NCBI RefSeq assembly: GCF_018205345.1
Contig: NZ_JADRHM010000008.1
Span: 1-52,322 of the forward strand
Direction: 5' to 3'
DNA from: Fusobacterium sp. DD2
GTDB lineage: Bacteria; Fusobacteriota; Fusobacteriia; Fusobacteriales; Fusobacteriaceae
Length of the DNA stretch: 52,322 nt
In this document: in pieces, positions 1-52,322 of the stretch
Position numbering within the stretch: position 1 is the first letter of the stretch
Layout: each line of letters begins with the position of its first letter
Translations under genes and position numbers: made by a program
The notes under the pieces: model-generated
Databases searched by the model: none
What the model was told of the DNA's origin: nothing
What the model saw: only the letters and a program-made list of their open reading frames with translations

Positions 1-35
1 TCGCCCGTCCTCTCTTTTTAATTTATTTACATTTT

Positions 36-1553
36 TTACTTTTCAATAAGTGATTTTCCAGTCATCTCTGCTGGTTTAGCTATTCCTAATATATCTAACA
101 TAGTAGGAGCTATATCTGATAATTTTCCATCATCAAGTTTTGCATTTTTATATTTTTCAGAAACTAGGATAAATGGAACTTTATTAGTTGTATGTGCTGT
201 AAATGGTGCGTGAGTTACAGGATCTTCCATAAGTTCAACGTTACCATGGTCAGCTGTAATAAGAAGAGTTCCACCTAAGTCAAGAACCTTCTTAGATACT
301 GTAGCAATACATCTATCTATCTTCTTAACTGCAGCAACAGCAGCTTCAAACACTCCTGTATGTCCTACCATATCAGGGTTTGCATAGTTTATTATGATTA
401 CATCATATTGATCTGAATTTAAAGCTTCCATAAGTCCTTCAGTTACTCCACAAGCTGACATTTCAGGTTGTAAATCATAAGTTGCTACTTTTGGAGATGC
501 TACAAGTTTTCTATCTTCTCCAGGGAATGGAACTTCCACTCCTCCATTAAAGAAGAATGTAACGTGAGCATATTTTTCAGTTTCAGCAGTTCTTAATTGT
601 TTCATTCCTGCTTTTGATAATACTTCTCCTAAAGTATTTTTGATCTCTTTGTCTGCGTAAATTACTGGAGCATCTATTGTAGCATCATATTGACGCATAC
701 AGTAGTATTTAATTTCAGGATATTTTCTTTCAAATCCAGTGAAATCTTTATCATTTAAAGCTCTAGTTATCTCTCTAGCTCTGTCTGGTCTGAAGTTGAA
801 ATTGATGAAAACATCTCCAGGTTTTGCTAATCCTTCTGCATCTATTACAGTAGGGATAACAAACTCATCTGTTACATTTTCAGCATATGAGTTTTCAATA
901 GCCTCAGTTGCTGATGATGCTTTCTTTCCTTCTCCTAAAACAATTGCGTCATAAGCAAGTTTTATTCTATCCCAGTTTTTATCTCTGTCCATAGCGTAAT
1001 ATCTTCCAGATATTGTAGCTATTTTTCCTTCTCCAATTTTTTTCATTTCAGCTTCAAGTTCTTTTAAGAAACCTTCTCCAGATTTTGGAGGTGTATCTCT
1101 TCCATCTAAAAATGCATGAACATAAGCTTTAACTCCATACTTTTTAGCCATTGCAAGTAATCCGAACAAATGATCTATGTGAGAGTGAACTCCCCCATTT
1201 GATACAAGTCCACCAAAGTGAACTCTTCCAGTTCCTTTTACAGCAGCTTCAAAAGCTTCTTTTAAAACAGGATTTTCATATATAGTTCCATCTTTAATAT
1301 CTTTAGATATTTCAACTAATGGTTGATATATTATTCTTCCTGATCCAATATTTAAGTGTCCAACTTCAGAGTTACCCATTTGTCCATCAGGTAATCCAAC
1401 AGCTTCTCCTGAAGCTTCTAGTTGTGAGTGTGGATACTCTTTTAAAAGTCTGTTAAAAGTTTCTGGATTTGCAGTTGTAATTGCATTTTTTTGTTCAGGA
1501 TGTGTATTTATTCCCCAACCATCTAAAATCATTAACATCAATGGTTTTTTCAT
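36..1553 (-). CDS. gpmI: 2,3-bisphosphoglycerate-independent phosphoglycerate mutase
   Basis: Interconverts 3- and 2-phosphoglycerate in cytosolic glycolysis. The 505-residue length is normal for the Mn-dependent alkaline-phosphatase-superfamily enzyme. The N-terminus carries the metal Asp in LDGWG (D11) and the phospho-acceptor Ser in GNSEVGH (S62). A C-terminal metal motif TADHGN and a substrate motif DGRDTPP are also present. An AGGAGG ribosome binding site lies 9 bases before the ATG. It sits 13 bp downstream of tpiA, so the two glycolytic genes are almost certainly cotranscribed. No GpmA-type (cofactor-dependent) mutase is seen in the window. Identification is secure. Confidence 0.97.
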   Translation of the reverse strand: MKKPLMLMILDGWGINTHPEQKNAITTANPETFNRLLKEYPHSQLEASGEAVGLPDGQMGNSEVGHLNIGSGRIIYQPLVEISKDIKDGTIYENPVLKEAFEAAVKGTGRVHFGGLVSNGGVHSHIDHLFGLLAMAKKYGVKAYVHAFLDGRDTPPKSGEGFLKELEAEMKKIGEGKIATISGRYYAMDRDKNWDRIKLAYDAIVLGEGKKASSATEAIENSYAENVTDEFVIPTVIDAEGLAKPGDVFINFNFRPDRAREITRALNDKDFTGFERKYPEIKYYCMRQYDATIDAPVIYADKEIKNTLGEVLSKAGMKQLRTAETEKYAHVTFFFNGGVEVPFPGEDRKLVASPKVATYDLQPEMSACGVTEGLMEALNSDQYDVIIINYANPDMVGHTGVFEAAVAAVKKIDRCIATVSKKVLDLGGTLLITADHGNVELMEDPVTHAPFTAHTTNKVPFILVSEKYKNAKLDDGKLSDIAPTMLDILGIAKPAEMTGKSLIEK

Positions 1554-1566
1554 CTTTGTTTTCCTC

Positions 1567-2322
1567 CTATTTTCTTGCAGCTAAAACTATTTTAGCAAAT
1601 GAATCAGCTTCTAATGATGCTCCTCCTATAAGACCACCATCAATATCTGCTTGAGCAAGTAATTCTGCTGCATTTCCTGGTTTCATTGATCCACCATATT
1701 GAATTACCATCTCATCAGCAACTGATCCAAACATATCTTTTAAAACTTCTCTAATTTGTTTGTGAGTTTCTTGAGCCATTTCTGGAGTAGCAGTTTTTCC
1801 TGTTCCAATTGCCCATACTGGTTCGTATGCAACGATTATGTTTTTAGCTTCTTCAGCTGTTATTCCTGCTAAACCTTCTCTAATTTGTTTTTCAGTTACT
1901 TGAGCAGTTCTTCCACCTTCTCTATCTTCTAATTTTTCTCCAATACAAAGAATAGGTGTCATTCCATTTTCAAGTACTGCTTTTACTTTTTCATTTATAA
2001 ATTCATTAGTTTCGTGGAAGTATTCTCTTCTTTCAGAGTGTCCTAAAATTACGTATTTTACCCCTATTGATTTTAACATTACAGGTGATACTTCTCCTGT
2101 GTAAGCTCCTGATGCTTTTGGATAAACATTTTCAGCCGCTATTCCTATGTTGCTTCCTTCAACTGCTTTAACAGCATCTGAAAGAGCTGTAAAAGGTGCT
2201 CCAATTATTACTTTTACATCTTTTACATCTTTTACTAATCCTTTTAATTCAGTAAGCATTTTTACTGCTTCTTCATTTGTTTTATTCATTTTCCAGTTTC
2301 CAGCTATTACATTAGTTCTCAT
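1567..2322 (-). CDS. tpiA: Triosephosphate isomerase
   Basis: Interconverts dihydroxyacetone phosphate and glyceraldehyde-3-phosphate. From the chosen start the protein is 251 residues, normal for the family, and begins MRTNVIAGNWKMNK with the substrate Lys in NWKMNK. The catalytic His lies in ILGHSERR and the catalytic Glu in AYEPVWAIGTGK; the phosphate loop GGSMKPGN is present. An in-frame start six codons upstream (2340) is rejected because a GGAGGG ribosome binding site lies between it and the chosen ATG with 7-base spacing. First gene of the tpiA-gpmI operon, with a good promoter at 2385-2413. Confidence 0.97.
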   Translation of the reverse strand: MRTNVIAGNWKMNKTNEEAVKMLTELKGLVKDVKDVKVIIGAPFTALSDAVKAVEGSNIGIAAENVYPKASGAYTGEVSPVMLKSIGVKYVILGHSERREYFHETNEFINEKVKAVLENGMTPILCIGEKLEDREGGRTAQVTEKQIREGLAGITAEEAKNIIVAYEPVWAIGTGKTATPEMAQETHKQIREVLKDMFGSVADEMVIQYGGSMKPGNAAELLAQADIDGGLIGGASLEADSFAKIVLAARK

Positions 2323-2384
2323 GTTTAGTCCCTCCATCAATTAATTTAATTAATTTATTCTACTTTTATTCTTATTCATTTTAA

Positions 2385-2413
2385 ATATTATCACAGCAGA
2401 GGTAAATTTTCAA
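2385..2413 (-). promoter_or_regulatory. Sigma70-type promoter of tpiA-gpmI
   Basis: On the minus strand TTGAAA (2408-2413), a 17-base spacer, then TAATAT (2385-2390). This places the transcript start about 55 bases before the tpiA ATG. Read directly from sequence; activity is inferred. Confidence 0.6.
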
Positions 2414-2439
2414 ATATAAGAATGCTCACTTAATAACTA

Positions 2440-3123
2440 TTAATTGGGCAATCTTTTACGATTTTCTTCAGCAGCAATATCTGAGTAATAATTATCAAAA
2501 TTATTATAAAACTCATTTAAAAGATCACCAACTGAAAATTGTAAAATATCTAAAAATGTCTCATAATCTTTCGAGTCATATGCATCTTCTGCAAGTTTAA
2601 GTTCTTTTTCAACATCATCTACATATTCATTAAAATCATCATAAACAAATTCAAGATCTCCACTTGCTTTAATCAGTAAAAGAAGATTGTAGAACCATCT
2701 TAAGAATATCACTCTTTCTAAAAGTTCTACCTCATTTATTACAAGAGGTTCATTTGCATATGTAGCATTTTCCTCTTCTATAACTTCAACTTCTACTTCA
2801 ATCTCTTGTGGCTCTTCATCTTCCTCTTCATTTTCTTGTGAAAATCCGTCAAAAAGTTCAAAATATAGTTCTATCTGAGCCTTAGCTTTTAAAAGTGAAT
2901 CTAAAAGTACCTCTCCTTCGGACTTTGTAATTACCTCAATAAGTTTAAGGTCATCAACATTTATTATTGAATTATCTTTTAAAGACTCTCCATTGACATA
3001 AAATTTATAAGGGATTTTATTATCCTTTTTAAGATGAATGATAATATCATTTATTGCTTTTCCAAAGCTCTCATATTTTTTGCCCTTGAGCTTTACTTTT
3101 TTGTTGTCTATATATAATTCCAT
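2440..3123 (-). CDS. Acidic hypothetical protein
   Basis: Unrecognised 227-residue soluble protein. Residues 1-60 look like a small basic domain starting MELYIDNKKVKLKG, followed by mostly helical sequence. A low-complexity acidic stretch around residues 98-120 is almost all Glu, Asp and Val. There is no signal peptide or membrane segment, and Cys is absent. An AGGAGAG ribosome binding site precedes the ATG. It begins 8 bp after the comFC stop and so belongs to the rluD-rnhB-yraN-comFC run. No function is claimed; the small N-terminal module and acidic linker would suit a protein-protein or nucleic-acid adaptor. Confidence 0.75.
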   Translation of the reverse strand: MELYIDNKKVKLKGKKYESFGKAINDIIIHLKKDNKIPYKFYVNGESLKDNSIINVDDLKLIEVITKSEGEVLLDSLLKAKAQIELYFELFDGFSQENEEEDEEPQEIEVEVEVIEEENATYANEPLVINEVELLERVIFLRWFYNLLLLIKASGDLEFVYDDFNEYVDDVEKELKLAEDAYDSKDYETFLDILQFSVGDLLNEFYNNFDNYYSDIAAEENRKRLPN

Positions 3124-3131
3124 AATCTCTC

Positions 3132-3767
3132 CTATTCCTTAAAAACTCTCGATATAGCAATAGAAAAAACGTATATATTTTCAGGAGAACTATTTTTAGT
3201 TATCTCCTTTTTTATCTCCTTTATTGTTGTACCAGTTGTTACTATATCATCAACTATCAGGATATTTTTCCTGTCCAATTTCAAATTTCTATTTTTAAAA
3301 GCATCTGCAATATTTTTCTCTCTTTTTTCCACATTGAGAATACTATACATATGCTCAGTATCCTTCTCCCTATATATTTTTCTATATTTAATTTCACACC
3401 AATTTAAAAATTCTTCAACTTGATTAAACCCCCTCTCTTTGTACCTTTTTTCACTTATAGGCACAGGGATTACTATATCTATCTCCTTATCAGCTATGAG
3501 TTTTTTAAGAGCTCTCTTACTTAATTGAGCAAGCTCTTTTCCAAGAATTTTCCTGTTTTTAAGTTTGTAGTCCGCTATTACTTTTTTTATATCCCTGTCA
3601 TAGTAATAAAGATAATAATAATTACCAATATTTTTCATTGTCCCTTTTTTTCTCAATATTCCATAGCAGTCACTGCAGATAAAGTAATCTCCATCTGTTT
3701 CTCTACCACATACTGGACACTTCTGAGAAAAAATCAGATTTTTAAAACTCTGGACAAGGTTTTTCAT
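3132..3767 (-). CDS. comFC: ComF-family phosphoribosyltransferase-like protein
   Basis: Member of the ComFC/GntX family, which takes part in DNA uptake in competent bacteria and is otherwise of unclear role. The 211-residue protein starts with a four-Cys zinc finger (CPVCGRE near residue 17 and CSDC near residue 31). It ends with a type I phosphoribosyltransferase PRPP loop, ILIVDDIVTTGTT. A KERGFNQ motif typical of ComFC precedes it. The start overlaps the upstream zinc-ribbon gene by 26 bp, with GGAG four bases before the ATG. No comEA/comEC partners are seen here, so a competence role is only inferred from the family. Confidence 0.92.
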   Translation of the reverse strand: MKNLVQSFKNLIFSQKCPVCGRETDGDYFICSDCYGILRKKGTMKNIGNYYYLYYYDRDIKKVIADYKLKNRKILGKELAQLSKRALKKLIADKEIDIVIPVPISEKRYKERGFNQVEEFLNWCEIKYRKIYREKDTEHMYSILNVEKREKNIADAFKNRNLKLDRKNILIVDDIVTTGTTIKEIKKEITKNSSPENIYVFSIAISRVFKE

Positions 3768-3954
3768 GCTTCTCCATTTTTTCCATATTTACTATTTTAG
3801 CGGAATATATCTCTGTATACCCGCAATTTAAGCAGGTCTTTATATAATAAGTCCCAAATTCCAATTTGAGACCAGGACTCTTTTCTGGAAGTATTGTTGT
3901 CTTAACCTGATACTTGTCACATCCACATTTAATGCATTTAAAATCCAATTTCAT
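3742..3954 (-). CDS. Small zinc-ribbon nucleic-acid-binding-like protein
   Basis: 70-residue protein starting [12 protein letters not shown]. It has two Cys pairs, CIKCGC near residue 7 and CLNCGY near residue 42, the spacing of a rubredoxin-like zinc ribbon. The C-terminus EKHEKPCPEF adds another Cys. A longer frame starting at 4014 exists, but its first 20 residues only translate yraN in another frame. The chosen ATG has GGGGTG upstream and overlaps the yraN end by 17 bp. It also overlaps comFC by 26 bp, which points to translational coupling. It resembles the PF09855-type zinc-ribbon family; the function is unknown. Confidence 0.75.
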   Translation of the reverse strand: MKLDFKCIKCGCDKYQVKTTILPEKSPGLKLEFGTYYIKTCLNCGYTEIYSAKIVNMEKMEKHEKPCPEF

Positions 3955-4300
3955 CACCCCACGCAATGTTCTTAGTCCAAGAGACCTCACTGTCCAGAAA
4001 ATATATACAGTCAAATCTTATATCCATATCATATAATTTTTTCTTATAGATGAATTCTTTAGCAGTTTTATACATTCTTCTTATCTTTCGTATGTCTACT
4101 GCTTCAATTCCCTCTCCATATTTTCTGGTCTTTCTGAATTTTACCTCCACTATTGCAAGGAGGTTTTTCTTTTGTGCAATTATATCAATTTCTCCATATC
4201 TTCCAAAATAATTTTTTTTAATTATTTTATATCCATTTTCTTCCAGAATCTTGGTTGCTCTATCCTCATACTCTTTTCCTAACTGACGTCTATTTACCAT
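3938..4300 (-). CDS. yraN: YraN/UPF0102-family putative endonuclease
   Basis: 120-residue protein with the restriction-endonuclease-like fold signature of UPF0102. It has [17 protein letters not shown] at the N-terminus, GEIDIIAQ (metal Asp), and the EVKFRK Glu-x-Lys motif. The family is usually encoded next to rnhB, as here, where the start overlaps the rnhB stop by 11 bp. The molecular role of the family remains poorly defined. Family assignment is firm. Confidence 0.93.
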
Positions 4301-4907
4301 GTTTGGCCAGAATCTTAGTTAAGAAACTCTTTCTATGAATATCTAAAACTCCATGCTCAAATATCGCTTCTCTATGAGCCTTTGTTCCATAACCTTTATG
4401 TTTTTCAAAGTGATATTCTGGATATTTCTCACCTTCTGCAACCATCATTCTATCTCTTGTTACCTTGGCAATAATAGAAGCTGCTGCTATTGAAAGACTC
4501 TTTGCATCTCCTTTTATTACCTCCTGTTGCTTTCCTTTATACTCTCTTATTTTAAAATTTCCATCTACTAATACAAGTGTATCATCAGTGCAATTTCCAC
4601 CTAAATTTTCAATTGCCCTTCTCATTGCAAGAAAAGTGGCATTTAGTATATTTATACTGTCTATCTCTTCAACTGAAGCTATACCAACACCTACATGAAA
4701 GTGCTCCATAATAACATCAAAAAGTCTCTCTCTTTTCTTTTCAGTGAGTTTTTTAGAGTCATTTATCTCTCTTAGTACTTCATTATAATCTTTAAGTTTA
4801 GCTGCAGCTGCTACTACCGGTCCTGCAAGTGGACCTCTTCCAGCCTCATCTACACCTACTATATCATTACCCTGTTCAATATCAAATTGATGAAGTTCAT
4901 CTGTCAT
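4290..4907 (-). CDS. rnhB: Ribonuclease HII
   Basis: Cleaves RNA in RNA-DNA hybrids, including single ribonucleotides in DNA. The 205-residue protein carries the DEDD active site: D20 and E21 in VGVDEAGRG, the Asp of LVDGNF, and the Asp of [14 protein letters not shown]. The C-terminal YGTKAH motif is typical. It begins 4 bp after the rluD-type gene and overlaps yraN, consistent with one transcript. The ribosome binding site is weak and translational coupling is likely. Confidence 0.96.
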
Positions 4908-4911
4908 CCTC

Positions 4912-5856
4912 TTATTCTACCTCTACTTTCTTTATGTCAAGTCCTACATGTTTTGCTGCCCCTTTAAAGTCCTCAGGAAGAGGTGCAACAACTGTCATCT
5001 CTTCTCCAGTTCCTGGATGGATAAACTTTAATTTGTATGCATGCAGAATCTGTCTTTTTGCTCCATCACTTCCATTACCATAAGTTGTATCTCCCATAAT
5101 AGGATGATTTAGATACTTCATATGCACTCTTATCTGATGGGTTCTTCCTGTCTCTATCTTCACCTCTACAAGAGAGTGATTTTTACTTTCATCTAATACT
5201 TTATAATTTGAAATAGCAAGCTTTCCATTTTCTTCTACAACTGCCATTTTCTTTCTATCTTTTGGGTCACGCCCTATAAAGGTTTCCAATCTTCCCTCTT
5301 TATCTTTAAATATTCCCTTTGCAATGCACATATATGTTTTTTCAAGATTTTTCTCTTTAAACATCTTAGCAAGATTTTCATGTGCAGCATCATTTTTTGC
5401 TACAACTATTATTCCACTTGTATCTTTATCAAGTCTATGAACTATTCCAGGTCTAATATCTCCATTTATACCAGAAAGCTCCTTAGTATGATATAAAAGT
5501 GCATTTACAAGAGTCCCTGAATAATTTCCATGAGCTGGATGTACCACCATATCAGGTCCTTTATTAACCACAATAATATCAGAATCTTCATAGATAATAT
5601 CCAGTGGAATATCCTCAGGTACAAGTTCAAGAACTTCATCCTCAGGAAGATTAATTGTAATAGATTCATTTCCCTTAAGCTTATTACCGCTTTTAGTTAC
5701 TTTTTTCCCCTGAATCTCTACCAATCCTTCACTTATAAGCTTTTGAATATATGAACGTGTTGCATCGTCTACAACTTCACTTATAAACTTATCTATTCTC
5801 TTCCCTTTGTCCTGTTCCTCAGCCTGTACAGTAATAGTTTCCTTTATATTCTCCAT
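4912..5856 (-). CDS. rluD: RluA/RluD-family rRNA pseudouridine synthase
   Basis: Converts uridine to pseudouridine in large-subunit rRNA. Residues about 10-70 form an S4 RNA-binding domain (GKRIDKFIS ... [16 protein letters not shown]). The catalytic core has HRLDKDTSG with the catalytic Asp, and the [11 protein letters not shown] motif. From the chosen ATG the protein is 314 residues. A start four codons upstream is less likely because GGAG lies 6 bases before the chosen codon. It is first in the rluD-rnhB-yraN-comFC run, with a TATAAT box 30 bp upstream. Exact target positions (RluD versus RluC type) cannot be told from sequence alone. Confidence 0.92.
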
Positions 5857-5885
5857 TCTTATCTCCATTTGTTATTATTACCTGT

Positions 5886-5891
5886 ATTATA
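5886..5891 (-). promoter_or_regulatory. -10 box of the rluD-rnhB-comFC operon
   Basis: A perfect TATAAT on the minus strand 30 bp before the rluD ATG, with no strong -35. Positional inference. Confidence 0.45.
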
Positions 5892-5936
5892 TCACTTTAA
5901 CAGGTTTTTTACACTTTATTTCCCCTGAGGTATGAT

Positions 5937-5967
5937 AAAAAAAGACCTCAAGAGATATCTTGAAATC
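5937..5967 (-). terminator. Rho-independent terminator of the SNF2 operon
   Basis: On the minus strand a 10-bp stem (5958-5967 with 5944-5953, two G-U pairs), a 4-base loop, then seven T residues. It lies 14 bp after the stop of the 589-residue gene. Confidence 0.8.
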
Positions 5968-5981
5968 TTTTTATAATCATT

Positions 5982-7751
5982 CTAAAAATTTACATAGTAT
6001 CCATGCTCTTTGAAAAGACTTATTATCTCACTTACATTTTCAGTCTTTACAAGTAGATGATAATCTTCACCCTTTAACATAAGTGGCTTAAATCTCTCAT
6101 CTCTAGTTATTGTTTTGATAAGGTCCTTGTCGTTTTTAAGCTTTAACACTACAAAATGATTTTCAGCTTTTATGGCACTGCTCTTATCAAGTATCTCATC
6201 AAAGAAACCTCTCCAGAAATCATTAGGTTCAGCTTGTATCTTAGAGTAGAATTCATCAACTCTGCTCTTTATATCTTCAAAACTATTGACACCTTTTACG
6301 AAGTTTTCCTTTGTAAATTTATATTTATTTCCAGCTATTTTATGGGCAACTCTTTGCAAGAACATTGTCTGTACTGGGGCATCTCCCATTATTGTTGCAA
6401 TAAGTCTGTTATCATCTAGAATAACTTCTCCATCCTCTTTTGCATTTTTAAAATCATACTCTTCAGTTCTACCAAAGCAGTATCTTCCAAGCTCTGTAAA
6501 TTTGATGTATTTAATACCATCATACTTACTTAGATATCCATTTTTAAGGTATAGCGAGTTATTAATAGATGGTGAGTCATAGTAGACACCAAACATTCCC
6601 AATGCTCCTAAGATGAATAAAACTGATTTTATAAATGGTACAGCTACGTACATAAGATATTTTTCATATCCTATTATCTTAGTTCTTTCATAGTTAGCCT
6701 CATTTATATAGATATAGTCATAAGCGTCTTTAACATCTATTATCTCAATAAATTCATCTCTATATAGGATTGCCTTTATTATGTTGTCAACACTTACTAT
6801 CTCATTATCTGGAATCTCATCTATAATCTTTCTTATTGTTCCAAGTCCTCTTTTTATCTCCTCTTTTGATTTCCAGATGTTTTTAACACCTTTTAAGTAG
6901 TTAAGATAAAGTGAGGTAAAGTGATAGCTCTCCTCTTTTATAAGCTCTCCACTCATAAAGTCATCTACTATTGTCTTTATATTTGATACCTTGAAATACT
7001 CCTCTTTTACATATTCATCCTTTGCTAAGAAGAAAAATAGTGCTAAAGTTTCAGTTTTTAAGAAATCAAGGTCTTTTGCATCTTCATAATATTCAGTTAT
7101 GTTGCAATATTTCTTCATATTTACCTTTGAAGCTTTAAGTATCTTTGAGCTATTTGAAAGAGATATCCCTCCCTCATTATAGAACTCAAAATAAAGCTTG
7201 AGGTTTTCAATTATCTCATTTTCACTGTCATTGAATAGCATATCCTCTATTTTAGTAACAGGAATAATGTTGTACTCAGCAGGTTTTTTCATAAATTTTC
7301 TAACTACTCTTATGATGTCATAATCAAGGAAAAGGTACTCACCTTTTTTATTATCCTTTTCTCCCTTAAAAAATAGAAATTCATCTTTAAGGTCTTTATT
7401 TACATCATAGCTGTTTTCCATTTTGAAATATTTTTCTCTTTCATCCATAGGGATAAAAAATGTTCCATCTCCCCATACAATCTTTTCAAATACAGCTTTT
7501 ACATTTTTATCAAGTTTGTCATAAATTGTAGCAAAAACCTCTTCCTTTCCGTAAAACTGTTCAAGCAAATCCAGGAATGTCTGTTTATTAGTATTCTCGC
7601 TTATCAAAGATACCTCAAAAAGTCCAAGATTGCTTCCAATGTATCCCTCTGCTATCCAGTCTAAAAAGTATTTTGTATAAAGTCTAAACAAAGTCTCTTT
7701 AGAATAAAATTCGTTAAGTGCTTCTCTAAATCTATCTCTACTAATTGCCAT
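5982..7751 (-). CDS. Hypothetical protein, partner of SNF2 helicase
   Basis: Unrecognised 589-residue, mostly helical, soluble protein. There is no signal peptide, no convincing membrane span and no Cys-rich finger. Its start is 17 bp after the stop of the SNF2-family gene, with which it shares a promoter and terminator. The last 55 residues (LKLKNDKDLIKTITRDERF to HGYYVNF) vaguely resemble the helicase-associated XPB/Ssl2-type module that ends in a hydrophobic strand and HGY. This is an impression and not an alignment. A stretch near residue 425 (FTELGRYCFGRT) looks like a winged-helix edge. A role as regulatory or DNA-binding subunit of the helicase is inferred from position only. Confidence 0.8.
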   Translation of the reverse strand: MAISRDRFREALNEFYSKETLFRLYTKYFLDWIAEGYIGSNLGLFEVSLISENTNKQTFLDLLEQFYGKEEVFATIYDKLDKNVKAVFEKIVWGDGTFFIPMDEREKYFKMENSYDVNKDLKDEFLFFKGEKDNKKGEYLFLDYDIIRVVRKFMKKPAEYNIIPVTKIEDMLFNDSENEIIENLKLYFEFYNEGGISLSNSSKILKASKVNMKKYCNITEYYEDAKDLDFLKTETLALFFFLAKDEYVKEEYFKVSNIKTIVDDFMSGELIKEESYHFTSLYLNYLKGVKNIWKSKEEIKRGLGTIRKIIDEIPDNEIVSVDNIIKAILYRDEFIEIIDVKDAYDYIYINEANYERTKIIGYEKYLMYVAVPFIKSVLFILGALGMFGVYYDSPSINNSLYLKNGYLSKYDGIKYIKFTELGRYCFGRTEEYDFKNAKEDGEVILDDNRLIATIMGDAPVQTMFLQRVAHKIAGNKYKFTKENFVKGVNSFEDIKSRVDEFYSKIQAEPNDFWRGFFDEILDKSSAIKAENHFVVLKLKNDKDLIKTITRDERFKPLMLKGEDYHLLVKTENVSEIISLFKEHGYYVNF

Positions 7752-7768
7752 ACTATCTCCCTAAATTT

Positions 7769-10510
7769 CTAGTCTCCTAAAATAAACTCAATATCTTTTT
7801 CTGTAAGTGTCTTAAGCGTAGCATTATCTTCAGATATCAGATTATCCAGAAGTTTTATCTTCGATTCCTGTAACTGTAATATCTTTTCCTCTATGGTGTC
7901 TTTAAGTATCAGTTTGTAAGAGAATACAGTTCTGTCCTGACCAAGTCTATATGCTCTGTCTATAGCCTGATTTTCCACTGTTTTATTCCACCATGGGTCG
8001 TATATGAATATTGTATCTGCCGCTGTAAGGTTAAGACCAACTCCTCCTGTTTTCAGTGTCATTACAAATACCTTATATTTGCTGTCTTTTTGGAATTTAT
8101 CCACAAGAAGTTGTCTATCTTTAGTGCTTCCACTCATAGAAAGATATTTTATACCATTTCTATCCAGGTCCTCACATATACTGTTAATTGAGTTTATATA
8201 GTTAGTAAATACAAGAACCTTATGACCATTTTCCACTGCTTCAACTATGTTGTTTATAAGTACTTCTCTTTTGCTCGACATCACTCCATGACTTTTAGCC
8301 TCTGGACAGCTTGTTATCTGTCTTAGCTCATTTAAAGCCTGAAGGATGAAAAATTGTGTTTTTCCAATTCCATTTTCCTGAATCTGTGAGTGTACCATTT
8401 TGTAGTAGTACATTCTTCTCTCTTCGTATAACTTTTTCTGCTCTGGATTCATTTCAATGTACATTGTTTTTTCTATCTTATCAGGTAAGTCCTTCAATAC
8501 CTCTTTTTTAATTCTTCTAAGTATGAATGGATATACCTTCTTTCTTAACTCTTCAATTGCATCTGTGTCATTTTCCCTTTGAATAGGAATTGCATAGAAT
8601 GTATTAAACTCATCTAAAGTTCCAAACATAGATGGATTTAAAAATCTAAATAGTGAATATAATTCACTTAAGTTATTCTCAATTGGGGTACCACTTAATG
8701 CAACTCTATGTCCAGAATTTAAAAGCATAATAGCCTTTGTAGTCTGTGCATTGACGTTTTTAATATTTTGAGATTCATCTAATATTACACAATCAAAATA
8801 GTAATCTCTTATCATCTCAATATCATTTCTGACTGTTCCATAAGTTGTAAGTATAACTTCATTCTTATCTATGATACTCTTATTTCTAAAGTTACCATAA
8901 TAGATACCTACTTTTAATTTTGGGCTGAATTTTTTTATCTCTCCATCCCAGTTATATATAAGGGATTTTGGCATTACAACAAGACTCTTCTTACCTTTTT
9001 TACCATGAAGTCTTGTAAGTAAAGCTATTGCCTGAAGTGTCTTTCCAAGTCCCATGTCATCTGCAAGACATCCACCTAAATGGTTATCCATAAGGTATGA
9101 AAGCCACTTGTAACCATACTCCTGATACTCTCTTAAAGTTGCATTTACCTTTGGAGCTGATACTTTGTAATCTTTTATATTATTTATCCCTTTGAAAAAG
9201 GCTCTGCTTTTATTCATCTCTTCTGAGAAAATCTTATCCTCAATAAGCTCCTCAACTAATGGAAGGTCAAAGAACGAAAGCTTAACCTGCTTTTTATCAC
9301 TGTCTTTAAATATTCTTTCAAGTTTTTCAATATATTTTTTATTAATAAGAGCACTTGTTCCATCACTAAGCATGATATATGAATCTTTCCTGTAAGCTGA
9401 AAGAACATCTAGAATTGAAAACTTTTCTCCCTCTAAATCAAGTTCTATCTCTCCTTCTAAAAAGTCTATTGAATGACTGAAATTTCCAATAACCTTTGGT
9501 TTTATAGCTCTTATATTATATTTTCTAAGTTTATCAGTTCCAACTACTCTATATTTAGATGCAAGTTGTAAAAGGTCCTTCATTATAAACTCTTTAGCAA
9601 GTTTTTCCTGCATTATGATAAGATTTGTCTCATCTATATAGAATCCTGACTTAACTTTTATCTTTTTCTGATGCTTTGTAAGAAGTTTCATTACCTCTTC
9701 AGTAGCTTCATTAATACGGCTTATATCTATCTCACATATAGAGATTTTCTTTTCCATATTATTTACTATAACAGCATGGTCTATCTCATTATCTCTTAAA
9801 AATTCATAATTCATTCCTGAAATCATCAAAGTTATCTGAAGATACAAACTATTATCCTGAGATATCTTTTCAATTACAAGTTGAGGTCTTGGAGTATTCT
9901 TCTCTCCAGTAACTACCTTATAATCCTTATATTCCACTTCAATATCCTTAAAATATTTAAAAGTAAGTGTTAGGAAATTTTCAAGTCCTCTCTTGTCCAT
10001 CGTACAAACTAATTCTCTTAAGGTATGAAAGGTATTGCTTACCATATCTATTATGTAAAAGGTATCTTCTGCAAGTATCAAGTCTTCATTTATTATTATA
10101 AAATCTGTAATAGAGCCATTTAATAGTAACTCTGTCTTTAAAAAATCAGGATTTTCTTCACTCTCTTTTATAATAAGAGCCAGTGAATTCCCTCTTTTTT
10201 GCCACTTATAGCTTTCCATCTTCTCATTTACAAATTTTGGATTGTCAATAAGATAATCTATAAGATTACAGTGCTCAGTTATATATGCTTCTGGGTATTC
10301 TCTCTCCCAGTCTATAAAAAAGCTGTCCTCTTTTATTCCTTTTATATAATTTAATATTTTACTTGTAGTATCTTCTGCTTCGCTATCTACATCGAAACTC
10401 TCTATTATTTCCCCTTGTGAATCAACAGGAACAATATAGGCTCCTTTGTCGTCCATTTTAAGCATAAAGCAAATACTATCCACTCCATTTTCCATATTTT
10501 TTAAGCTCAT
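7769..10510 (-). CDS. SNF2-family DEAD/DEAH ATPase (Swi2/Snf2 helicase)
   Basis: 913-residue DNA-dependent ATPase of the bacterial SNF2 (RapA/HepA-like) class. Residues 1-430 are a family-specific N-terminal region, and the motor begins near residue 455 (LREYQEYGYKWL). Motor motifs are Walker A DDMGLGKTLQA, DEAH-box variant LDESQNIKN (DESQ), SGTPIENN, MSGSTKDRQ, TLKTGGVGLNLTAAD and the arginine-finger block QAIDRAYRLGQ. No SWIM zinc finger is visible at the N-terminus, unlike many Firmicutes homologues. First gene of a two-gene operon with an excellent promoter at 10553-10581. The family remodels protein-DNA or RNA polymerase complexes; the substrate here is unknown. Confidence 0.93.
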   Translation of the reverse strand: MSLKNMENGVDSICFMLKMDDKGAYIVPVDSQGEIIESFDVDSEAEDTTSKILNYIKGIKEDSFFIDWEREYPEAYITEHCNLIDYLIDNPKFVNEKMESYKWQKRGNSLALIIKESEENPDFLKTELLLNGSITDFIIINEDLILAEDTFYIIDMVSNTFHTLRELVCTMDKRGLENFLTLTFKYFKDIEVEYKDYKVVTGEKNTPRPQLVIEKISQDNSLYLQITLMISGMNYEFLRDNEIDHAVIVNNMEKKISICEIDISRINEATEEVMKLLTKHQKKIKVKSGFYIDETNLIIMQEKLAKEFIMKDLLQLASKYRVVGTDKLRKYNIRAIKPKVIGNFSHSIDFLEGEIELDLEGEKFSILDVLSAYRKDSYIMLSDGTSALINKKYIEKLERIFKDSDKKQVKLSFFDLPLVEELIEDKIFSEEMNKSRAFFKGINNIKDYKVSAPKVNATLREYQEYGYKWLSYLMDNHLGGCLADDMGLGKTLQAIALLTRLHGKKGKKSLVVMPKSLIYNWDGEIKKFSPKLKVGIYYGNFRNKSIIDKNEVILTTYGTVRNDIEMIRDYYFDCVILDESQNIKNVNAQTTKAIMLLNSGHRVALSGTPIENNLSELYSLFRFLNPSMFGTLDEFNTFYAIPIQRENDTDAIEELRKKVYPFILRRIKKEVLKDLPDKIEKTMYIEMNPEQKKLYEERRMYYYKMVHSQIQENGIGKTQFFILQALNELRQITSCPEAKSHGVMSSKREVLINNIVEAVENGHKVLVFTNYINSINSICEDLDRNGIKYLSMSGSTKDRQLLVDKFQKDSKYKVFVMTLKTGGVGLNLTAADTIFIYDPWWNKTVENQAIDRAYRLGQDRTVFSYKLILKDTIEEKILQLQESKIKLLDNLISEDNATLKTLTEKDIEFILGD

Positions 10511-10552
10511 AATTATTTCTACCTTTACTATCCTTATTTTTATTCGAAGTAT

Positions 10553-10581
10553 ATTATATCAAAAAATACGCATTTTATCAA
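10553..10581 (-). promoter_or_regulatory. Sigma70-type promoter of the SNF2 operon
   Basis: Minus strand TTGATA (10576-10581), 17-base spacer, TATAAT (10553-10558), about 43 bp before the SNF2 ATG. Confidence 0.75.
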
Positions 10582-10652
10582 TGATAATTTCAATAGTTCA
10601 TAAGGATAACAATTACCAAATAAAGAGGAATAGCCCAATTTCTTTTCTAAAT

Positions 10653-11360
10653 TTATACTATTTTCATCATATTTTTTTCATATACAATAACTTTTTCTTT
10701 TCTATCTTTCAACTCTTTTTCCAAATCTTTAATAATATTAAAGTTATTCCAGAAGTGCATTGGGATAATATTTTTTACCCTTACACTATCTATAAAATAT
10801 TTCACACCTAAAAATGAAAAATTTTCAAGTCTTGGGTCTACAGGATAGAAAAGATAATCTATTTGAAGATTTTCATCAATTATTCTATCCATTTTCTCCA
10901 TATATAAATCTCTCATATATTTTTCCTCTTCTGGTGTGTCATCACTCCAATACCACCAGTTAAGATCTCCTGCATGAAATAGAGTTTCTCCATCACAACC
11001 TACATAAAATGATACTCCTGCGTCAGTTGAGCCAAATACCTTAATATTTATGCCATCAATATCCAGAGTATCTCCTTCGTGAACCATATATATAGATGAA
11101 GTTTTTTCTTTTATCTTTATATCATCACTTAAAATATATGTTATATCTGGATTTATCTCTCTCCAATTTAATATCTCAGGGTTGAAGTGGTCTCCATGTA
11201 CATGAGAAGAAAATACTACCACTTTTTTATCACCACTTAAAAAACTTTCCAGATTAAATTCACCAATGTTGTATCCAGTCTCTTTATAATAATCAAATAT
11301 CATCTTATAATTTTCTGTTTCAACTGCAAAACCACTGTGATAAATATAATAAATCTTCAT
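10653..11360 (-). CDS. Metallo-beta-lactamase-fold hydrolase (UlaG/ZipD-like)
   Basis: 235-residue single-domain MBL-fold protein starting MKIYYIYHSGF. Metal motif SSHVHGDHFNPE supplies the HxHxDH ligands, and FHAGDLNWW supplies the later Asp. A C-terminal IPMHFW provides the last His. Members with this compact layout act on small phosphoesters or are uncharacterised. It is monocistronic and transcribed divergently from the VOC/threonine aldolase pair, sharing a -35 region with it. The substrate cannot be told. Confidence 0.88.
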   Translation of the reverse strand: MKIYYIYHSGFAVETENYKMIFDYYKETGYNIGEFNLESFLSGDKKVVVFSSHVHGDHFNPEILNWREINPDITYILSDDIKIKEKTSSIYMVHEGDTLDIDGINIKVFGSTDAGVSFYVGCDGETLFHAGDLNWWYWSDDTPEEEKYMRDLYMEKMDRIIDENLQIDYLFYPVDPRLENFSFLGVKYFIDSVRVKNIIPMHFWNNFNIIKDLEKELKDRKEKVIVYEKNMMKIV

Positions 11361-11395
11361 TTTGATACCCCTTTCCTCTTTTTAATATTCTTAAT

Positions 11396-11424
11396 ATTAT
11401 ACAGCTTCACATAACTTTTGACAA
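11396..11424 (-). promoter_or_regulatory. Promoter of the MBL-fold gene, overlapping the divergent promoter
   Basis: Minus strand TTGTCA (11419-11424), 17-base spacer, TATAAT (11396-11401). Its -35 overlaps the plus-strand TTGACA by five bases. Confidence 0.65.
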
Positions 11425-11447
11425 TATTATTTTACTTTTGCTATAAT
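11418..11447 (+). promoter_or_regulatory. Promoter of the VOC-threonine aldolase operon
   Basis: Plus strand TTGACA (11418-11423), 18-base spacer, TATAAT (11442-11447), about 30 bp before the VOC start codon. Confidence 0.7.
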
Positions 11448-11478
11448 TGAAGTATACTTGTAAAGAGGGGGATTTTTT

Positions 11479-11847
11479 ATGTTTAAATTTAATCACTACA
11501 ATATTAATGTATTGGATCTTGAAAAAAGTATCAAATTTTACAAAGATGCTCTTGGTCTTTCAATTCAAAGAACTAAAGATGCAAAAGATGGAAGTTATAA
11601 AATTGTCTATCTAGGAGATGGACAGTCAGATTTTTCCCTTGAACTTACATGGTTAAGAGACAGAAAAGAAAAATATGATCTTGGTGATGAAGAGTTCCAT
11701 TTAGCTTTAACTGCAGAAGATTACGATAAAGCATATGCAATGCATAAAGCTATGGGAGTAATCATCTATGAAAATCCAGCTATGGGTATCTATTTTATAG
11801 GCGACCCAGATGGATATTGGATTGAGATTATTCCGCCTAAAAAATAG
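11479..11847 (+). CDS. VOC-family protein, lactoylglutathione lyase-like
   Basis: 122-residue vicinal-oxygen-chelate protein with two beta-alpha-beta-beta-beta units. The N-terminal FNHYNINVLDLEKSIKFYKD carries the first metal His, EFHLALT carries a second, and the C-terminal GDPDGYWIEIIPPKK carries the Glu ligand. This pattern is that of GloA-type glyoxalase I, which detoxifies methylglyoxal as a thiol adduct. Other VOC enzymes share it, so the substrate is not proven. An AGAGGGGGA ribosome binding site precedes the ATG. It is cotranscribed with the threonine aldolase 41 bp downstream. Confidence 0.88.
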   Translation: MFKFNHYNINVLDLEKSIKFYKDALGLSIQRTKDAKDGSYKIVYLGDGQSDFSLELTWLRDRKEKYDLGDEEFHLALTAEDYDKAYAMHKAMGVIIYENPAMGIYFIGDPDGYWIEIIPPKK

Positions 11848-11888
11848 GAATAACCTTTTTATCTCATTTATAAAACAGGGGGACTGCA

Positions 11889-12926
11889 ATGATAAGTTTT
11901 AAAAACGACTACAGTGAAGGGGCTCTTCCAATAGTAATGGAAGCTCTTTTAAAAACAAACATGGAACAAACAGTGGGATATGGAGAAGATGAATATACTG
12001 CTGAAGCTATTGAGGGGATTAAAAAAGCTATTAAATGCGAAGATTGTTATGTGAGATTACTGGTAGGAGGAACTCAAACTAACCTTCTTACTATTGCACA
12101 CATCTTAAGACCTTATCAGGCTGTTATATCTGCTGATACTGGACATATAAGTGTCCATGAAGCTGGAGCTATTGAAGCAACAGGACATAAGGTAATAGAG
12201 CTTACTACAGATGGTACTGGAAAACTTGATATAGATTCTATCAAAAAAGCTTATGAATACCATACAAATGACCCTCACATGGCACAACCAAAAATGGTAT
12301 ATATCTCAAATCCAACTGAACTTGGAACTCTATACAGTAAAAAAGAGATAATGGATATATATAACTACTGTCAGGAAGTTGGAATGTACCTATTTATAGA
12401 TGGAGCAAGACTTGCATCTGCACTTGCATCACCTGTAAATGATATTGAGCTTGCTGACTATCCAAAATATTGTGATGTATTTTATATAGGTGGAACTAAG
12501 TGTGGACTTCTATTTGGTGAAGCACTTGTTATTACAAATAAGAATTTATCTGAAGGTTTCTTCCATTCTACAAAACAGCGTGGAGCTACTATAGCTAAAG
12601 GAAGACTTTTAGGAGTTCAATTTATAGAACTGTTTATTGGAGACAGATATTATCAGGTAGGAAAACACTCAAATGATATGGCACTTCGTCTTAAACAGGC
12701 AGTTGTTGATGCAGGATTTGGACTACTTGTAGATTCTCATACAAACCAACAGTTCTTTATCTTCCCTAATGAAGTGATAAAAGAGCTTGAAAAAAATTAC
12801 CTATTTGAAACAGCAAAAATAATAGATGAAAACTACACAGCTGTTAGATTTGTAACATCTTGGGCTACTAAAAAAGAGGCTGTAGAATGCTTTGTAAAAG
12901 AGATGGAAAAATATACTCAAATTTAA
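11889..12926 (+). CDS. ltaE: Threonine aldolase-family PLP lyase
   Basis: 345-residue fold-type I PLP enzyme of the beta-eliminating lyase family. It most likely cleaves L-threonine or L-allo-threonine to glycine and acetaldehyde. The N-terminus MISFKNDYSEGALP and the phosphate-binding VGGTQTNL are typical. FIDGARLASALAS gives the PLP-ring Asp, and K204 in GGTKCGLLFGE is the Schiff-base Lys. The gene follows the VOC gene in one transcript. Acetaldehyde or methylglyoxal chemistry could link the two, but that is inference. No terminator is obvious before the copper operon. Confidence 0.9.
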   Translation: MISFKNDYSEGALPIVMEALLKTNMEQTVGYGEDEYTAEAIEGIKKAIKCEDCYVRLLVGGTQTNLLTIAHILRPYQAVISADTGHISVHEAGAIEATGHKVIELTTDGTGKLDIDSIKKAYEYHTNDPHMAQPKMVYISNPTELGTLYSKKEIMDIYNYCQEVGMYLFIDGARLASALASPVNDIELADYPKYCDVFYIGGTKCGLLFGEALVITNKNLSEGFFHSTKQRGATIAKGRLLGVQFIELFIGDRYYQVGKHSNDMALRLKQAVVDAGFGLLVDSHTNQQFFIFPNEVIKELEKNYLFETAKIIDENYTAVRFVTSWATKKEAVECFVKEMEKYTQI

Positions 12927-12948
12927 TAGGGGTATCCATCTAAAATAC

Positions 12949-12977
12949 TTGACTTTTTTAATATGAAATAATACTAT
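12949..12977 (+). promoter_or_regulatory. Promoter of the copZ-copA-csoR operon
   Basis: TTGACT (12949-12954), 17-base spacer, TACTAT (12972-12977). The predicted start of transcription falls inside the palindrome at 12981-13000. Confidence 0.6.
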
Positions 12978-12980
12978 AAA

Positions 12981-13000
12981 TATAGGGGGTATCCCCTATA
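12981..13000. promoter_or_regulatory. Probable CsoR operator
   Basis: Perfect palindrome TATAGGGG-gtat-CCCCTATA placed just after the -10 box and before copZ. CsoR/RcnR-family repressors bind G/C-tract palindromes flanked by A/T, and a csoR gene lies in this operon. The site is seen directly; the assignment is inference. Confidence 0.65.
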
Positions 13001-13020
13001 TTTTTTAATGGAGGTTTATT

Positions 13021-13224
13021 ATGAAAAAAGTAATTAAAATCAACGGTATGGGTTGTGAACATTGCGTAAAAAGCGTTAAAAATGCTCTTAATTCATTGGG
13101 GGAAATAAAAGTAATAGAAGTAAAAATAGGAGAGGCAACAGTTGAGGTTCCTGAAGGATATAAAATGGAAAAAATCAACGAAGCTCTTGACGATGCCGGA
13201 TACGATGTTATCGCTATAAAATAG
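13021..13224 (+). CDS. copZ: Copper chaperone CopZ (HMA domain)
   Basis: 67-residue single heavy-metal-associated domain with the Cu(I)-binding GMGCEHCVKSV motif (CxxC near residues 12-15). It carries cytosolic Cu(I) to CopA or to the copper sensor. GGAGG lies before the ATG. First gene of the copper operon, 18 bp before copA, directly behind a promoter and palindromic operator. The His after the first Cys is typical of CopZ-like proteins. Confidence 0.93.
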   Translation: MKKVIKINGMGCEHCVKSVKNALNSLGEIKVIEVKIGEATVEVPEGYKMEKINEALDDAGYDVIAIK

Positions 13225-13242
13225 TACCTGGAGGTATCCATA

Positions 13243-15711
13243 ATGAAAAAAGAATTCCAACTTGGTGGCGTAAGCTGCCAAGTTTGTGTTAATAAGATTG
13301 AAAAAAAATTGGCAAAAAAACCTGGAGTAGCAAGTGCAGTTGTAAATTTCTCAAATGAACACTTAAATATTGACTATGATGAAAATCAGATAAGTGATAA
13401 GGAGATAATTGAAACTGTAGAGAAACTTGGATATGATATTTCTGAAATAAAAGACCTTAAAGAGGTAGAACTCGATATTGAAGGAATAAGCTGTCAAACC
13501 TGTGTAAATAGAATTGAAAAAAAGGTTGGTAAACTTCCAGGTGTTGAATCAGTAAGTGTAAACTTAGCTACTTTTAAAGGTTTAGTTACATATGATTCAG
13601 ATAAGATAAAACTTTCTGAAATACTTGAAGTGATTGAAAAACTTGGATTTAAAGGAAAAAAATCTGAGGATATCTCTGTTGATAAAAGAGATGAAGAGAT
13701 GCAAAAGCATCTAAAACATGAGTTCTGGAGATTTAAAATCTCAATATTTTTCTCAGCAATAGTTTTCTATATATCAATGGGAACTATGGTGGGACTACCT
13801 GTTCCTGGTATCATCTCCCCTTCAGAAAATCCTCTTAACTTTGCTCTAATCCAGCTTATCTTAGCTATTCCAGTTGTTGTAGTAAATAAAAAATTCTATA
13901 CAGTTGGTATTAAAAATCTTCTATCCAGAAGTCCTAATATGGATTCCTTAATAGCAATAGGTACAGGTTCAGCTATTGCCTACAGTCTATATGGTACATA
14001 TGAGATAGCTATTGGGAATACACATTATGTACATGCCCTTTACTATGAATCTGGTGTAGTAATCCTTGCTCTTATTATGCTTGGAAAATATCTGGAAGGT
14101 GTAAGTAAAGGAAAAACTTCTGAAGCTATAAAAAAACTTATGAGTCTTAAGAGTAAAAAAGCTACTCTTGTGAGAGGAGACACATTTGTATCAGTAGATA
14201 TAGAAGAGGTAGAAATTGGAGAAAAGGTTTTGGTAAAACCTGGAGAGAGTATACCTGTAGATGGTGAAGTTGTAGATGGATTTAGTAGCGTAGATGAATC
14301 TATGCTTACTGGAGAAAGTATACCTGTTGAGAAAAAGATAGGTGACAAGGTATTTGGAGCCAGCATCAATAAAAATGGAAGCCTTATAATCAAAGCTACT
14401 GCTGTTGGAAAAGACAGTGTACTTTCAAAGATAATATCCCTTGTAGAAAAAGCTCAGGGAAGTAAGGCTCCTATTGCAAAAATTGCTGACAAGGTATCTG
14501 GTATATTTGTTCCTGCTGTAATGACTATTGCAACAGTTGCAGGTATTGTGTGGTACTATTTAGGAAGTAATGGAATTGTAAGTATAAATCAGACTCCTTC
14601 TATATTTGCCCTTACAATATTTGTATCAGTTATGGTAATTGCCTGCCCTTGCTCACTAGGACTTGCTACTCCTACTGCTATAATGGTAGGAACTGGTCGT
14701 GGTGCAGAGTTAGGTGTACTTATAAAGTCAGGTGAGGCCTTGGAAAAAGCTCACAAAGTTGATACAATAGTTTTTGATAAAACTGGAACTTTGACTTTGG
14801 GAAAACCTGAAGTAACTAATATAAAAATTTTGGGAAATTTTAGTGAAAAAGAAATTTTATTTTTTGCTGCATCTTTAGAACAATACTCTGAGCACCCGCT
14901 AGGAGAGGCAGTTGTAAGAGAAGCAGAGAAAAAAAATATTAAATTATCTAATATTTTAAATTTTAAATCCGTTACAGGAATGGGAATTTATGGTAAAATA
15001 GAAGACAAGGAGATTCTAATTGGTAATATCAAACTTATGAATGAACATAATGTTGAAATTACTGATACAACTATCTCTGGCAATTTTGCAAAAGAAGGAA
15101 AAACTCCAATGTACCTGACTGTAGATTCAAAGCTTGAAGCTATAATAGCTATTGCTGATACTTTAAAACCTGAAGCAATTGATGTTATTAAAAAGCTTAA
15201 AGAAAGAAAATACAGCCTTGCTATGATAACTGGAGATAATAGAGTAACTGCCCAAGCAATTGGAAAAAATTTGGGAATCGACATAATACTTGCAGAAGTT
15301 ACTCCAGAAGATAAATACTTAAAAGTCAAAGAGTTACAGGATAAAGGGTGCAACGTAGCAATGGTAGGTGACGGAATAAATGACTCACCTGCACTGGTCC
15401 AGGCTAATATTGGTATAGCTATCGGCGGCGGAACAGATATTGCTATGGAAAGTGCTGATATTGTCCTTATGAAAAAAAATCTCAACGATGTTATCACAAC
15501 CATGGAACTTAGCCATGCTGTTATAAAAAATATAAAAGAAAACCTTTTCTGGGCTTTTATATATAATAGTATAGGTATTCCATTAGCAGCAGGAATTTTT
15601 TACCCTTGGACAGGACACCTGTTAAATCCAATGATTGCAGGGTTTGCAATGGCAATGAGTTCTGTTTCAGTGGTTACAAATGCACTTAGACTTAAAAGAT
15701 TTAAAAAATAA
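13243..15711 (+). CDS. copA: Copper-exporting P1B-type ATPase CopA
   Basis: 822-residue inner-membrane ATPase exporting Cu(I). Two N-terminal HMA domains carry CxxC pairs at C12/C15 and C84/C87. The transmembrane metal site is CPC at residues 468-470 ([11 protein letters not shown]), the form specific for Cu(I)/Ag(I). The phosphorylation motif DKTGT is at D512. HPLGEAVV supplies the nucleotide-domain HP motif, and MITGDN and [10 protein letters not shown] complete the core. The end [11 protein letters not shown] and [15 protein letters not shown] matches the copper subgroup. It lies between copZ and csoR in one operon. Confidence 0.97.
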
Positions 15712-15726
15712 TAATGGAGAGTTGAT

Positions 15727-16284
15727 ATGATAAATAATTTCGCTTGTATGGAACAGCCTGAATTCAGAAAAAACCTCATATCGAGGGTTAATCGAATCGA
15801 CGGACAAATAAGAGGAATTGAAAGGATGATTCACAACAATGAAAAATGTGATGATATCCTTAATCAGATTTCTTCAGTTAAATCTGCTTTAAATGGTATT
15901 GCTAAAGTTGTTCTTGAAATGCACTTGAGAAACTGTGTTGTTCACGACATAAAAGCAGGGATGGAAGATGAAGCAATAGCTGAACTCATTGTAACTTTAA
16001 ATAATTTCATTCATAAATCTGGACGGCCACTTAAAGATAATAATGAAAATATTATAAGGAAGATAGAAAAGCAGATAAATAACATAAGGGTCTGTATAGA
16101 TAAACAAGAGTGTTGCAGCAGTATACTCAAAGTAGTAGCATCTATAAAGGTTGAACTGAATGCCATGGCCAAAGTTTTACTTGAGGAACATGTCAAAAGT
16201 TCTCTAGCTGCAGACATAAAAAAAGGGCCAGAGAAGAAAATAATAGATGATTTCTTATACACAATTAACAAAATGATGAAATAA
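15727..16284 (+). CDS. csoR: CsoR-family copper-sensing repressor, tandem duplicated
   Basis: 185 residues, twice the usual CsoR length of about 90, with two DUF156 units in one chain (about 10-98 and 106-185). Unit 1 has the Cu(I) ligand trio C41, H66 and C70 at CsoR spacing (+25, +29). It also has the conserved basic/GQIRG DNA-contact helix (SRVNRIDGQIRGIERMI). In unit 2 the equivalents are C130, H155 and S159: one Cys ligand is replaced by Ser, and the GQIRG-type motif has become KQINNI. Ordinary CsoR is a homotetramer; this chain could form a pseudo-tetramer from two subunits. It lies 15 bp after copA. A likely operator lies before copZ. Confidence 0.9.
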   Translation: MINNFACMEQPEFRKNLISRVNRIDGQIRGIERMIHNNEKCDDILNQISSVKSALNGIAKVVLEMHLRNCVVHDIKAGMEDEAIAELIVTLNNFIHKSGRPLKDNNENIIRKIEKQINNIRVCIDKQECCSSILKVVASIKVELNAMAKVLLEEHVKSSLAADIKKGPEKKIIDDFLYTINKMMK

Positions 16285-16304
16285 TAAGGAGGATAGCCAT
16301 TATC

Positions 16305-16964
16305 ATGAAAAAAATATTAGTTATTGATGATGAGTGGAAAATCAGAAAGCTTATAAAAGGCTATCTTGTGAGAGAGGGATATGACGTTTCTGAAGCTGGA
16401 GACGGACAAGAGGGAATAGATATGTTCTTCCAGGACATGTATGACCTTGTAATACTGGACATTATGATGCCTAAAATAGATGGATGGAGCGTATGTAGAA
16501 AGATCAGATCAGAATCTGATGTCCCTATAATAATGCTTACAGCAAGAGCAGATGAAAGTGACCAACTATTCGGTTTTGAATTACAAACTGACGAGTATAT
16601 GGTAAAACCTTTCAATCCAAAATTACTAGTAGCAAAAGTTAAAGTATTACTTAGAAGAGATGGAAAATCTCCAAGTAATGTACCGATAAAATATAACGAC
16701 ATTGTAATAGATACTTTAAAAAGAGAAGTTAGATTAAATGATGTAGTAGTTGAACTTACACCTAAAGAATACGACCTTTTATACTTCTTCTTAGAGAATA
16801 AAGGGGTAGCTCTATCTAGAGAAAAAATACTTAACTCAGTATGGGGATGGGACTACTTTGGAGATTCAAGAACTGTTGACACTCATATAAAAAGACTAAG
16901 AAGAAAAATTGGTGATGAATACATCTCAACTGTAAGAGGTTTTGGGTATAAATTTGGTGAGTAA
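16305..16964 (+). CDS. OmpR/PhoB-family response regulator
   Basis: 219 residues. The receiver domain (1-115) has the acidic pocket D8/D9, phosphorylation site D52 (LVILDIMMP), the Thr of MLTARA and the Lys of MVKPF. The C-terminal winged helix (about 125-219) ends SRTVDTHIKRLRRKIG and YISTVRGFGYKF. AAGGAGG lies 12 bases before the ATG, longer than usual. The gene starts 20 bp after csoR without a terminator, so it may be read together with the copper genes. The signal is unknown. Confidence 0.94.
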   Translation: MKKILVIDDEWKIRKLIKGYLVREGYDVSEAGDGQEGIDMFFQDMYDLVILDIMMPKIDGWSVCRKIRSESDVPIIMLTARADESDQLFGFELQTDEYMVKPFNPKLLVAKVKVLLRRDGKSPSNVPIKYNDIVIDTLKREVRLNDVVVELTPKEYDLLYFFLENKGVALSREKILNSVWGWDYFGDSRTVDTHIKRLRRKIGDEYISTVRGFGYKFGE

Positions 16965-16966
16965 TT

Positions 16967-18454
16967 ATGAAAATTAGAGTAAAGATATTTCTCGTTATGT
17001 TATCAGTTGTTGTAATTATGGTTGGTGGTTTTGCAATCACTAACACTGTTTATTTGGAAAAATTCTATATCACCAATAAAAAAGACAAACTTATTCAAAT
17101 GGGAAATGCTATTCTAGATCCAAACTACATTGTGGATTTTAGAAATCTCGAAATGCAAAACAATGCCGAAATTGTTATAAAAAAATTAGATCAATTAGAC
17201 AAATATTACTTTAGAAGACAGATGTCCATTGATGAAATCACACAGATAAAAAGACTTTTTAAACAGGGAACACCTACATTCAAGATAGTAAACTTCAAAG
17301 ACTATAGAGGTAAAGCTCTGGTGCTTTTCATGCCATATAAGAGCAATAGATATATTGAAATCTTAACTCCACTTAGTCTTATTCAGGAAGGACTTGATGT
17401 CTCTGTTCAGTATCATATACAGATAATTATGCTAGCTCTGATTTTAGGTCTGGCTATTGCTTTTGTCTTCTCAAAAGCTATGGTTGCACCTATTCTTGAA
17501 TTGAAAGAAATCACACAAAAAATTGCAAAACTTGATTTCAGCAGAAAATTTGAGGGAGACAGAGTAGACGAAATTGGTGAGCTTGGAGAAGCCATAAATA
17601 AGATGGGAGCCACTCTTGAAAAAAATATCGACGATATAAATAAGGCAAATTCAAAACTTATGGAAGATATTGAAAAAGAGAAGAAGCTTGATCAGTTAAG
17701 AAAAGAATTTATAGCTTATGTAAGCCATGAACTTAAGACACCTATTGCTATCATTCAAGGATATGCACAAGGACTTATGGAAAATGTTGCAACTGAAGAG
17801 GATAAAAACTTTTACTGTGAGGTTATAGTTGATGAGGCATATAAGATGGATGCCCTTGTAAAAGAGCTACTTCTTATGTCAAAAATAGAATCTGGATATT
17901 TTAAAATGGAAAATACACTTATTGATGCTTATCCACTTATTAAGGATATCATTGATAAATATTCCACTTCAGATTCTGAAATTGTCTATAAAGGTGATAA
18001 TGTAGTCCCTGTTATAGGTGATGAAAAATACCTTGACAGAGTTTTAGATAACCTTATTGGAAATGCTGTTAAATACAGTACTGACGATAAGGTAGTCACT
18101 GTTACTGTTGAAGATAATGGTGACAAATATAAATTTATAATTAGTAATCACAGCAAAAATCTTACTGAAAACGATCTTAAAAATATCTGGACACCATTTA
18201 TAAGACTTGACAGCTCTATTGGGAAAGAGGGACATGGTCTTGGACTTGCTATAGTTGCAGGTATTCTTGACAAACATAACAGTAAACATGGAGTATATAT
18301 CTCAGAAGAGCATACTGTAAACTTCTGGTTTGAACTTGATAAAGCTAAAGAGGATACAGAGCTTGAAGAAGAAAATGAAGAGCAGGCAATAGAGGATGCA
18401 GAGGAAATTACTGAGATAGATGACTCTACAGAGGAGAAAAATGGAAAAGAATAA
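16967..18454 (+). CDS. Sensor histidine kinase
   Basis: 495-residue inner-membrane kinase. TM1 spans about residues 5-25 and TM2 about 146-170, with a 120-residue extracytoplasmic domain between them. HAMP spans about 170-222 (VAPILELKEITQKIAKLDF). The dimerisation domain has phospho-acceptor H254 in YVSHELKTP, and the ATPase domain has the N box DNLIGNAVKYS and GHGLGLAIV. The last 40 residues are very acidic and Glu-rich, which is unusual for the family. The sensory domain has no obvious Met/His copper cluster, so despite its position a copper signal is not supported by residues. It starts 2 bp after the regulator stop. Confidence 0.94.
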   Translation: MKIRVKIFLVMLSVVVIMVGGFAITNTVYLEKFYITNKKDKLIQMGNAILDPNYIVDFRNLEMQNNAEIVIKKLDQLDKYYFRRQMSIDEITQIKRLFKQGTPTFKIVNFKDYRGKALVLFMPYKSNRYIEILTPLSLIQEGLDVSVQYHIQIIMLALILGLAIAFVFSKAMVAPILELKEITQKIAKLDFSRKFEGDRVDEIGELGEAINKMGATLEKNIDDINKANSKLMEDIEKEKKLDQLRKEFIAYVSHELKTPIAIIQGYAQGLMENVATEEDKNFYCEVIVDEAYKMDALVKELLLMSKIESGYFKMENTLIDAYPLIKDIIDKYSTSDSEIVYKGDNVVPVIGDEKYLDRVLDNLIGNAVKYSTDDKVVTVTVEDNGDKYKFIISNHSKNLTENDLKNIWTPFIRLDSSIGKEGHGLGLAIVAGILDKHNSKHGVYISEEHTVNFWFELDKAKEDTELEEENEEQAIEDAEEITEIDDSTEEKNGKE

Positions 18455-19097
18455 ATATTTTTATGAGATAGAAAAGATATATAAAGAAAAGCAAGGGGAT
18501 TTAGAAAAAAGACTTCAGGAATTTAAAGACACTTGGAATAACGGAAGTAACAAAGATATCCACGTAGAACTATCTTTTTGTATCCTAACTCCACAGTCTA
18601 AAGCTTTAAATGCCTGGAAAGCAATTACTACATTGAGAGATAATGGACTTCTTTTCACTGGTACTGCTGAAGAAATAACTAAATATCTCAACATTGTAAG
18701 ATTTAAAAATAACAAGGCTAAATATCTTGTTGAATTGAGAAATCAGATGACTGATGAAAATGGAGAAATAGTTACTAAAGACTTTTTCTCACAATTTAAA
18801 ACTGTAGAAGAGGCAAGACACTGGATAGTAAAAAATATCAAAGGAATGGCCTATAAAGAGGCTGGACATTTCCTTAGAAACGTAGGATTTGGTGAAAGAA
18901 TAGCTATTCTTGATAGACATATCCTTAAAAATCTGGTGAGACTTGGAGTAATCGATGAAGTGCCTAAGACTTTATCTCCAAAAATCTATCTTGGAATAGA
19001 GGATAGACTAAAGAGATACTGTGACTTTGTTGGAATTCCAATGGACAGTTTTGATTTACTTCTATGGTATATAGAAGCTGGAGAAATTTTCAAATAG
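18441..19097 (+). CDS. ogg: Ogg2-type 8-oxoguanine DNA glycosylase/lyase
   Basis: Removes oxidised guanine from DNA. The 218-residue protein is of the helix-hairpin-helix type found in archaea and some anaerobes. The hairpin region MAYKEAGHFLRNVGFG carries the catalytic Lys, and AILDRHILKNL carries the catalytic Asp. The C-terminus ends LLLWYIEAGEIFK. The chosen ATG has GAGGAG upstream and overlaps the kinase end by 14 bp; a start at 18420 would be read inside the kinase tail. Cotranscription with a copper operon fits oxidative damage from copper, but this is inference. Confidence 0.9.
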   Translation: MEKNKYFYEIEKIYKEKQGDLEKRLQEFKDTWNNGSNKDIHVELSFCILTPQSKALNAWKAITTLRDNGLLFTGTAEEITKYLNIVRFKNNKAKYLVELRNQMTDENGEIVTKDFFSQFKTVEEARHWIVKNIKGMAYKEAGHFLRNVGFGERIAILDRHILKNLVRLGVIDEVPKTLSPKIYLGIEDRLKRYCDFVGIPMDSFDLLLWYIEAGEIFK

Positions 19098-19105
19098 TAT
19101 CCCAT

Positions 19106-19156
19106 GCCCTGATTCTTCCATATATCAATTTATTTGGAAGGGTTAGGGCTTTTTTT
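19106..19156 (+). terminator. Rho-independent terminator after ogg
   Basis: 15-bp stem (19106-19120 with 19135-19149, G-U pairs allowed), then seven T residues. It ends the copZ-to-ogg transcript. Confidence 0.85.
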
Positions 19157-19177
19157 GGGTAAAAATAAGGAGGACTT

Positions 19178-19840
19178 ATGGAAAGACGAATCAGAGTAAC
19201 TGGAACAGGAAACATATCTATTACCCCAGATGTGGTTTCATTAAAAATCACTCAAAGGAACTCTTTTAGAGAGTATCATGAGGCTATTAAAACATCTGCT
19301 CAGGATAAAGTAGCTCTTAACTCTATCTTAAGTGAATTAAAATTTAAAGAGGAAGATCTTAAGACTGTATCTTTTGATGTAGATAAAGAGTATGAGTATT
19401 ACACAGATTATAATGGAGATTCTAAAAAAAGATTTGTTGGTTATAAATATACCCACCATATGAAACTTGAATTTCCTCTTGATAATGATCTTCTTGGACG
19501 CACGCTTTACGCTATAGCACGTTGTCCAGGTAAACCAGATTTTTCAATTGAATATACAACATCTGATCCTGAGGGAGCTAAAAACAGAGTACTTCAAAAA
19601 GCTATTGAAGACTCTAAATGCAAAGCTGAACTTATGGCCAAGGCTGCTGGAGTAATCCTTGGAGATGTTATTACTATTGACTATTCATGGGGAGAAATCA
19701 ACTTTGTATCAAGACCTATACGTGATCTGTGTCTTTCTGATTCAAAGGCAATGAGAACCTTTGAAAGCCCTTCTATAAATATGACACCAGATGATATTGA
19801 GGCAGAAGATACTGTAACTATAATCTGGGAAATAAAATAA
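19178..19840 (+). CDS. SIMPL-domain (DUF541) protein
   Basis: 220-residue SIMPL/BP26-like protein starting MERRIRVTGTGNISITPDVV, the conserved VxGxGxxxxxPD opening of the family. VGYKYTHHMKLE and the helical KNRVLQKAIEDSKCKAELMAKAAG match the family middle. Most relatives are exported, but this one has no signal peptide and would be cytoplasmic. GGAGG precedes the ATG. The gap to hsdM is only 34 bp, so it may share a transcript with the restriction genes. Function unknown. Confidence 0.87.
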   Translation: MERRIRVTGTGNISITPDVVSLKITQRNSFREYHEAIKTSAQDKVALNSILSELKFKEEDLKTVSFDVDKEYEYYTDYNGDSKKRFVGYKYTHHMKLEFPLDNDLLGRTLYAIARCPGKPDFSIEYTTSDPEGAKNRVLQKAIEDSKCKAELMAKAAGVILGDVITIDYSWGEINFVSRPIRDLCLSDSKAMRTFESPSINMTPDDIEAEDTVTIIWEIK

Positions 19841-19874
19841 AAACTACACTAATACGGAAGCGAGGAACTGATAT

Positions 19875-22463
19875 ATGAACAAACAGGAATTAGCAAATAA
19901 AATATGGGAATCAGCAAATAAAATGCGTTCTAAGATTGAAGCTAACGAGTATAAAGACTATATTTTAGGCTTTATATTCTATAAATTTCTATCTGATAAA
20001 GAGGTCTCTTTTATGGAAAGCCAGGGGTCTTCTAAAGAGGAAATGAAGGAGTATCTGGTAGATACAGATCCTGAAACTGTAGAGTGGATTCAATCAAAAA
20101 TTGGATATTTTATCTCTTATGACAATCTTTTCTCAACATGGCTTGATATGGGAAAAGACTTTAACGTAGCCAATGTAACAGATGCACTATCAGCATTTAA
20201 CCGTCTTATTGCAAAGGACTATTCTAAAGTATTCTCTGGAATATTTAACACTTTGGAAACTGGACTTGCAAAACTTGGAGAGACTGCAGGTAAACAGACT
20301 AAAGCAATAAGCGATCTTATTCAACTTATTAAAGATATTCCAATGGATGGAAAACAGGACTATGATGTTCTTGGATTTATATATGAATATTTAATTTCTA
20401 TGTTCGCTGCTAATGCAGGTAAAAAAGCTGGAGAGTTCTATACTCCTCATGAAGTATCTCTTTTAATGAGTGAAATAGTAGCTGAACATTTAAAAGATAG
20501 AAAAACAATCCAGATATTTGACCCTACTTCAGGAAGTGGAAGTTTGCTGATTAATATTGGTAGGTCAATTGCAAAACATATGGACGATGCAGATAACATC
20601 AAATACTATGCACAGGAACTTAAACAAAATACATACAACCTTACAAGAATGAATCTGGTAATGCGTGGAATACTCCCTGCTAATATAATTACCAGAAACG
20701 CAGATACCTTAGAAGACGACTGGCCTTACTTTGATGAAAATGATCCAGTAGGAACATATGAACCTCTATATGTAGATGCTGTTGTATCAAATCCGCCATA
20801 TTCACAACCTTGGGATCCAGAAGGAAAAGAAAATGATCCAAGATACAGTAGATTTGGAATTGCACCAAAAGGAAAAGCTGACTATGCCTTCCTTCTTCAT
20901 GATCTATACCACATAAAACCAGATGGACTTATGACAATAGTTTTACCTCACGGGGTTTTGTTCAGAGGTGGAGAAGAGGGAACTATACGTAAAAACCTCA
21001 TTGAAAATAACCACATCGATGCAATTATAGGTCTTCCTGCAAATATATTCTTTGGAACAGGTATACCTACTATTGTAATGGTACTAAAACAAAAAAGAGA
21101 GAACACAGATATATTGATTATTGATGCTTCTAAAGGATTTATCAAAGAAGGAAAACAAAATAAACTTCGTGCATCTGATATAAGACGAATAACAGATGCA
21201 GTGAAATATAGACTGGATGTGGATAAATTCAGTAGAAAAGTTTCAAGAGATGAGATAAGAGAAAATGACTATAACCTTAATATACCAAGATATGTAGATT
21301 CTTCAGAAAAACCTGAAAGTTATGATATCTACTCATCTATGTTTGGTGGAATTCCTAAAAATGAGATAGCTGAACTTAATAACTATTGGGAAGCTTTTCC
21401 AGACCTTAAAAAGGCTCTTTTTACTGAAGATGGAGAAGATCACGTTACAGTAAAAGAAAAAGATATAGAGGAGATTGTTAAAAACCATATATCAGTTACT
21501 AATTTCCAAAAACATTTTGAAAATGCCTTTAATGGATTTGCTTCTTTAATGGAACAGAATTTAATTAAAAACATGGAAGATGTAAATGTAATGAAGGAAC
21601 AAAATATTCTTGCAAAAGAGATATTTAAAAGACTTGAAGATATTCCTTTAGTTGATAAATATGAGGCATTCCAAATGCTTGATGATAAATGGACTGAGAT
21701 AGAAAAAGACTTTGAAATCCTTAAAAGTGAAGGAAAAAGCGTTACTACAAAAGTCATACCTAATATTGTAATAAAGAAAAAAAGCGGAAAAGATGTAGAA
21801 GTTCAAGATGGATGGACATCTCCTATTATTCCTTTTGAACTAGTACAGTCAACTCTTTTAAAAGATGAAAAAGAAAAACTTCAAGATAAAGAGGATATGC
21901 TAAATCAGGTAATAAGTGAACAACAGGAAATATTTGATTCATTCTCTGAAGAGGATAAAGAGGAACTAAATGAGGAATTGAATGCCGATAATACAGCCTT
22001 TTTAGCTGGAAATCTTAATAAAAAAGTTAATGAACTTTTAAAAGAACACAAATTAAGCTTTTACACTGAAGAAAGTATTGAATATAGGGTTATAACTACT
22101 AAAAAACTTTCTGACAAAGAAAAGAGATTGAAAAAAGAGATAAGTGATGGAGCTGACAAACTTCATATCCTTACTAAAGAAACAATTGAAAATCTTAATG
22201 AAGAACAAATAGATATGCTGCTTAATAAGAAATGGATTGAGCCTGTTTTAAATGGACTTCGTGAAATTCCTAACACTATTGTAGAGAATTTCATTAAAAA
22301 GATTCAGGCTATGGAAGAAAAATATGCTACAACATTTGCTGACATTGAAAAAGAGATACGTGAAACAGAAAAAGAACTTATCGGATTTATTGATGAATTA
22401 ACTGGTTCAGATGCCGATATGAAGGGGCTTATGGAGCTTAAGCTGTTGCTGGGAGGTGAATAG
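19875..22463 (+). CDS. hsdM: Type I restriction-modification DNA methyltransferase subunit HsdM
   Basis: Adenine-N6 methyltransferase subunit that joins HsdS to make the modification complex. Residues 1-150 are the helical N-terminal domain. The SAM site is FDPTSGSGSLLIN (about 215-227), and the catalytic motif is NPPY at 306-309. The core ends near residue 520. Residues 520-862 form an additional helical, charged extension, making the protein about 340 residues longer than the common 500-residue HsdM. The end overlaps the ribosome binding site of hsdS, whose ATG is 1 bp after the stop. It is functional by sequence; long versions exist in the family, and the extension's role is unknown. Confidence 0.96.
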   Translation: MNKQELANKIWESANKMRSKIEANEYKDYILGFIFYKFLSDKEVSFMESQGSSKEEMKEYLVDTDPETVEWIQSKIGYFISYDNLFSTWLDMGKDFNVANVTDALSAFNRLIAKDYSKVFSGIFNTLETGLAKLGETAGKQTKAISDLIQLIKDIPMDGKQDYDVLGFIYEYLISMFAANAGKKAGEFYTPHEVSLLMSEIVAEHLKDRKTIQIFDPTSGSGSLLINIGRSIAKHMDDADNIKYYAQELKQNTYNLTRMNLVMRGILPANIITRNADTLEDDWPYFDENDPVGTYEPLYVDAVVSNPPYSQPWDPEGKENDPRYSRFGIAPKGKADYAFLLHDLYHIKPDGLMTIVLPHGVLFRGGEEGTIRKNLIENNHIDAIIGLPANIFFGTGIPTIVMVLKQKRENTDILIIDASKGFIKEGKQNKLRASDIRRITDAVKYRLDVDKFSRKVSRDEIRENDYNLNIPRYVDSSEKPESYDIYSSMFGGIPKNEIAELNNYWEAFPDLKKALFTEDGEDHVTVKEKDIEEIVKNHISVTNFQKHFENAFNGFASLMEQNLIKNMEDVNVMKEQNILAKEIFKRLEDIPLVDKYEAFQMLDDKWTEIEKDFEILKSEGKSVTTKVIPNIVIKKKSGKDVEVQDGWTSPIIPFELVQSTLLKDEKEKLQDKEDMLNQVISEQQEIFDSFSEEDKEELNEELNADNTAFLAGNLNKKVNELLKEHKLSFYTEESIEYRVITTKKLSDKEKRLKKEISDGADKLHILTKETIENLNEEQIDMLLNKKWIEPVLNGLREIPNTIVENFIKKIQAMEEKYATTFADIEKEIRETEKELIGFIDELTGSDADMKGLMELKLLLGGE

Positions 22464-22464
22464 T

Positions 22465-25400
22465 ATGAGTAAGAAAAAAACACCTGCCATTAGATTTAAA
22501 GGGTTTACTGATGATTGGGAACAGGAACAGTTAGGTAAATTATGCGAAATATATGATGGAACTCATCAGACACCTAAATATACTGAAAGTGGTGTAATGT
22601 TTTTATCAGTTGAAAATATAGGAAAACTAAAATCAAATAAATTTATATCTGAACAAGATTATAAAAAAAATTTCAAGGTATTTCCCGAATATGGTGATGT
22701 TTTCATGACTAGAATAGGAGATATCGGCACTGCAAATGTATTACAAGAAAGACAACCTATTGCATATTATGTAAGTTTAGCTCTACTTAAACCATTATAT
22801 TTGGATTCCTTTTTTTTAAATGAATGTATTAACTCACCTTCTGTAAAAAAGGAACTCTGGCATAGAACTTTACATATAGCTTTTCCTAAGAAAATTAATA
22901 AAAATGAAATTTCAAAAGTTTTAATCACTTACCCAACAATCATAGAACAAAAGAAAATAGGTCAATATTTTAAAGCACTGGATAACCTTATTACCCTTCA
23001 TCAACGTAAGTGTGAAAAGTTGAAAATATTTAAAAAAGCTATGCTTGAAAAAATGTTTCCTAAAAATAATAAAAAAATTCCAGAAGTAAGATTTAAAGGA
23101 TTTACTGACGCTTGGGAACAGTATAAATTTGAGCAACTATATAAAAAAATTAATGTCAAAAACGACTTATCTTACACTGAGCAGGATATAATTTCAGTTG
23201 CAAATATGTATTATAAAACTGATACATATATTTCTAACAAGGAATATTTAAAAACATATAATGTTTTTAAAATTGGCGATATTGCCTTTGAAGGAAATAA
23301 AAATAAAAATTTTACTCATGGCAGATTTGTTGCAAATACAATAGGACCAGGCATTATTTCCCATGTTTTCGATGTATTTACACCCATCATGGATTATGAT
23401 TTATGTTTTTGGAAATATGCAATTAATAACGAACTTATTATGCGTGATATTTTAATTAGGTCAACAAAATCTTCTACCATGATGACTAATCTTGTAGCAA
23501 ATGATTTTATGGAAGAAAAAATGTTAGTCCCATGTGTTCCAGAACAAAAGCAAATTGGACAGACTTTACAATGTATAGATAACCTTATTACCCTTCATCA
23601 GGGTATGGATTTTGCACAAAATTACAAAAAAATTAGTATTTTAGCTATAAAAACAGAAAAATATTTAGGGAGGAGGACACAGAAATTGATTTTTAAAAGC
23701 GAAGCAGACTTTGAAAAAGCACTCATTAATGATTTGAAAAAAAATGGATGGGCAAATGAAGTTTTGAAATATCCTACTGAAGAAGATCTTATTCAAAACT
23801 GGGCAAACATCCTTTTTGAAAACAACAGAGGTCGTGACAGATTAGGTGATGCTCCTCTAACAAAAACTGAAATGAAACAAGTTTTAGATCAAATTAACAA
23901 CCTGAGAACTCCATTAAAGCTGAATGGGTTCATTAATGGGAAAACCGTCTCTATAATCAGAGATAATGAGGATGACAAAGAACATCTTGGAAAGATGGTC
24001 AGCCTTAAAATATATGATAGACATGAAATAGCTGCAGGACAAAGTAGATATCAGATAGCACAACAACCTATTTTTAGAGCAAAATCTCCCATTTTAAATG
24101 ATAGACGTGGTGATTTTATGCTACTTATCAATGGAATGCCTGTTATTCATGTTGAACTAAAAAAACATGGTATTCCAGTAAGTCAAGCGTATAATCAGAT
24201 TGAAAAATATGCCCATGAGGGAATTTTTACAGGAATTTATGCTCTGGTACAGATATTCGTTGCTATGAACCCTGAAGAGTGTGTTTACTTTGCTAACCCA
24301 GGACCTGACGGAAAATTCAACCCAGACTTCTACTTCCATTGGGCAGATTTCAATAACGAGCCATTAAATAACTGGAAAGATATTTCAACAAGACTCTTAT
24401 CAATCCCTATGGCTCATCAACTTATTGGATTTTACACTGTAGCAGATGATTCAGATGGAATTTTAAAAGTTATGAGATCTTATCAATACTATGCAGCTAA
24501 TGAAATTTCAGATAAAGTTTCTAAAATAAAATGGGATCAAAATCATATTCGTGGGGGATATATCTGGCATACTACTGGAAGTGGAAAGACAATGACATCT
24601 TTTAAATCAGCTCAGCTTATTGCTAATTCAAAAGATGCTGACAAAGTTATTTTCCTAATGGATAGAATTGAGCTTGGAACTCAATCTCTTCATGAATATA
24701 GAGGATTTGCAGATGATTCTGATGATGTACAAGCTACTGAAAATACACATACTCTAATATCAAAACTAAAAAGCAATGACCCTGCAAATACTTTAATTGT
24801 TACATCTATTCAGAAAATGAGTAGAATTGAACTTGATGAAAATGGCCTTAATGCTGCTGATATTAAAAAAATGAGTAATAAACGTATTGTATTTATTGTA
24901 GATGAGGCACATAGATCAACCTTTGGAGATATGCTTGCTACAATTAAAGAAACCTTCCCTGACGCAGTTTTCTTTGGTTTTACGGGTACTCCAATATATG
25001 ATAAAAATAAAAAGAAAAATTCAACTACATCTACAATATTCGGAGATGAACTTCATAGATATACTATTGCAGATGGAATCAGAGACGGAAATGTTTTGGG
25101 ATTCTATCCGTATAAAATAAATACGTATAAAGATAAGGATCTTAGAAAAAAAGTTGCTCTAAAAAAAGCAGGTTGTCTTACAGAACTGGCAGCTATTAGT
25201 GACCCAAGTACAAACTCTATTTACATGAAATACATACAAGATGTCCCTATGGCTGGATATACTGATGAAAATGGAAAGTATATAAGTGGAATTGAAGATG
25301 AAATAAAAAAAGTACAATATGAAACTGATACACATAGAAATATGGTGTTGCAGGATATTTCAGATAACTGGTTAACATTAAGCCAAAATGGTAAATTTCA

Positions 25401-26913
25401 TGGAATATTTGCAACAAGTTCAATAAATGAAGCAATAATTTATTACAGACTATTTAAAGAAAAGATGCCTAACTTAAAAGTCACTGCTCTTTTTGATTCA
25501 AATATTGATAATAATGGAATCAGTGATAAAAGCAATCCACTATTCAAAGAAGATGGTCTTGTAGAAATAATGCAGGATTACAATGAAAAATATGGAATGA
25601 GTTTTGATCTTGCTACACATAATCTTTTTAAGAAAGATATCTCAATGAGACTTTCGCATAAAGATACGTATAAATTCATTGAACGGGACAAAGATAAACA
25701 ACTGGATATTTTAATTGTTGTAGATCAGATGCTTACTGGATTTGACTCTAAATGGGTAAATACCCTTTACCTTGATAAAGTCCTTGTATATGAAAATATT
25801 ATTCAGGCATTTTCTAGAACTAATAGACTTTTTGGTCCAGATAAACCATTTGGAGTAATAAGATATTATCGTTTTCCTAATACAATGGAACAGAATATTA
25901 AGGAAGCAGTAAAATACTACTCTGGAGACAGAGAGGTAGATCTGTTTGTTGAGCATCTTCCATATAATTTAAATAAGATGAATGAAATCTTTAAAGATAT
26001 ACAGGCTCTATTTAAATCAGCAAAAGTAGAAAATTTTGAAACTCTACCTAAAGACCCAACTGAAAAAGGACAATTTGCAAAGCTATTTTCTCAATTTAAT
26101 AAATACTTTGAAGCCGGAAAAGTGCAAGGATTTACATGGAAACAGGATGAATACGTATTTGACAACCATGAATCAATAAAAGTGTTAATAACAGAACAGA
26201 TATATAACGTACTTCTTCAAAGATATAAAGAGTTGGCAAAAGAGGAGCATGAGGAACAAGAAGATGTTCCTTATGATATTGAGGGATATCTTACAGAAAT
26301 TGATACTGGAAAAATAGATAATGACTATATGAACTCAAGATTTGAAAAATATTTAAAAGATCTTGATCAAAAACATATTAATCCTGAAGAATTTCAAAAT
26401 ACACTAAATGAACTTCATAAATCTTTCGCAAGTTTAAATCAGGAAGAGCAGAAATTTGCCAATATCTTTCTTCATGATATTGAAAGCGGAGATGTAAAGC
26501 TTGTAAAAGGAAAAACATTCAGAGATTATATAACAGACTATCAGGTAGCTTATAAAAATAAACAGATTTTAAATCTTCATAACGCTATTGGAGTAAGTGT
26601 AGAACTTGTTGAAAAGTTCCTTGAATCCAATGTAGATGAAAAAAACATAAACGAATATGGTAGATTTGATGATCTTGAAAAAACTGTAGACAGAAAAAAA
26701 GCAAAGGAATTTCTTGAAAAGAAAAAGGGAAAAAAGATACCTCCTTTCTTGATAAATCGGGATATTTCAAATCTCCTAAGAGAATTCATTATGAGCGGTG
26801 GATTTGATATTTACGAAGAAGAAAAAGATAAAAAAATCATTGAATATTTTATGAATACTACTCCAAATCGTAATGCTGCTGATAGTGGTCAGGAAAAGAA
26901 AAACAAGAAATAA
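22465..26913 (+). CDS. hsdS: HsdS specificity subunit reading in frame into HsdR
   Basis: The frame opens at an ATG 8 bases after GGGAGG. Residues 1 to about 380 are a complete two-domain HsdS. TRD1 (22515-23003) begins WEQEQLG and ends YFKALDNLITLHQ. A conserved spacer helix (KAMLEKMFP) and a second RFKGFTD repeat follow, then TRD2 (23112-23600) ending CIDNLITLHQ. HsdS recognises the two halves of a bipartite DNA site. The usual C-terminal tail (RKxEKL...MLEKMF, present in the silent copy at 27624-27684) is missing. After the repeat the frame crosses 28 codons of unrelated sequence without a stop and enters hsdR. It may be translated as a 1,482-residue fusion, as separate HsdR, or both. Confidence 0.85.
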   Translation: MSKKKTPAIRFKGFTDDWEQEQLGKLCEIYDGTHQTPKYTESGVMFLSVENIGKLKSNKFISEQDYKKNFKVFPEYGDVFMTRIGDIGTANVLQERQPIAYYVSLALLKPLYLDSFFLNECINSPSVKKELWHRTLHIAFPKKINKNEISKVLITYPTIIEQKKIGQYFKALDNLITLHQRKCEKLKIFKKAMLEKMFPKNNKKIPEVRFKGFTDAWEQYKFEQLYKKINVKNDLSYTEQDIISVANMYYKTDTYISNKEYLKTYNVFKIGDIAFEGNKNKNFTHGRFVANTIGPGIISHVFDVFTPIMDYDLCFWKYAINNELIMRDILIRSTKSSTMMTNLVANDFMEEKMLVPCVPEQKQIGQTLQCIDNLITLHQGMDFAQNYKKISILAIKTEKYLGRRTQKLIFKSEADFEKALINDLKKNGWANEVLKYPTEEDLIQNWANILFENNRGRDRLGDAPLTKTEMKQVLDQINNLRTPLKLNGFINGKTVSIIRDNEDDKEHLGKMVSLKIYDRHEIAAGQSRYQIAQQPIFRAKSPILNDRRGDFMLLINGMPVIHVELKKHGIPVSQAYNQIEKYAHEGIFTGIYALVQIFVAMNPEECVYFANPGPDGKFNPDFYFHWADFNNEPLNNWKDISTRLLSIPMAHQLIGFYTVADDSDGILKVMRSYQYYAANEISDKVSKIKWDQNHIRGGYIWHTTGSGKTMTSFKSAQLIANSKDADKVIFLMDRIELGTQSLHEYRGFADDSDDVQATENTHTLISKLKSNDPANTLIVTSIQKMSRIELDENGLNAADIKKMSNKRIVFIVDEAHRSTFGDMLATIKETFPDAVFFGFTGTPIYDKNKKKNSTTSTIFGDELHRYTIADGIRDGNVLGFYPYKINTYKDKDLRKKVALKKAGCLTELAAISDPSTNSIYMKYIQDVPMAGYTDENGKYISGIEDEIKKVQYETDTHRNMVLQDISDNWLTLSQNGKFHGIFATSSINEAIIYYRLFKEKMPNLKVTALFDSNIDNNGISDKSNPLFKEDGLVEIMQDYNEKYGMSFDLATHNLFKKDISMRLSHKDTYKFIERDKDKQLDILIVVDQMLTGFDSKWVNTLYLDKVLVYENIIQAFSRTNRLFGPDKPFGVIRYYRFPNTMEQNIKEAVKYYSGDREVDLFVEHLPYNLNKMNEIFKDIQALFKSAKVENFETLPKDPTEKGQFAKLFSQFNKYFEAGKVQGFTWKQDEYVFDNHESIKVLITEQIYNVLLQRYKELAKEEHEEQEDVPYDIEGYLTEIDTGKIDNDYMNSRFEKYLKDLDQKHINPEEFQNTLNELHKSFASLNQEEQKFANIFLHDIESGDVKLVKGKTFRDYITDYQVAYKNKQILNLHNAIGVSVELVEKFLESNVDEKNINEYGRFDDLEKTVDRKKAKEFLEKKKGKKIPPFLINRDISNLLREFIMSGGFDIYEEEKDKKIIEYFMNTTPNRNAADSGQEKKNKK
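22984..23003 (+). repeat. Core recombination repeat, copy 1 (end of TRD1)
   Basis: AACCTTATTACCCTTCATCA, encoding part of LDNLITLHQ. Identical copies lie at 23581-23600, 27604-27623 and 28271-28290, all on the same strand. About 50 bp including this copy are identical to the silent cassette ending at 28290. Confidence 0.9.
23581..23600 (+). repeat. Core recombination repeat, copy 2 (end of TRD2)
   Basis: Identical 20-mer. Downstream sequence differs from copies 1 and 3, which continue into the RKxEKL tail; here it continues into the hsdR leader. Confidence 0.9.
23668..23688 (+). promoter_or_regulatory. Internal ribosome binding site and TTG start of hsdR
   Basis: GGGAGGAGG at 23668-23676 lies 9 bases before an in-frame TTG (23686-23688), which opens IFKSEADFEKALI, a typical HsdR N-terminus. 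This argues that HsdR is also made independently of HsdS. Confidence 0.75.
23686..26913 (+). CDS. hsdR: Type I restriction endonuclease subunit HsdR
   Basis: ATP-dependent translocase/nuclease subunit. From the internal TTG it is 1,075 residues, the usual HsdR size. The PD-(D/E)xK nuclease motif is GDFMLLING followed by HVELKKHG. Helicase motifs are Walker A TTGSGKTMTS, DEAH box VDEAHRSTFGDM, GFTGTPI, and motif VI QAFSRTNR. A C-terminal helical region binds the methylase core in known systems. No frameshift is visible, so the nuclease should be active. A terminator follows at 26931-26957. Confidence 0.94.
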   Translation: MIFKSEADFEKALINDLKKNGWANEVLKYPTEEDLIQNWANILFENNRGRDRLGDAPLTKTEMKQVLDQINNLRTPLKLNGFINGKTVSIIRDNEDDKEHLGKMVSLKIYDRHEIAAGQSRYQIAQQPIFRAKSPILNDRRGDFMLLINGMPVIHVELKKHGIPVSQAYNQIEKYAHEGIFTGIYALVQIFVAMNPEECVYFANPGPDGKFNPDFYFHWADFNNEPLNNWKDISTRLLSIPMAHQLIGFYTVADDSDGILKVMRSYQYYAANEISDKVSKIKWDQNHIRGGYIWHTTGSGKTMTSFKSAQLIANSKDADKVIFLMDRIELGTQSLHEYRGFADDSDDVQATENTHTLISKLKSNDPANTLIVTSIQKMSRIELDENGLNAADIKKMSNKRIVFIVDEAHRSTFGDMLATIKETFPDAVFFGFTGTPIYDKNKKKNSTTSTIFGDELHRYTIADGIRDGNVLGFYPYKINTYKDKDLRKKVALKKAGCLTELAAISDPSTNSIYMKYIQDVPMAGYTDENGKYISGIEDEIKKVQYETDTHRNMVLQDISDNWLTLSQNGKFHGIFATSSINEAIIYYRLFKEKMPNLKVTALFDSNIDNNGISDKSNPLFKEDGLVEIMQDYNEKYGMSFDLATHNLFKKDISMRLSHKDTYKFIERDKDKQLDILIVVDQMLTGFDSKWVNTLYLDKVLVYENIIQAFSRTNRLFGPDKPFGVIRYYRFPNTMEQNIKEAVKYYSGDREVDLFVEHLPYNLNKMNEIFKDIQALFKSAKVENFETLPKDPTEKGQFAKLFSQFNKYFEAGKVQGFTWKQDEYVFDNHESIKVLITEQIYNVLLQRYKELAKEEHEEQEDVPYDIEGYLTEIDTGKIDNDYMNSRFEKYLKDLDQKHINPEEFQNTLNELHKSFASLNQEEQKFANIFLHDIESGDVKLVKGKTFRDYITDYQVAYKNKQILNLHNAIGVSVELVEKFLESNVDEKNINEYGRFDDLEKTVDRKKAKEFLEKKKGKKIPPFLINRDISNLLREFIMSGGFDIYEEEKDKKIIEYFMNTTPNRNAADSGQEKKNKK

Positions 26914-26930
26914 AAATATATCATATTAAG

Positions 26931-26957
26931 AAAAAAGTCAGGCAACTGACTTTTTTT
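26931..26957 (+). terminator. Terminator after hsdR
   Basis: 11-bp stem (26931-26941 with 26946-26956), GCAA loop, T run. It separates the active genes from the silent cassettes. Confidence 0.85.
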
Positions 26958-27054
26958 GTTTCTTTTTATAGTTTTTATCCAAGTTATTAAATTTTATTGT
27001 TTAATGAAAAGATATTTAATTATATAGTCTTATTTAGTTAGTTTTAATAATATA

Positions 27055-27684
27055 ATGACAATTTATTTTGTTATATTTTTTCTAACAAATGATTGGGAAC
27101 AGTATGAGTTACAAGATATAATAATAAAAATTATTGATTTTAGGGGTCGAACTCCTAGAAAATTAAACATGTCATGGAGCAATAAAGGATACCTTGCGTT
27201 GTCTGCTTTAAATGTAAAAGATGGATATATCGATTTTTCACAAGATGTACACTATGGAAATGATGAATTATATAACAAATGGATGCTTGGAAATGAATTA
27301 CATAAAAACCAAGTTCTTTTTACAACCGAAGCTCCAATGGGAAATGTTGCTCAGATTCCTGATGATAATAAATACATTTTATCACAACGAACTATTGCCT
27401 TTGAGGTAAATTCCAACTTTTTAACAGAAAATTTTTTGGCTTATTTATTGAAAACTCCTCTTATATCCAATACCTTAATTTCTATGTCTAGTGGTGGAAC
27501 TGCAAAAGGAGTAAGTCAAAAAAATTTATTACAAATTTCACCTATTATTCCTAAAAATACAAATGAGCAGATTTTTTTAGGAAGTTATTTTAAAGCACTA
27601 GACAACCTTATTACCCTTCATCAGCGTAAGGTTGAAAAATTACAAATAATTAAGAAATCTATGCTTGAAAAGATGTTTGTGTAG
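27055..27684 (+). pseudogene. Silent hsdS cassette with C-terminal tail (TRD3)
   Basis: Half of an HsdS. Homology starts at TTGGGAACAG (27093-27102, WEQYELQD), runs through one target recognition domain, the 20-bp core repeat (27604-27623) and the normal tail ending LEKMFV and stop. The 5' junction WEQY matches TRD2 of the active gene. There is no ribosome binding site, and the first dozen codons are unrelated AT-rich sequence, so it is probably not translated. It can act as donor for the second position of hsdS. Confidence 0.85.
27604..27623 (+). repeat. Core recombination repeat, copy 3
   Basis: Identical 20-mer inside the TRD3 cassette, followed by GCG and the intact HsdS tail. Confidence 0.9.
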
Positions 27685-27822
27685 ATGAAATTATAATTAA
27701 AATTTTAAAATTAAAAAATAAATAAAAATTCTATAAAATATATAAAAAATTAGCTGAAATATCACAAAAATTGTCTAAAAATTAAAAAATATTGATTTTT
27801 TTGCTAAAAAAACGACTATAAC

Positions 27823-28294
27823 TTGGGAACAGGAACAGTTAGGAAATATTACACAAATAACAATGGGACAGTCTCCTGATGGTAAAACTTACTCTAAAAC
27901 ACCTAGTAAATACATCCTTGTCCAAGGAAATGCTGATTTGATTAATGGATGGGTAAAACCAAGAATCTGGACTACACAGATTACAAAAAAAGCAGAAGCC
28001 GGAGATCTGATTATGAGTGTAAGAGCACCAGCAGGTGAAATTGGAAAAACTAACTATGATGCTGTAATTGGAAGAGGAGTAGCCGCAATTAAAGCAAATG
28101 AATTTATTTTCCAAACTCTTGTAAAATTAAACGAAGAAAATTACTGGAAAAAGCTATCTTGCGGTTCAACTTTTGAATCATTAACTTCTAACAATATAAT
28201 TACTACAGAAATAAATACTCCTTCATCAAAAGAACAAGAAAAAATAGGTCAATATTTTAAAGCACTGGATAACCTTATTACCCTTCATCAGTAA
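27823..28294 (+). pseudogene. Silent hsdS cassette (TRD4)
   Basis: A lone target recognition domain bounded by TTGGGAACAG (27823-27832) and the 20-bp core (28271-28290), with a stop codon directly after LHQ. Its first 21 bases (to 27843) are identical to the TRD1 start, and its last 50 or so are identical to the TRD1 end, so it is a natural replacement for TRD1. It has no start codon of its own in the homologous part and no ribosome binding site. The reading frame through the domain is intact, as expected of a maintained donor. Confidence 0.85.
28271..28290 (+). repeat. Core recombination repeat, copy 4
   Basis: Identical 20-mer at the 3' edge of the TRD4 cassette. Confidence 0.9.
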
Positions 28295-28508
28295 AAGTTT
28301 GAAATCAAAAAACCAGACATTTATTTTACAAATGCTCACTTCCAGTTATACACAAAAACTATTTGAAGTATAAACTTTTTATGTAAAACTACAAGCTAAA
28401 TAACTCTAAAACACTCATATATTCATCCACCTAAAAAAAATATATCAAAATATATAAATTTTATTACTAAATAAAAGCGTAAGTCAATTTAAAAAGGAGG
28501 GATTAAAC
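28295..28508. other. AT-rich stretch before the recombinase gene
   Basis: 214 bp without a gene between the last cassette and the recombinase. Very AT-rich. It holds the recombinase ribosome binding site AAAAAGGAGG 8 bases before its ATG. No clear terminator or promoter consensus was seen. Confidence 0.5.
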
Positions 28509-29441
28509 ATGACAAAAAAAGTAAAGAGCAAAGAACTGTTTTGTGATTTTTACAAAAGATGGATTGAAGTTTACAAAAATGGTGCTGTGAGAGAAGTAAC
28601 AATGAAAAAATATATCATGACTCACAGATGGCTTACAAGACTTGTACCTGATTTAACTTTAGAAAACTTTGATAGAATTGAATATCAAAAGCTTATCAAT
28701 GGTTATGCTAAAACTCATGAACGGCAGACCACAATGGATTTTCATCACCAAATTAAAGGAGCTATTTTAGACGCTGTTGACGAAGGACTTATTGACAGAG
28801 ATCCTACCAGAAAAGCTATCATAAAAGGAAAAGCACCTAAAGCTAAAAAAATAAAGTACCTTAACCAATTTCAACTTCAAACTTTACTTTCCAATCTTAC
28901 TCTCAAAGAGGAAATTAACTGGGACTACTTTATTCTTCTAGTTGCAAAAACAGGAATGAGATTTTCAGAAGCACTGGCTCTTACACCTGAGGACTTCGAT
29001 TTTAGACACCAGTCTGTATCTATTTCAAAGACCTGGGATTATAAAGGAAAAGGTGGATTTCTTCCTACCAAAAACCGTTCATCTGTACGCAAAGTACAAA
29101 TTGACTGGCAAACTGTGATTCAATTTTCAGAACTACTAAAAGATTACCCATTTGATAAACCTATATTTGTAAGTAAAGATAAAAAAATCTACAATTCAAC
29201 TATCAATGATAAACTTACAAGATTATGCAAAAAAAGCAAAGTACCAGTTATTTCAATTCATGGTTTAAGACATACTCATGCATCACTTCTTTTATTCGCT
29301 GGAGTATCAACTGCCAGTGTTGCAAGACGTCTTGGGCATTCCAGTATCAACACTACTCAGAAAACTTATTTACATATAATACAGGAGCTTGAAAACAAAG
29401 ATATCGACCTGGTTATGAGAACTTTATCAGGACTTTCATAG
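28509..29441 (+). CDS. Tyrosine recombinase, probable hsdS shufflon recombinase
   Basis: 310-residue phage-integrase-family protein. It has an N-terminal SAM-like arm domain (residues 1-100) and a catalytic domain with R151 (TGMRFSEA), H251/R254 (HGLRHTH), H277 (RRLGHSS) and nucleophile Y287 (KTYLHI). All catalytic residues are present. It lies directly behind the silent hsdS cassettes, which in other bacteria marks recombinases that rearrange hsdS genes. A simple phage or island integrase is the alternative, but no other mobile genes accompany it. A strong ribosome binding site argues for expression. Confidence 0.9.
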   Translation: MTKKVKSKELFCDFYKRWIEVYKNGAVREVTMKKYIMTHRWLTRLVPDLTLENFDRIEYQKLINGYAKTHERQTTMDFHHQIKGAILDAVDEGLIDRDPTRKAIIKGKAPKAKKIKYLNQFQLQTLLSNLTLKEEINWDYFILLVAKTGMRFSEALALTPEDFDFRHQSVSISKTWDYKGKGGFLPTKNRSSVRKVQIDWQTVIQFSELLKDYPFDKPIFVSKDKKIYNSTINDKLTRLCKKSKVPVISIHGLRHTHASLLLFAGVSTASVARRLGHSSINTTQKTYLHIIQELENKDIDLVMRTLSGLS

Positions 29442-29475
29442 TATTTTATTCAATTGACTTGCATTTTATAATAAA

Positions 29476-29503
29476 ATAAGCAGATGATTTCCCATCTGCT
29501 TAT
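29476..29503 (-). terminator. Terminator between recombinase and peptidase genes
   Basis: 11-bp perfect stem (29476-29486 with 29493-29503), 6-base loop. The T-rich side faces the minus-strand peptidase gene; it may act in both directions. Confidence 0.75.
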
Positions 29504-29506
29504 ACT

Positions 29507-30637
29507 TTACATTTCCTTTTCTAGCTCCTTCAATGCCTGATATACCATCTCTATACGAGGTTTGATACTATCTACTACCATTATCTCCTTATCTCCATGA
29601 GCACCATCACCAATCGGTCCCAGACCATCTAGTACATGGCACCCTTCATAAGCCATATAGTTTCCATCAGAGCATCCTCCAGTTTTTACCCACCTCATAT
29701 TCAAACCACAATTTTTTCCCTTTCTATTCATCAACTCAATAAATTTCTCTGTTATATCATCACCTAACATAGGAGGTTTAAATCCCAAATCCGTAATTTT
29801 AGAACTTACTCCTTGTATAAATGGTTTGTCATGTAATTTTTTAAGAGTTTTTACTATCTTCTCATACTCATTTATATCATCATACCTAATATCCAGTTGA
29901 AACTGAGCTCTTTCAGCTACAACATTTGCTCCAATTCCTCCATTTACAGTTCCAATATTAACAGTAGTTCCCTTTTCATAATCGTTTAGAGATACAAGAG
30001 TTGTAATCCAGTATGCCATCTCATGAATTGCACTTGCTCCCTCTTGAGGATTTACCCCAGCATGGGCATACTTCCCATGAAATTCAATCAAAAAACGTCC
30101 CATTCCTTTTCTTTCTTTTACTCCTGCACCATTTCTTCTACCTGCTTCAAATACCAGTCCATACTTGCTCTTCTTTCCTAAACTTCTTATCCATTCATTT
30201 GAATACATTGAAGATATCTCCTCATCACTATTTATTGCAACACATAACTTTAATGGCGTATTTTCAGATACAAGTTCTTTAAAAATATAATAGATATTTA
30301 AAAGTCCTGATTTCATATCACAAACTCCAGGTCCATGAGCTATCTTACTGTCACATGAAAAGGGTCGTTCCAATACAGATCCTGTAGGAAGGACAGTATC
30401 CATATGTCCTACCATCATTACATCTATCCCTTCAGACTCTGGATGATTTCGTATCTCAAGACAAGAACCTGCTCTATCATCAAATCTATATCTGTTTACC
30501 TCTACATCCAGTTCACCATAAAGTTTTTCTAATATATCTGCTACCCTATCTACTCCTTCCTTATCAAAGCTATTACTATCTATATTTACAAGTTTTTCCA
30601 ATATATTTAAATACTCATCAAGATTAAAATATTTCAT
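29507..30637 (-). CDS. M20-family metallopeptidase (glutamate carboxypeptidase-like)
   Basis: Cytosolic zinc peptidase of 376 residues. Metal and catalytic motifs are GHMDTVLP, GVCDMKSG and NSDEEISS, followed by the dimerisation domain (GKYAHAGVNPQEGASA). The C-terminal GCSDGNYMAY and GPIGDGAHGDKE complete the two-zinc site. It resembles carboxypeptidase G2/ArgE-like enzymes; the true substrate is open. The chosen ATG lies two codons after a weak TTG and has a G-rich ribosome binding site. It stands alone after the traT terminator. Confidence 0.9.
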   Translation of the reverse strand: MKYFNLDEYLNILEKLVNIDSNSFDKEGVDRVADILEKLYGELDVEVNRYRFDDRAGSCLEIRNHPESEGIDVMMVGHMDTVLPTGSVLERPFSCDSKIAHGPGVCDMKSGLLNIYYIFKELVSENTPLKLCVAINSDEEISSMYSNEWIRSLGKKSKYGLVFEAGRRNGAGVKERKGMGRFLIEFHGKYAHAGVNPQEGASAIHEMAYWITTLVSLNDYEKGTTVNIGTVNGGIGANVVAERAQFQLDIRYDDINEYEKIVKTLKKLHDKPFIQGVSSKITDLGFKPPMLGDDITEKFIELMNRKGKNCGLNMRWVKTGGCSDGNYMAYEGCHVLDGLGPIGDGAHGDKEIMVVDSIKPRIEMVYQALKELEKEM

Positions 30638-30683
30638 GTCCAATTCCCCCCTACCCTTAATGATACCCTATTTTCTTTAAATA

Positions 30684-30727
30684 ATAAATAAAAGAAGACT
30701 GGAATAAACTAAGTTTATCCAGTCTTC
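30684..30727 (-). terminator. Terminator of traT
   Basis: Minus strand stem of about 16 bp with one bulge (30712-30727 with 30694-30710), followed by TTTTATTT. Confidence 0.8.
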
Positions 30728-30735
30728 CTATACTA

Positions 30736-31449
30736 CTAGAATATATTGCTTATTACTTTCAATAATTCAGCTTTAAGCTGTGGTTCAGCTTCCTGAAGTT
30801 TTAAGTTAACCTGGTTAGCTGTACTTACTACTCTAGTTTGATATTTATTCATATTAGTACTATTTGCTGATTCAGTCATATTTACTCCTCTAGTACCTTG
30901 AGTAGTTGCATTTACTGCATTATGACTTACTTTGTAAGGTGTTTTTTCACTTACAAGGATATCTGTTATCATAGTATAGTAGTTGTCTGAAACCATAGCG
31001 TCAGCAACAACTCCAGCTATTCCTCCGACAATACCCCAACCTACTGCAGTATTTGCAGAACCAGTATTGTATGCTCCTATTGTTGCACCAATACCAGCAC
31101 CAGTAAGTCCTGTTAAAGCTGCTTCTGATTCTTTAAGATCCATCTTTCCAACATTTAGAAGATTTACCTGTAACCAGTAATTTGCATTATTTGGTGTATT
31201 TACAATTTTATATCCTTTTCCTATAAGTACATTCTTTATATCCTGTTCAAGTGAAATATTCGATGTAGAAGTATTTTTTACCTGCACGAATACAGTTTTG
31301 TCTCCAATGAACTGTGGATTTAACCATATAGTCTCTGACATTTTTGTTTGAGTTTCAAGATTTCTCTTTTTTACAGCAGTATCAAGAGCTGAACATCCAC
31401 TAAAAGCCAAAACCAATGTTGTTAGAACTAACAATATTATTTTCTTCAT
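30736..31449 (-). CDS. traT: TraT-family complement-resistance lipoprotein
   Basis: 237-residue outer-membrane lipoprotein. The signal peptide ends in the lipobox FSGC with lipidated Cys near residue 19. The mature start SALDTAVKKRNLETQTKMSETIWL, the middle MDLKESEA and DAMVSDNYYTMITDI, and KYQTRVVSTANQVNLK all match enterobacterial plasmid TraT. A Gly/Ala-rich middle (about 130-160) resembles the TraT membrane-associated segment. In plasmids TraT blocks surface complement and mating-pair contact. Here it is chromosomal and alone, without conjugation genes. A TATAAT box lies at 31485-31490 and AGGAGG before the ATG. Confidence 0.92.
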   Translation of the reverse strand: MKKIILLVLTTLVLAFSGCSALDTAVKKRNLETQTKMSETIWLNPQFIGDKTVFVQVKNTSTSNISLEQDIKNVLIGKGYKIVNTPNNANYWLQVNLLNVGKMDLKESEAALTGLTGAGIGATIGAYNTGSANTAVGWGIVGGIAGVVADAMVSDNYYTMITDILVSEKTPYKVSHNAVNATTQGTRGVNMTESANSTNMNKYQTRVVSTANQVNLKLQEAEPQLKAELLKVISNIF

Positions 31450-31484
31450 ATTGTCCTCCTTTTCTAATACTAATTTTATTTAGT

Positions 31485-31490
31485 ATTATA
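31485..31490 (-). promoter_or_regulatory. -10 box of traT
   Basis: TATAAT on the minus strand, overlapped by an 8-bp inverted repeat (31466-31473 with 31480-31487) that lies over the start of transcription. No strong -35. Confidence 0.4.
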
Positions 31491-31636
31491 CTATACTTTA
31501 CTTTAACTTACTACATTTTTTTATTCATTTATAATTTATACCTCATTCAAACTCTTCAGTTACAGTCTTTTTCGATAATTGAAATCAATATAATAAATTT
31601 CCCAAAGATTATATTTTTTATTCTGTTTATCATTCA

Positions 31637-33484
31637 TTATTTTATTACTGGTTTTTTAATATATCCAATAAGAACTGCAGTAACTATTGAACCAATAAGT
31701 ATTGAAATCATATATTGAACTGGATGAGTCACCACTGGCACAACAAATATTCCTCCATGTGGTGCTGGAAGTAATACTTTAAAGAACATTGAAAGTCCAC
31801 CAGCAATAGCTGCTCCAATTACACATGATGGTATGACTCTAATTGGGTCTGCAGCAGCAAACGGTATTGCACCCTCTGTAATAAATGAAAGTCCCATGAT
31901 ATAACAAGTCTTACCAGCTTCTCTTTCCTCTTTTGTAAATTTATTTTTAAAGAAAGTAGTTGCAAGAGCTATTCCTAAAGGTGGTACCATACCTCCTGCC
32001 ATAACAGCAGCATGTGGTGCATAATCTCCATTAGATATCATCATAATACCAAATGTAAATGCAGCTTTATTAATAGGTCCTCCCATATCAATAGCCATCA
32101 TTCCACCTGTAATTATTCCAAGAAGGATAAGGTTTCCTGTTCCAAGATTTCTCAAGAACTCTGTTAGTCCACTGTTTATTGCTGCTATAGGATTAACTAT
32201 AAATAGATACATAAGTGCACCTGTAATGAATATACCAAATAGTGGATACAGAAGTACTGGTTTTAATCCTTCAAAACTATCTGGAAGTTTAGAAAATAGT
32301 TTTTTAAGTAGTACTACAGAGTAACCTCCTAAGAACCCTCCAATAAGTCCTCCTAAGAATCCTCCACCATTATTAAGTGAAATAAGTCCTCCAACCATTG
32401 CTGGTGCAAATCCTGGTCTATCAGCTATACTCATACCTATAAATCCTGCCATAACTGGAACCATTAGGAAAAATGCATTTCCTCCACCAATATCACTAAG
32501 TAATTTTGCTATTGGGCTATAGCTTGGATCAGCTGGGTCTGCAGCATGGATTCCAAACATAAATGATATAGCTATTAGAATACCCCCACCAACAACAAAC
32601 GGTAACATATTTGATACCCCTGACATCAGGTGTTTATAAAATCCTGTCTTTTCTTTCTTACCAGTAGATTTTTTTTCTCCACTGTAGTGGAATACTGGTG
32701 CAGATTGAGCCATAGCATTTTTTATAAGTCCTTCAGGATTTTTTATACCTTGAGTAACTGGCACTATCTCAACATGTTTTCCTTCAAATCTTGCCATTTC
32801 TACATTTTTATCTGCAGCTATTATAATTCCTTTGGCATTTTTTATATCCTCATCTGTAAGTTCATTTTTTACTCCTGTAGAACCATTTGTTTCTACTTTT
32901 ATCTTTACTCCTATCTCTTTTGCTTTCTTAATAAGAGAGTCAGCAGCCATATATGTATGAGCTATTCCTGTAGGACATGCAGTTACTGCAAGAACCTCAT
33001 ATCCACCCTCATTTTCAACCTCTACAACTGGTTTTTCTTCATCAGTAATCAAAGTATCTAAAACATCCTGCTGAGTCTTAGCGTTCAGGAGTTTTTCTCT
33101 CACTTCATCTTCTAATAACATTGTAGTAAGTTTTGATAGTACTTCAATATGTGTGTCTGCAGCATTTGCAGGAGCAGCTATCATAAAGAATATCTTTGAT
33201 GGTTCTCCATCTAAAGAGTTGTAATCCACTCCATCTTTTGATAGTCCAAAAGCTATACTTGGTATTTTTACTGCTGATGTTTTAGCATGAGGTACTGCAA
33301 TTCCTTCTTCCAACCCAGTAGAACTTTCAGCCTCTCTTTTAAGTATCGCTTTTTTATACTCCTCTTTGTCATTTAATTTCCCAGCTGAATATAGTATATC
33401 TACCATCTCGTCTATAACTTCAGCTTTGGTTTTTCCTTTTAGCTCAAGACATATACAATCTTTTGTTAACATCTGTTCTAACAT
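31637..33484 (-). CDS. fruA: Fructose-specific PTS enzyme IIABC
   Basis: Imports fructose and releases fructose-1-phosphate. Order is IIA (about 1-150, phospho-His in AVPHAKTS), IIB (about 165-265, phospho-Cys in TACPTGIAHT) and membrane IIC (about 285-615, with repeated hydrophobic helices and MAIDMGGPINKAAF). Of two ATGs, the second (33484) has AGGAGG at 9 bases and the first has it only 3 bases away, so the second is preferred, giving 615 residues. Last gene of fruR-fruK-fruA. Confidence 0.96.
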   Translation of the reverse strand: MLEQMLTKDCICLELKGKTKAEVIDEMVDILYSAGKLNDKEEYKKAILKREAESSTGLEEGIAVPHAKTSAVKIPSIAFGLSKDGVDYNSLDGEPSKIFFMIAAPANAADTHIEVLSKLTTMLLEDEVREKLLNAKTQQDVLDTLITDEEKPVVEVENEGGYEVLAVTACPTGIAHTYMAADSLIKKAKEIGVKIKVETNGSTGVKNELTDEDIKNAKGIIIAADKNVEMARFEGKHVEIVPVTQGIKNPEGLIKNAMAQSAPVFHYSGEKKSTGKKEKTGFYKHLMSGVSNMLPFVVGGGILIAISFMFGIHAADPADPSYSPIAKLLSDIGGGNAFFLMVPVMAGFIGMSIADRPGFAPAMVGGLISLNNGGGFLGGLIGGFLGGYSVVLLKKLFSKLPDSFEGLKPVLLYPLFGIFITGALMYLFIVNPIAAINSGLTEFLRNLGTGNLILLGIITGGMMAIDMGGPINKAAFTFGIMMISNGDYAPHAAVMAGGMVPPLGIALATTFFKNKFTKEEREAGKTCYIMGLSFITEGAIPFAAADPIRVIPSCVIGAAIAGGLSMFFKVLLPAPHGGIFVVPVVTHPVQYMISILIGSIVTAVLIGYIKKPVIK

Positions 33485-33502
33485 TCCCATCGCCCTCCTA
33501 AA

Positions 33503-34414
33503 TTATTTTTTTATAATTTCCACTTCATGTAATAGATTCTCTATTTCATTTAAGTTTGCAAGCCCTGTTTTAAATGCTGTGGCACTTCCAGCACATATTC
33601 CATATCTATAAGCATCTCGCATTATTCTTCCTCTTGCAAGACCAAATAAAGTCCCAGCAACCATAGAGTCCCCTGCTCCTACAGAACTTACAAGTTTTCC
33701 TTTAGGAACATTTCCTATGTATACCTCATCACCTGTTATAAGAATAGAACCATCCTTTCCACGAGAAATAATAACATTTTCACTTCCTAGGTCACGAAGT
33801 TTTTTCCCAGCCTCTATAAGATCCTCTATATTTTCATACTTTTCTCCAAAAAACTCTTCTAACTCTACCTGATTAGGTTTTACTAAAAATACTCCTTTTT
33901 CAAGAGCGTATTTAAATGGTTCTCCTCTTGTATCCAATACAACCTTTACTCCCTCAGGAAGATTTTCAATTATATCTGCATACACAGTAGGTTTTAGAGA
34001 TTTTGGTACACTTCCAGAAAGTACAAGTGTATCACCTTTTTTGATCTTTTTTATCTCCTCTACAAATTTAGCATAAACTTCCTCACTTATTTTAGGAGGT
34101 CTACCTGCTATCTCTGTTTCTGTTTTTTCAGTTTTAAGTTTGATATTGATTCTTGTATTCTCCTCAAGCTCTACAAGTCTATCAACAATCTTATGACTTC
34201 TCAAATCCTTTCTTATATAGTCTCCAGTAAATCCTCCTACAAATCCAAGAACTACACTTTCCATATCACAGTTTTCCAAAACCTTTGATACGTTGATTCC
34301 CTTTCCACCTGCCAGAGTATAACCATCATCTACTGAATTTAGACCACCCTCGACAAATTTATCCATTGTTATGTAATAATCTACAGCTGGGTTCAATGTC
34401 ACTGTATAAATCAT
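33503..34414 (-). CDS. fruK: 1-phosphofructokinase
   Basis: 303-residue PfkB-family sugar kinase making fructose-1,6-bisphosphate from the PTS product. It has the opening YTVTLNPAVDYYI and the substrate motif GGKGINVSKVL. The PfkB signature is SSVGAGDSMVAGTL, with the catalytic Asp in GAGDS. The start overlaps the regulator stop by 4 bp, giving translational coupling. It lies 12 bp before fruA. Confidence 0.96.
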   Translation of the reverse strand: MIYTVTLNPAVDYYITMDKFVEGGLNSVDDGYTLAGGKGINVSKVLENCDMESVVLGFVGGFTGDYIRKDLRSHKIVDRLVELEENTRINIKLKTEKTETEIAGRPPKISEEVYAKFVEEIKKIKKGDTLVLSGSVPKSLKPTVYADIIENLPEGVKVVLDTRGEPFKYALEKGVFLVKPNQVELEEFFGEKYENIEDLIEAGKKLRDLGSENVIISRGKDGSILITGDEVYIGNVPKGKLVSSVGAGDSMVAGTLFGLARGRIMRDAYRYGICAGSATAFKTGLANLNEIENLLHEVEIIKK

Positions 34415-35145
34415 TTTTCACCCTCCGTTTTCAATAGTTTTTTTATATTTTCAGGAATATCTCCTTCAGTTATTAAAACACCATCATTTAAAGAAGCAAA
34501 TTTCAGAAATGACTTTTTATTCATCTTTGAACTATCACACAAGAAGAAAACCTTTTTTCCTCTCTTAACTGCCTCTCTTTTTACCAATACCTCATCTGGA
34601 TCTGGAGTGGAATACCCATTTTCTCCCACAGCATTAGACCCCATAAATGCCACATCAAAGTTATAATTATCAAGTGTAAACATTGCGGTACTTCCAACTA
34701 CTGCACCTGTCTTCATTTTGATTTTTCCACCTAAGAGATAGGTTTCGATCCCCATTTTCACAAGTTCTGGTATATGAGTAAATCCATTGGTTACAACCTT
34801 TATATCCACTTTATCTTTGAGATACTTTATTACACACTCTGTAGTACTTCCTGCATCTAAAAAGATGGTATCCCCATTTTCTACATACTCTGCTGCCTTT
34901 TTACCTATCCAGTCCTTTGCATCTGGATAGATAAGTTTCTTATAGTCTATATTTTCCTCTTTCTCTTCTATAAGTACAGCTCCACCATGGACCCTCTTTA
35001 TCTTTCCTTGTTTTTCAAGAAAATTTAGATCCCGTCTTGCAGTGGCTTCAGATATTCCTAATTCTTCAACTATTTCATTGAGCTTTATGTTCTTTTTTTC
35101 CTGTAATAATTCTGAAATAATATTGTATCTTTCAATATTAAGCAT
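34411..35145 (-). CDS. fruR: DeoR-family regulator of the fructose operon
   Basis: 244-residue regulator. It has an N-terminal DeoR helix-turn-helix (RYNIISELLQEKKNIKLNEIVEELGISEATARRDL, residues 5-40, with KIKRVHGGAV after it). The C-terminal DeoR sensor domain has DAGSTTECV and the KR...F.CDSSK pattern that binds sugar phosphates. It is first in the operon, preceded by direct TGATTG repeats at the promoter. Likely effector is fructose-1-phosphate, known for the family. Confidence 0.93.
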   Translation of the reverse strand: MLNIERYNIISELLQEKKNIKLNEIVEELGISEATARRDLNFLEKQGKIKRVHGGAVLIEEKEENIDYKKLIYPDAKDWIGKKAAEYVENGDTIFLDAGSTTECVIKYLKDKVDIKVVTNGFTHIPELVKMGIETYLLGGKIKMKTGAVVGSTAMFTLDNYNFDVAFMGSNAVGENGYSTPDPDEVLVKREAVKRGKKVFFLCDSSKMNKKSFLKFASLNDGVLITEGDIPENIKKLLKTEGEK

Positions 35146-35169
35146 AATACCTCCACCTTTCTTAATCTG

Positions 35170-35253
35170 ATATTACCACATCTTTTATTTAAAATCAATC
35201 AAATTCTTTCAACTTCAATCACAATCATTCAAGAATAATCAATTTTTCACATG
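35170..35253 (-). promoter_or_regulatory. fru operon promoter with repeated TGATTG motifs
   Basis: Minus strand TTGATT (35193-35198), 17-base spacer, TAATAT (35170-35175). At and upstream of the -35 the motif TGATTG or a near form recurs about four times up to 35253. This arrangement resembles sites used by fructose DeoR regulators in lactic bacteria. The repeats are seen directly; their use by FruR is inferred. Confidence 0.55.
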
Positions 35254-35278
35254 TATATAGTATGACTGTATCAAAAAA

Positions 35279-35307
35279 TAAAAAAAGAGATGGCATAAGC
35301 CATCTCT
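35279..35307 (-). terminator. Terminator of the DUF1858 gene
   Basis: Perfect 9-bp stem (AGAGATGGC and complement at 35286-35307), 4-base loop, T run on the minus strand. Confidence 0.9.
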
Positions 35308-35323
35308 CAAGTTTTTTATAAAA

Positions 35324-35524
35324 CTATTTTTTTTCAGATATTACTCTGTTGATTTCAGCAATTACTTCATCAGGATTTAATCCGTGAGCTGCGATTCCTT
35401 CTCCTAAAGTTTCTCCAGCTGCGATCATGCATCCTACGCATCCAAGTCCGTATTTAGCAAATACTTCTCTGATTATTGGATAATTTTGAACTGCTACTAA
35501 AATGTTTGTATTTTTATCTACCAT
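35324..35524 (-). CDS. DUF1858 domain protein
   Basis: 66-residue protein with the DUF1858 pattern: VDKNTNILVAVQNYPIIREVF, the Cys pair in CGLGC-type context (YGLGCVGC), and GLNPDEVIAEIN at the end. The family is common in anaerobes, often next to or fused with hybrid-cluster or redox proteins; its biochemical role is not settled. It has its own consensus promoter and terminator, so it is a single-gene unit. Confidence 0.9.
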   Translation of the reverse strand: MVDKNTNILVAVQNYPIIREVFAKYGLGCVGCMIAAGETLGEGIAAHGLNPDEVIAEINRVISEKK

Positions 35525-35562
35525 TTATACCACTCCTAATAATTTAATATTTAATATCTAAT

Positions 35563-35591
35563 ATTATAATAAAATTTACTTGCCATGTCAA
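35563..35591 (-). promoter_or_regulatory. Consensus promoter of the DUF1858 gene
   Basis: Minus strand TTGACA (35586-35591), 17-base spacer, TATAAT (35563-35568), a full match to consensus, placed directly after the kdsD stop. Confidence 0.8.
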
Positions 35592-35601
35592 CTATTTAAA
35601 A

Positions 35602-36576
35602 CTATCTTCCTACTACATTTAAAAGATCATGGACTCTTACTATTCCAACAAGTTTAAGATCTTTCATTACTGGAAGTACTGATATTTGGCTCTTTCTGTC
35701 TTCCATAAGGGCAAGTGCATCAATAGCCATACTGTCTTCATCTGTTCTTGTATAATTTCTTGTCATAATATCTTTAGCTTTAAGATTGAAAAATTCTTCT
35801 TTTCTCGCAAGTGCTCTTCTGATATCTCCTTCAGTTATTATACCTACCATGATATCTGAATTCATAACACATACTGCTCCAAGACTTTTCTCAGTCATTA
35901 TCATTATTACGTCATTAATAGGACTCTCTTTGTCACATAGTGGCAAATCTTCTCCCTTTTTCATTATATCTTTAACCTTCATAAGAAGTCTTTTTCCAAG
36001 GCTTCCTCCTGGGTGGTATACTGCGAAGTTTTCAGGTTTAAAATCTCTTCGTTTAATTAAAATTGCAGCTAATGCATCTCCCATTACAAGAGTACTTGTA
36101 GTAGATGACATAGGTGCAAGGTTAATTGGACATCCCTCTTTAGTTACTCCTATATCAAGAATATAGTCAGCAGCTCTTCCTAATTTTGAAGTCTTATTAC
36201 CTGTCATTGCTACAACAGAAGCTCCTATTTTTTCAATTGATGGAAGTAGTGATACTATCTCATCACTGTTCCCACTGTTTGATATAGCTAAAACCACATC
36301 TTCTGGACATATCATACCTAAATCTCCGTGAAGTCCCTCTGCAGAGTTCATAAAGATTGCATGAGTTCCAGTAGAAGCAAGTGTTGCTGCTATCTTTTTA
36401 CCTATTAATCCAGATTTTCCAATTCCAGTTACTACTACTTTTCCTTTTGACTTAAGGATGAGATTAGCAACATCTCTTATTGAACTGTTAAGATGATCTC
36501 TCACCTTTGTAAGTTCTTCTATTTCCTGATCAAATACGCTTCTTGCGTAATCCACTTCATTAAATTCCATGTACAT
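35602..36576 (-). CDS. kdsD: Arabinose-5-phosphate isomerase (KpsF/GutQ family)
   Basis: Makes arabinose-5-phosphate, the first precursor of Kdo for LPS. The 324-residue protein has an N-terminal SIS domain (TGIGKSGLIGKKIAATLASTG and AISNSGNSDEI, about 45-180). Two C-terminal CBS domains (about 205-324) follow. PGGSLGKRLL is a hallmark of the family. The context kdsA-kdsD favours the Kdo role over sugar alcohol use. A start two codons later (36570) is equally possible. Confidence 0.94.
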   Translation of the reverse strand: MYMEFNEVDYARSVFDQEIEELTKVRDHLNSSIRDVANLILKSKGKVVVTGIGKSGLIGKKIAATLASTGTHAIFMNSAEGLHGDLGMICPEDVVLAISNSGNSDEIVSLLPSIEKIGASVVAMTGNKTSKLGRAADYILDIGVTKEGCPINLAPMSSTTSTLVMGDALAAILIKRRDFKPENFAVYHPGGSLGKRLLMKVKDIMKKGEDLPLCDKESPINDVIMIMTEKSLGAVCVMNSDIMVGIITEGDIRRALARKEEFFNLKAKDIMTRNYTRTDEDSMAIDALALMEDRKSQISVLPVMKDLKLVGIVRVHDLLNVVGR

Positions 36577-36583
36577 TCCGCCC

Positions 36584-37420
36584 CTATCTTCCTTTTACAA
36601 GATCATCTATTTTTACTGCTACTTTAAGTATCTCTTCAAGATCAGAAAGATACAACATATTTGGTCCATCTGATTTAGCCTCATTTGGATTTGGGTGTAC
36701 TTCAGCAAATATTGCATCTACACCTATTGCAAGTCCAGCTCTCATTAGAGGGAATACATACTCTCTATCCCCAGAAGTAGCTGTTCCAAGTCCTCCAGGT
36801 CTTTGTACTGCATGAGTTACATCAAATACAACTGGATATCCAAATTTTCTCATTTCCATAAATGATCTCATATCTACAACCATATTGTTGTATCCAAATG
36901 TGCTTCCTCTTTCACATAACATAATTTTTGTATTGTTACTTTCTTCCATTTTTGTAACTACATTTTTCATATCCCAAGGAGCTAAAAATTGTCCTTTTTT
37001 GATATTTACTGGAAGTCCTGTAGCTGCTGCAGCTATAAGCAAATCTGTCTGTCTACATAAAAATGCAGGTATTTGAAGTATATCTACAACTTTTGCTGCC
37101 TCTTTACATTGCCATGCTTCATGGACATCTGTAATTACAGGAATATTATATGTTTCTTTTACTTTTTTTAATATTTCAAGCCCTTTTTCAAGACCAGGTC
37201 CTCTAAAAGAGTGAATTGAAGATCTATTTGCTTTATCAAAAGATGCTTTGAAAATGTATTGAACTCCAACTCTTTCACAAATCTCTTTTATCTTTCCAGC
37301 AATCTCCATTACCATCTCTTCTGATTCAATTACACATGGTCCAGCAATAAGAGCAAATCTTTTATTTCCACCTATTTCGACTTTATCGGCTACTTTTACA
37401 ACTTTTACCTTGTCTATCAC
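36584..37420 (-). CDS. kdsA: 3-deoxy-8-phosphooctulonate synthase
   Basis: Condenses phosphoenolpyruvate and arabinose-5-phosphate to Kdo-8-phosphate. The 278-residue protein has FALIAGPCVIES, FKASFDKANRSS and RGPGLEKGL. PVITDVHE and CERGSTFGYNNMVVDMRS, and FDVTHAVQRPGG, complete the barrel. The start is GTG with AAGGGGG upstream. It lies between murE and kdsD, all closely spaced, so LPS and peptidoglycan precursors share a transcript. Confidence 0.96.
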   Translation of the reverse strand: MIDKVKVVKVADKVEIGGNKRFALIAGPCVIESEEMVMEIAGKIKEICERVGVQYIFKASFDKANRSSIHSFRGPGLEKGLEILKKVKETYNIPVITDVHEAWQCKEAAKVVDILQIPAFLCRQTDLLIAAAATGLPVNIKKGQFLAPWDMKNVVTKMEESNNTKIMLCERGSTFGYNNMVVDMRSFMEMRKFGYPVVFDVTHAVQRPGGLGTATSGDREYVFPLMRAGLAIGVDAIFAEVHPNPNEAKSDGPNMLYLSDLEEILKVAVKIDDLVKGR

Positions 37421-37432
37421 GATTTTCCCCCT

Positions 37433-38881
37433 TTATACTCTACTTCTTTTTCTGACTATTTCACGTCTAATATACTCTCTGTCGTCAAAATGTATCTTAT
37501 GTCTTCCAAGGATCTGATAAGTTTCATGTCCTTTTCCTGCCACTAAAATTATATCATTTTTACGAGCAAGTTCAATAGCCTTTATGATAGCTTTTTCTCT
37601 ATCCTCTTCAACTATATAGTTGTCACCCTTCATTCCCTTTTTTACTCCCTCTATTATTTTATGAGGATCTTCAGTTCTAGGGTTATCAGAAGTAAGTATA
37701 GCTATATCACTTAGTCTTACAGCTATCTCTCCCATTACAGGTCTTTTTCTAGGGTCTCTATCTCCACCACAGCCAAATACTGTGATAACTCTTCCCATTT
37801 TCAACTCATTTATACTATTTAATATGTTCTCAAGAGCATCTCCTGTATGAGCATAGTCAACTACAACAATAAAATCCTGTTTGCAATTGATAAGTTCAAA
37901 TCTTCCAGGAGCCCCTTTTAAATCTTTTATTCTATCTAATATATCTTCTTCTTTTATTCCAAGCTGAAGAGCTGTTCCTATTACACCTAATACGTTATAG
38001 AAATTATAACGACCAAGTATAGCAAGTTTTATCTTTGAAGTCTCACCATTTGCAGTGATTTCAACTAATTCTCCATCAGTATGGAATTCAAGAATCTTTC
38101 CAGTAATGTCTGCTTCTTCCTTCATTGAATAAGAGTATCCTCCAAATTCATCATGAAGTCTTTTACCATAGGCATCATCGATATTAGCAACACAATTTTT
38201 CTCACATCCAGGCTTAAGCATTGTAAATAACTTTCTTTTAGCTTGAAAGTAGTTTTCCATTGTCTTATGATAATCTAAATGATCTAAAGTAAGATTTGTA
38301 AATGAAACAGCATCAAACTTAAGCATTGAAACTCTACCCAGCTCCAATGCATGAGAACTTACCTCCATAACTAAATATGGAATATTTTTCTCCACAGCCT
38401 TTTTACATATTTTTACTATATCCAAAGATTCTGGAGTTGTATTTGATGCTTCAATTATTTCATCTCCAACTTTGTACTCTACAGTTCCTATTCTAGCGGT
38501 ATTTTTACTTCCAAGTATCGATTCCAAAAGATATGTGGAAGTAGTTTTCCCGTTAGTTCCTGTAATACCAATTATTTTAAGCTTATTTTGAGGCCAATCA
38601 TAAAAATTAGACGCAATAACCCCTAATTTTTTCCTTAAATCCTTAATTAAAATATAAGTAACTGGAAATTCAGTCTCAATTTTTTTTGAAACCAGAATGC
38701 ACTTAGCACCATTTTTTACTGCCTGTCCAATGAAGTTATGTCCATCTACGACACTTCCTTCTAACGCAACAAAAATGTTTCCTTCCTTGATTTTTCTTGA
38801 ATCATACTCTAATCCAGTATATTCTTGAGGTTCTCCCTCTTTTAAAATTTCGTGTTCCAATCCAAATAAAAAATCTTTCAT
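37433..38881 (-). CDS. murE: UDP-MurNAc-tripeptide synthetase MurE
   Basis: Adds the diamino acid to UDP-MurNAc-dipeptide in the cytosol. From the chosen ATG the protein is 482 residues. An earlier start at 38923 is rejected because GAGGAG lies 6 bases before the chosen codon and the earlier one overlaps the previous gene. The ATP loop is ITGTNGKTTST, and the carbamylated Lys region and VVDYAHTGDALEN are present. The substrate motif is DNPR (LTSDNPRTEDP), the form that contacts meso-diaminopimelate. Fusobacteria can use meso-lanthionine at this position (established for F. nucleatum), and this motif would also fit that analogue. Confidence 0.95.
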   Translation of the reverse strand: MKDFLFGLEHEILKEGEPQEYTGLEYDSRKIKEGNIFVALEGSVVDGHNFIGQAVKNGAKCILVSKKIETEFPVTYILIKDLRKKLGVIASNFYDWPQNKLKIIGITGTNGKTTSTYLLESILGSKNTARIGTVEYKVGDEIIEASNTTPESLDIVKICKKAVEKNIPYLVMEVSSHALELGRVSMLKFDAVSFTNLTLDHLDYHKTMENYFQAKRKLFTMLKPGCEKNCVANIDDAYGKRLHDEFGGYSYSMKEEADITGKILEFHTDGELVEITANGETSKIKLAILGRYNFYNVLGVIGTALQLGIKEEDILDRIKDLKGAPGRFELINCKQDFIVVVDYAHTGDALENILNSINELKMGRVITVFGCGGDRDPRKRPVMGEIAVRLSDIAILTSDNPRTEDPHKIIEGVKKGMKGDNYIVEEDREKAIIKAIELARKNDIILVAGKGHETYQILGRHKIHFDDREYIRREIVRKRSRV

Positions 38882-38897
38882 ATCTTTCTCCTCAATG

Positions 38898-39257
38898 CTA
38901 CTTTTTACCCAGTTTGTTTTCACCCTGTAGAGTCTTTACACTCTCTTTATACTCAGACATCTTCTCAGCTAACATATTCTGAAGTCTGAACTGTTCGTTG
39001 TTCATCTGTCTTATTTTTTCCCAGTCAGGAGTGTCTTTTCTCATCTCAGTCTGCATCTGGGTTCTTACAAGAGCTAATTCTGTTTTTATGTCGTTAAATT
39101 TTTCTAGTAAATCATCACGTATGTCGCTAATATCATCATCTTGCATATTTTGTACAATCAATGTTTCTACGTGCTTTGCCCCTTCTTCCTTATCTTTACT
39201 ATAAATTTTTAGTGCCAAAAGAGAAATACATAGCATGAGCACACCTAAATATTTCAT
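38898..39257 (-). CDS. Small membrane-anchored coiled-coil protein
   Basis: Unrecognised 119-residue protein. From the chosen ATG (TGGAGG upstream) it starts MKYLGVLMLCISLLALKIYS, one N-terminal hydrophobic span that could be an uncleaved anchor or signal. A charged, helical remainder follows (about 25-119, Met-, Glu- and Gln-rich, probably coiled coil). It lies between ung and murE in the envelope operon. A periplasmic helical role is possible; nothing more can be said. Confidence 0.75.
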   Translation of the reverse strand: MKYLGVLMLCISLLALKIYSKDKEEGAKHVETLIVQNMQDDDISDIRDDLLEKFNDIKTELALVRTQMQTEMRKDTPDWEKIRQMNNEQFRLQNMLAEKMSEYKESVKTLQGENKLGKK

Positions 39258-39342
39258 ATATAGCCTCCAGACATTATAATATATATACATTATATTTAAC
39301 TCCTGTGTCTTCTATGTGTCCAATAATATAACATTTTTTCTA

Positions 39343-40017
39343 CTAAAGGTCTGAAATCTGCCAGTTTATTTCTGATTTCCCAATTGACGCTAATATTTGA
39401 TTTATCTTTTTGAAGTGACCACAACCAAAAAATCCTCTGCTTGCTGATAGTGGACTTGGATGTGGAGCTTCTAAAATAAAATGCTGTTTATTGGTAATGA
39501 AGCTCTTTTTCTTTCGTGCATTATTTCCCCATAATACAAATATTACAGGATCTTCTCTATCATTTAAATGTTTTATAATATTATCTGTAAAAACTTCCCA
39601 ACCTATTTTAGAATGTGAGTTTGGTTGTCCCTGTCTAACAGTAAGTGAAGTATTTAAAAGAAGTACTCCCTGTTTTGCCCAAGGGATAAGATATCCATTA
39701 TTAGGTATAGGATAACCATACTCATCTCTTATCTCTTTATACATATTTAAAAGTGAAGGTGGAGTTCTCACCTCAGGACTTACTGAAAAAGCAAGCCCAT
39801 GTGCCTGATTAGGTCCATGATATGGATCCTGACCAAGTATCAACACCTTTGTATCTTTATATCCAGTTAATTTCAAAGCTGAAAAAATATTCTCCATCTT
39901 GGGAAAAATGACTTGAGTTTTATACTCTTCCACTAATAATTTTCTAAGTTTTTTATAATAATCCTTTGAAAATTCATCTTTAAGTACCTCATCCCAGTCA
40001 TTTCCTAAGTTTACCAT
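39343..40017 (-). CDS. ung: Uracil-DNA glycosylase
   Basis: Removes uracil from DNA. The 224-residue protein (start [11 protein letters not shown] with AGGAGG before it; a 25-codon longer frame overlaps the previous gene and is rejected) has the catalytic GQDPYHG motif. Uracil-binding [13 protein letters not shown] and LLNTSLTV are also present. Family 1 Ung. It follows the radical SAM gene by 11 bp in the same transcript. Confidence 0.96.
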
Positions 40018-40028
40018 CTTTTTTCCTC

Positions 40029-41792
40029 CTAATTTTCTTTTGATATTACCATACAATTTGGGAATCTTTTTCTCATTCCACATGCTGAACACGCTTCTCT
40101 ACATTGTGGTGTTAAGGTAGCAAGTTCTGCTTTTTTAAGTTCTTTTTTCAGGAACTCTTTATCCACACCGATATCTACAATATCCCATGGAAGTTCACTA
40201 TCTATATCCCTTGCTTTCAGATATTGATTTTCCTCTATTCCCAACTCTTCCATAGCATGTTTCCAAATATGGAAGTTATCTTTATAGTCATCTAATTTTG
40301 CTCCTTTTTTCCAAGCAAGTTCGATTAAATCTCCTGTTTTTTCATCTCCTCTTGAGATACATCCTTCAAGATAAGATTTTTTAGTATCATGTATTTTAAG
40401 ATTTAAGCTCTTCTGTTTGTGGAAAAGTTCTCTTAACATTGCATGTTTTCTCTTCATCTCTTCAAAATCCATCTGCTCAGCCCATTGGAATGGAGTATGA
40501 GGTTTTGGAACGAAGTTAGATACACTTACATTTACATTAAGTCTTTTGTTTATAGGTCTGCATATATCCACTACTTTTTTAGCAAGTTCATATATACCTC
40601 TTACATCTTCATCTGTTTCAAATGGAAGTCCTATCATAAAGTAGAATTTAAGTGTTTCCCATCCTCCTCTTACTGCTGCTTCTGCAGTTTCAAGGACATC
40701 ACTTTCATTTACTCCTTTGTTTATTACATCTCTAAGTCTTTGAGAACCTGCTTCTGGAGCAAATGTAAATCCAGTTCTTTTTCCACCACTTATATCTTCA
40801 GCTACCTCTACAGAGTGTGTATTCATTCTAAGAGATGGAAGTGAAATACCTAGATTTCTATGTTTTACATTGCTTTTTACACCTTTGATAAGGTCATCTA
40901 TCTCACTATAGTCACTACTTGATAGAGATGATAGAGATATCTCTTCATATCCTGTATTTTTTATCATCTTCGAAATAAGTTCAAGGTTCTTTTCCAGACT
41001 TCTTTCTCTTACAGGTCTATATACTATTCCTGCCTGACAGAATCTACATCCTCTTGAGCATCCTCTTTGGATCTCAACAGTTGCTCTATCATGAACTATA
41101 CTTATATATGGTACAAGCTGGTCTGCATAGTATTCTGTTTTATTAAGATCAGCTACAATAGCTCTTTTTATTTTTTTCTTTCCTTTGTGAATTGAAGGCA
41201 CATATACACCATCAAATTCTCCAATTATAGCAAGTTTTTCTTTTCTGCTCTTATCTCTATTTTCAATTAAGGCTTTGGCAATATCTACCATTACCTCTTC
41301 TCCATCTCCTATTACAATATAGTCAAGGAATTTTTCCATTGGCACTGGATTTACCATACAAGTTCCTCCAGCCATAATAAGAGGGTCATCCTCTCCTCTA
41401 TCTTCACTTCTCACTGGTATTCCTGCAAGATCTAAAGCATTTAAAACATTAGGATAGCACATCTCATAAGAAAGTGAAAATCCTACTACATCAAATTCTT
41501 TTAACGGAATTTTGCTTTCAAGTGAAAACATAGGGATGTTATTTTCTCTCATTATCTGTTCCATATCTTCCATTGGTGCAAATCCTCTCTCTAAAGAAAA
41601 TCCTTCCACTCTATTTAATAAGCTGTATAGAAGTTTGATTCCAAGATTTGACATTCCAACTTCATATATATCAGGGAAGAAAAGACACATTCTAGCTTTA
41701 TACTCATCTTTGTGTATACTGTTTATCTCATTTCCCAGGTATTGTGCAGGTTTTTCAACCTTTAGCAAATATTTATCTAAATTTACTCTCAT
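40029..41792 (-). CDS. B12-binding radical SAM protein (TIGR03960-like)
   Basis: 587 residues. The N-terminal region resembles a cobalamin-binding fold ([22 protein letters not shown]). The radical SAM cluster motif [13 protein letters not shown] (CxxxCxxC) lies near residue 245. [20 protein letters not shown] and the C-terminal [11 protein letters not shown] metal-like cluster follow. This layout matches the TIGR03960 family of unknown substrate. Many bacteria encode it beside a DUF2344 partner; here none is adjacent, and instead a TruA-like gene and an HD protein precede it. Confidence 0.9.
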
Positions 41793-41813
41793 ATTCTCCT
41801 CTTTCTATTTAAA

Positions 41814-42236
41814 CTATTTATCATCAAGATTTTGAAATCTTTCCATTAATATATCATCTGTTTTGGTATGATGAATTTTAGCAAGTTTGGCAACTTCCAA
41901 ATTTACATCTTTAAGTTTTTCATATGATTTATAACTGTGGTCTTCTAAAGTTTTATCTCCAATCAGGACTTTTTTCATTCTTCTAATCAACCCTGGAGAC
42001 TCTTTTCCACAATCATGAAGCAAGGCAAGCTTTTTATAGATATCCTTACCACCTAAAATATCATCACTACATACCATTTTGTATAATCTAAAAGAGTGAA
42101 TTTTTTCATATTCACTCATCTTCTGAAATATCTCAAACTCACTGGCTGACAATATCTTTCTTACTTCTTTATCATTCTCTTTTTTATATCTTCCAAAAAT
42201 AAAACGTAATCCCTGTTTAATCCTGGCTACAATCAT
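41814..42236 (-). CDS. HD-domain phosphohydrolase
   Basis: 140-residue small HD protein. Metal motif pieces are H in KIHSFRLYKMV, the HD pair in ALLHDCGKES, and KIHHTKTDD. A basic N-terminus (IKQGLRFIFGRYKKE) could bind nucleic acid or membrane. The start overlaps the truA-like stop by 4 bp, so translation is coupled. Nucleotide or cyclic-nucleotide substrates are typical for the fold; the one used here is unknown. Confidence 0.85.
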   Translation of the reverse strand: MIVARIKQGLRFIFGRYKKENDKEVRKILSASEFEIFQKMSEYEKIHSFRLYKMVCSDDILGGKDIYKKLALLHDCGKESPGLIRRMKKVLIGDKTLEDHSYKSYEKLKDVNLEVAKLAKIHHTKTDDILMERFQNLDDK

Positions 42237-43081
42237 AACTCTCTCACTACTATATTTCCATATATTTTCTTTAGTGCCTTTATATTCTTACCGTTTTTTC
42301 CAATAACTTCCCCTTTTTTACTCTTTTCTACATAAAATATATAAAGAGCACCATCTGAAGTTTTTTCCACTCTTTCAACACCTTGAATATCAACACTATC
42401 CATATCTTCAAATATCATATTTTGAAGTTCAGTTGAAAGTTTTATCTTATTAAGAGTAAGGTATTTTCCCTCAAGAGGTACCTTTTCTCCTGTAAGTATA
42501 TATCCTGACATTATTCTTACCTGTTTTGGCATAAAAGAATCTCCAGCAAAGAAAAGTTTCCCATTTTTATAACTTATCTCTACCTCTCTTATATGCTCCT
42601 TAAGCTCTAAGCCTTTTTTATCTGTAAACTCACTTACATCATATTTTCCACTTAGATCTTCACAGATTTTTACAATCTCTTCCTCGGTTCTTTTTATCTT
42701 TTTCTGAGGGTATCTATAAATATATTCTCTACCTGCAATAAGCTCTGGAAATGCAAGATTTGGAAAAGTTTTTTTCACCATGGTAATCTTCATATTTGCA
42801 GAATTTTCATTAAATCTATCTTTTATCTTCTCTATATTTCCCATAAAATTACTGCTCACATAAAGGATGTTTTCATTGGCACTTACCTTAGCATCTGTAC
42901 GCCCTGCCTGTTGTATTCCCTTTGCCCATGAGAATCCAAGCTCCTCCATTATGTTTCTAAAAGTCCCTTTTACAGTAGTTTTATCTTTCATTTCATCAAA
43001 AGCCTGAAACTTAGTTCCATCATATGTTATGTAAAACATATAACCTGTTTTTTTGCTTTTTTCTATGGTTCTTATATCCAT
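42233..43081 (-). CDS. TruA-like pseudouridine synthase with C-terminal KH motif
   Basis: 282 residues. The TruA fold is recognised by ITYDGTKFQAFD near the N-terminus and the catalytic AGRTDAKVSA (D63). FYVxRYP-like REYIYRYPQKK and the FxPKQVRIMSGYIL region are also present. The family Trp of GWQ is replaced (FQAF), so it is divergent. The last 25 residues contain GEVIGKNGKNIKALKKIYG, a KH-domain GxxG loop as in NusA or PNPase, not part of ordinary TruA. It would be a TruA paralogue with an added RNA-binding tail. First gene of a long minus operon, with an extended -10 promoter at 43111-43119. Confidence 0.82.
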   Translation of the reverse strand: MDIRTIEKSKKTGYMFYITYDGTKFQAFDEMKDKTTVKGTFRNIMEELGFSWAKGIQQAGRTDAKVSANENILYVSSNFMGNIEKIKDRFNENSANMKITMVKKTFPNLAFPELIAGREYIYRYPQKKIKRTEEEIVKICEDLSGKYDVSEFTDKKGLELKEHIREVEISYKNGKLFFAGDSFMPKQVRIMSGYILTGEKVPLEGKYLTLNKIKLSTELQNMIFEDMDSVDIQGVERVEKTSDGALYIFYVEKSKKGEVIGKNGKNIKALKKIYGNIVVREL

Positions 43082-43110
43082 CTAATTCTCCTATCATTTA
43101 ATTCCATGAT

Positions 43111-43119
43111 ATTATACCA
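43111..43119 (-). promoter_or_regulatory. Extended -10 promoter of the truA-like-to-kdsD operon
   Basis: TGGTATAAT on the minus strand (extended -10 TGn), 30 bp before the start codon. No clear -35, as is usual for extended -10 promoters. Confidence 0.5.
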
Positions 43120-43153
43120 TATATTTTTAAAACTTTCCCTTTTTAATCATCTA

Positions 43154-43930
43154 TTAGTTCCAACTTTCTTCCACTGGTCTTCCATTTTTATACTCAATTA
43201 CAGTATCAAGTTCTCCATTTTCTCTATATTTTTTCCATACTCCATCTTTTACCCAGTTTTTATACTGTCCCTCTTCAAGAACATGACCATTTTCCCAGTA
43301 ATATTTCCATTTTCCATTACCATCTTTAAAATCATCATGATGAAGTATTTTTCCATCTTTTCCATAGGCAGTTATTCCCATAACTTTACTATTTTTATAC
43401 TCAACTATGGACTTTATAGCTCCATTTTCATAGTAAGCCTTTTGTTCTCCTTCAATCTTATTATTTTTATAATACTCCTGAAGAACAATATTTCCATTTT
43501 GAGAATACCATGTTTTTGGTCCATCTAATACACCATTTACAAAAGTTTCAGCGTATTCTATAAAATCTCCAAGGAAAAGTGCAAAAGTCCCTGTGTATGG
43601 AGTTGTTTCATCATTTGCATAAACCACTCCTCCTATAACTCTTTTTTGAGCAAGGTCAATTACCCTTCCATCTATTTTATCCTTTGTCATAACAGTAGTC
43701 TTCTCTTCTGCTTTTTTTGCTATATTTTCACTACTTCCAATTACCTGTTTGTTTTCTATTTTTGCAGCACTATTCATAAGAGGTTTTGGCTCAACTTTTT
43801 TTACTGCATTTGGTTTAATCTGTGCATTGATCATTATTCTTTCTTCTAATGGAGCTACCTCTTTAAATTCCTCTCCATATACTAAAGAACAACTAGCAAT
43901 AGCCAATAATAATATTGCTAATTTTTTCAC
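43154..43930 (-). CDS. Exported MORN-repeat (YwqK-like) protein
   Basis: 258-residue protein from the chosen GTG start (AAGGGGG upstream), beginning VKKLAILLLAIASCSLVYG. This may be a lipoprotein signal (IASC) or a signal-peptidase I site after VYG. A low-complexity linker is followed by five or six MORN-type repeats in the second half (GPKTWYSQNGNIV, GEQKAYYENGAIK, GKWKYYWENGHVLEEG, GVWKKYRENGEL). Such proteins are often labelled YwqK antitoxins, but an exported form without a toxin neighbour does not support that. A hairpin terminator sits right before its ribosome binding site. Confidence 0.85.
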   Translation of the reverse strand: MKKLAILLLAIASCSLVYGEEFKEVAPLEERIMINAQIKPNAVKKVEPKPLMNSAAKIENKQVIGSSENIAKKAEEKTTVMTKDKIDGRVIDLAQKRVIGGVVYANDETTPYTGTFALFLGDFIEYAETFVNGVLDGPKTWYSQNGNIVLQEYYKNNKIEGEQKAYYENGAIKSIVEYKNSKVMGITAYGKDGKILHHDDFKDGNGKWKYYWENGHVLEEGQYKNWVKDGVWKKYRENGELDTVIEYKNGRPVEESWN

Positions 43931-43946
43931 TGTTATCCCCCTTAAT

Positions 43947-43994
43947 AAAAGTTTAGTCTTTCCTCTCCGAAATATCAGATTAGAAAGACTAAAC
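43947..43994 (-). terminator. guaB terminator just before the MORN gene
   Basis: Perfect 12-bp stem (43983-43994 with 43951-43962) and TTTTATT on the minus strand, only 17 bp before the MORN GTG. It ends guaB or attenuates read-through into the MORN gene. Confidence 0.8.
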
Positions 43995-44017
43995 AAACAA
44001 TTTATAATATAATTTTA

Positions 44018-45475
<1,458 letters not shown>

Positions 45476-45606
45476 TCACTCCTTTTAAAAATACATATTA
45501 TACAATAAAATTTCTAAACGAAATTTTTCCTACAGATTAATTTTTATTTGAAATATTATATCACAAAATTTGAAAAAAGAGTATAGTAATTTTTTCTAAC
45601 TGTCAA

Positions 45607-46422
45607 TTATTTAGAATATATGTCAATTTTTTGATATGGAATTTCAATGTTGTTCTTATCGAACTCTTCTTTTACGATTTCCATAAAATCAAATTTTGTA
45701 GTCCAGTAATCTTCCTTTTTAACCCAAACTCTGAATATGAAATCAAGTGAACTTGCATTCTGAACACTTAATCTTATATTAAATGGTTTCTCTTTTATAA
45801 CTGCTGGATGATTTGATGCAATTTCATTTAATAATTTCTTAACTTTATCTATTGGTGTATCATAAGATACTGAAAACATAAGGTCCAGTCTTCTTGTTGG
45901 ATTTCTAGATACGTTAATAATAGAGTTATTAGCAAGCTGACTGTTTGGTACTACTACCATTCTATTGTCAGGTGTTACAAGTGTTGTATATAGAATCTGA
46001 ATCTTATCAACAGTTCCCTCTACACTTCCACTTACAATATACTCATCTTTAACAAATGGTTTGAAGAAAAGGATTAATACCCCTCCTGCCAGATTAGACA
46101 AACTTCCTTGAAGTGCTAAACCAACAGCTAAACCTGCAGTACCTAATACTGTAATTAAAGATGTAGCTTTAATTCCTGCTATTCCTATTATGATAAAAAA
46201 CAATACTATATATAGTAATGTTGTAACAATTGAAGTTGTGAAACTTTCTAAAAGTGGATCCACATTCTTCTTCTTTAAAATTGATTTGTATGTGTGCAAA
46301 ATAAGCTTTGATAATTTTGGCCAGATAATAAGTACAACTATCACTGCTATTATTCTACCAATTATTCCAGGTAAATAGTTAGCTAATTTTGCAATAAAAT
46401 CTGCTGTCATTAAATTTAACAT
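45607..46422 (-). CDS. mscS: Small-conductance mechanosensitive channel (MscS family)
   Basis: 271-residue inner-membrane channel that opens on osmotic downshock. Three N-terminal membrane helices are visible (about 12-35, 58-80, 85-110). The third is the Gly/Ala-rich pore helix (TAGLAVGLALQGSLSNLAGGVLIL). The cytoplasmic beta domain has VSGSVEGTVDKIQILYTTL and PNSQLANNSIINVS. A canonical promoter lies at 46475-46503. Confidence 0.95.
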   Translation of the reverse strand: MLNLMTADFIAKLANYLPGIIGRIIAVIVVLIIWPKLSKLILHTYKSILKKKNVDPLLESFTTSIVTTLLYIVLFFIIIGIAGIKATSLITVLGTAGLAVGLALQGSLSNLAGGVLILFFKPFVKDEYIVSGSVEGTVDKIQILYTTLVTPDNRMVVVPNSQLANNSIINVSRNPTRRLDLMFSVSYDTPIDKVKKLLNEIASNHPAVIKEKPFNIRLSVQNASSLDFIFRVWVKKEDYWTTKFDFMEIVKEEFDKNNIEIPYQKIDIYSK

Positions 46423-46474
46423 TGTGTTCTCTCTCCTTAATTTAAATATAGTTTTTTCCTTTTAGTGTTTATAT

Positions 46475-46503
46475 ATTATATATGTTTTAAGAGGTTTTAT
46501 CAA
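46475..46503 (-). promoter_or_regulatory. Promoter of mscS
   Basis: Minus strand TTGATA (46498-46503), 17-base spacer, TATAAT (46475-46480). Confidence 0.7.
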
Positions 46504-46590
46504 GTTCTTACACCTTTTATTTTAGATTTTTTTTGCTAAATATTATATAATATAGGAAGTAGAATAATATATTTTAATGGGAGGAAAAAT

Positions 46591-47217
46591 ATGTATACTT
46601 GCGATTCTTGTACCAAAATATCTTGTAAAAAAGGGGACCTTGATAACTTACCATCAAACTGTCCGTGTAGAGAAACTGAAAAAATAGAAAATATAAAAGA
46701 ACTTTACCATGATCCAGAAGATATGAAAATAGCACATAACTCTGCTCTTGTTGAAGCTGAAGGTTACTGTCAACTAACAAGAATACAGGAAATTATACTA
46801 TTTGCTAAAAAATGTGAATATAAAAAAATAGGACTTGCTTTCTGTGTTGGTTTGATAAAAGAGGCTAAAATATTTGCTGATATCTTACGTCACCATGGCT
46901 TTGAAATTGAATCAATTATCTGTAAAAATGGTGCTATTCCAAAAGCTGAAATCAATATTTCAAGAGATGAACAGGTTCGTCCATATTGTGAATTTGAAGG
47001 AATGTGTAATCCAATAGGACAGGCAAAACTTTTAAATGATAAAAATACTGACCTGAATATTATTTTAGGTCTTTGTGTTGGCCATGATTCTCTATTTATT
47101 AAATATTCTAAAGCACCTGTTACAGTTTTTGCTGTTAAAGACAGAGTATTAGGACATAATCCAATGGCTGCACTATATACTGCTCACTCTTACTACAACA
47201 AAAAATTATATGATTAA
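46591..47217 (+). CDS. DUF1847 Cys-rich metal-binding protein
   Basis: 208-residue protein with a Cys-rich N-terminus (CDSCTKISCKKG and CPCRE) followed by an alpha/beta domain. The family hallmarks GLAFCVGLIKEA and GLCVGHDSLF are visible, with further Cys in the second half (CEFEGMCNP). DUF1847 proteins are found in anaerobes and are thought to bind metal; activity unknown. GGGAGG lies before the ATG, and a TATAAT box at 46546-46551 serves as -10 with a poor -35. The 66-residue gene follows 12 bp later. Confidence 0.9.
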   Translation: MYTCDSCTKISCKKGDLDNLPSNCPCRETEKIENIKELYHDPEDMKIAHNSALVEAEGYCQLTRIQEIILFAKKCEYKKIGLAFCVGLIKEAKIFADILRHHGFEIESIICKNGAIPKAEINISRDEQVRPYCEFEGMCNPIGQAKLLNDKNTDLNIILGLCVGHDSLFIKYSKAPVTVFAVKDRVLGHNPMAALYTAHSYYNKKLYD

Positions 47218-47229
47218 TGGAGGAAAAAT

Positions 47230-47430
47230 ATGGAAATGGAAATAAAAGAAAATTCTTTATGGATAAATAAGAAAAATGGAAATCAATATCAGGTTGTAAA
47301 AGAAGCTATTGATTGTACTAACGAAAGAGATGGATTGATAGTGGTAGTTTATACTGCTGAAAAAGCACCTGGAAAACTTTTTGTAAGAGAAAAAAATGAA
47401 TTTTTGGTAAAATTTCTTTCGAAAAAATAG
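47230..47430 (+). CDS. Small DUF1653-like protein
   Basis: 66-residue protein starting MEMEIKENSLWINKKNGNQYQVV. The pattern of a short beta domain ending FVREKNEFLVKFL recalls DUF1653-type proteins (expected opening on a ligand-like KNG/Y motif and closing VRxxxxFxxxF). Similarity is weak, so the family is tentative. GGAGG precedes the ATG, and it is cotranscribed with the DUF1847 gene. Confidence 0.65.
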   Translation: MEMEIKENSLWINKKNGNQYQVVKEAIDCTNERDGLIVVVYTAEKAPGKLFVREKNEFLVKFLSKK

Positions 47431-47468
47431 GAATTAATAAACATATACTGAAAAAATCAACTTTATAA

Positions 47469-47497
47469 TTGAAGTAAATTTGGAATGATGTTAAAAT
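47469..47497 (+). promoter_or_regulatory. Promoter of pepA
   Basis: TTGAAG (47469-47474), 17-base spacer, TAAAAT (47492-47497), 34 bp before the ATG. Confidence 0.6.
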
Positions 47498-47530
47498 TTT
47501 TCTATATAGAATAATTAAAGGAGGGTTTAT

Positions 47531-48958
47531 ATGAATTTTAAATGTGTAAAGAAAATTGATGGTCAATATGATAAAATTGTTATTTTTACTGATTCTACCA
47601 AATTAGTTCTTCCAGATTATTTCAGTAAAGAGAGTCAAAAAAATATAAAAACTTTAATATCTAAGGAGGAATTCCTGCCAGAAGAGAGTAAAAAGGTTGA
47701 ACTTAACTTAGTTGATGGGGACTCTGTTATTAACCTTATTATATCTTGGCTTGGAGATCCTAAAAAACTTGATGCTAAAAATTTAAGAGAGCATATCTAT
47801 GATACTCTTAAAAATATAACTGGTAAGGTTCTTGTAGCTTTTGAAGACCCAGAATTTGATAACCCTGGGGTAATAGCTGAAGTAGTAGAACATATAAACT
47901 ACAAATTTGATAAATATCTTTCTAAGAAAAAGGATAAATTTTTACAGGTTGAATATCTTACTGAAAAAAGAGTTCCAAAACTTCTAGAAGGGTATGAGCT
48001 TGCTAAAATATCAAATATAGTAAAAGACTTGATAAATGAGCAGTCAGAAGTTATGACTCCTCATGCTCTTGCTATGAAAGCTCAGGAATTAGGTAAAGAG
48101 TTTGGATTTGAAGTTGAAATTTTAGATGAACACAACGCTTATGATCTTGGAATGCACTCATATCTTTCTGTTGCCAGAGCTGCTCATCACAGACCTTATG
48201 TAATTGTTATGAGATACTTCGGAGATGAAAAACATGAATATAAATATGGTCTTGTAGGAAAAGGACTTACTTATGATACTGGAGGACTTTCACTTAAACC
48301 AACAGCAAGTATGCTTGGAATGAAAGAAGATATGGGTGGAGCTGCTACTATGATAGGAGCAATGTGCTCTGTTGCTAAGATGAAACTTAAGAAAAATGTA
48401 GTGTGTGTAGTTGCTGCATGTGAAAACTCAATAGGTCCAAATGCCTATAGACCTGGAGATATTGTAAATACAATGAATGGTAAAACAGTGGAAGTTACAA
48501 ATACTGATGCTGAAGGAAGACTTACTCTGATTGATGCTCTTACATATATTATTAGAAATGAAAAAGTAGATGAAGTAATAGATGCTGCTACTCTTACTGG
48601 TGCAATTATGGTGGCACTTGGAGAGGATGTAACTGGAGTCTTTTCAAATGATGATAAAGCTGCCAAAAAACTTATTAAAGCTAGTGAAAACTGGAATGAA
48701 TTTTTCTGGCAAATGCCTATGTTTGACTCATTTAAAAGATATCTTAAATCTGATATTGCAGATCTTCAAAATACCGGTTCAAGATTTGGTGGTTCTGTAA
48801 ATGCAGCGAAATTCTTAGAAGAGTTTGTTGAAGGAAAAAGATGGATTCACCTGGATATAGCTGGAACAGTATTTTCTCACAACAGTGGAAACCCTTACTA
48901 TGAAAAAGGGCCTACTGGACAGGTATTTAGAACAATCTATTCTTATATTAAAGATTAA
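47531..48958 (+). CDS. pepA: M17 leucyl aminopeptidase
   Basis: Cytosolic two-metal aminopeptidase of 475 residues. The N-terminal regulatory domain (1-160) is divergent. The catalytic domain has GKGLTYDTGGLSLKP (metal Lys and Asp), MKEDMGGAA, and NTDAEGRLTLIDAL (metal Asp and Glu). AATLTGAIM and the terminal HLDIAGT complete it. An AAAGGAGGG ribosome binding site is present. It ends at a shared bidirectional terminator. Confidence 0.95.
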   Translation: MNFKCVKKIDGQYDKIVIFTDSTKLVLPDYFSKESQKNIKTLISKEEFLPEESKKVELNLVDGDSVINLIISWLGDPKKLDAKNLREHIYDTLKNITGKVLVAFEDPEFDNPGVIAEVVEHINYKFDKYLSKKKDKFLQVEYLTEKRVPKLLEGYELAKISNIVKDLINEQSEVMTPHALAMKAQELGKEFGFEVEILDEHNAYDLGMHSYLSVARAAHHRPYVIVMRYFGDEKHEYKYGLVGKGLTYDTGGLSLKPTASMLGMKEDMGGAATMIGAMCSVAKMKLKKNVVCVVAACENSIGPNAYRPGDIVNTMNGKTVEVTNTDAEGRLTLIDALTYIIRNEKVDEVIDAATLTGAIMVALGEDVTGVFSNDDKAAKKLIKASENWNEFFWQMPMFDSFKRYLKSDIADLQNTGSRFGGSVNAAKFLEEFVEGKRWIHLDIAGTVFSHNSGNPYYEKGPTGQVFRTIYSYIKD

Positions 48959-48965
48959 TAGAATT

Positions 48966-48997
48966 AAAGCTCCTGAAAATTTTCAGGAGCTTTTTTT
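48966..48997. terminator. Bidirectional terminator between pepA and the thioredoxin-like gene
   Basis: Perfect palindrome with 14-base half-sites (48966-48979 and 48980-48993), core stem AGCTCCTG, T run on the plus strand and A-rich flank for the minus strand. It serves two convergent genes. Confidence 0.85.
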
Positions 48998-49002
48998 ATT
49001 AA

Positions 49003-49326
49003 CTATTCTTCCACTTCAGATTGAAGCTGTTCTATTCTATATTCCAACTCTTTAAAATCTATAAAATGTACCTGTCTATGATACTCTTTCTCTTTAAAGA
49101 ATAAAAGTACTGCTGGAACACTAAATAGGCTAAACTGTCCAGCTACCATAGGCATATTAGTAACATTTACATGATAGGCAGGAATATTCTTTTTTTTAGC
49201 CACTGCATCTACTCTGGGCAGATCTGCATGACATACACTGCAAAAATCGTTAGTTATAAAAATAACTACTCTTTTTTCTTTTTCAAGAACTGCTTTTAAC
49301 TCTTCATAACTTTTTAATTCTTTCAT
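49003..49326 (-). CDS. Thioredoxin-like protein
   Basis: 107-residue thioredoxin-fold protein with redox motif CSVC (C29 and C32, DFCSVCHADLP) and cis-Pro in FSVPAVLLF. It has no signal peptide, so it is cytosolic. The CxxC is not the usual CGPC, so it may be a specialised reductase or a thiol sensor. It faces pepA and is the last host-type gene before the prophage end. Confidence 0.9.
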   Translation of the reverse strand: MKELKSYEELKAVLEKEKRVVIFITNDFCSVCHADLPRVDAVAKKKNIPAYHVNVTNMPMVAGQFSLFSVPAVLLFFKEKEYHRQVHFIDFKELEYRIEQLQSEVEE

Positions 49327-49445
49327 ATCATTCTCCCATTTAATATAGATAATATTTATATTAGATTATATCATACTACCACTATTATCCTGTCTAAACT
49401 TGAAATAGTCAATTTTATTTTCAATATTTTTATAACAAAAAATTA

Positions 49446-49476
49446 AAAAAGCCGGTAACTTAGTTATCGGCTTTTT
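49446..49476. terminator. Orphan terminator hairpin
   Basis: 15-bp stem (49446-49460 with 49462-49476, one G-U pair) with A and T runs on each side. No annotated gene ends here in either direction. Confidence 0.75.
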
Positions 49477-49637
49477 CTACTATATAAAACATCTTGGGGA
49501 AAGATTTTGGCGCTCCTCAAATGCTTGAATTTACTGGGGTCTAATGCAAATGGTAATCTTACGGTAGTCTTACGACAGCATATATACGGAGCATATAAGC
49601 GCCAATTTATCTTAAAAAATTTATAATTTTATTTGAC

Positions 49638-49654
49638 TTTATCGGTGCGATAAA
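49638..49654. promoter_or_regulatory. Operator-like palindrome before the prophage-edge gene pair
   Basis: TTTATCGgtgCGATAAA, 7-bp arms, between a TATAAT box (49622-49627) and the ribosome binding site of the 49670 gene. It could be bound by the AbrB-like protein encoded downstream; inference. Confidence 0.45.
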
Positions 49655-49669
49655 AAGGGAGTGAGATAT

Positions 49670-49972
49670 ATGGAATTAAAAACATTAAGATTTATCTGCA
49701 AAAGAGGAAATTTGGAAAGTGCAAAGAAAGATATAAAAAAATATGGAGAATCAAGACAAGTAATAATAACTAAAAATATAAAACTTACAAAAGCTCAATT
49801 TAATCACTTCACTGATAACTTATTTGCTGAATACGATTTTCTTAAAGATTCATGTGAATATATAGAAGATTTTAACGCATACACAGCTGTATCTGTAACT
49901 GATGGAGCACATAAAGTAGTAGTGGAAACACAGGGATACAACTACCCAAGATACATATCAATAGTCAAATAG
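49670..49972 (+). CDS. Hypothetical prophage-edge protein
   Basis: Unrecognised 100-residue soluble protein starting MELKTLRFICKRGNLESAKK (GGGAGTGAG upstream; a GTG three codons earlier is less likely). It is mixed alpha/beta with no Cys cluster or membrane span; the ending GYNYPRYISIVK is aromatic-rich. It is paired with the AbrB-like gene 10 bp downstream and transcribed against the lysis genes, the position of an accessory (moron) unit. Function unknown. Confidence 0.75.
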   Translation: MELKTLRFICKRGNLESAKKDIKKYGESRQVIITKNIKLTKAQFNHFTDNLFAEYDFLKDSCEYIEDFNAYTAVSVTDGAHKVVVETQGYNYPRYISIVK

Positions 49973-49982
49973 GAGGAGTAAA

Positions 49983-50198
49983 ATGGAGAAAAGAACCCTT
50001 AGAATAATGTTCAGTAAGAATGGTAAAGGTGCAGTAAGCTATAGAATCAACTTACCAACGCCATGGATTAATGACTTAGGAGTAACAGAAGATTCTAGAG
50101 AAGTAAACGTCTATAAACTAGACGACCAAATAATAATAATATCAAAAGAAAAAATACAGAAGCTGGAGAATACACGCCCTTTTCTCTTATTCATATGA
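49983..50198 (+). CDS. AbrB/MazE-like DNA-binding protein
   Basis: 71-residue protein whose SKNGKGAVSYRINLPTPWINDLGV and NVYKLDDQIIISK-like core matches swapped-hairpin AbrB/SpoVT/MazE folds (beta strands around RINLP, then LGV, then a closing strand). Such proteins are transcription regulators or antitoxins. No toxin is adjacent unless the 100-residue gene is one. The stop is 1 bp from the stop of the convergent holin gene, with no terminator between them. Confidence 0.75.
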   Translation: MEKRTLRIMFSKNGKGAVSYRINLPTPWINDLGVTEDSREVNVYKLDDQIIIISKEKIQKLENTRPFLLFI

Positions 50199-50199
50199 A

Positions 50200-50661
50200 C
50201 TATTTTTTATCTTCCTTCTTATCTCTTATCTGTTCAAATCTCTTTTCCAGTTGTCTCCTAAAACATTCTGGAATTGGTATACCTGCTATTATTGCATTTT
50301 CTATAATACTTATAACCTCATTCCCTATAAAAATACAAGTAATTATATTCTTGAATTGGATTGGACCCCTCAACACTTCATCAGCTTTCCATACTGCAGT
50401 AAGCACCAACACCATCATTACCTTTTTTAGGGCTCCCTTGATACCTACACGGGAGTTCGTCTTTTCTGTTATAACACTCTTTATTATTCCGGATATATAA
50501 TCCGTTAGCATGACTATCGCCAGTGTTGCTACAAGCTCATCACGGCCTCCCGTAACATAAAAAATTAATGTTAGAATACCTCCAAGTACTAAATTGAATA
50601 CGTTAAATATTATTTTCCCTATTTCTTTTCCAAGTTCTATAATTTGATTAAGTTCATCCAC
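50200..50661 (-). CDS. Phage holin (holin_4 family)
   Basis: 153-residue membrane protein with about three hydrophobic spans (19-37, 44-62, 80-96) and the family motif TDYISGIIKSV, followed by GIKGALKKVMM. The basic C-terminus (RRQLEKRFEQIRDKKEDKK) is usual for class II-like holins. It would control release of the endolysin. It lies last in the minus-strand lysis cluster, after the LLH-like gene and the amidase. Confidence 0.88.
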   Translation of the reverse strand: MDELNQIIELGKEIGKIIFNVFNLVLGGILTLIFYVTGGRDELVATLAIVMLTDYISGIIKSVITEKTNSRVGIKGALKKVMMVLVLTAVWKADEVLRGPIQFKNIITCIFIGNEVISIIENAIIAGIPIPECFRRQLEKRFEQIRDKKEDKK

Positions 50662-50677
50662 GGCTGCCTCCTTTGAT

Positions 50678-51199
50678 TTATAGCTTTACTCCGCCTCTTA
50701 TACCGACAGCTGCTTCAGATTGGCCATGAAAATTAGTACGTCCTTCCGCATACCCTTCTATATAGCCTTTTGAGTCCCTCATATTTTTAGCTAATTCTAT
50801 TGCAGCTTTTGCATCAGGAGATGAAGATCCTACGTCAATTATTTTATTCAACATACTAATCTCATCAGCCTTTTTCCCTTTAAATACTACTTGTAAATCG
50901 GCTAGGGCACTTTCCAAATATTTGTGTATCATTTCATCGCTGATCAGATCCGATGCTCCTGCTGGAAGTTTACTTCTTACAATTTTAGTAGCTTCATCAA
51001 GTTTTTTCTTACCATTACCATCACGATAAATTGCTTCTACAAGTGACACAGAATAGTAGCCAATACGCATAAGAAGTGCTTTAATCTTCTGTTCTTTGGC
51101 TATTTTCCCCTGTCTTCTATACACATACATCAATACAATTAATGCCACTACTGCCACAATACATGCAATTATAACGCCATAAAATACTTTCTCAGTCAT
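50678..51199 (-). CDS. Phage membrane protein, possible LLH-type holin
   Basis: 173 residues from the chosen ATG (AGGGAGG upstream; an earlier ATG overlaps that site and the amidase end). One N-terminal membrane span (about residues 5-27, YGVIIACIVAVVALIVLMYVY) is followed by helical cytoplasmic sequence (KIKALLMRIGYYSVSLVEAIYRDGNGKKKLDEA ... LPAGASDLISDEMIHKYLESALADL). This matches the layout of LLH-family holins: one span, then a helical tail on phage-lysis proteins. The end GQSEAAVGIRGGVKL is unusual. It starts 1 bp after the amidase stop. Confidence 0.7.
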   Translation of the reverse strand: MTEKVFYGVIIACIVAVVALIVLMYVYRRQGKIAKEQKIKALLMRIGYYSVSLVEAIYRDGNGKKKLDEATKIVRSKLPAGASDLISDEMIHKYLESALADLQVVFKGKKADEISMLNKIIDVGSSSPDAKAAIELAKNMRDSKGYIEGYAEGRTNFHGQSEAAVGIRGGVKL

Positions 51200-51200
51200 G

Positions 51201-51731
51201 CTAATCTGCCTCCCTAATAAAATCAACTATAAATTTTGCAAACCTTTCCTTATTCTTGAATTTTTCCGCTTCCTGATTATTACCAAAAAACGGTTCAATT
51301 AAAACATAAGGGCAACAGGTCTTACAAATCCCGAATCCTCCTCTTTCGTTGCTATCTTTAATTTTTATAATGCCCTTATTTCTTAAACCATATTCATCAC
51401 ACAGTTTTTCTAAAAATTCAGTAGCAACTTTTTGACCTCCAGCACTTCCATGATGTGCTAAACATAAAGCGCCATTCACTTTTTTATCAGCCACATTATT
51501 GAAGTGGAGCTCCAGAACAAAATCATACTTGTGCTTATTAATTGAATTTACAACTGGAGTCATTTCCCTGGTATATCCTCCGGCCGGTTTCCTTATATAA
51601 ATATCAATTGAATTGTCCAGCTGGCTAATCATATTAGCTATATCAGTGTAGTAATCATATTCATATTGACGAAGCACTGTTGAATACGCCCCTTTGCTCA
51701 ACTCATTGTGACCAATTACCAATGCTTTCAT
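51201..51731 (-). CDS. N-acetylmuramoyl-L-alanine amidase (phage endolysin)
   Basis: 176-residue amidase_3-fold endolysin cutting the bond between glycan and peptide in peptidoglycan. Zinc/catalytic pieces are H in IGHNELSKG near the start, the His in LELHFN, and the catalytic Glu in VLIEPFFGN. It lacks a separate wall-binding domain. The chosen ATG has GGAGG at 8 bases; a GTG three codons earlier is unlikely. No signal peptide is present, so it needs the holins beside it for release. Confidence 0.93.
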   Translation of the reverse strand: MKALVIGHNELSKGAYSTVLRQYEYDYYTDIANMISQLDNSIDIYIRKPAGGYTREMTPVVNSINKHKYDFVLELHFNNVADKKVNGALCLAHHGSAGGQKVATEFLEKLCDEYGLRNKGIIKIKDSNERGGFGICKTCCPYVLIEPFFGNNQEAEKFKNKERFAKFIVDFIREAD

Positions 51732-51747
51732 ACTATTCACCTCCTAA

Positions 51748-52305
51748 CTACTTAATTTTTTTAATTTTAGTCAGTAACGCGTTTATTTCCTCCTTTAAGG
51801 CTTCCATCTTTGACTGCAATAAAACTATTGTCTCATCACTTTCAAATTCGTCTGAGAACTCTTTCAGCTCCTCGATTTCTTTCTTGTATTTTGCATACTC
51901 AAGAATTTTGTTTTTTCTGTCTATCATAAGACTTTCTTTATTAGCTCCTTCTTCCCAGCAAGCTTTTTCTTTATTCCACTTAGCTTGTACGAAGTCCTCA
52001 GAACATTCAACTGTTTTTATTGTTCCGTCAGTAACTACCTCTCCATCAGCAAGTAAATCTGTTTGATTTAGCAATACTATTTTTTCTTCTCTTGTCATTT
52101 CCCTGATTGTATCTTCTACTTTGTCATACGTTGGATATTCTAAAACTCTATCCTGGTCTACCATAACGATATGATTCTCATCATTTAGTTCTGGTCTGTC
52201 GTGAAAATTATCTCCGTTTGGATACACCTTAAAAAAGTCTTCTTCGGATAAATTGATTACATGATCTGCTTTTGAAATTGTTTCTTTTGTGTAAATAACT
52301 CTCAT
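51748..52305 (-). CDS. Prophage tail-associated hypothetical protein
   Basis: 185-residue protein beginning MRVIYTKETISKADHVINLSEEDF. The N-terminal half is beta-rich, and the C-terminal half (about 115-185) is a Lys/Glu coiled coil (KYKKEIEELKEFSDEF and LQSKMEALKEEINALL). Its size and its place immediately before an endolysin match small tail-fibre-associated or assembly proteins of prophages. No family is recognised with confidence. It is complete, ending the window; the rest of the prophage lies to the right. Confidence 0.7.
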   Translation of the reverse strand: MRVIYTKETISKADHVINLSEEDFFKVYPNGDNFHDRPELNDENHIVMVDQDRVLEYPTYDKVEDTIREMTREEKIVLLNQTDLLADGEVVTDGTIKTVECSEDFVQAKWNKEKACWEEGANKESLMIDRKNKILEYAKYKKEIEELKEFSDEFESDETIVLLQSKMEALKEEINALLTKIKKIK

Positions 52306-52322
52306 GTTATTACCTCCTAATT

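Follow-up and report, generated by a model that had tools for sequence, protein, structure and literature searches.

Organization of the locus

The window analysed here is the whole 52,322-nucleotide stretch of Fusobacterium sp. DD2 DNA. It contains a type I restriction-modification locus, all on the + strand, whose parts are, in order, hsdM, a two-TRD hsdS, hsdR, two silent TRD cassettes and a tyrosine recombinase gene. Pfam, NCBIfam and PADLOC profiles identify HsdM, HsdR and the two-TRD HsdS, and the HsdS fold is seen in a model of the HsdS part, for which the best solved match is 1YF2 (E 6.7e-20). The initial annotation gave the order as hsdM, hsdS, two cassettes and recombinase; each of these parts is present, but a complete hsdR (23686–26913) between hsdS and the cassettes had been overlooked. 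The features of the locus are as follows.

19875–22463 (+): hsdM, type I DNA methyltransferase, 862 aa (N6_Mtase E 4.8e-102, HsdM_N; TIGR00497; PADLOC MTase_I 1259 bits)
22465–26913 (+): hsdS–hsdR, one open frame of 1482 aa, stop-free between the two parts (Pfam order in one protein: Methylase_S, HSDR_N, SWI2_SNF2, T1R_D3-like, EcoR124_C)
22465–23601 (+): hsdS part, 379 codons, ending at core B without the conserved tail (PADLOC S profiles; tails of relatives)
22513–22980 (+): TRD1, active, N-terminal; 55% identical to the C-terminal TRD of locus L089
22987–23010 (+): core A, right arm intact, CTTATTACCCTTCATCAACGTAAG
23110–23577 (+): TRD2, active, C-terminal (TRD comparison)
23584–23607 (+): core B, right arm degraded (GGTATG), joining hsdS to the hsdR leader
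23602–23685 (+): in-frame leader of 28 codons from core B to hsdR, in place of the HsdS tail and stop; homology to the tail unconvincing
23668–23688 (+): start signals of hsdR itself, GGGAGGAGG, a 9-nt spacer and TTG at 23686, at the position where close HsdR homologs start
23686–26913 (+): hsdR, EcoR124-like restriction subunit (TIGR00348 E 3e-99; PDB EcoR124 HsdR E 1e-78)
26930–26957 (+): intrinsic terminator after hsdR, separating the operon from the silent cassettes
27091–27684 (+): silent TRD cassette 1 (C1), TRD at 27091–27600, without ribosome binding site (Methylase_S E 1e-13)
27607–27630 (+): core C, right arm intact, CTTATTACCCTTCATCAGCGTAAG
27625–27684 (+): apparently displaced HsdS tail, RKVEKLQIIKKSMLEKMFV, and stop, matching the C-terminal tail of active HsdS in relatives
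27821–28294 (+): silent TRD cassette 2 (C2), TRD at 27821–28267, 57–75% identical to TRDs in L066, L062, L029, L013 and L088
28274–28297 (+): core D, right arm degraded (TAAAAG), the frame stopping directly after it
28509–29441 (+): tyrosine recombinase, 310 aa, with its own strong ribosome binding site (Phage_integrase E 5e-24; catalytic residues; tree)

Two other features of the window lie outside this locus. The region 15727–16284 (+), adjoining a gene for a copper-type P-ATPase, encodes a 185-aa protein in which the metal-sensitive repressor domain occurs twice in tandem (PF02583, two stretches), a CsoR-like repressor doubled within a single chain. At the window end, 50200–52305 (−) encodes a holin (PF05105) and an N-acetylmuramoyl-L-alanine amidase (PF01520), a pair that looks like the lysis end of a prophage or phage-derived element.

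The HsdS–HsdR reading frame

The hsdS start at 22465 has a good ribosome binding site and is followed by two TRDs, as had been annotated, but what was taken for an active gene has no stop codon before hsdR and lacks the conserved C-terminal tail, and so a separate complete HsdS subunit is absent. A tail of ~20 residues (xKxEKLKNIKKxMLEKMFV, then a stop) closes HsdS in 20 of 20 complete relatives. The PADLOC S profiles, 408–413 positions long, match the HsdS of the window up to positions 389–394 and leave the last ~19 unmatched. The tail and stop are found instead behind silent cassette 1, after core C (27625–27684). Since hsdR has its own TTG start and hsdS has no stop, free HsdR can be made while the encoded HsdS cannot be released. 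Because HsdS has neither a stop before hsdR nor the conserved tail, restriction-modification activity in the present state is uncertain. The two silent cassettes were correctly described at the outset as having no ribosome binding site: start signals are absent, and the intrinsic terminator at 26930–26957 lies upstream of them.

No relatives of the leader between core B and hsdR were found in the homology comparison. Over 36 bp its DNA is similar to that of the tail (shuffle p 0.01 in one of three comparisons), whereas the protein comparison with the tail gives p 0.7; judged from this DNA similarity, the leader might be a tail that decayed in place. AlphaFold models it as a helix continuing CR2, at low confidence (pLDDT about 30–65). 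The leader was also considered as the N-terminus of HsdR and rejected as such, because the TTG at 23686, which follows the strong ribosome binding site, is where close HsdR homologs begin. Frames of this type recur: the frame of silent TRD (S') arrays continues into HsdR in L073, L074, L077, L079 and L089, with open reading frames of about 1430–1500 codons in L089 and L074. No published account of an HsdS–HsdR read-through or fusion was found in the literature searched.

Repeats at the ends of the TRDs

Each of the four TRDs begins with TTGGGAACAG (22515, 23112, 27093 and 27823) and ends with an identical 20-bp sequence, AACCTTATTACCCTTCATCA, in which an 18-bp core starts at 22987 (A), 23584 (B), 27607 (C) and 28274 (D). 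This confirms the common start motif and the 20-bp end core of the initial annotation, with all copies direct. There is no copy of the core on the − strand and no inverted repeat between the TRDs.

The left halves of all four cores are identical. The probability that the four core copies agree at six codons, given the same amino acids, is ~3e-6, and ACC, which accounts for 4% of the Thr codons in the window, is the Thr codon in all four cores. Across hsdS-linked loci, TGGGAACAGCGTAAG at the TRD starts and CTTATCACCCTTCATCAGCGTAAG at the TRD ends are conserved at silent codon positions. Among 141 distinct TRD ends from the fetched loci and the window, with local codon usage as the background, the second Leu codon of the core is CTT in 100% against 18%, Ile is ATC in 88% against 22%, Thr is ACC in 84% against 15%, Arg is CGT in 89% against 12% and Lys is AAG in 95% against 31%. 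The GAA-CAG-CGT-AAG of the TRD starts is likewise fixed (CAG 96% against 23% and CGT 87% against 27% locally). Since the codons of the core and of the TRD start depart from local usage in this way while those upstream of the core (Glu, Gln, Ile and Gly) track it, the repeats are, on codon usage, both conserved protein and DNA sites, and the two sites ending in CAGCGTAAG are under selection as DNA. Such DNA-level constraint on the core and the TRD-start motif across phyla is what would be expected of recombination sites.

The sites of the window are unequally preserved. Core B has two right-arm mismatches and core D has three, and these two cores may be poor recombination sites. All four TRD starts have 3–4 mismatches in CGTAAG, a half-site that is lost at every start in only 2 of 38 loci of relatives.

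The tyrosine recombinase and its relatives

The recombinase (28509–29441) is intact, as had been stated, and keeps all six catalytic residues (R151, K174, H251, R254, H277 and Y287). It is 55–64% identical to proteins adjoining hsdS in Mycoplasmopsis cynos, Listeria innocua, Aerococcus and Lactobacillus, and 71–80% identical to 80 fetched chromosomal copies, nearly all of which adjoin hsd genes or cores. In a tree made by a quick method, recombinases from Tissierellia (L014), Desulfosporosinus (L017) and two bins, Methanofastidiosum (L015) and Peptococcaceae (L019), join it in one clade (support 99), and phage integrases and the remaining recombinases of the same genome branch far away. On these comparisons it is a member of an hsdS-linked family spread across phyla. 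The initial annotation had considered that it might cluster with island integrases that never sit beside hsdS; its kin adjoin hsdS instead, and an identity as an island integrase is ruled out by this neighbourhood of the nearest relatives and by the tree.

Close recombinase relatives with the same core also occur in L015, L024, L051 and L093, labelled Methanofastidiosum, Saccharibacteria, Spirochaetales and Pasteurellaceae, a spread that reflects wide transfer or, for the metagenome ones, mis-binning. Homologs of about 50% identity lie mid-genome in phages without annotated hsdS (Listeria phage B054 gp64, L095 3001–3945; Lacticaseibacillus phage R9.1, L096 2995–3918). The closest recombinase in viral contigs, 87% identical, is on an IMG/VR contig (L102, 1–2000) that also carries a head-to-head pair of TRD cassettes and the same tail sequence; this is an inverted counterpart of the window locus, cut by the contig end so that the hsdM side is not shown.

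Searches of another 60 genomes from the family gave neither a recombinase relative at E 1e-40 nor an HsdR match at the cut-off used, and the restriction-modification and recombinase system was therefore probably acquired, as far as these searches of genomes can tell. Neither a second arrangement nor an empty site was found in the genus or family, where the flanking genes are absent or only 37–42% identical. A search upstream of the recombinase gene for an RNA element, by analogy with the tvr attenuator, gave no stable fold and no Rfam match.

Simulated rearrangements and a possible mechanism

Since the copies of the core are direct only, core-to-core recombination excises circles and cannot invert DNA. 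All arrangements of the three core-to-core pieces were listed by simulation, 16 in total. The TRD of C1 or C2 enters the active gene in 0 of the 16, because the TRD starts of the cassettes do not abut a core. The simulated outcomes are a T1–T2 HsdS read through into HsdR, which is the present state; a 398-aa T1–T2 HsdS with tail and stop; a T1-only half-HsdS of 199 aa; a T1-only read-through; and loss of the tail unit or of hsdR. The 398-aa HsdS with its tail arises when the 667-bp piece between cores C and D is placed at core B. Relatives have the layout that this move produces, and the sequenced genome is therefore most simply read as carrying a scrambled state of a tvr-like locus.

These results lead to a plausible mechanism, in which the dedicated tyrosine recombinase would cut at the core ending each TRD, and core-to-core circles would be excised and then put back at another core, as in tvr/SpnIV. 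The unit of tail, stop and TRD C2 (667 bp, cores C to D) would have been displaced to behind silent cassette 1, and core B of the active hsdS would then abut the hsdR leader. HsdS would be made in this present state only as an HsdS–HsdR read-through, and free HsdR could start at its own TTG. A single excision and reintegration step that carried the 667-bp unit to core B would bring back the order seen in relatives (M, full HsdS with stop, S', R, S'', int), and the states would interconvert. The free HsdS state would carry the TRD2 core joined to CGTAAGGTTGAAAAATTAC; the other joins predicted under shuffling are the TRD C2 core to GGTATGGATTTTGC, the TRD C1 core to TAAAAGTTTG and the TRD1 core to the tail, giving a half-HsdS. 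The basis of this proposal is the observed anatomy, the single direction, the missing tail and stop, the DNA-level constraint on the sites, the kinship of the recombinase and the rearranged arrays elsewhere; the action of the recombinase on the sites, the movement of the tail and the interconversion of states are what we infer.

In L074, an independent scrambled locus, the gene next to hsdM encodes a half-HsdS with tail, and the CR1 unit is displaced into a silent array whose frame continues into HsdR. Between the half-HsdS and the silent array of L074 (4230–4709) lies an unrelated 159-aa open reading frame (MILYHGSNVEV...), perhaps cargo of a shuffled unit. Against movement, no second arrangement of the same locus was found, and the case is built on a single snapshot of it together with the relatives. 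The contig also runs unbroken through every core, which points to a single arrangement dominating in the sequenced culture.

Taken with these results, it is rather probable that this is a type I restriction-modification locus of the direct-repeat hsdS-shuffling kind, sequenced in a rearranged state. The further step, a recombinase-driven transfer of the HsdS tail and stop from active gene to silent cassette and back, with a switch between free HsdS and S–R read-through (and half-HsdS), is a tentative proposal that leans towards the doubtful.

Alternative explanations

According to the initial annotation, the locus yields several HsdS specificities through shuffling of the SpnIII or Mycoplasma pulmonis kind, with methylation phase-variable now. 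The ingredients on which this was built are there: spare TRDs with common ends, a recombinase of an hsdS-linked family adjoining hsdS, and a C2 TRD whose 57–75% identical counterparts elsewhere include TRDs of active HsdS; in other genomes the same TRD families also occur at different HsdS positions. The mechanism invoked does not apply, because those systems invert inverted copies and the window locus has no inverted copy of core or TRD, on which ground an inversion model was rejected. Neither cassette TRD reaches the active gene in any core-to-core arrangement, and because the TRD-start sites have lost the CGTAAG half and cores B and D are degraded, recombinase-driven TRD exchange in the present state is unlikely. 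Several specificities would need another route, such as homologous gene conversion. T1 and C2 could be exchanged by it, since the pair shares 24 bp at the start (23 of 24 identical, 96%) and 65 bp at the end (91%), and a conversion between this start match and the long core would stay in frame. The view as a whole is unlikely, and the locus as sequenced looks able to change the form of HsdS more easily than its target sequence. A more serious rival is a locked or decaying locus, whose tail was lost by mutation or deletion, whose recombination sites are mostly degraded and whose silent TRDs are relics. The loss of CGTAAG at all four TRD starts, so rare among relatives, fits this explanation, as do the degraded cores B and D, the contig running through all cores, the weak DNA similarity between leader and tail and an hsdS shorter than in all relatives. 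On the other hand, the frames of hsdM, hsdR, the recombinase and the two cassette TRDs are all open and intact, the left halves of the cores are identical with the rare ACC in four of four copies, and core C, beside an intact site, still has a complete tail and stop; decay is a possibility to be taken seriously, if not the expected one.

The remaining alternatives concern the hsdS–hsdR junction. The read-through could be a functional design, in which a stable fused chain together with free HsdR from the internal TTG gives the 1:2 S:R ratio of the complex. The frame is open across all 1482 codons, the silent S' arrays of L073, L074, L077, L079 and L089 also run in frame into hsdR, and the leader is modelled as a helix extending CR2, if with low confidence. 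Since the HsdS linked to hsdM stays separate and tailed in relatives, the leader has no relatives and low pLDDT values, and no S–R fusion is described in the literature searched, such a design is quite improbable. An assembly error at the core repeat would be conceivable with short repeats in an assembly of 155 contigs. None of the other cores is followed by the sequence found after core B (GGTATG...), and the junction therefore cannot arise by a swap of existing copies; ordinary reads are longer than the repeats, and the leader runs straight to the hsdR ribosome binding site at the usual distance. An assembly error is accordingly the least credible explanation, and hardly to be entertained.

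Comparison with known systems

A REBASE survey of phase-variable type I systems required inverted repeats of 20 bp or more (PMC7394358), and direct-repeat loci therefore lie outside its net. Among 29 comparable loci of relatives with hsdM, hsdR, int and at least three cores, 15 have direct cores only and 14 have an inverted core, so that the window locus and about half of the comparable loci would escape surveys of this kind. The two sites constrained at silent codons give a simple DNA signature by which direct-repeat systems can be sought in any genome. Should the displacement of the tail be reversible, the locus would alter not only the target of the enzyme but also its form; what is phase-variable would then be subunit architecture and restriction activity instead of the target sequence.

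The pneumococcal SpnIII/cod/ivr locus with PsrA (PMC4948785, PMC7096588) resembles the window locus in having silent hsdS copies, a tyrosine recombinase and short repeats inside hsdS, but it has inverted copies and undergoes DNA inversion, whereas the copies in the window are direct only. The M. pulmonis-type hsd loci, with locus L010 of Mycoplasmopsis cynos, have a recombinase 62–63% identical, the same core motif and the same hsdM–hsdS–hsdR order; in L010 the silent hsdS copies and recombinase are on the strand opposite to hsdM-S-R, whereas all parts of the window locus are on one strand. In its sequence organization, the window locus is thus not of the SpnIII or M. pulmonis type. The direct-only arrays of Clostridia and relatives (L030, L061, L063, L072, L073, L077 and L089) share the same core, cores on one strand, silent TRDs and a downstream recombinase. 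In these, unlike in the window, the hsdM-linked HsdS is complete with tail and stop, and CGTAAG is kept at the TRD starts in most.

The pneumococcal tvr/SpnIV locus, for which excision and reintegration via a circular intermediate have been shown experimentally (Kwun et al. 2018, PMC6265443), is like the window locus a type I restriction-modification system with TRD units in one direction, direct repeats at the TRD ends and a dedicated tyrosine recombinase. In both, the hsdM-proximal TRD has no upstream site and is immovable by core recombination. The two repeat types of tvr have a common core, and in relatives of the window locus the core and the TRD-start repeats likewise share CAGCGTAAG, whereas the TRD starts of the window have lost the shared part. 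In tvr, hsdM and hsdR flank the array and tvrATR is at its centre; in the window, hsdR is between the active hsdS and the cassettes and the recombinase is terminal. The window locus further differs in having no tvrAT or toxin-antitoxin genes, an hsdS without tail and stop, and degraded TRD-start sites. It is tvr-like in direction and probable mechanism, and with hsdR inside, no tvrAT and a terminal recombinase it is not filed as a member of tvr. The closest published mechanism is the excision and reintegration of tvr/SpnIV rather than the inversion of SpnIII or M. pulmonis.
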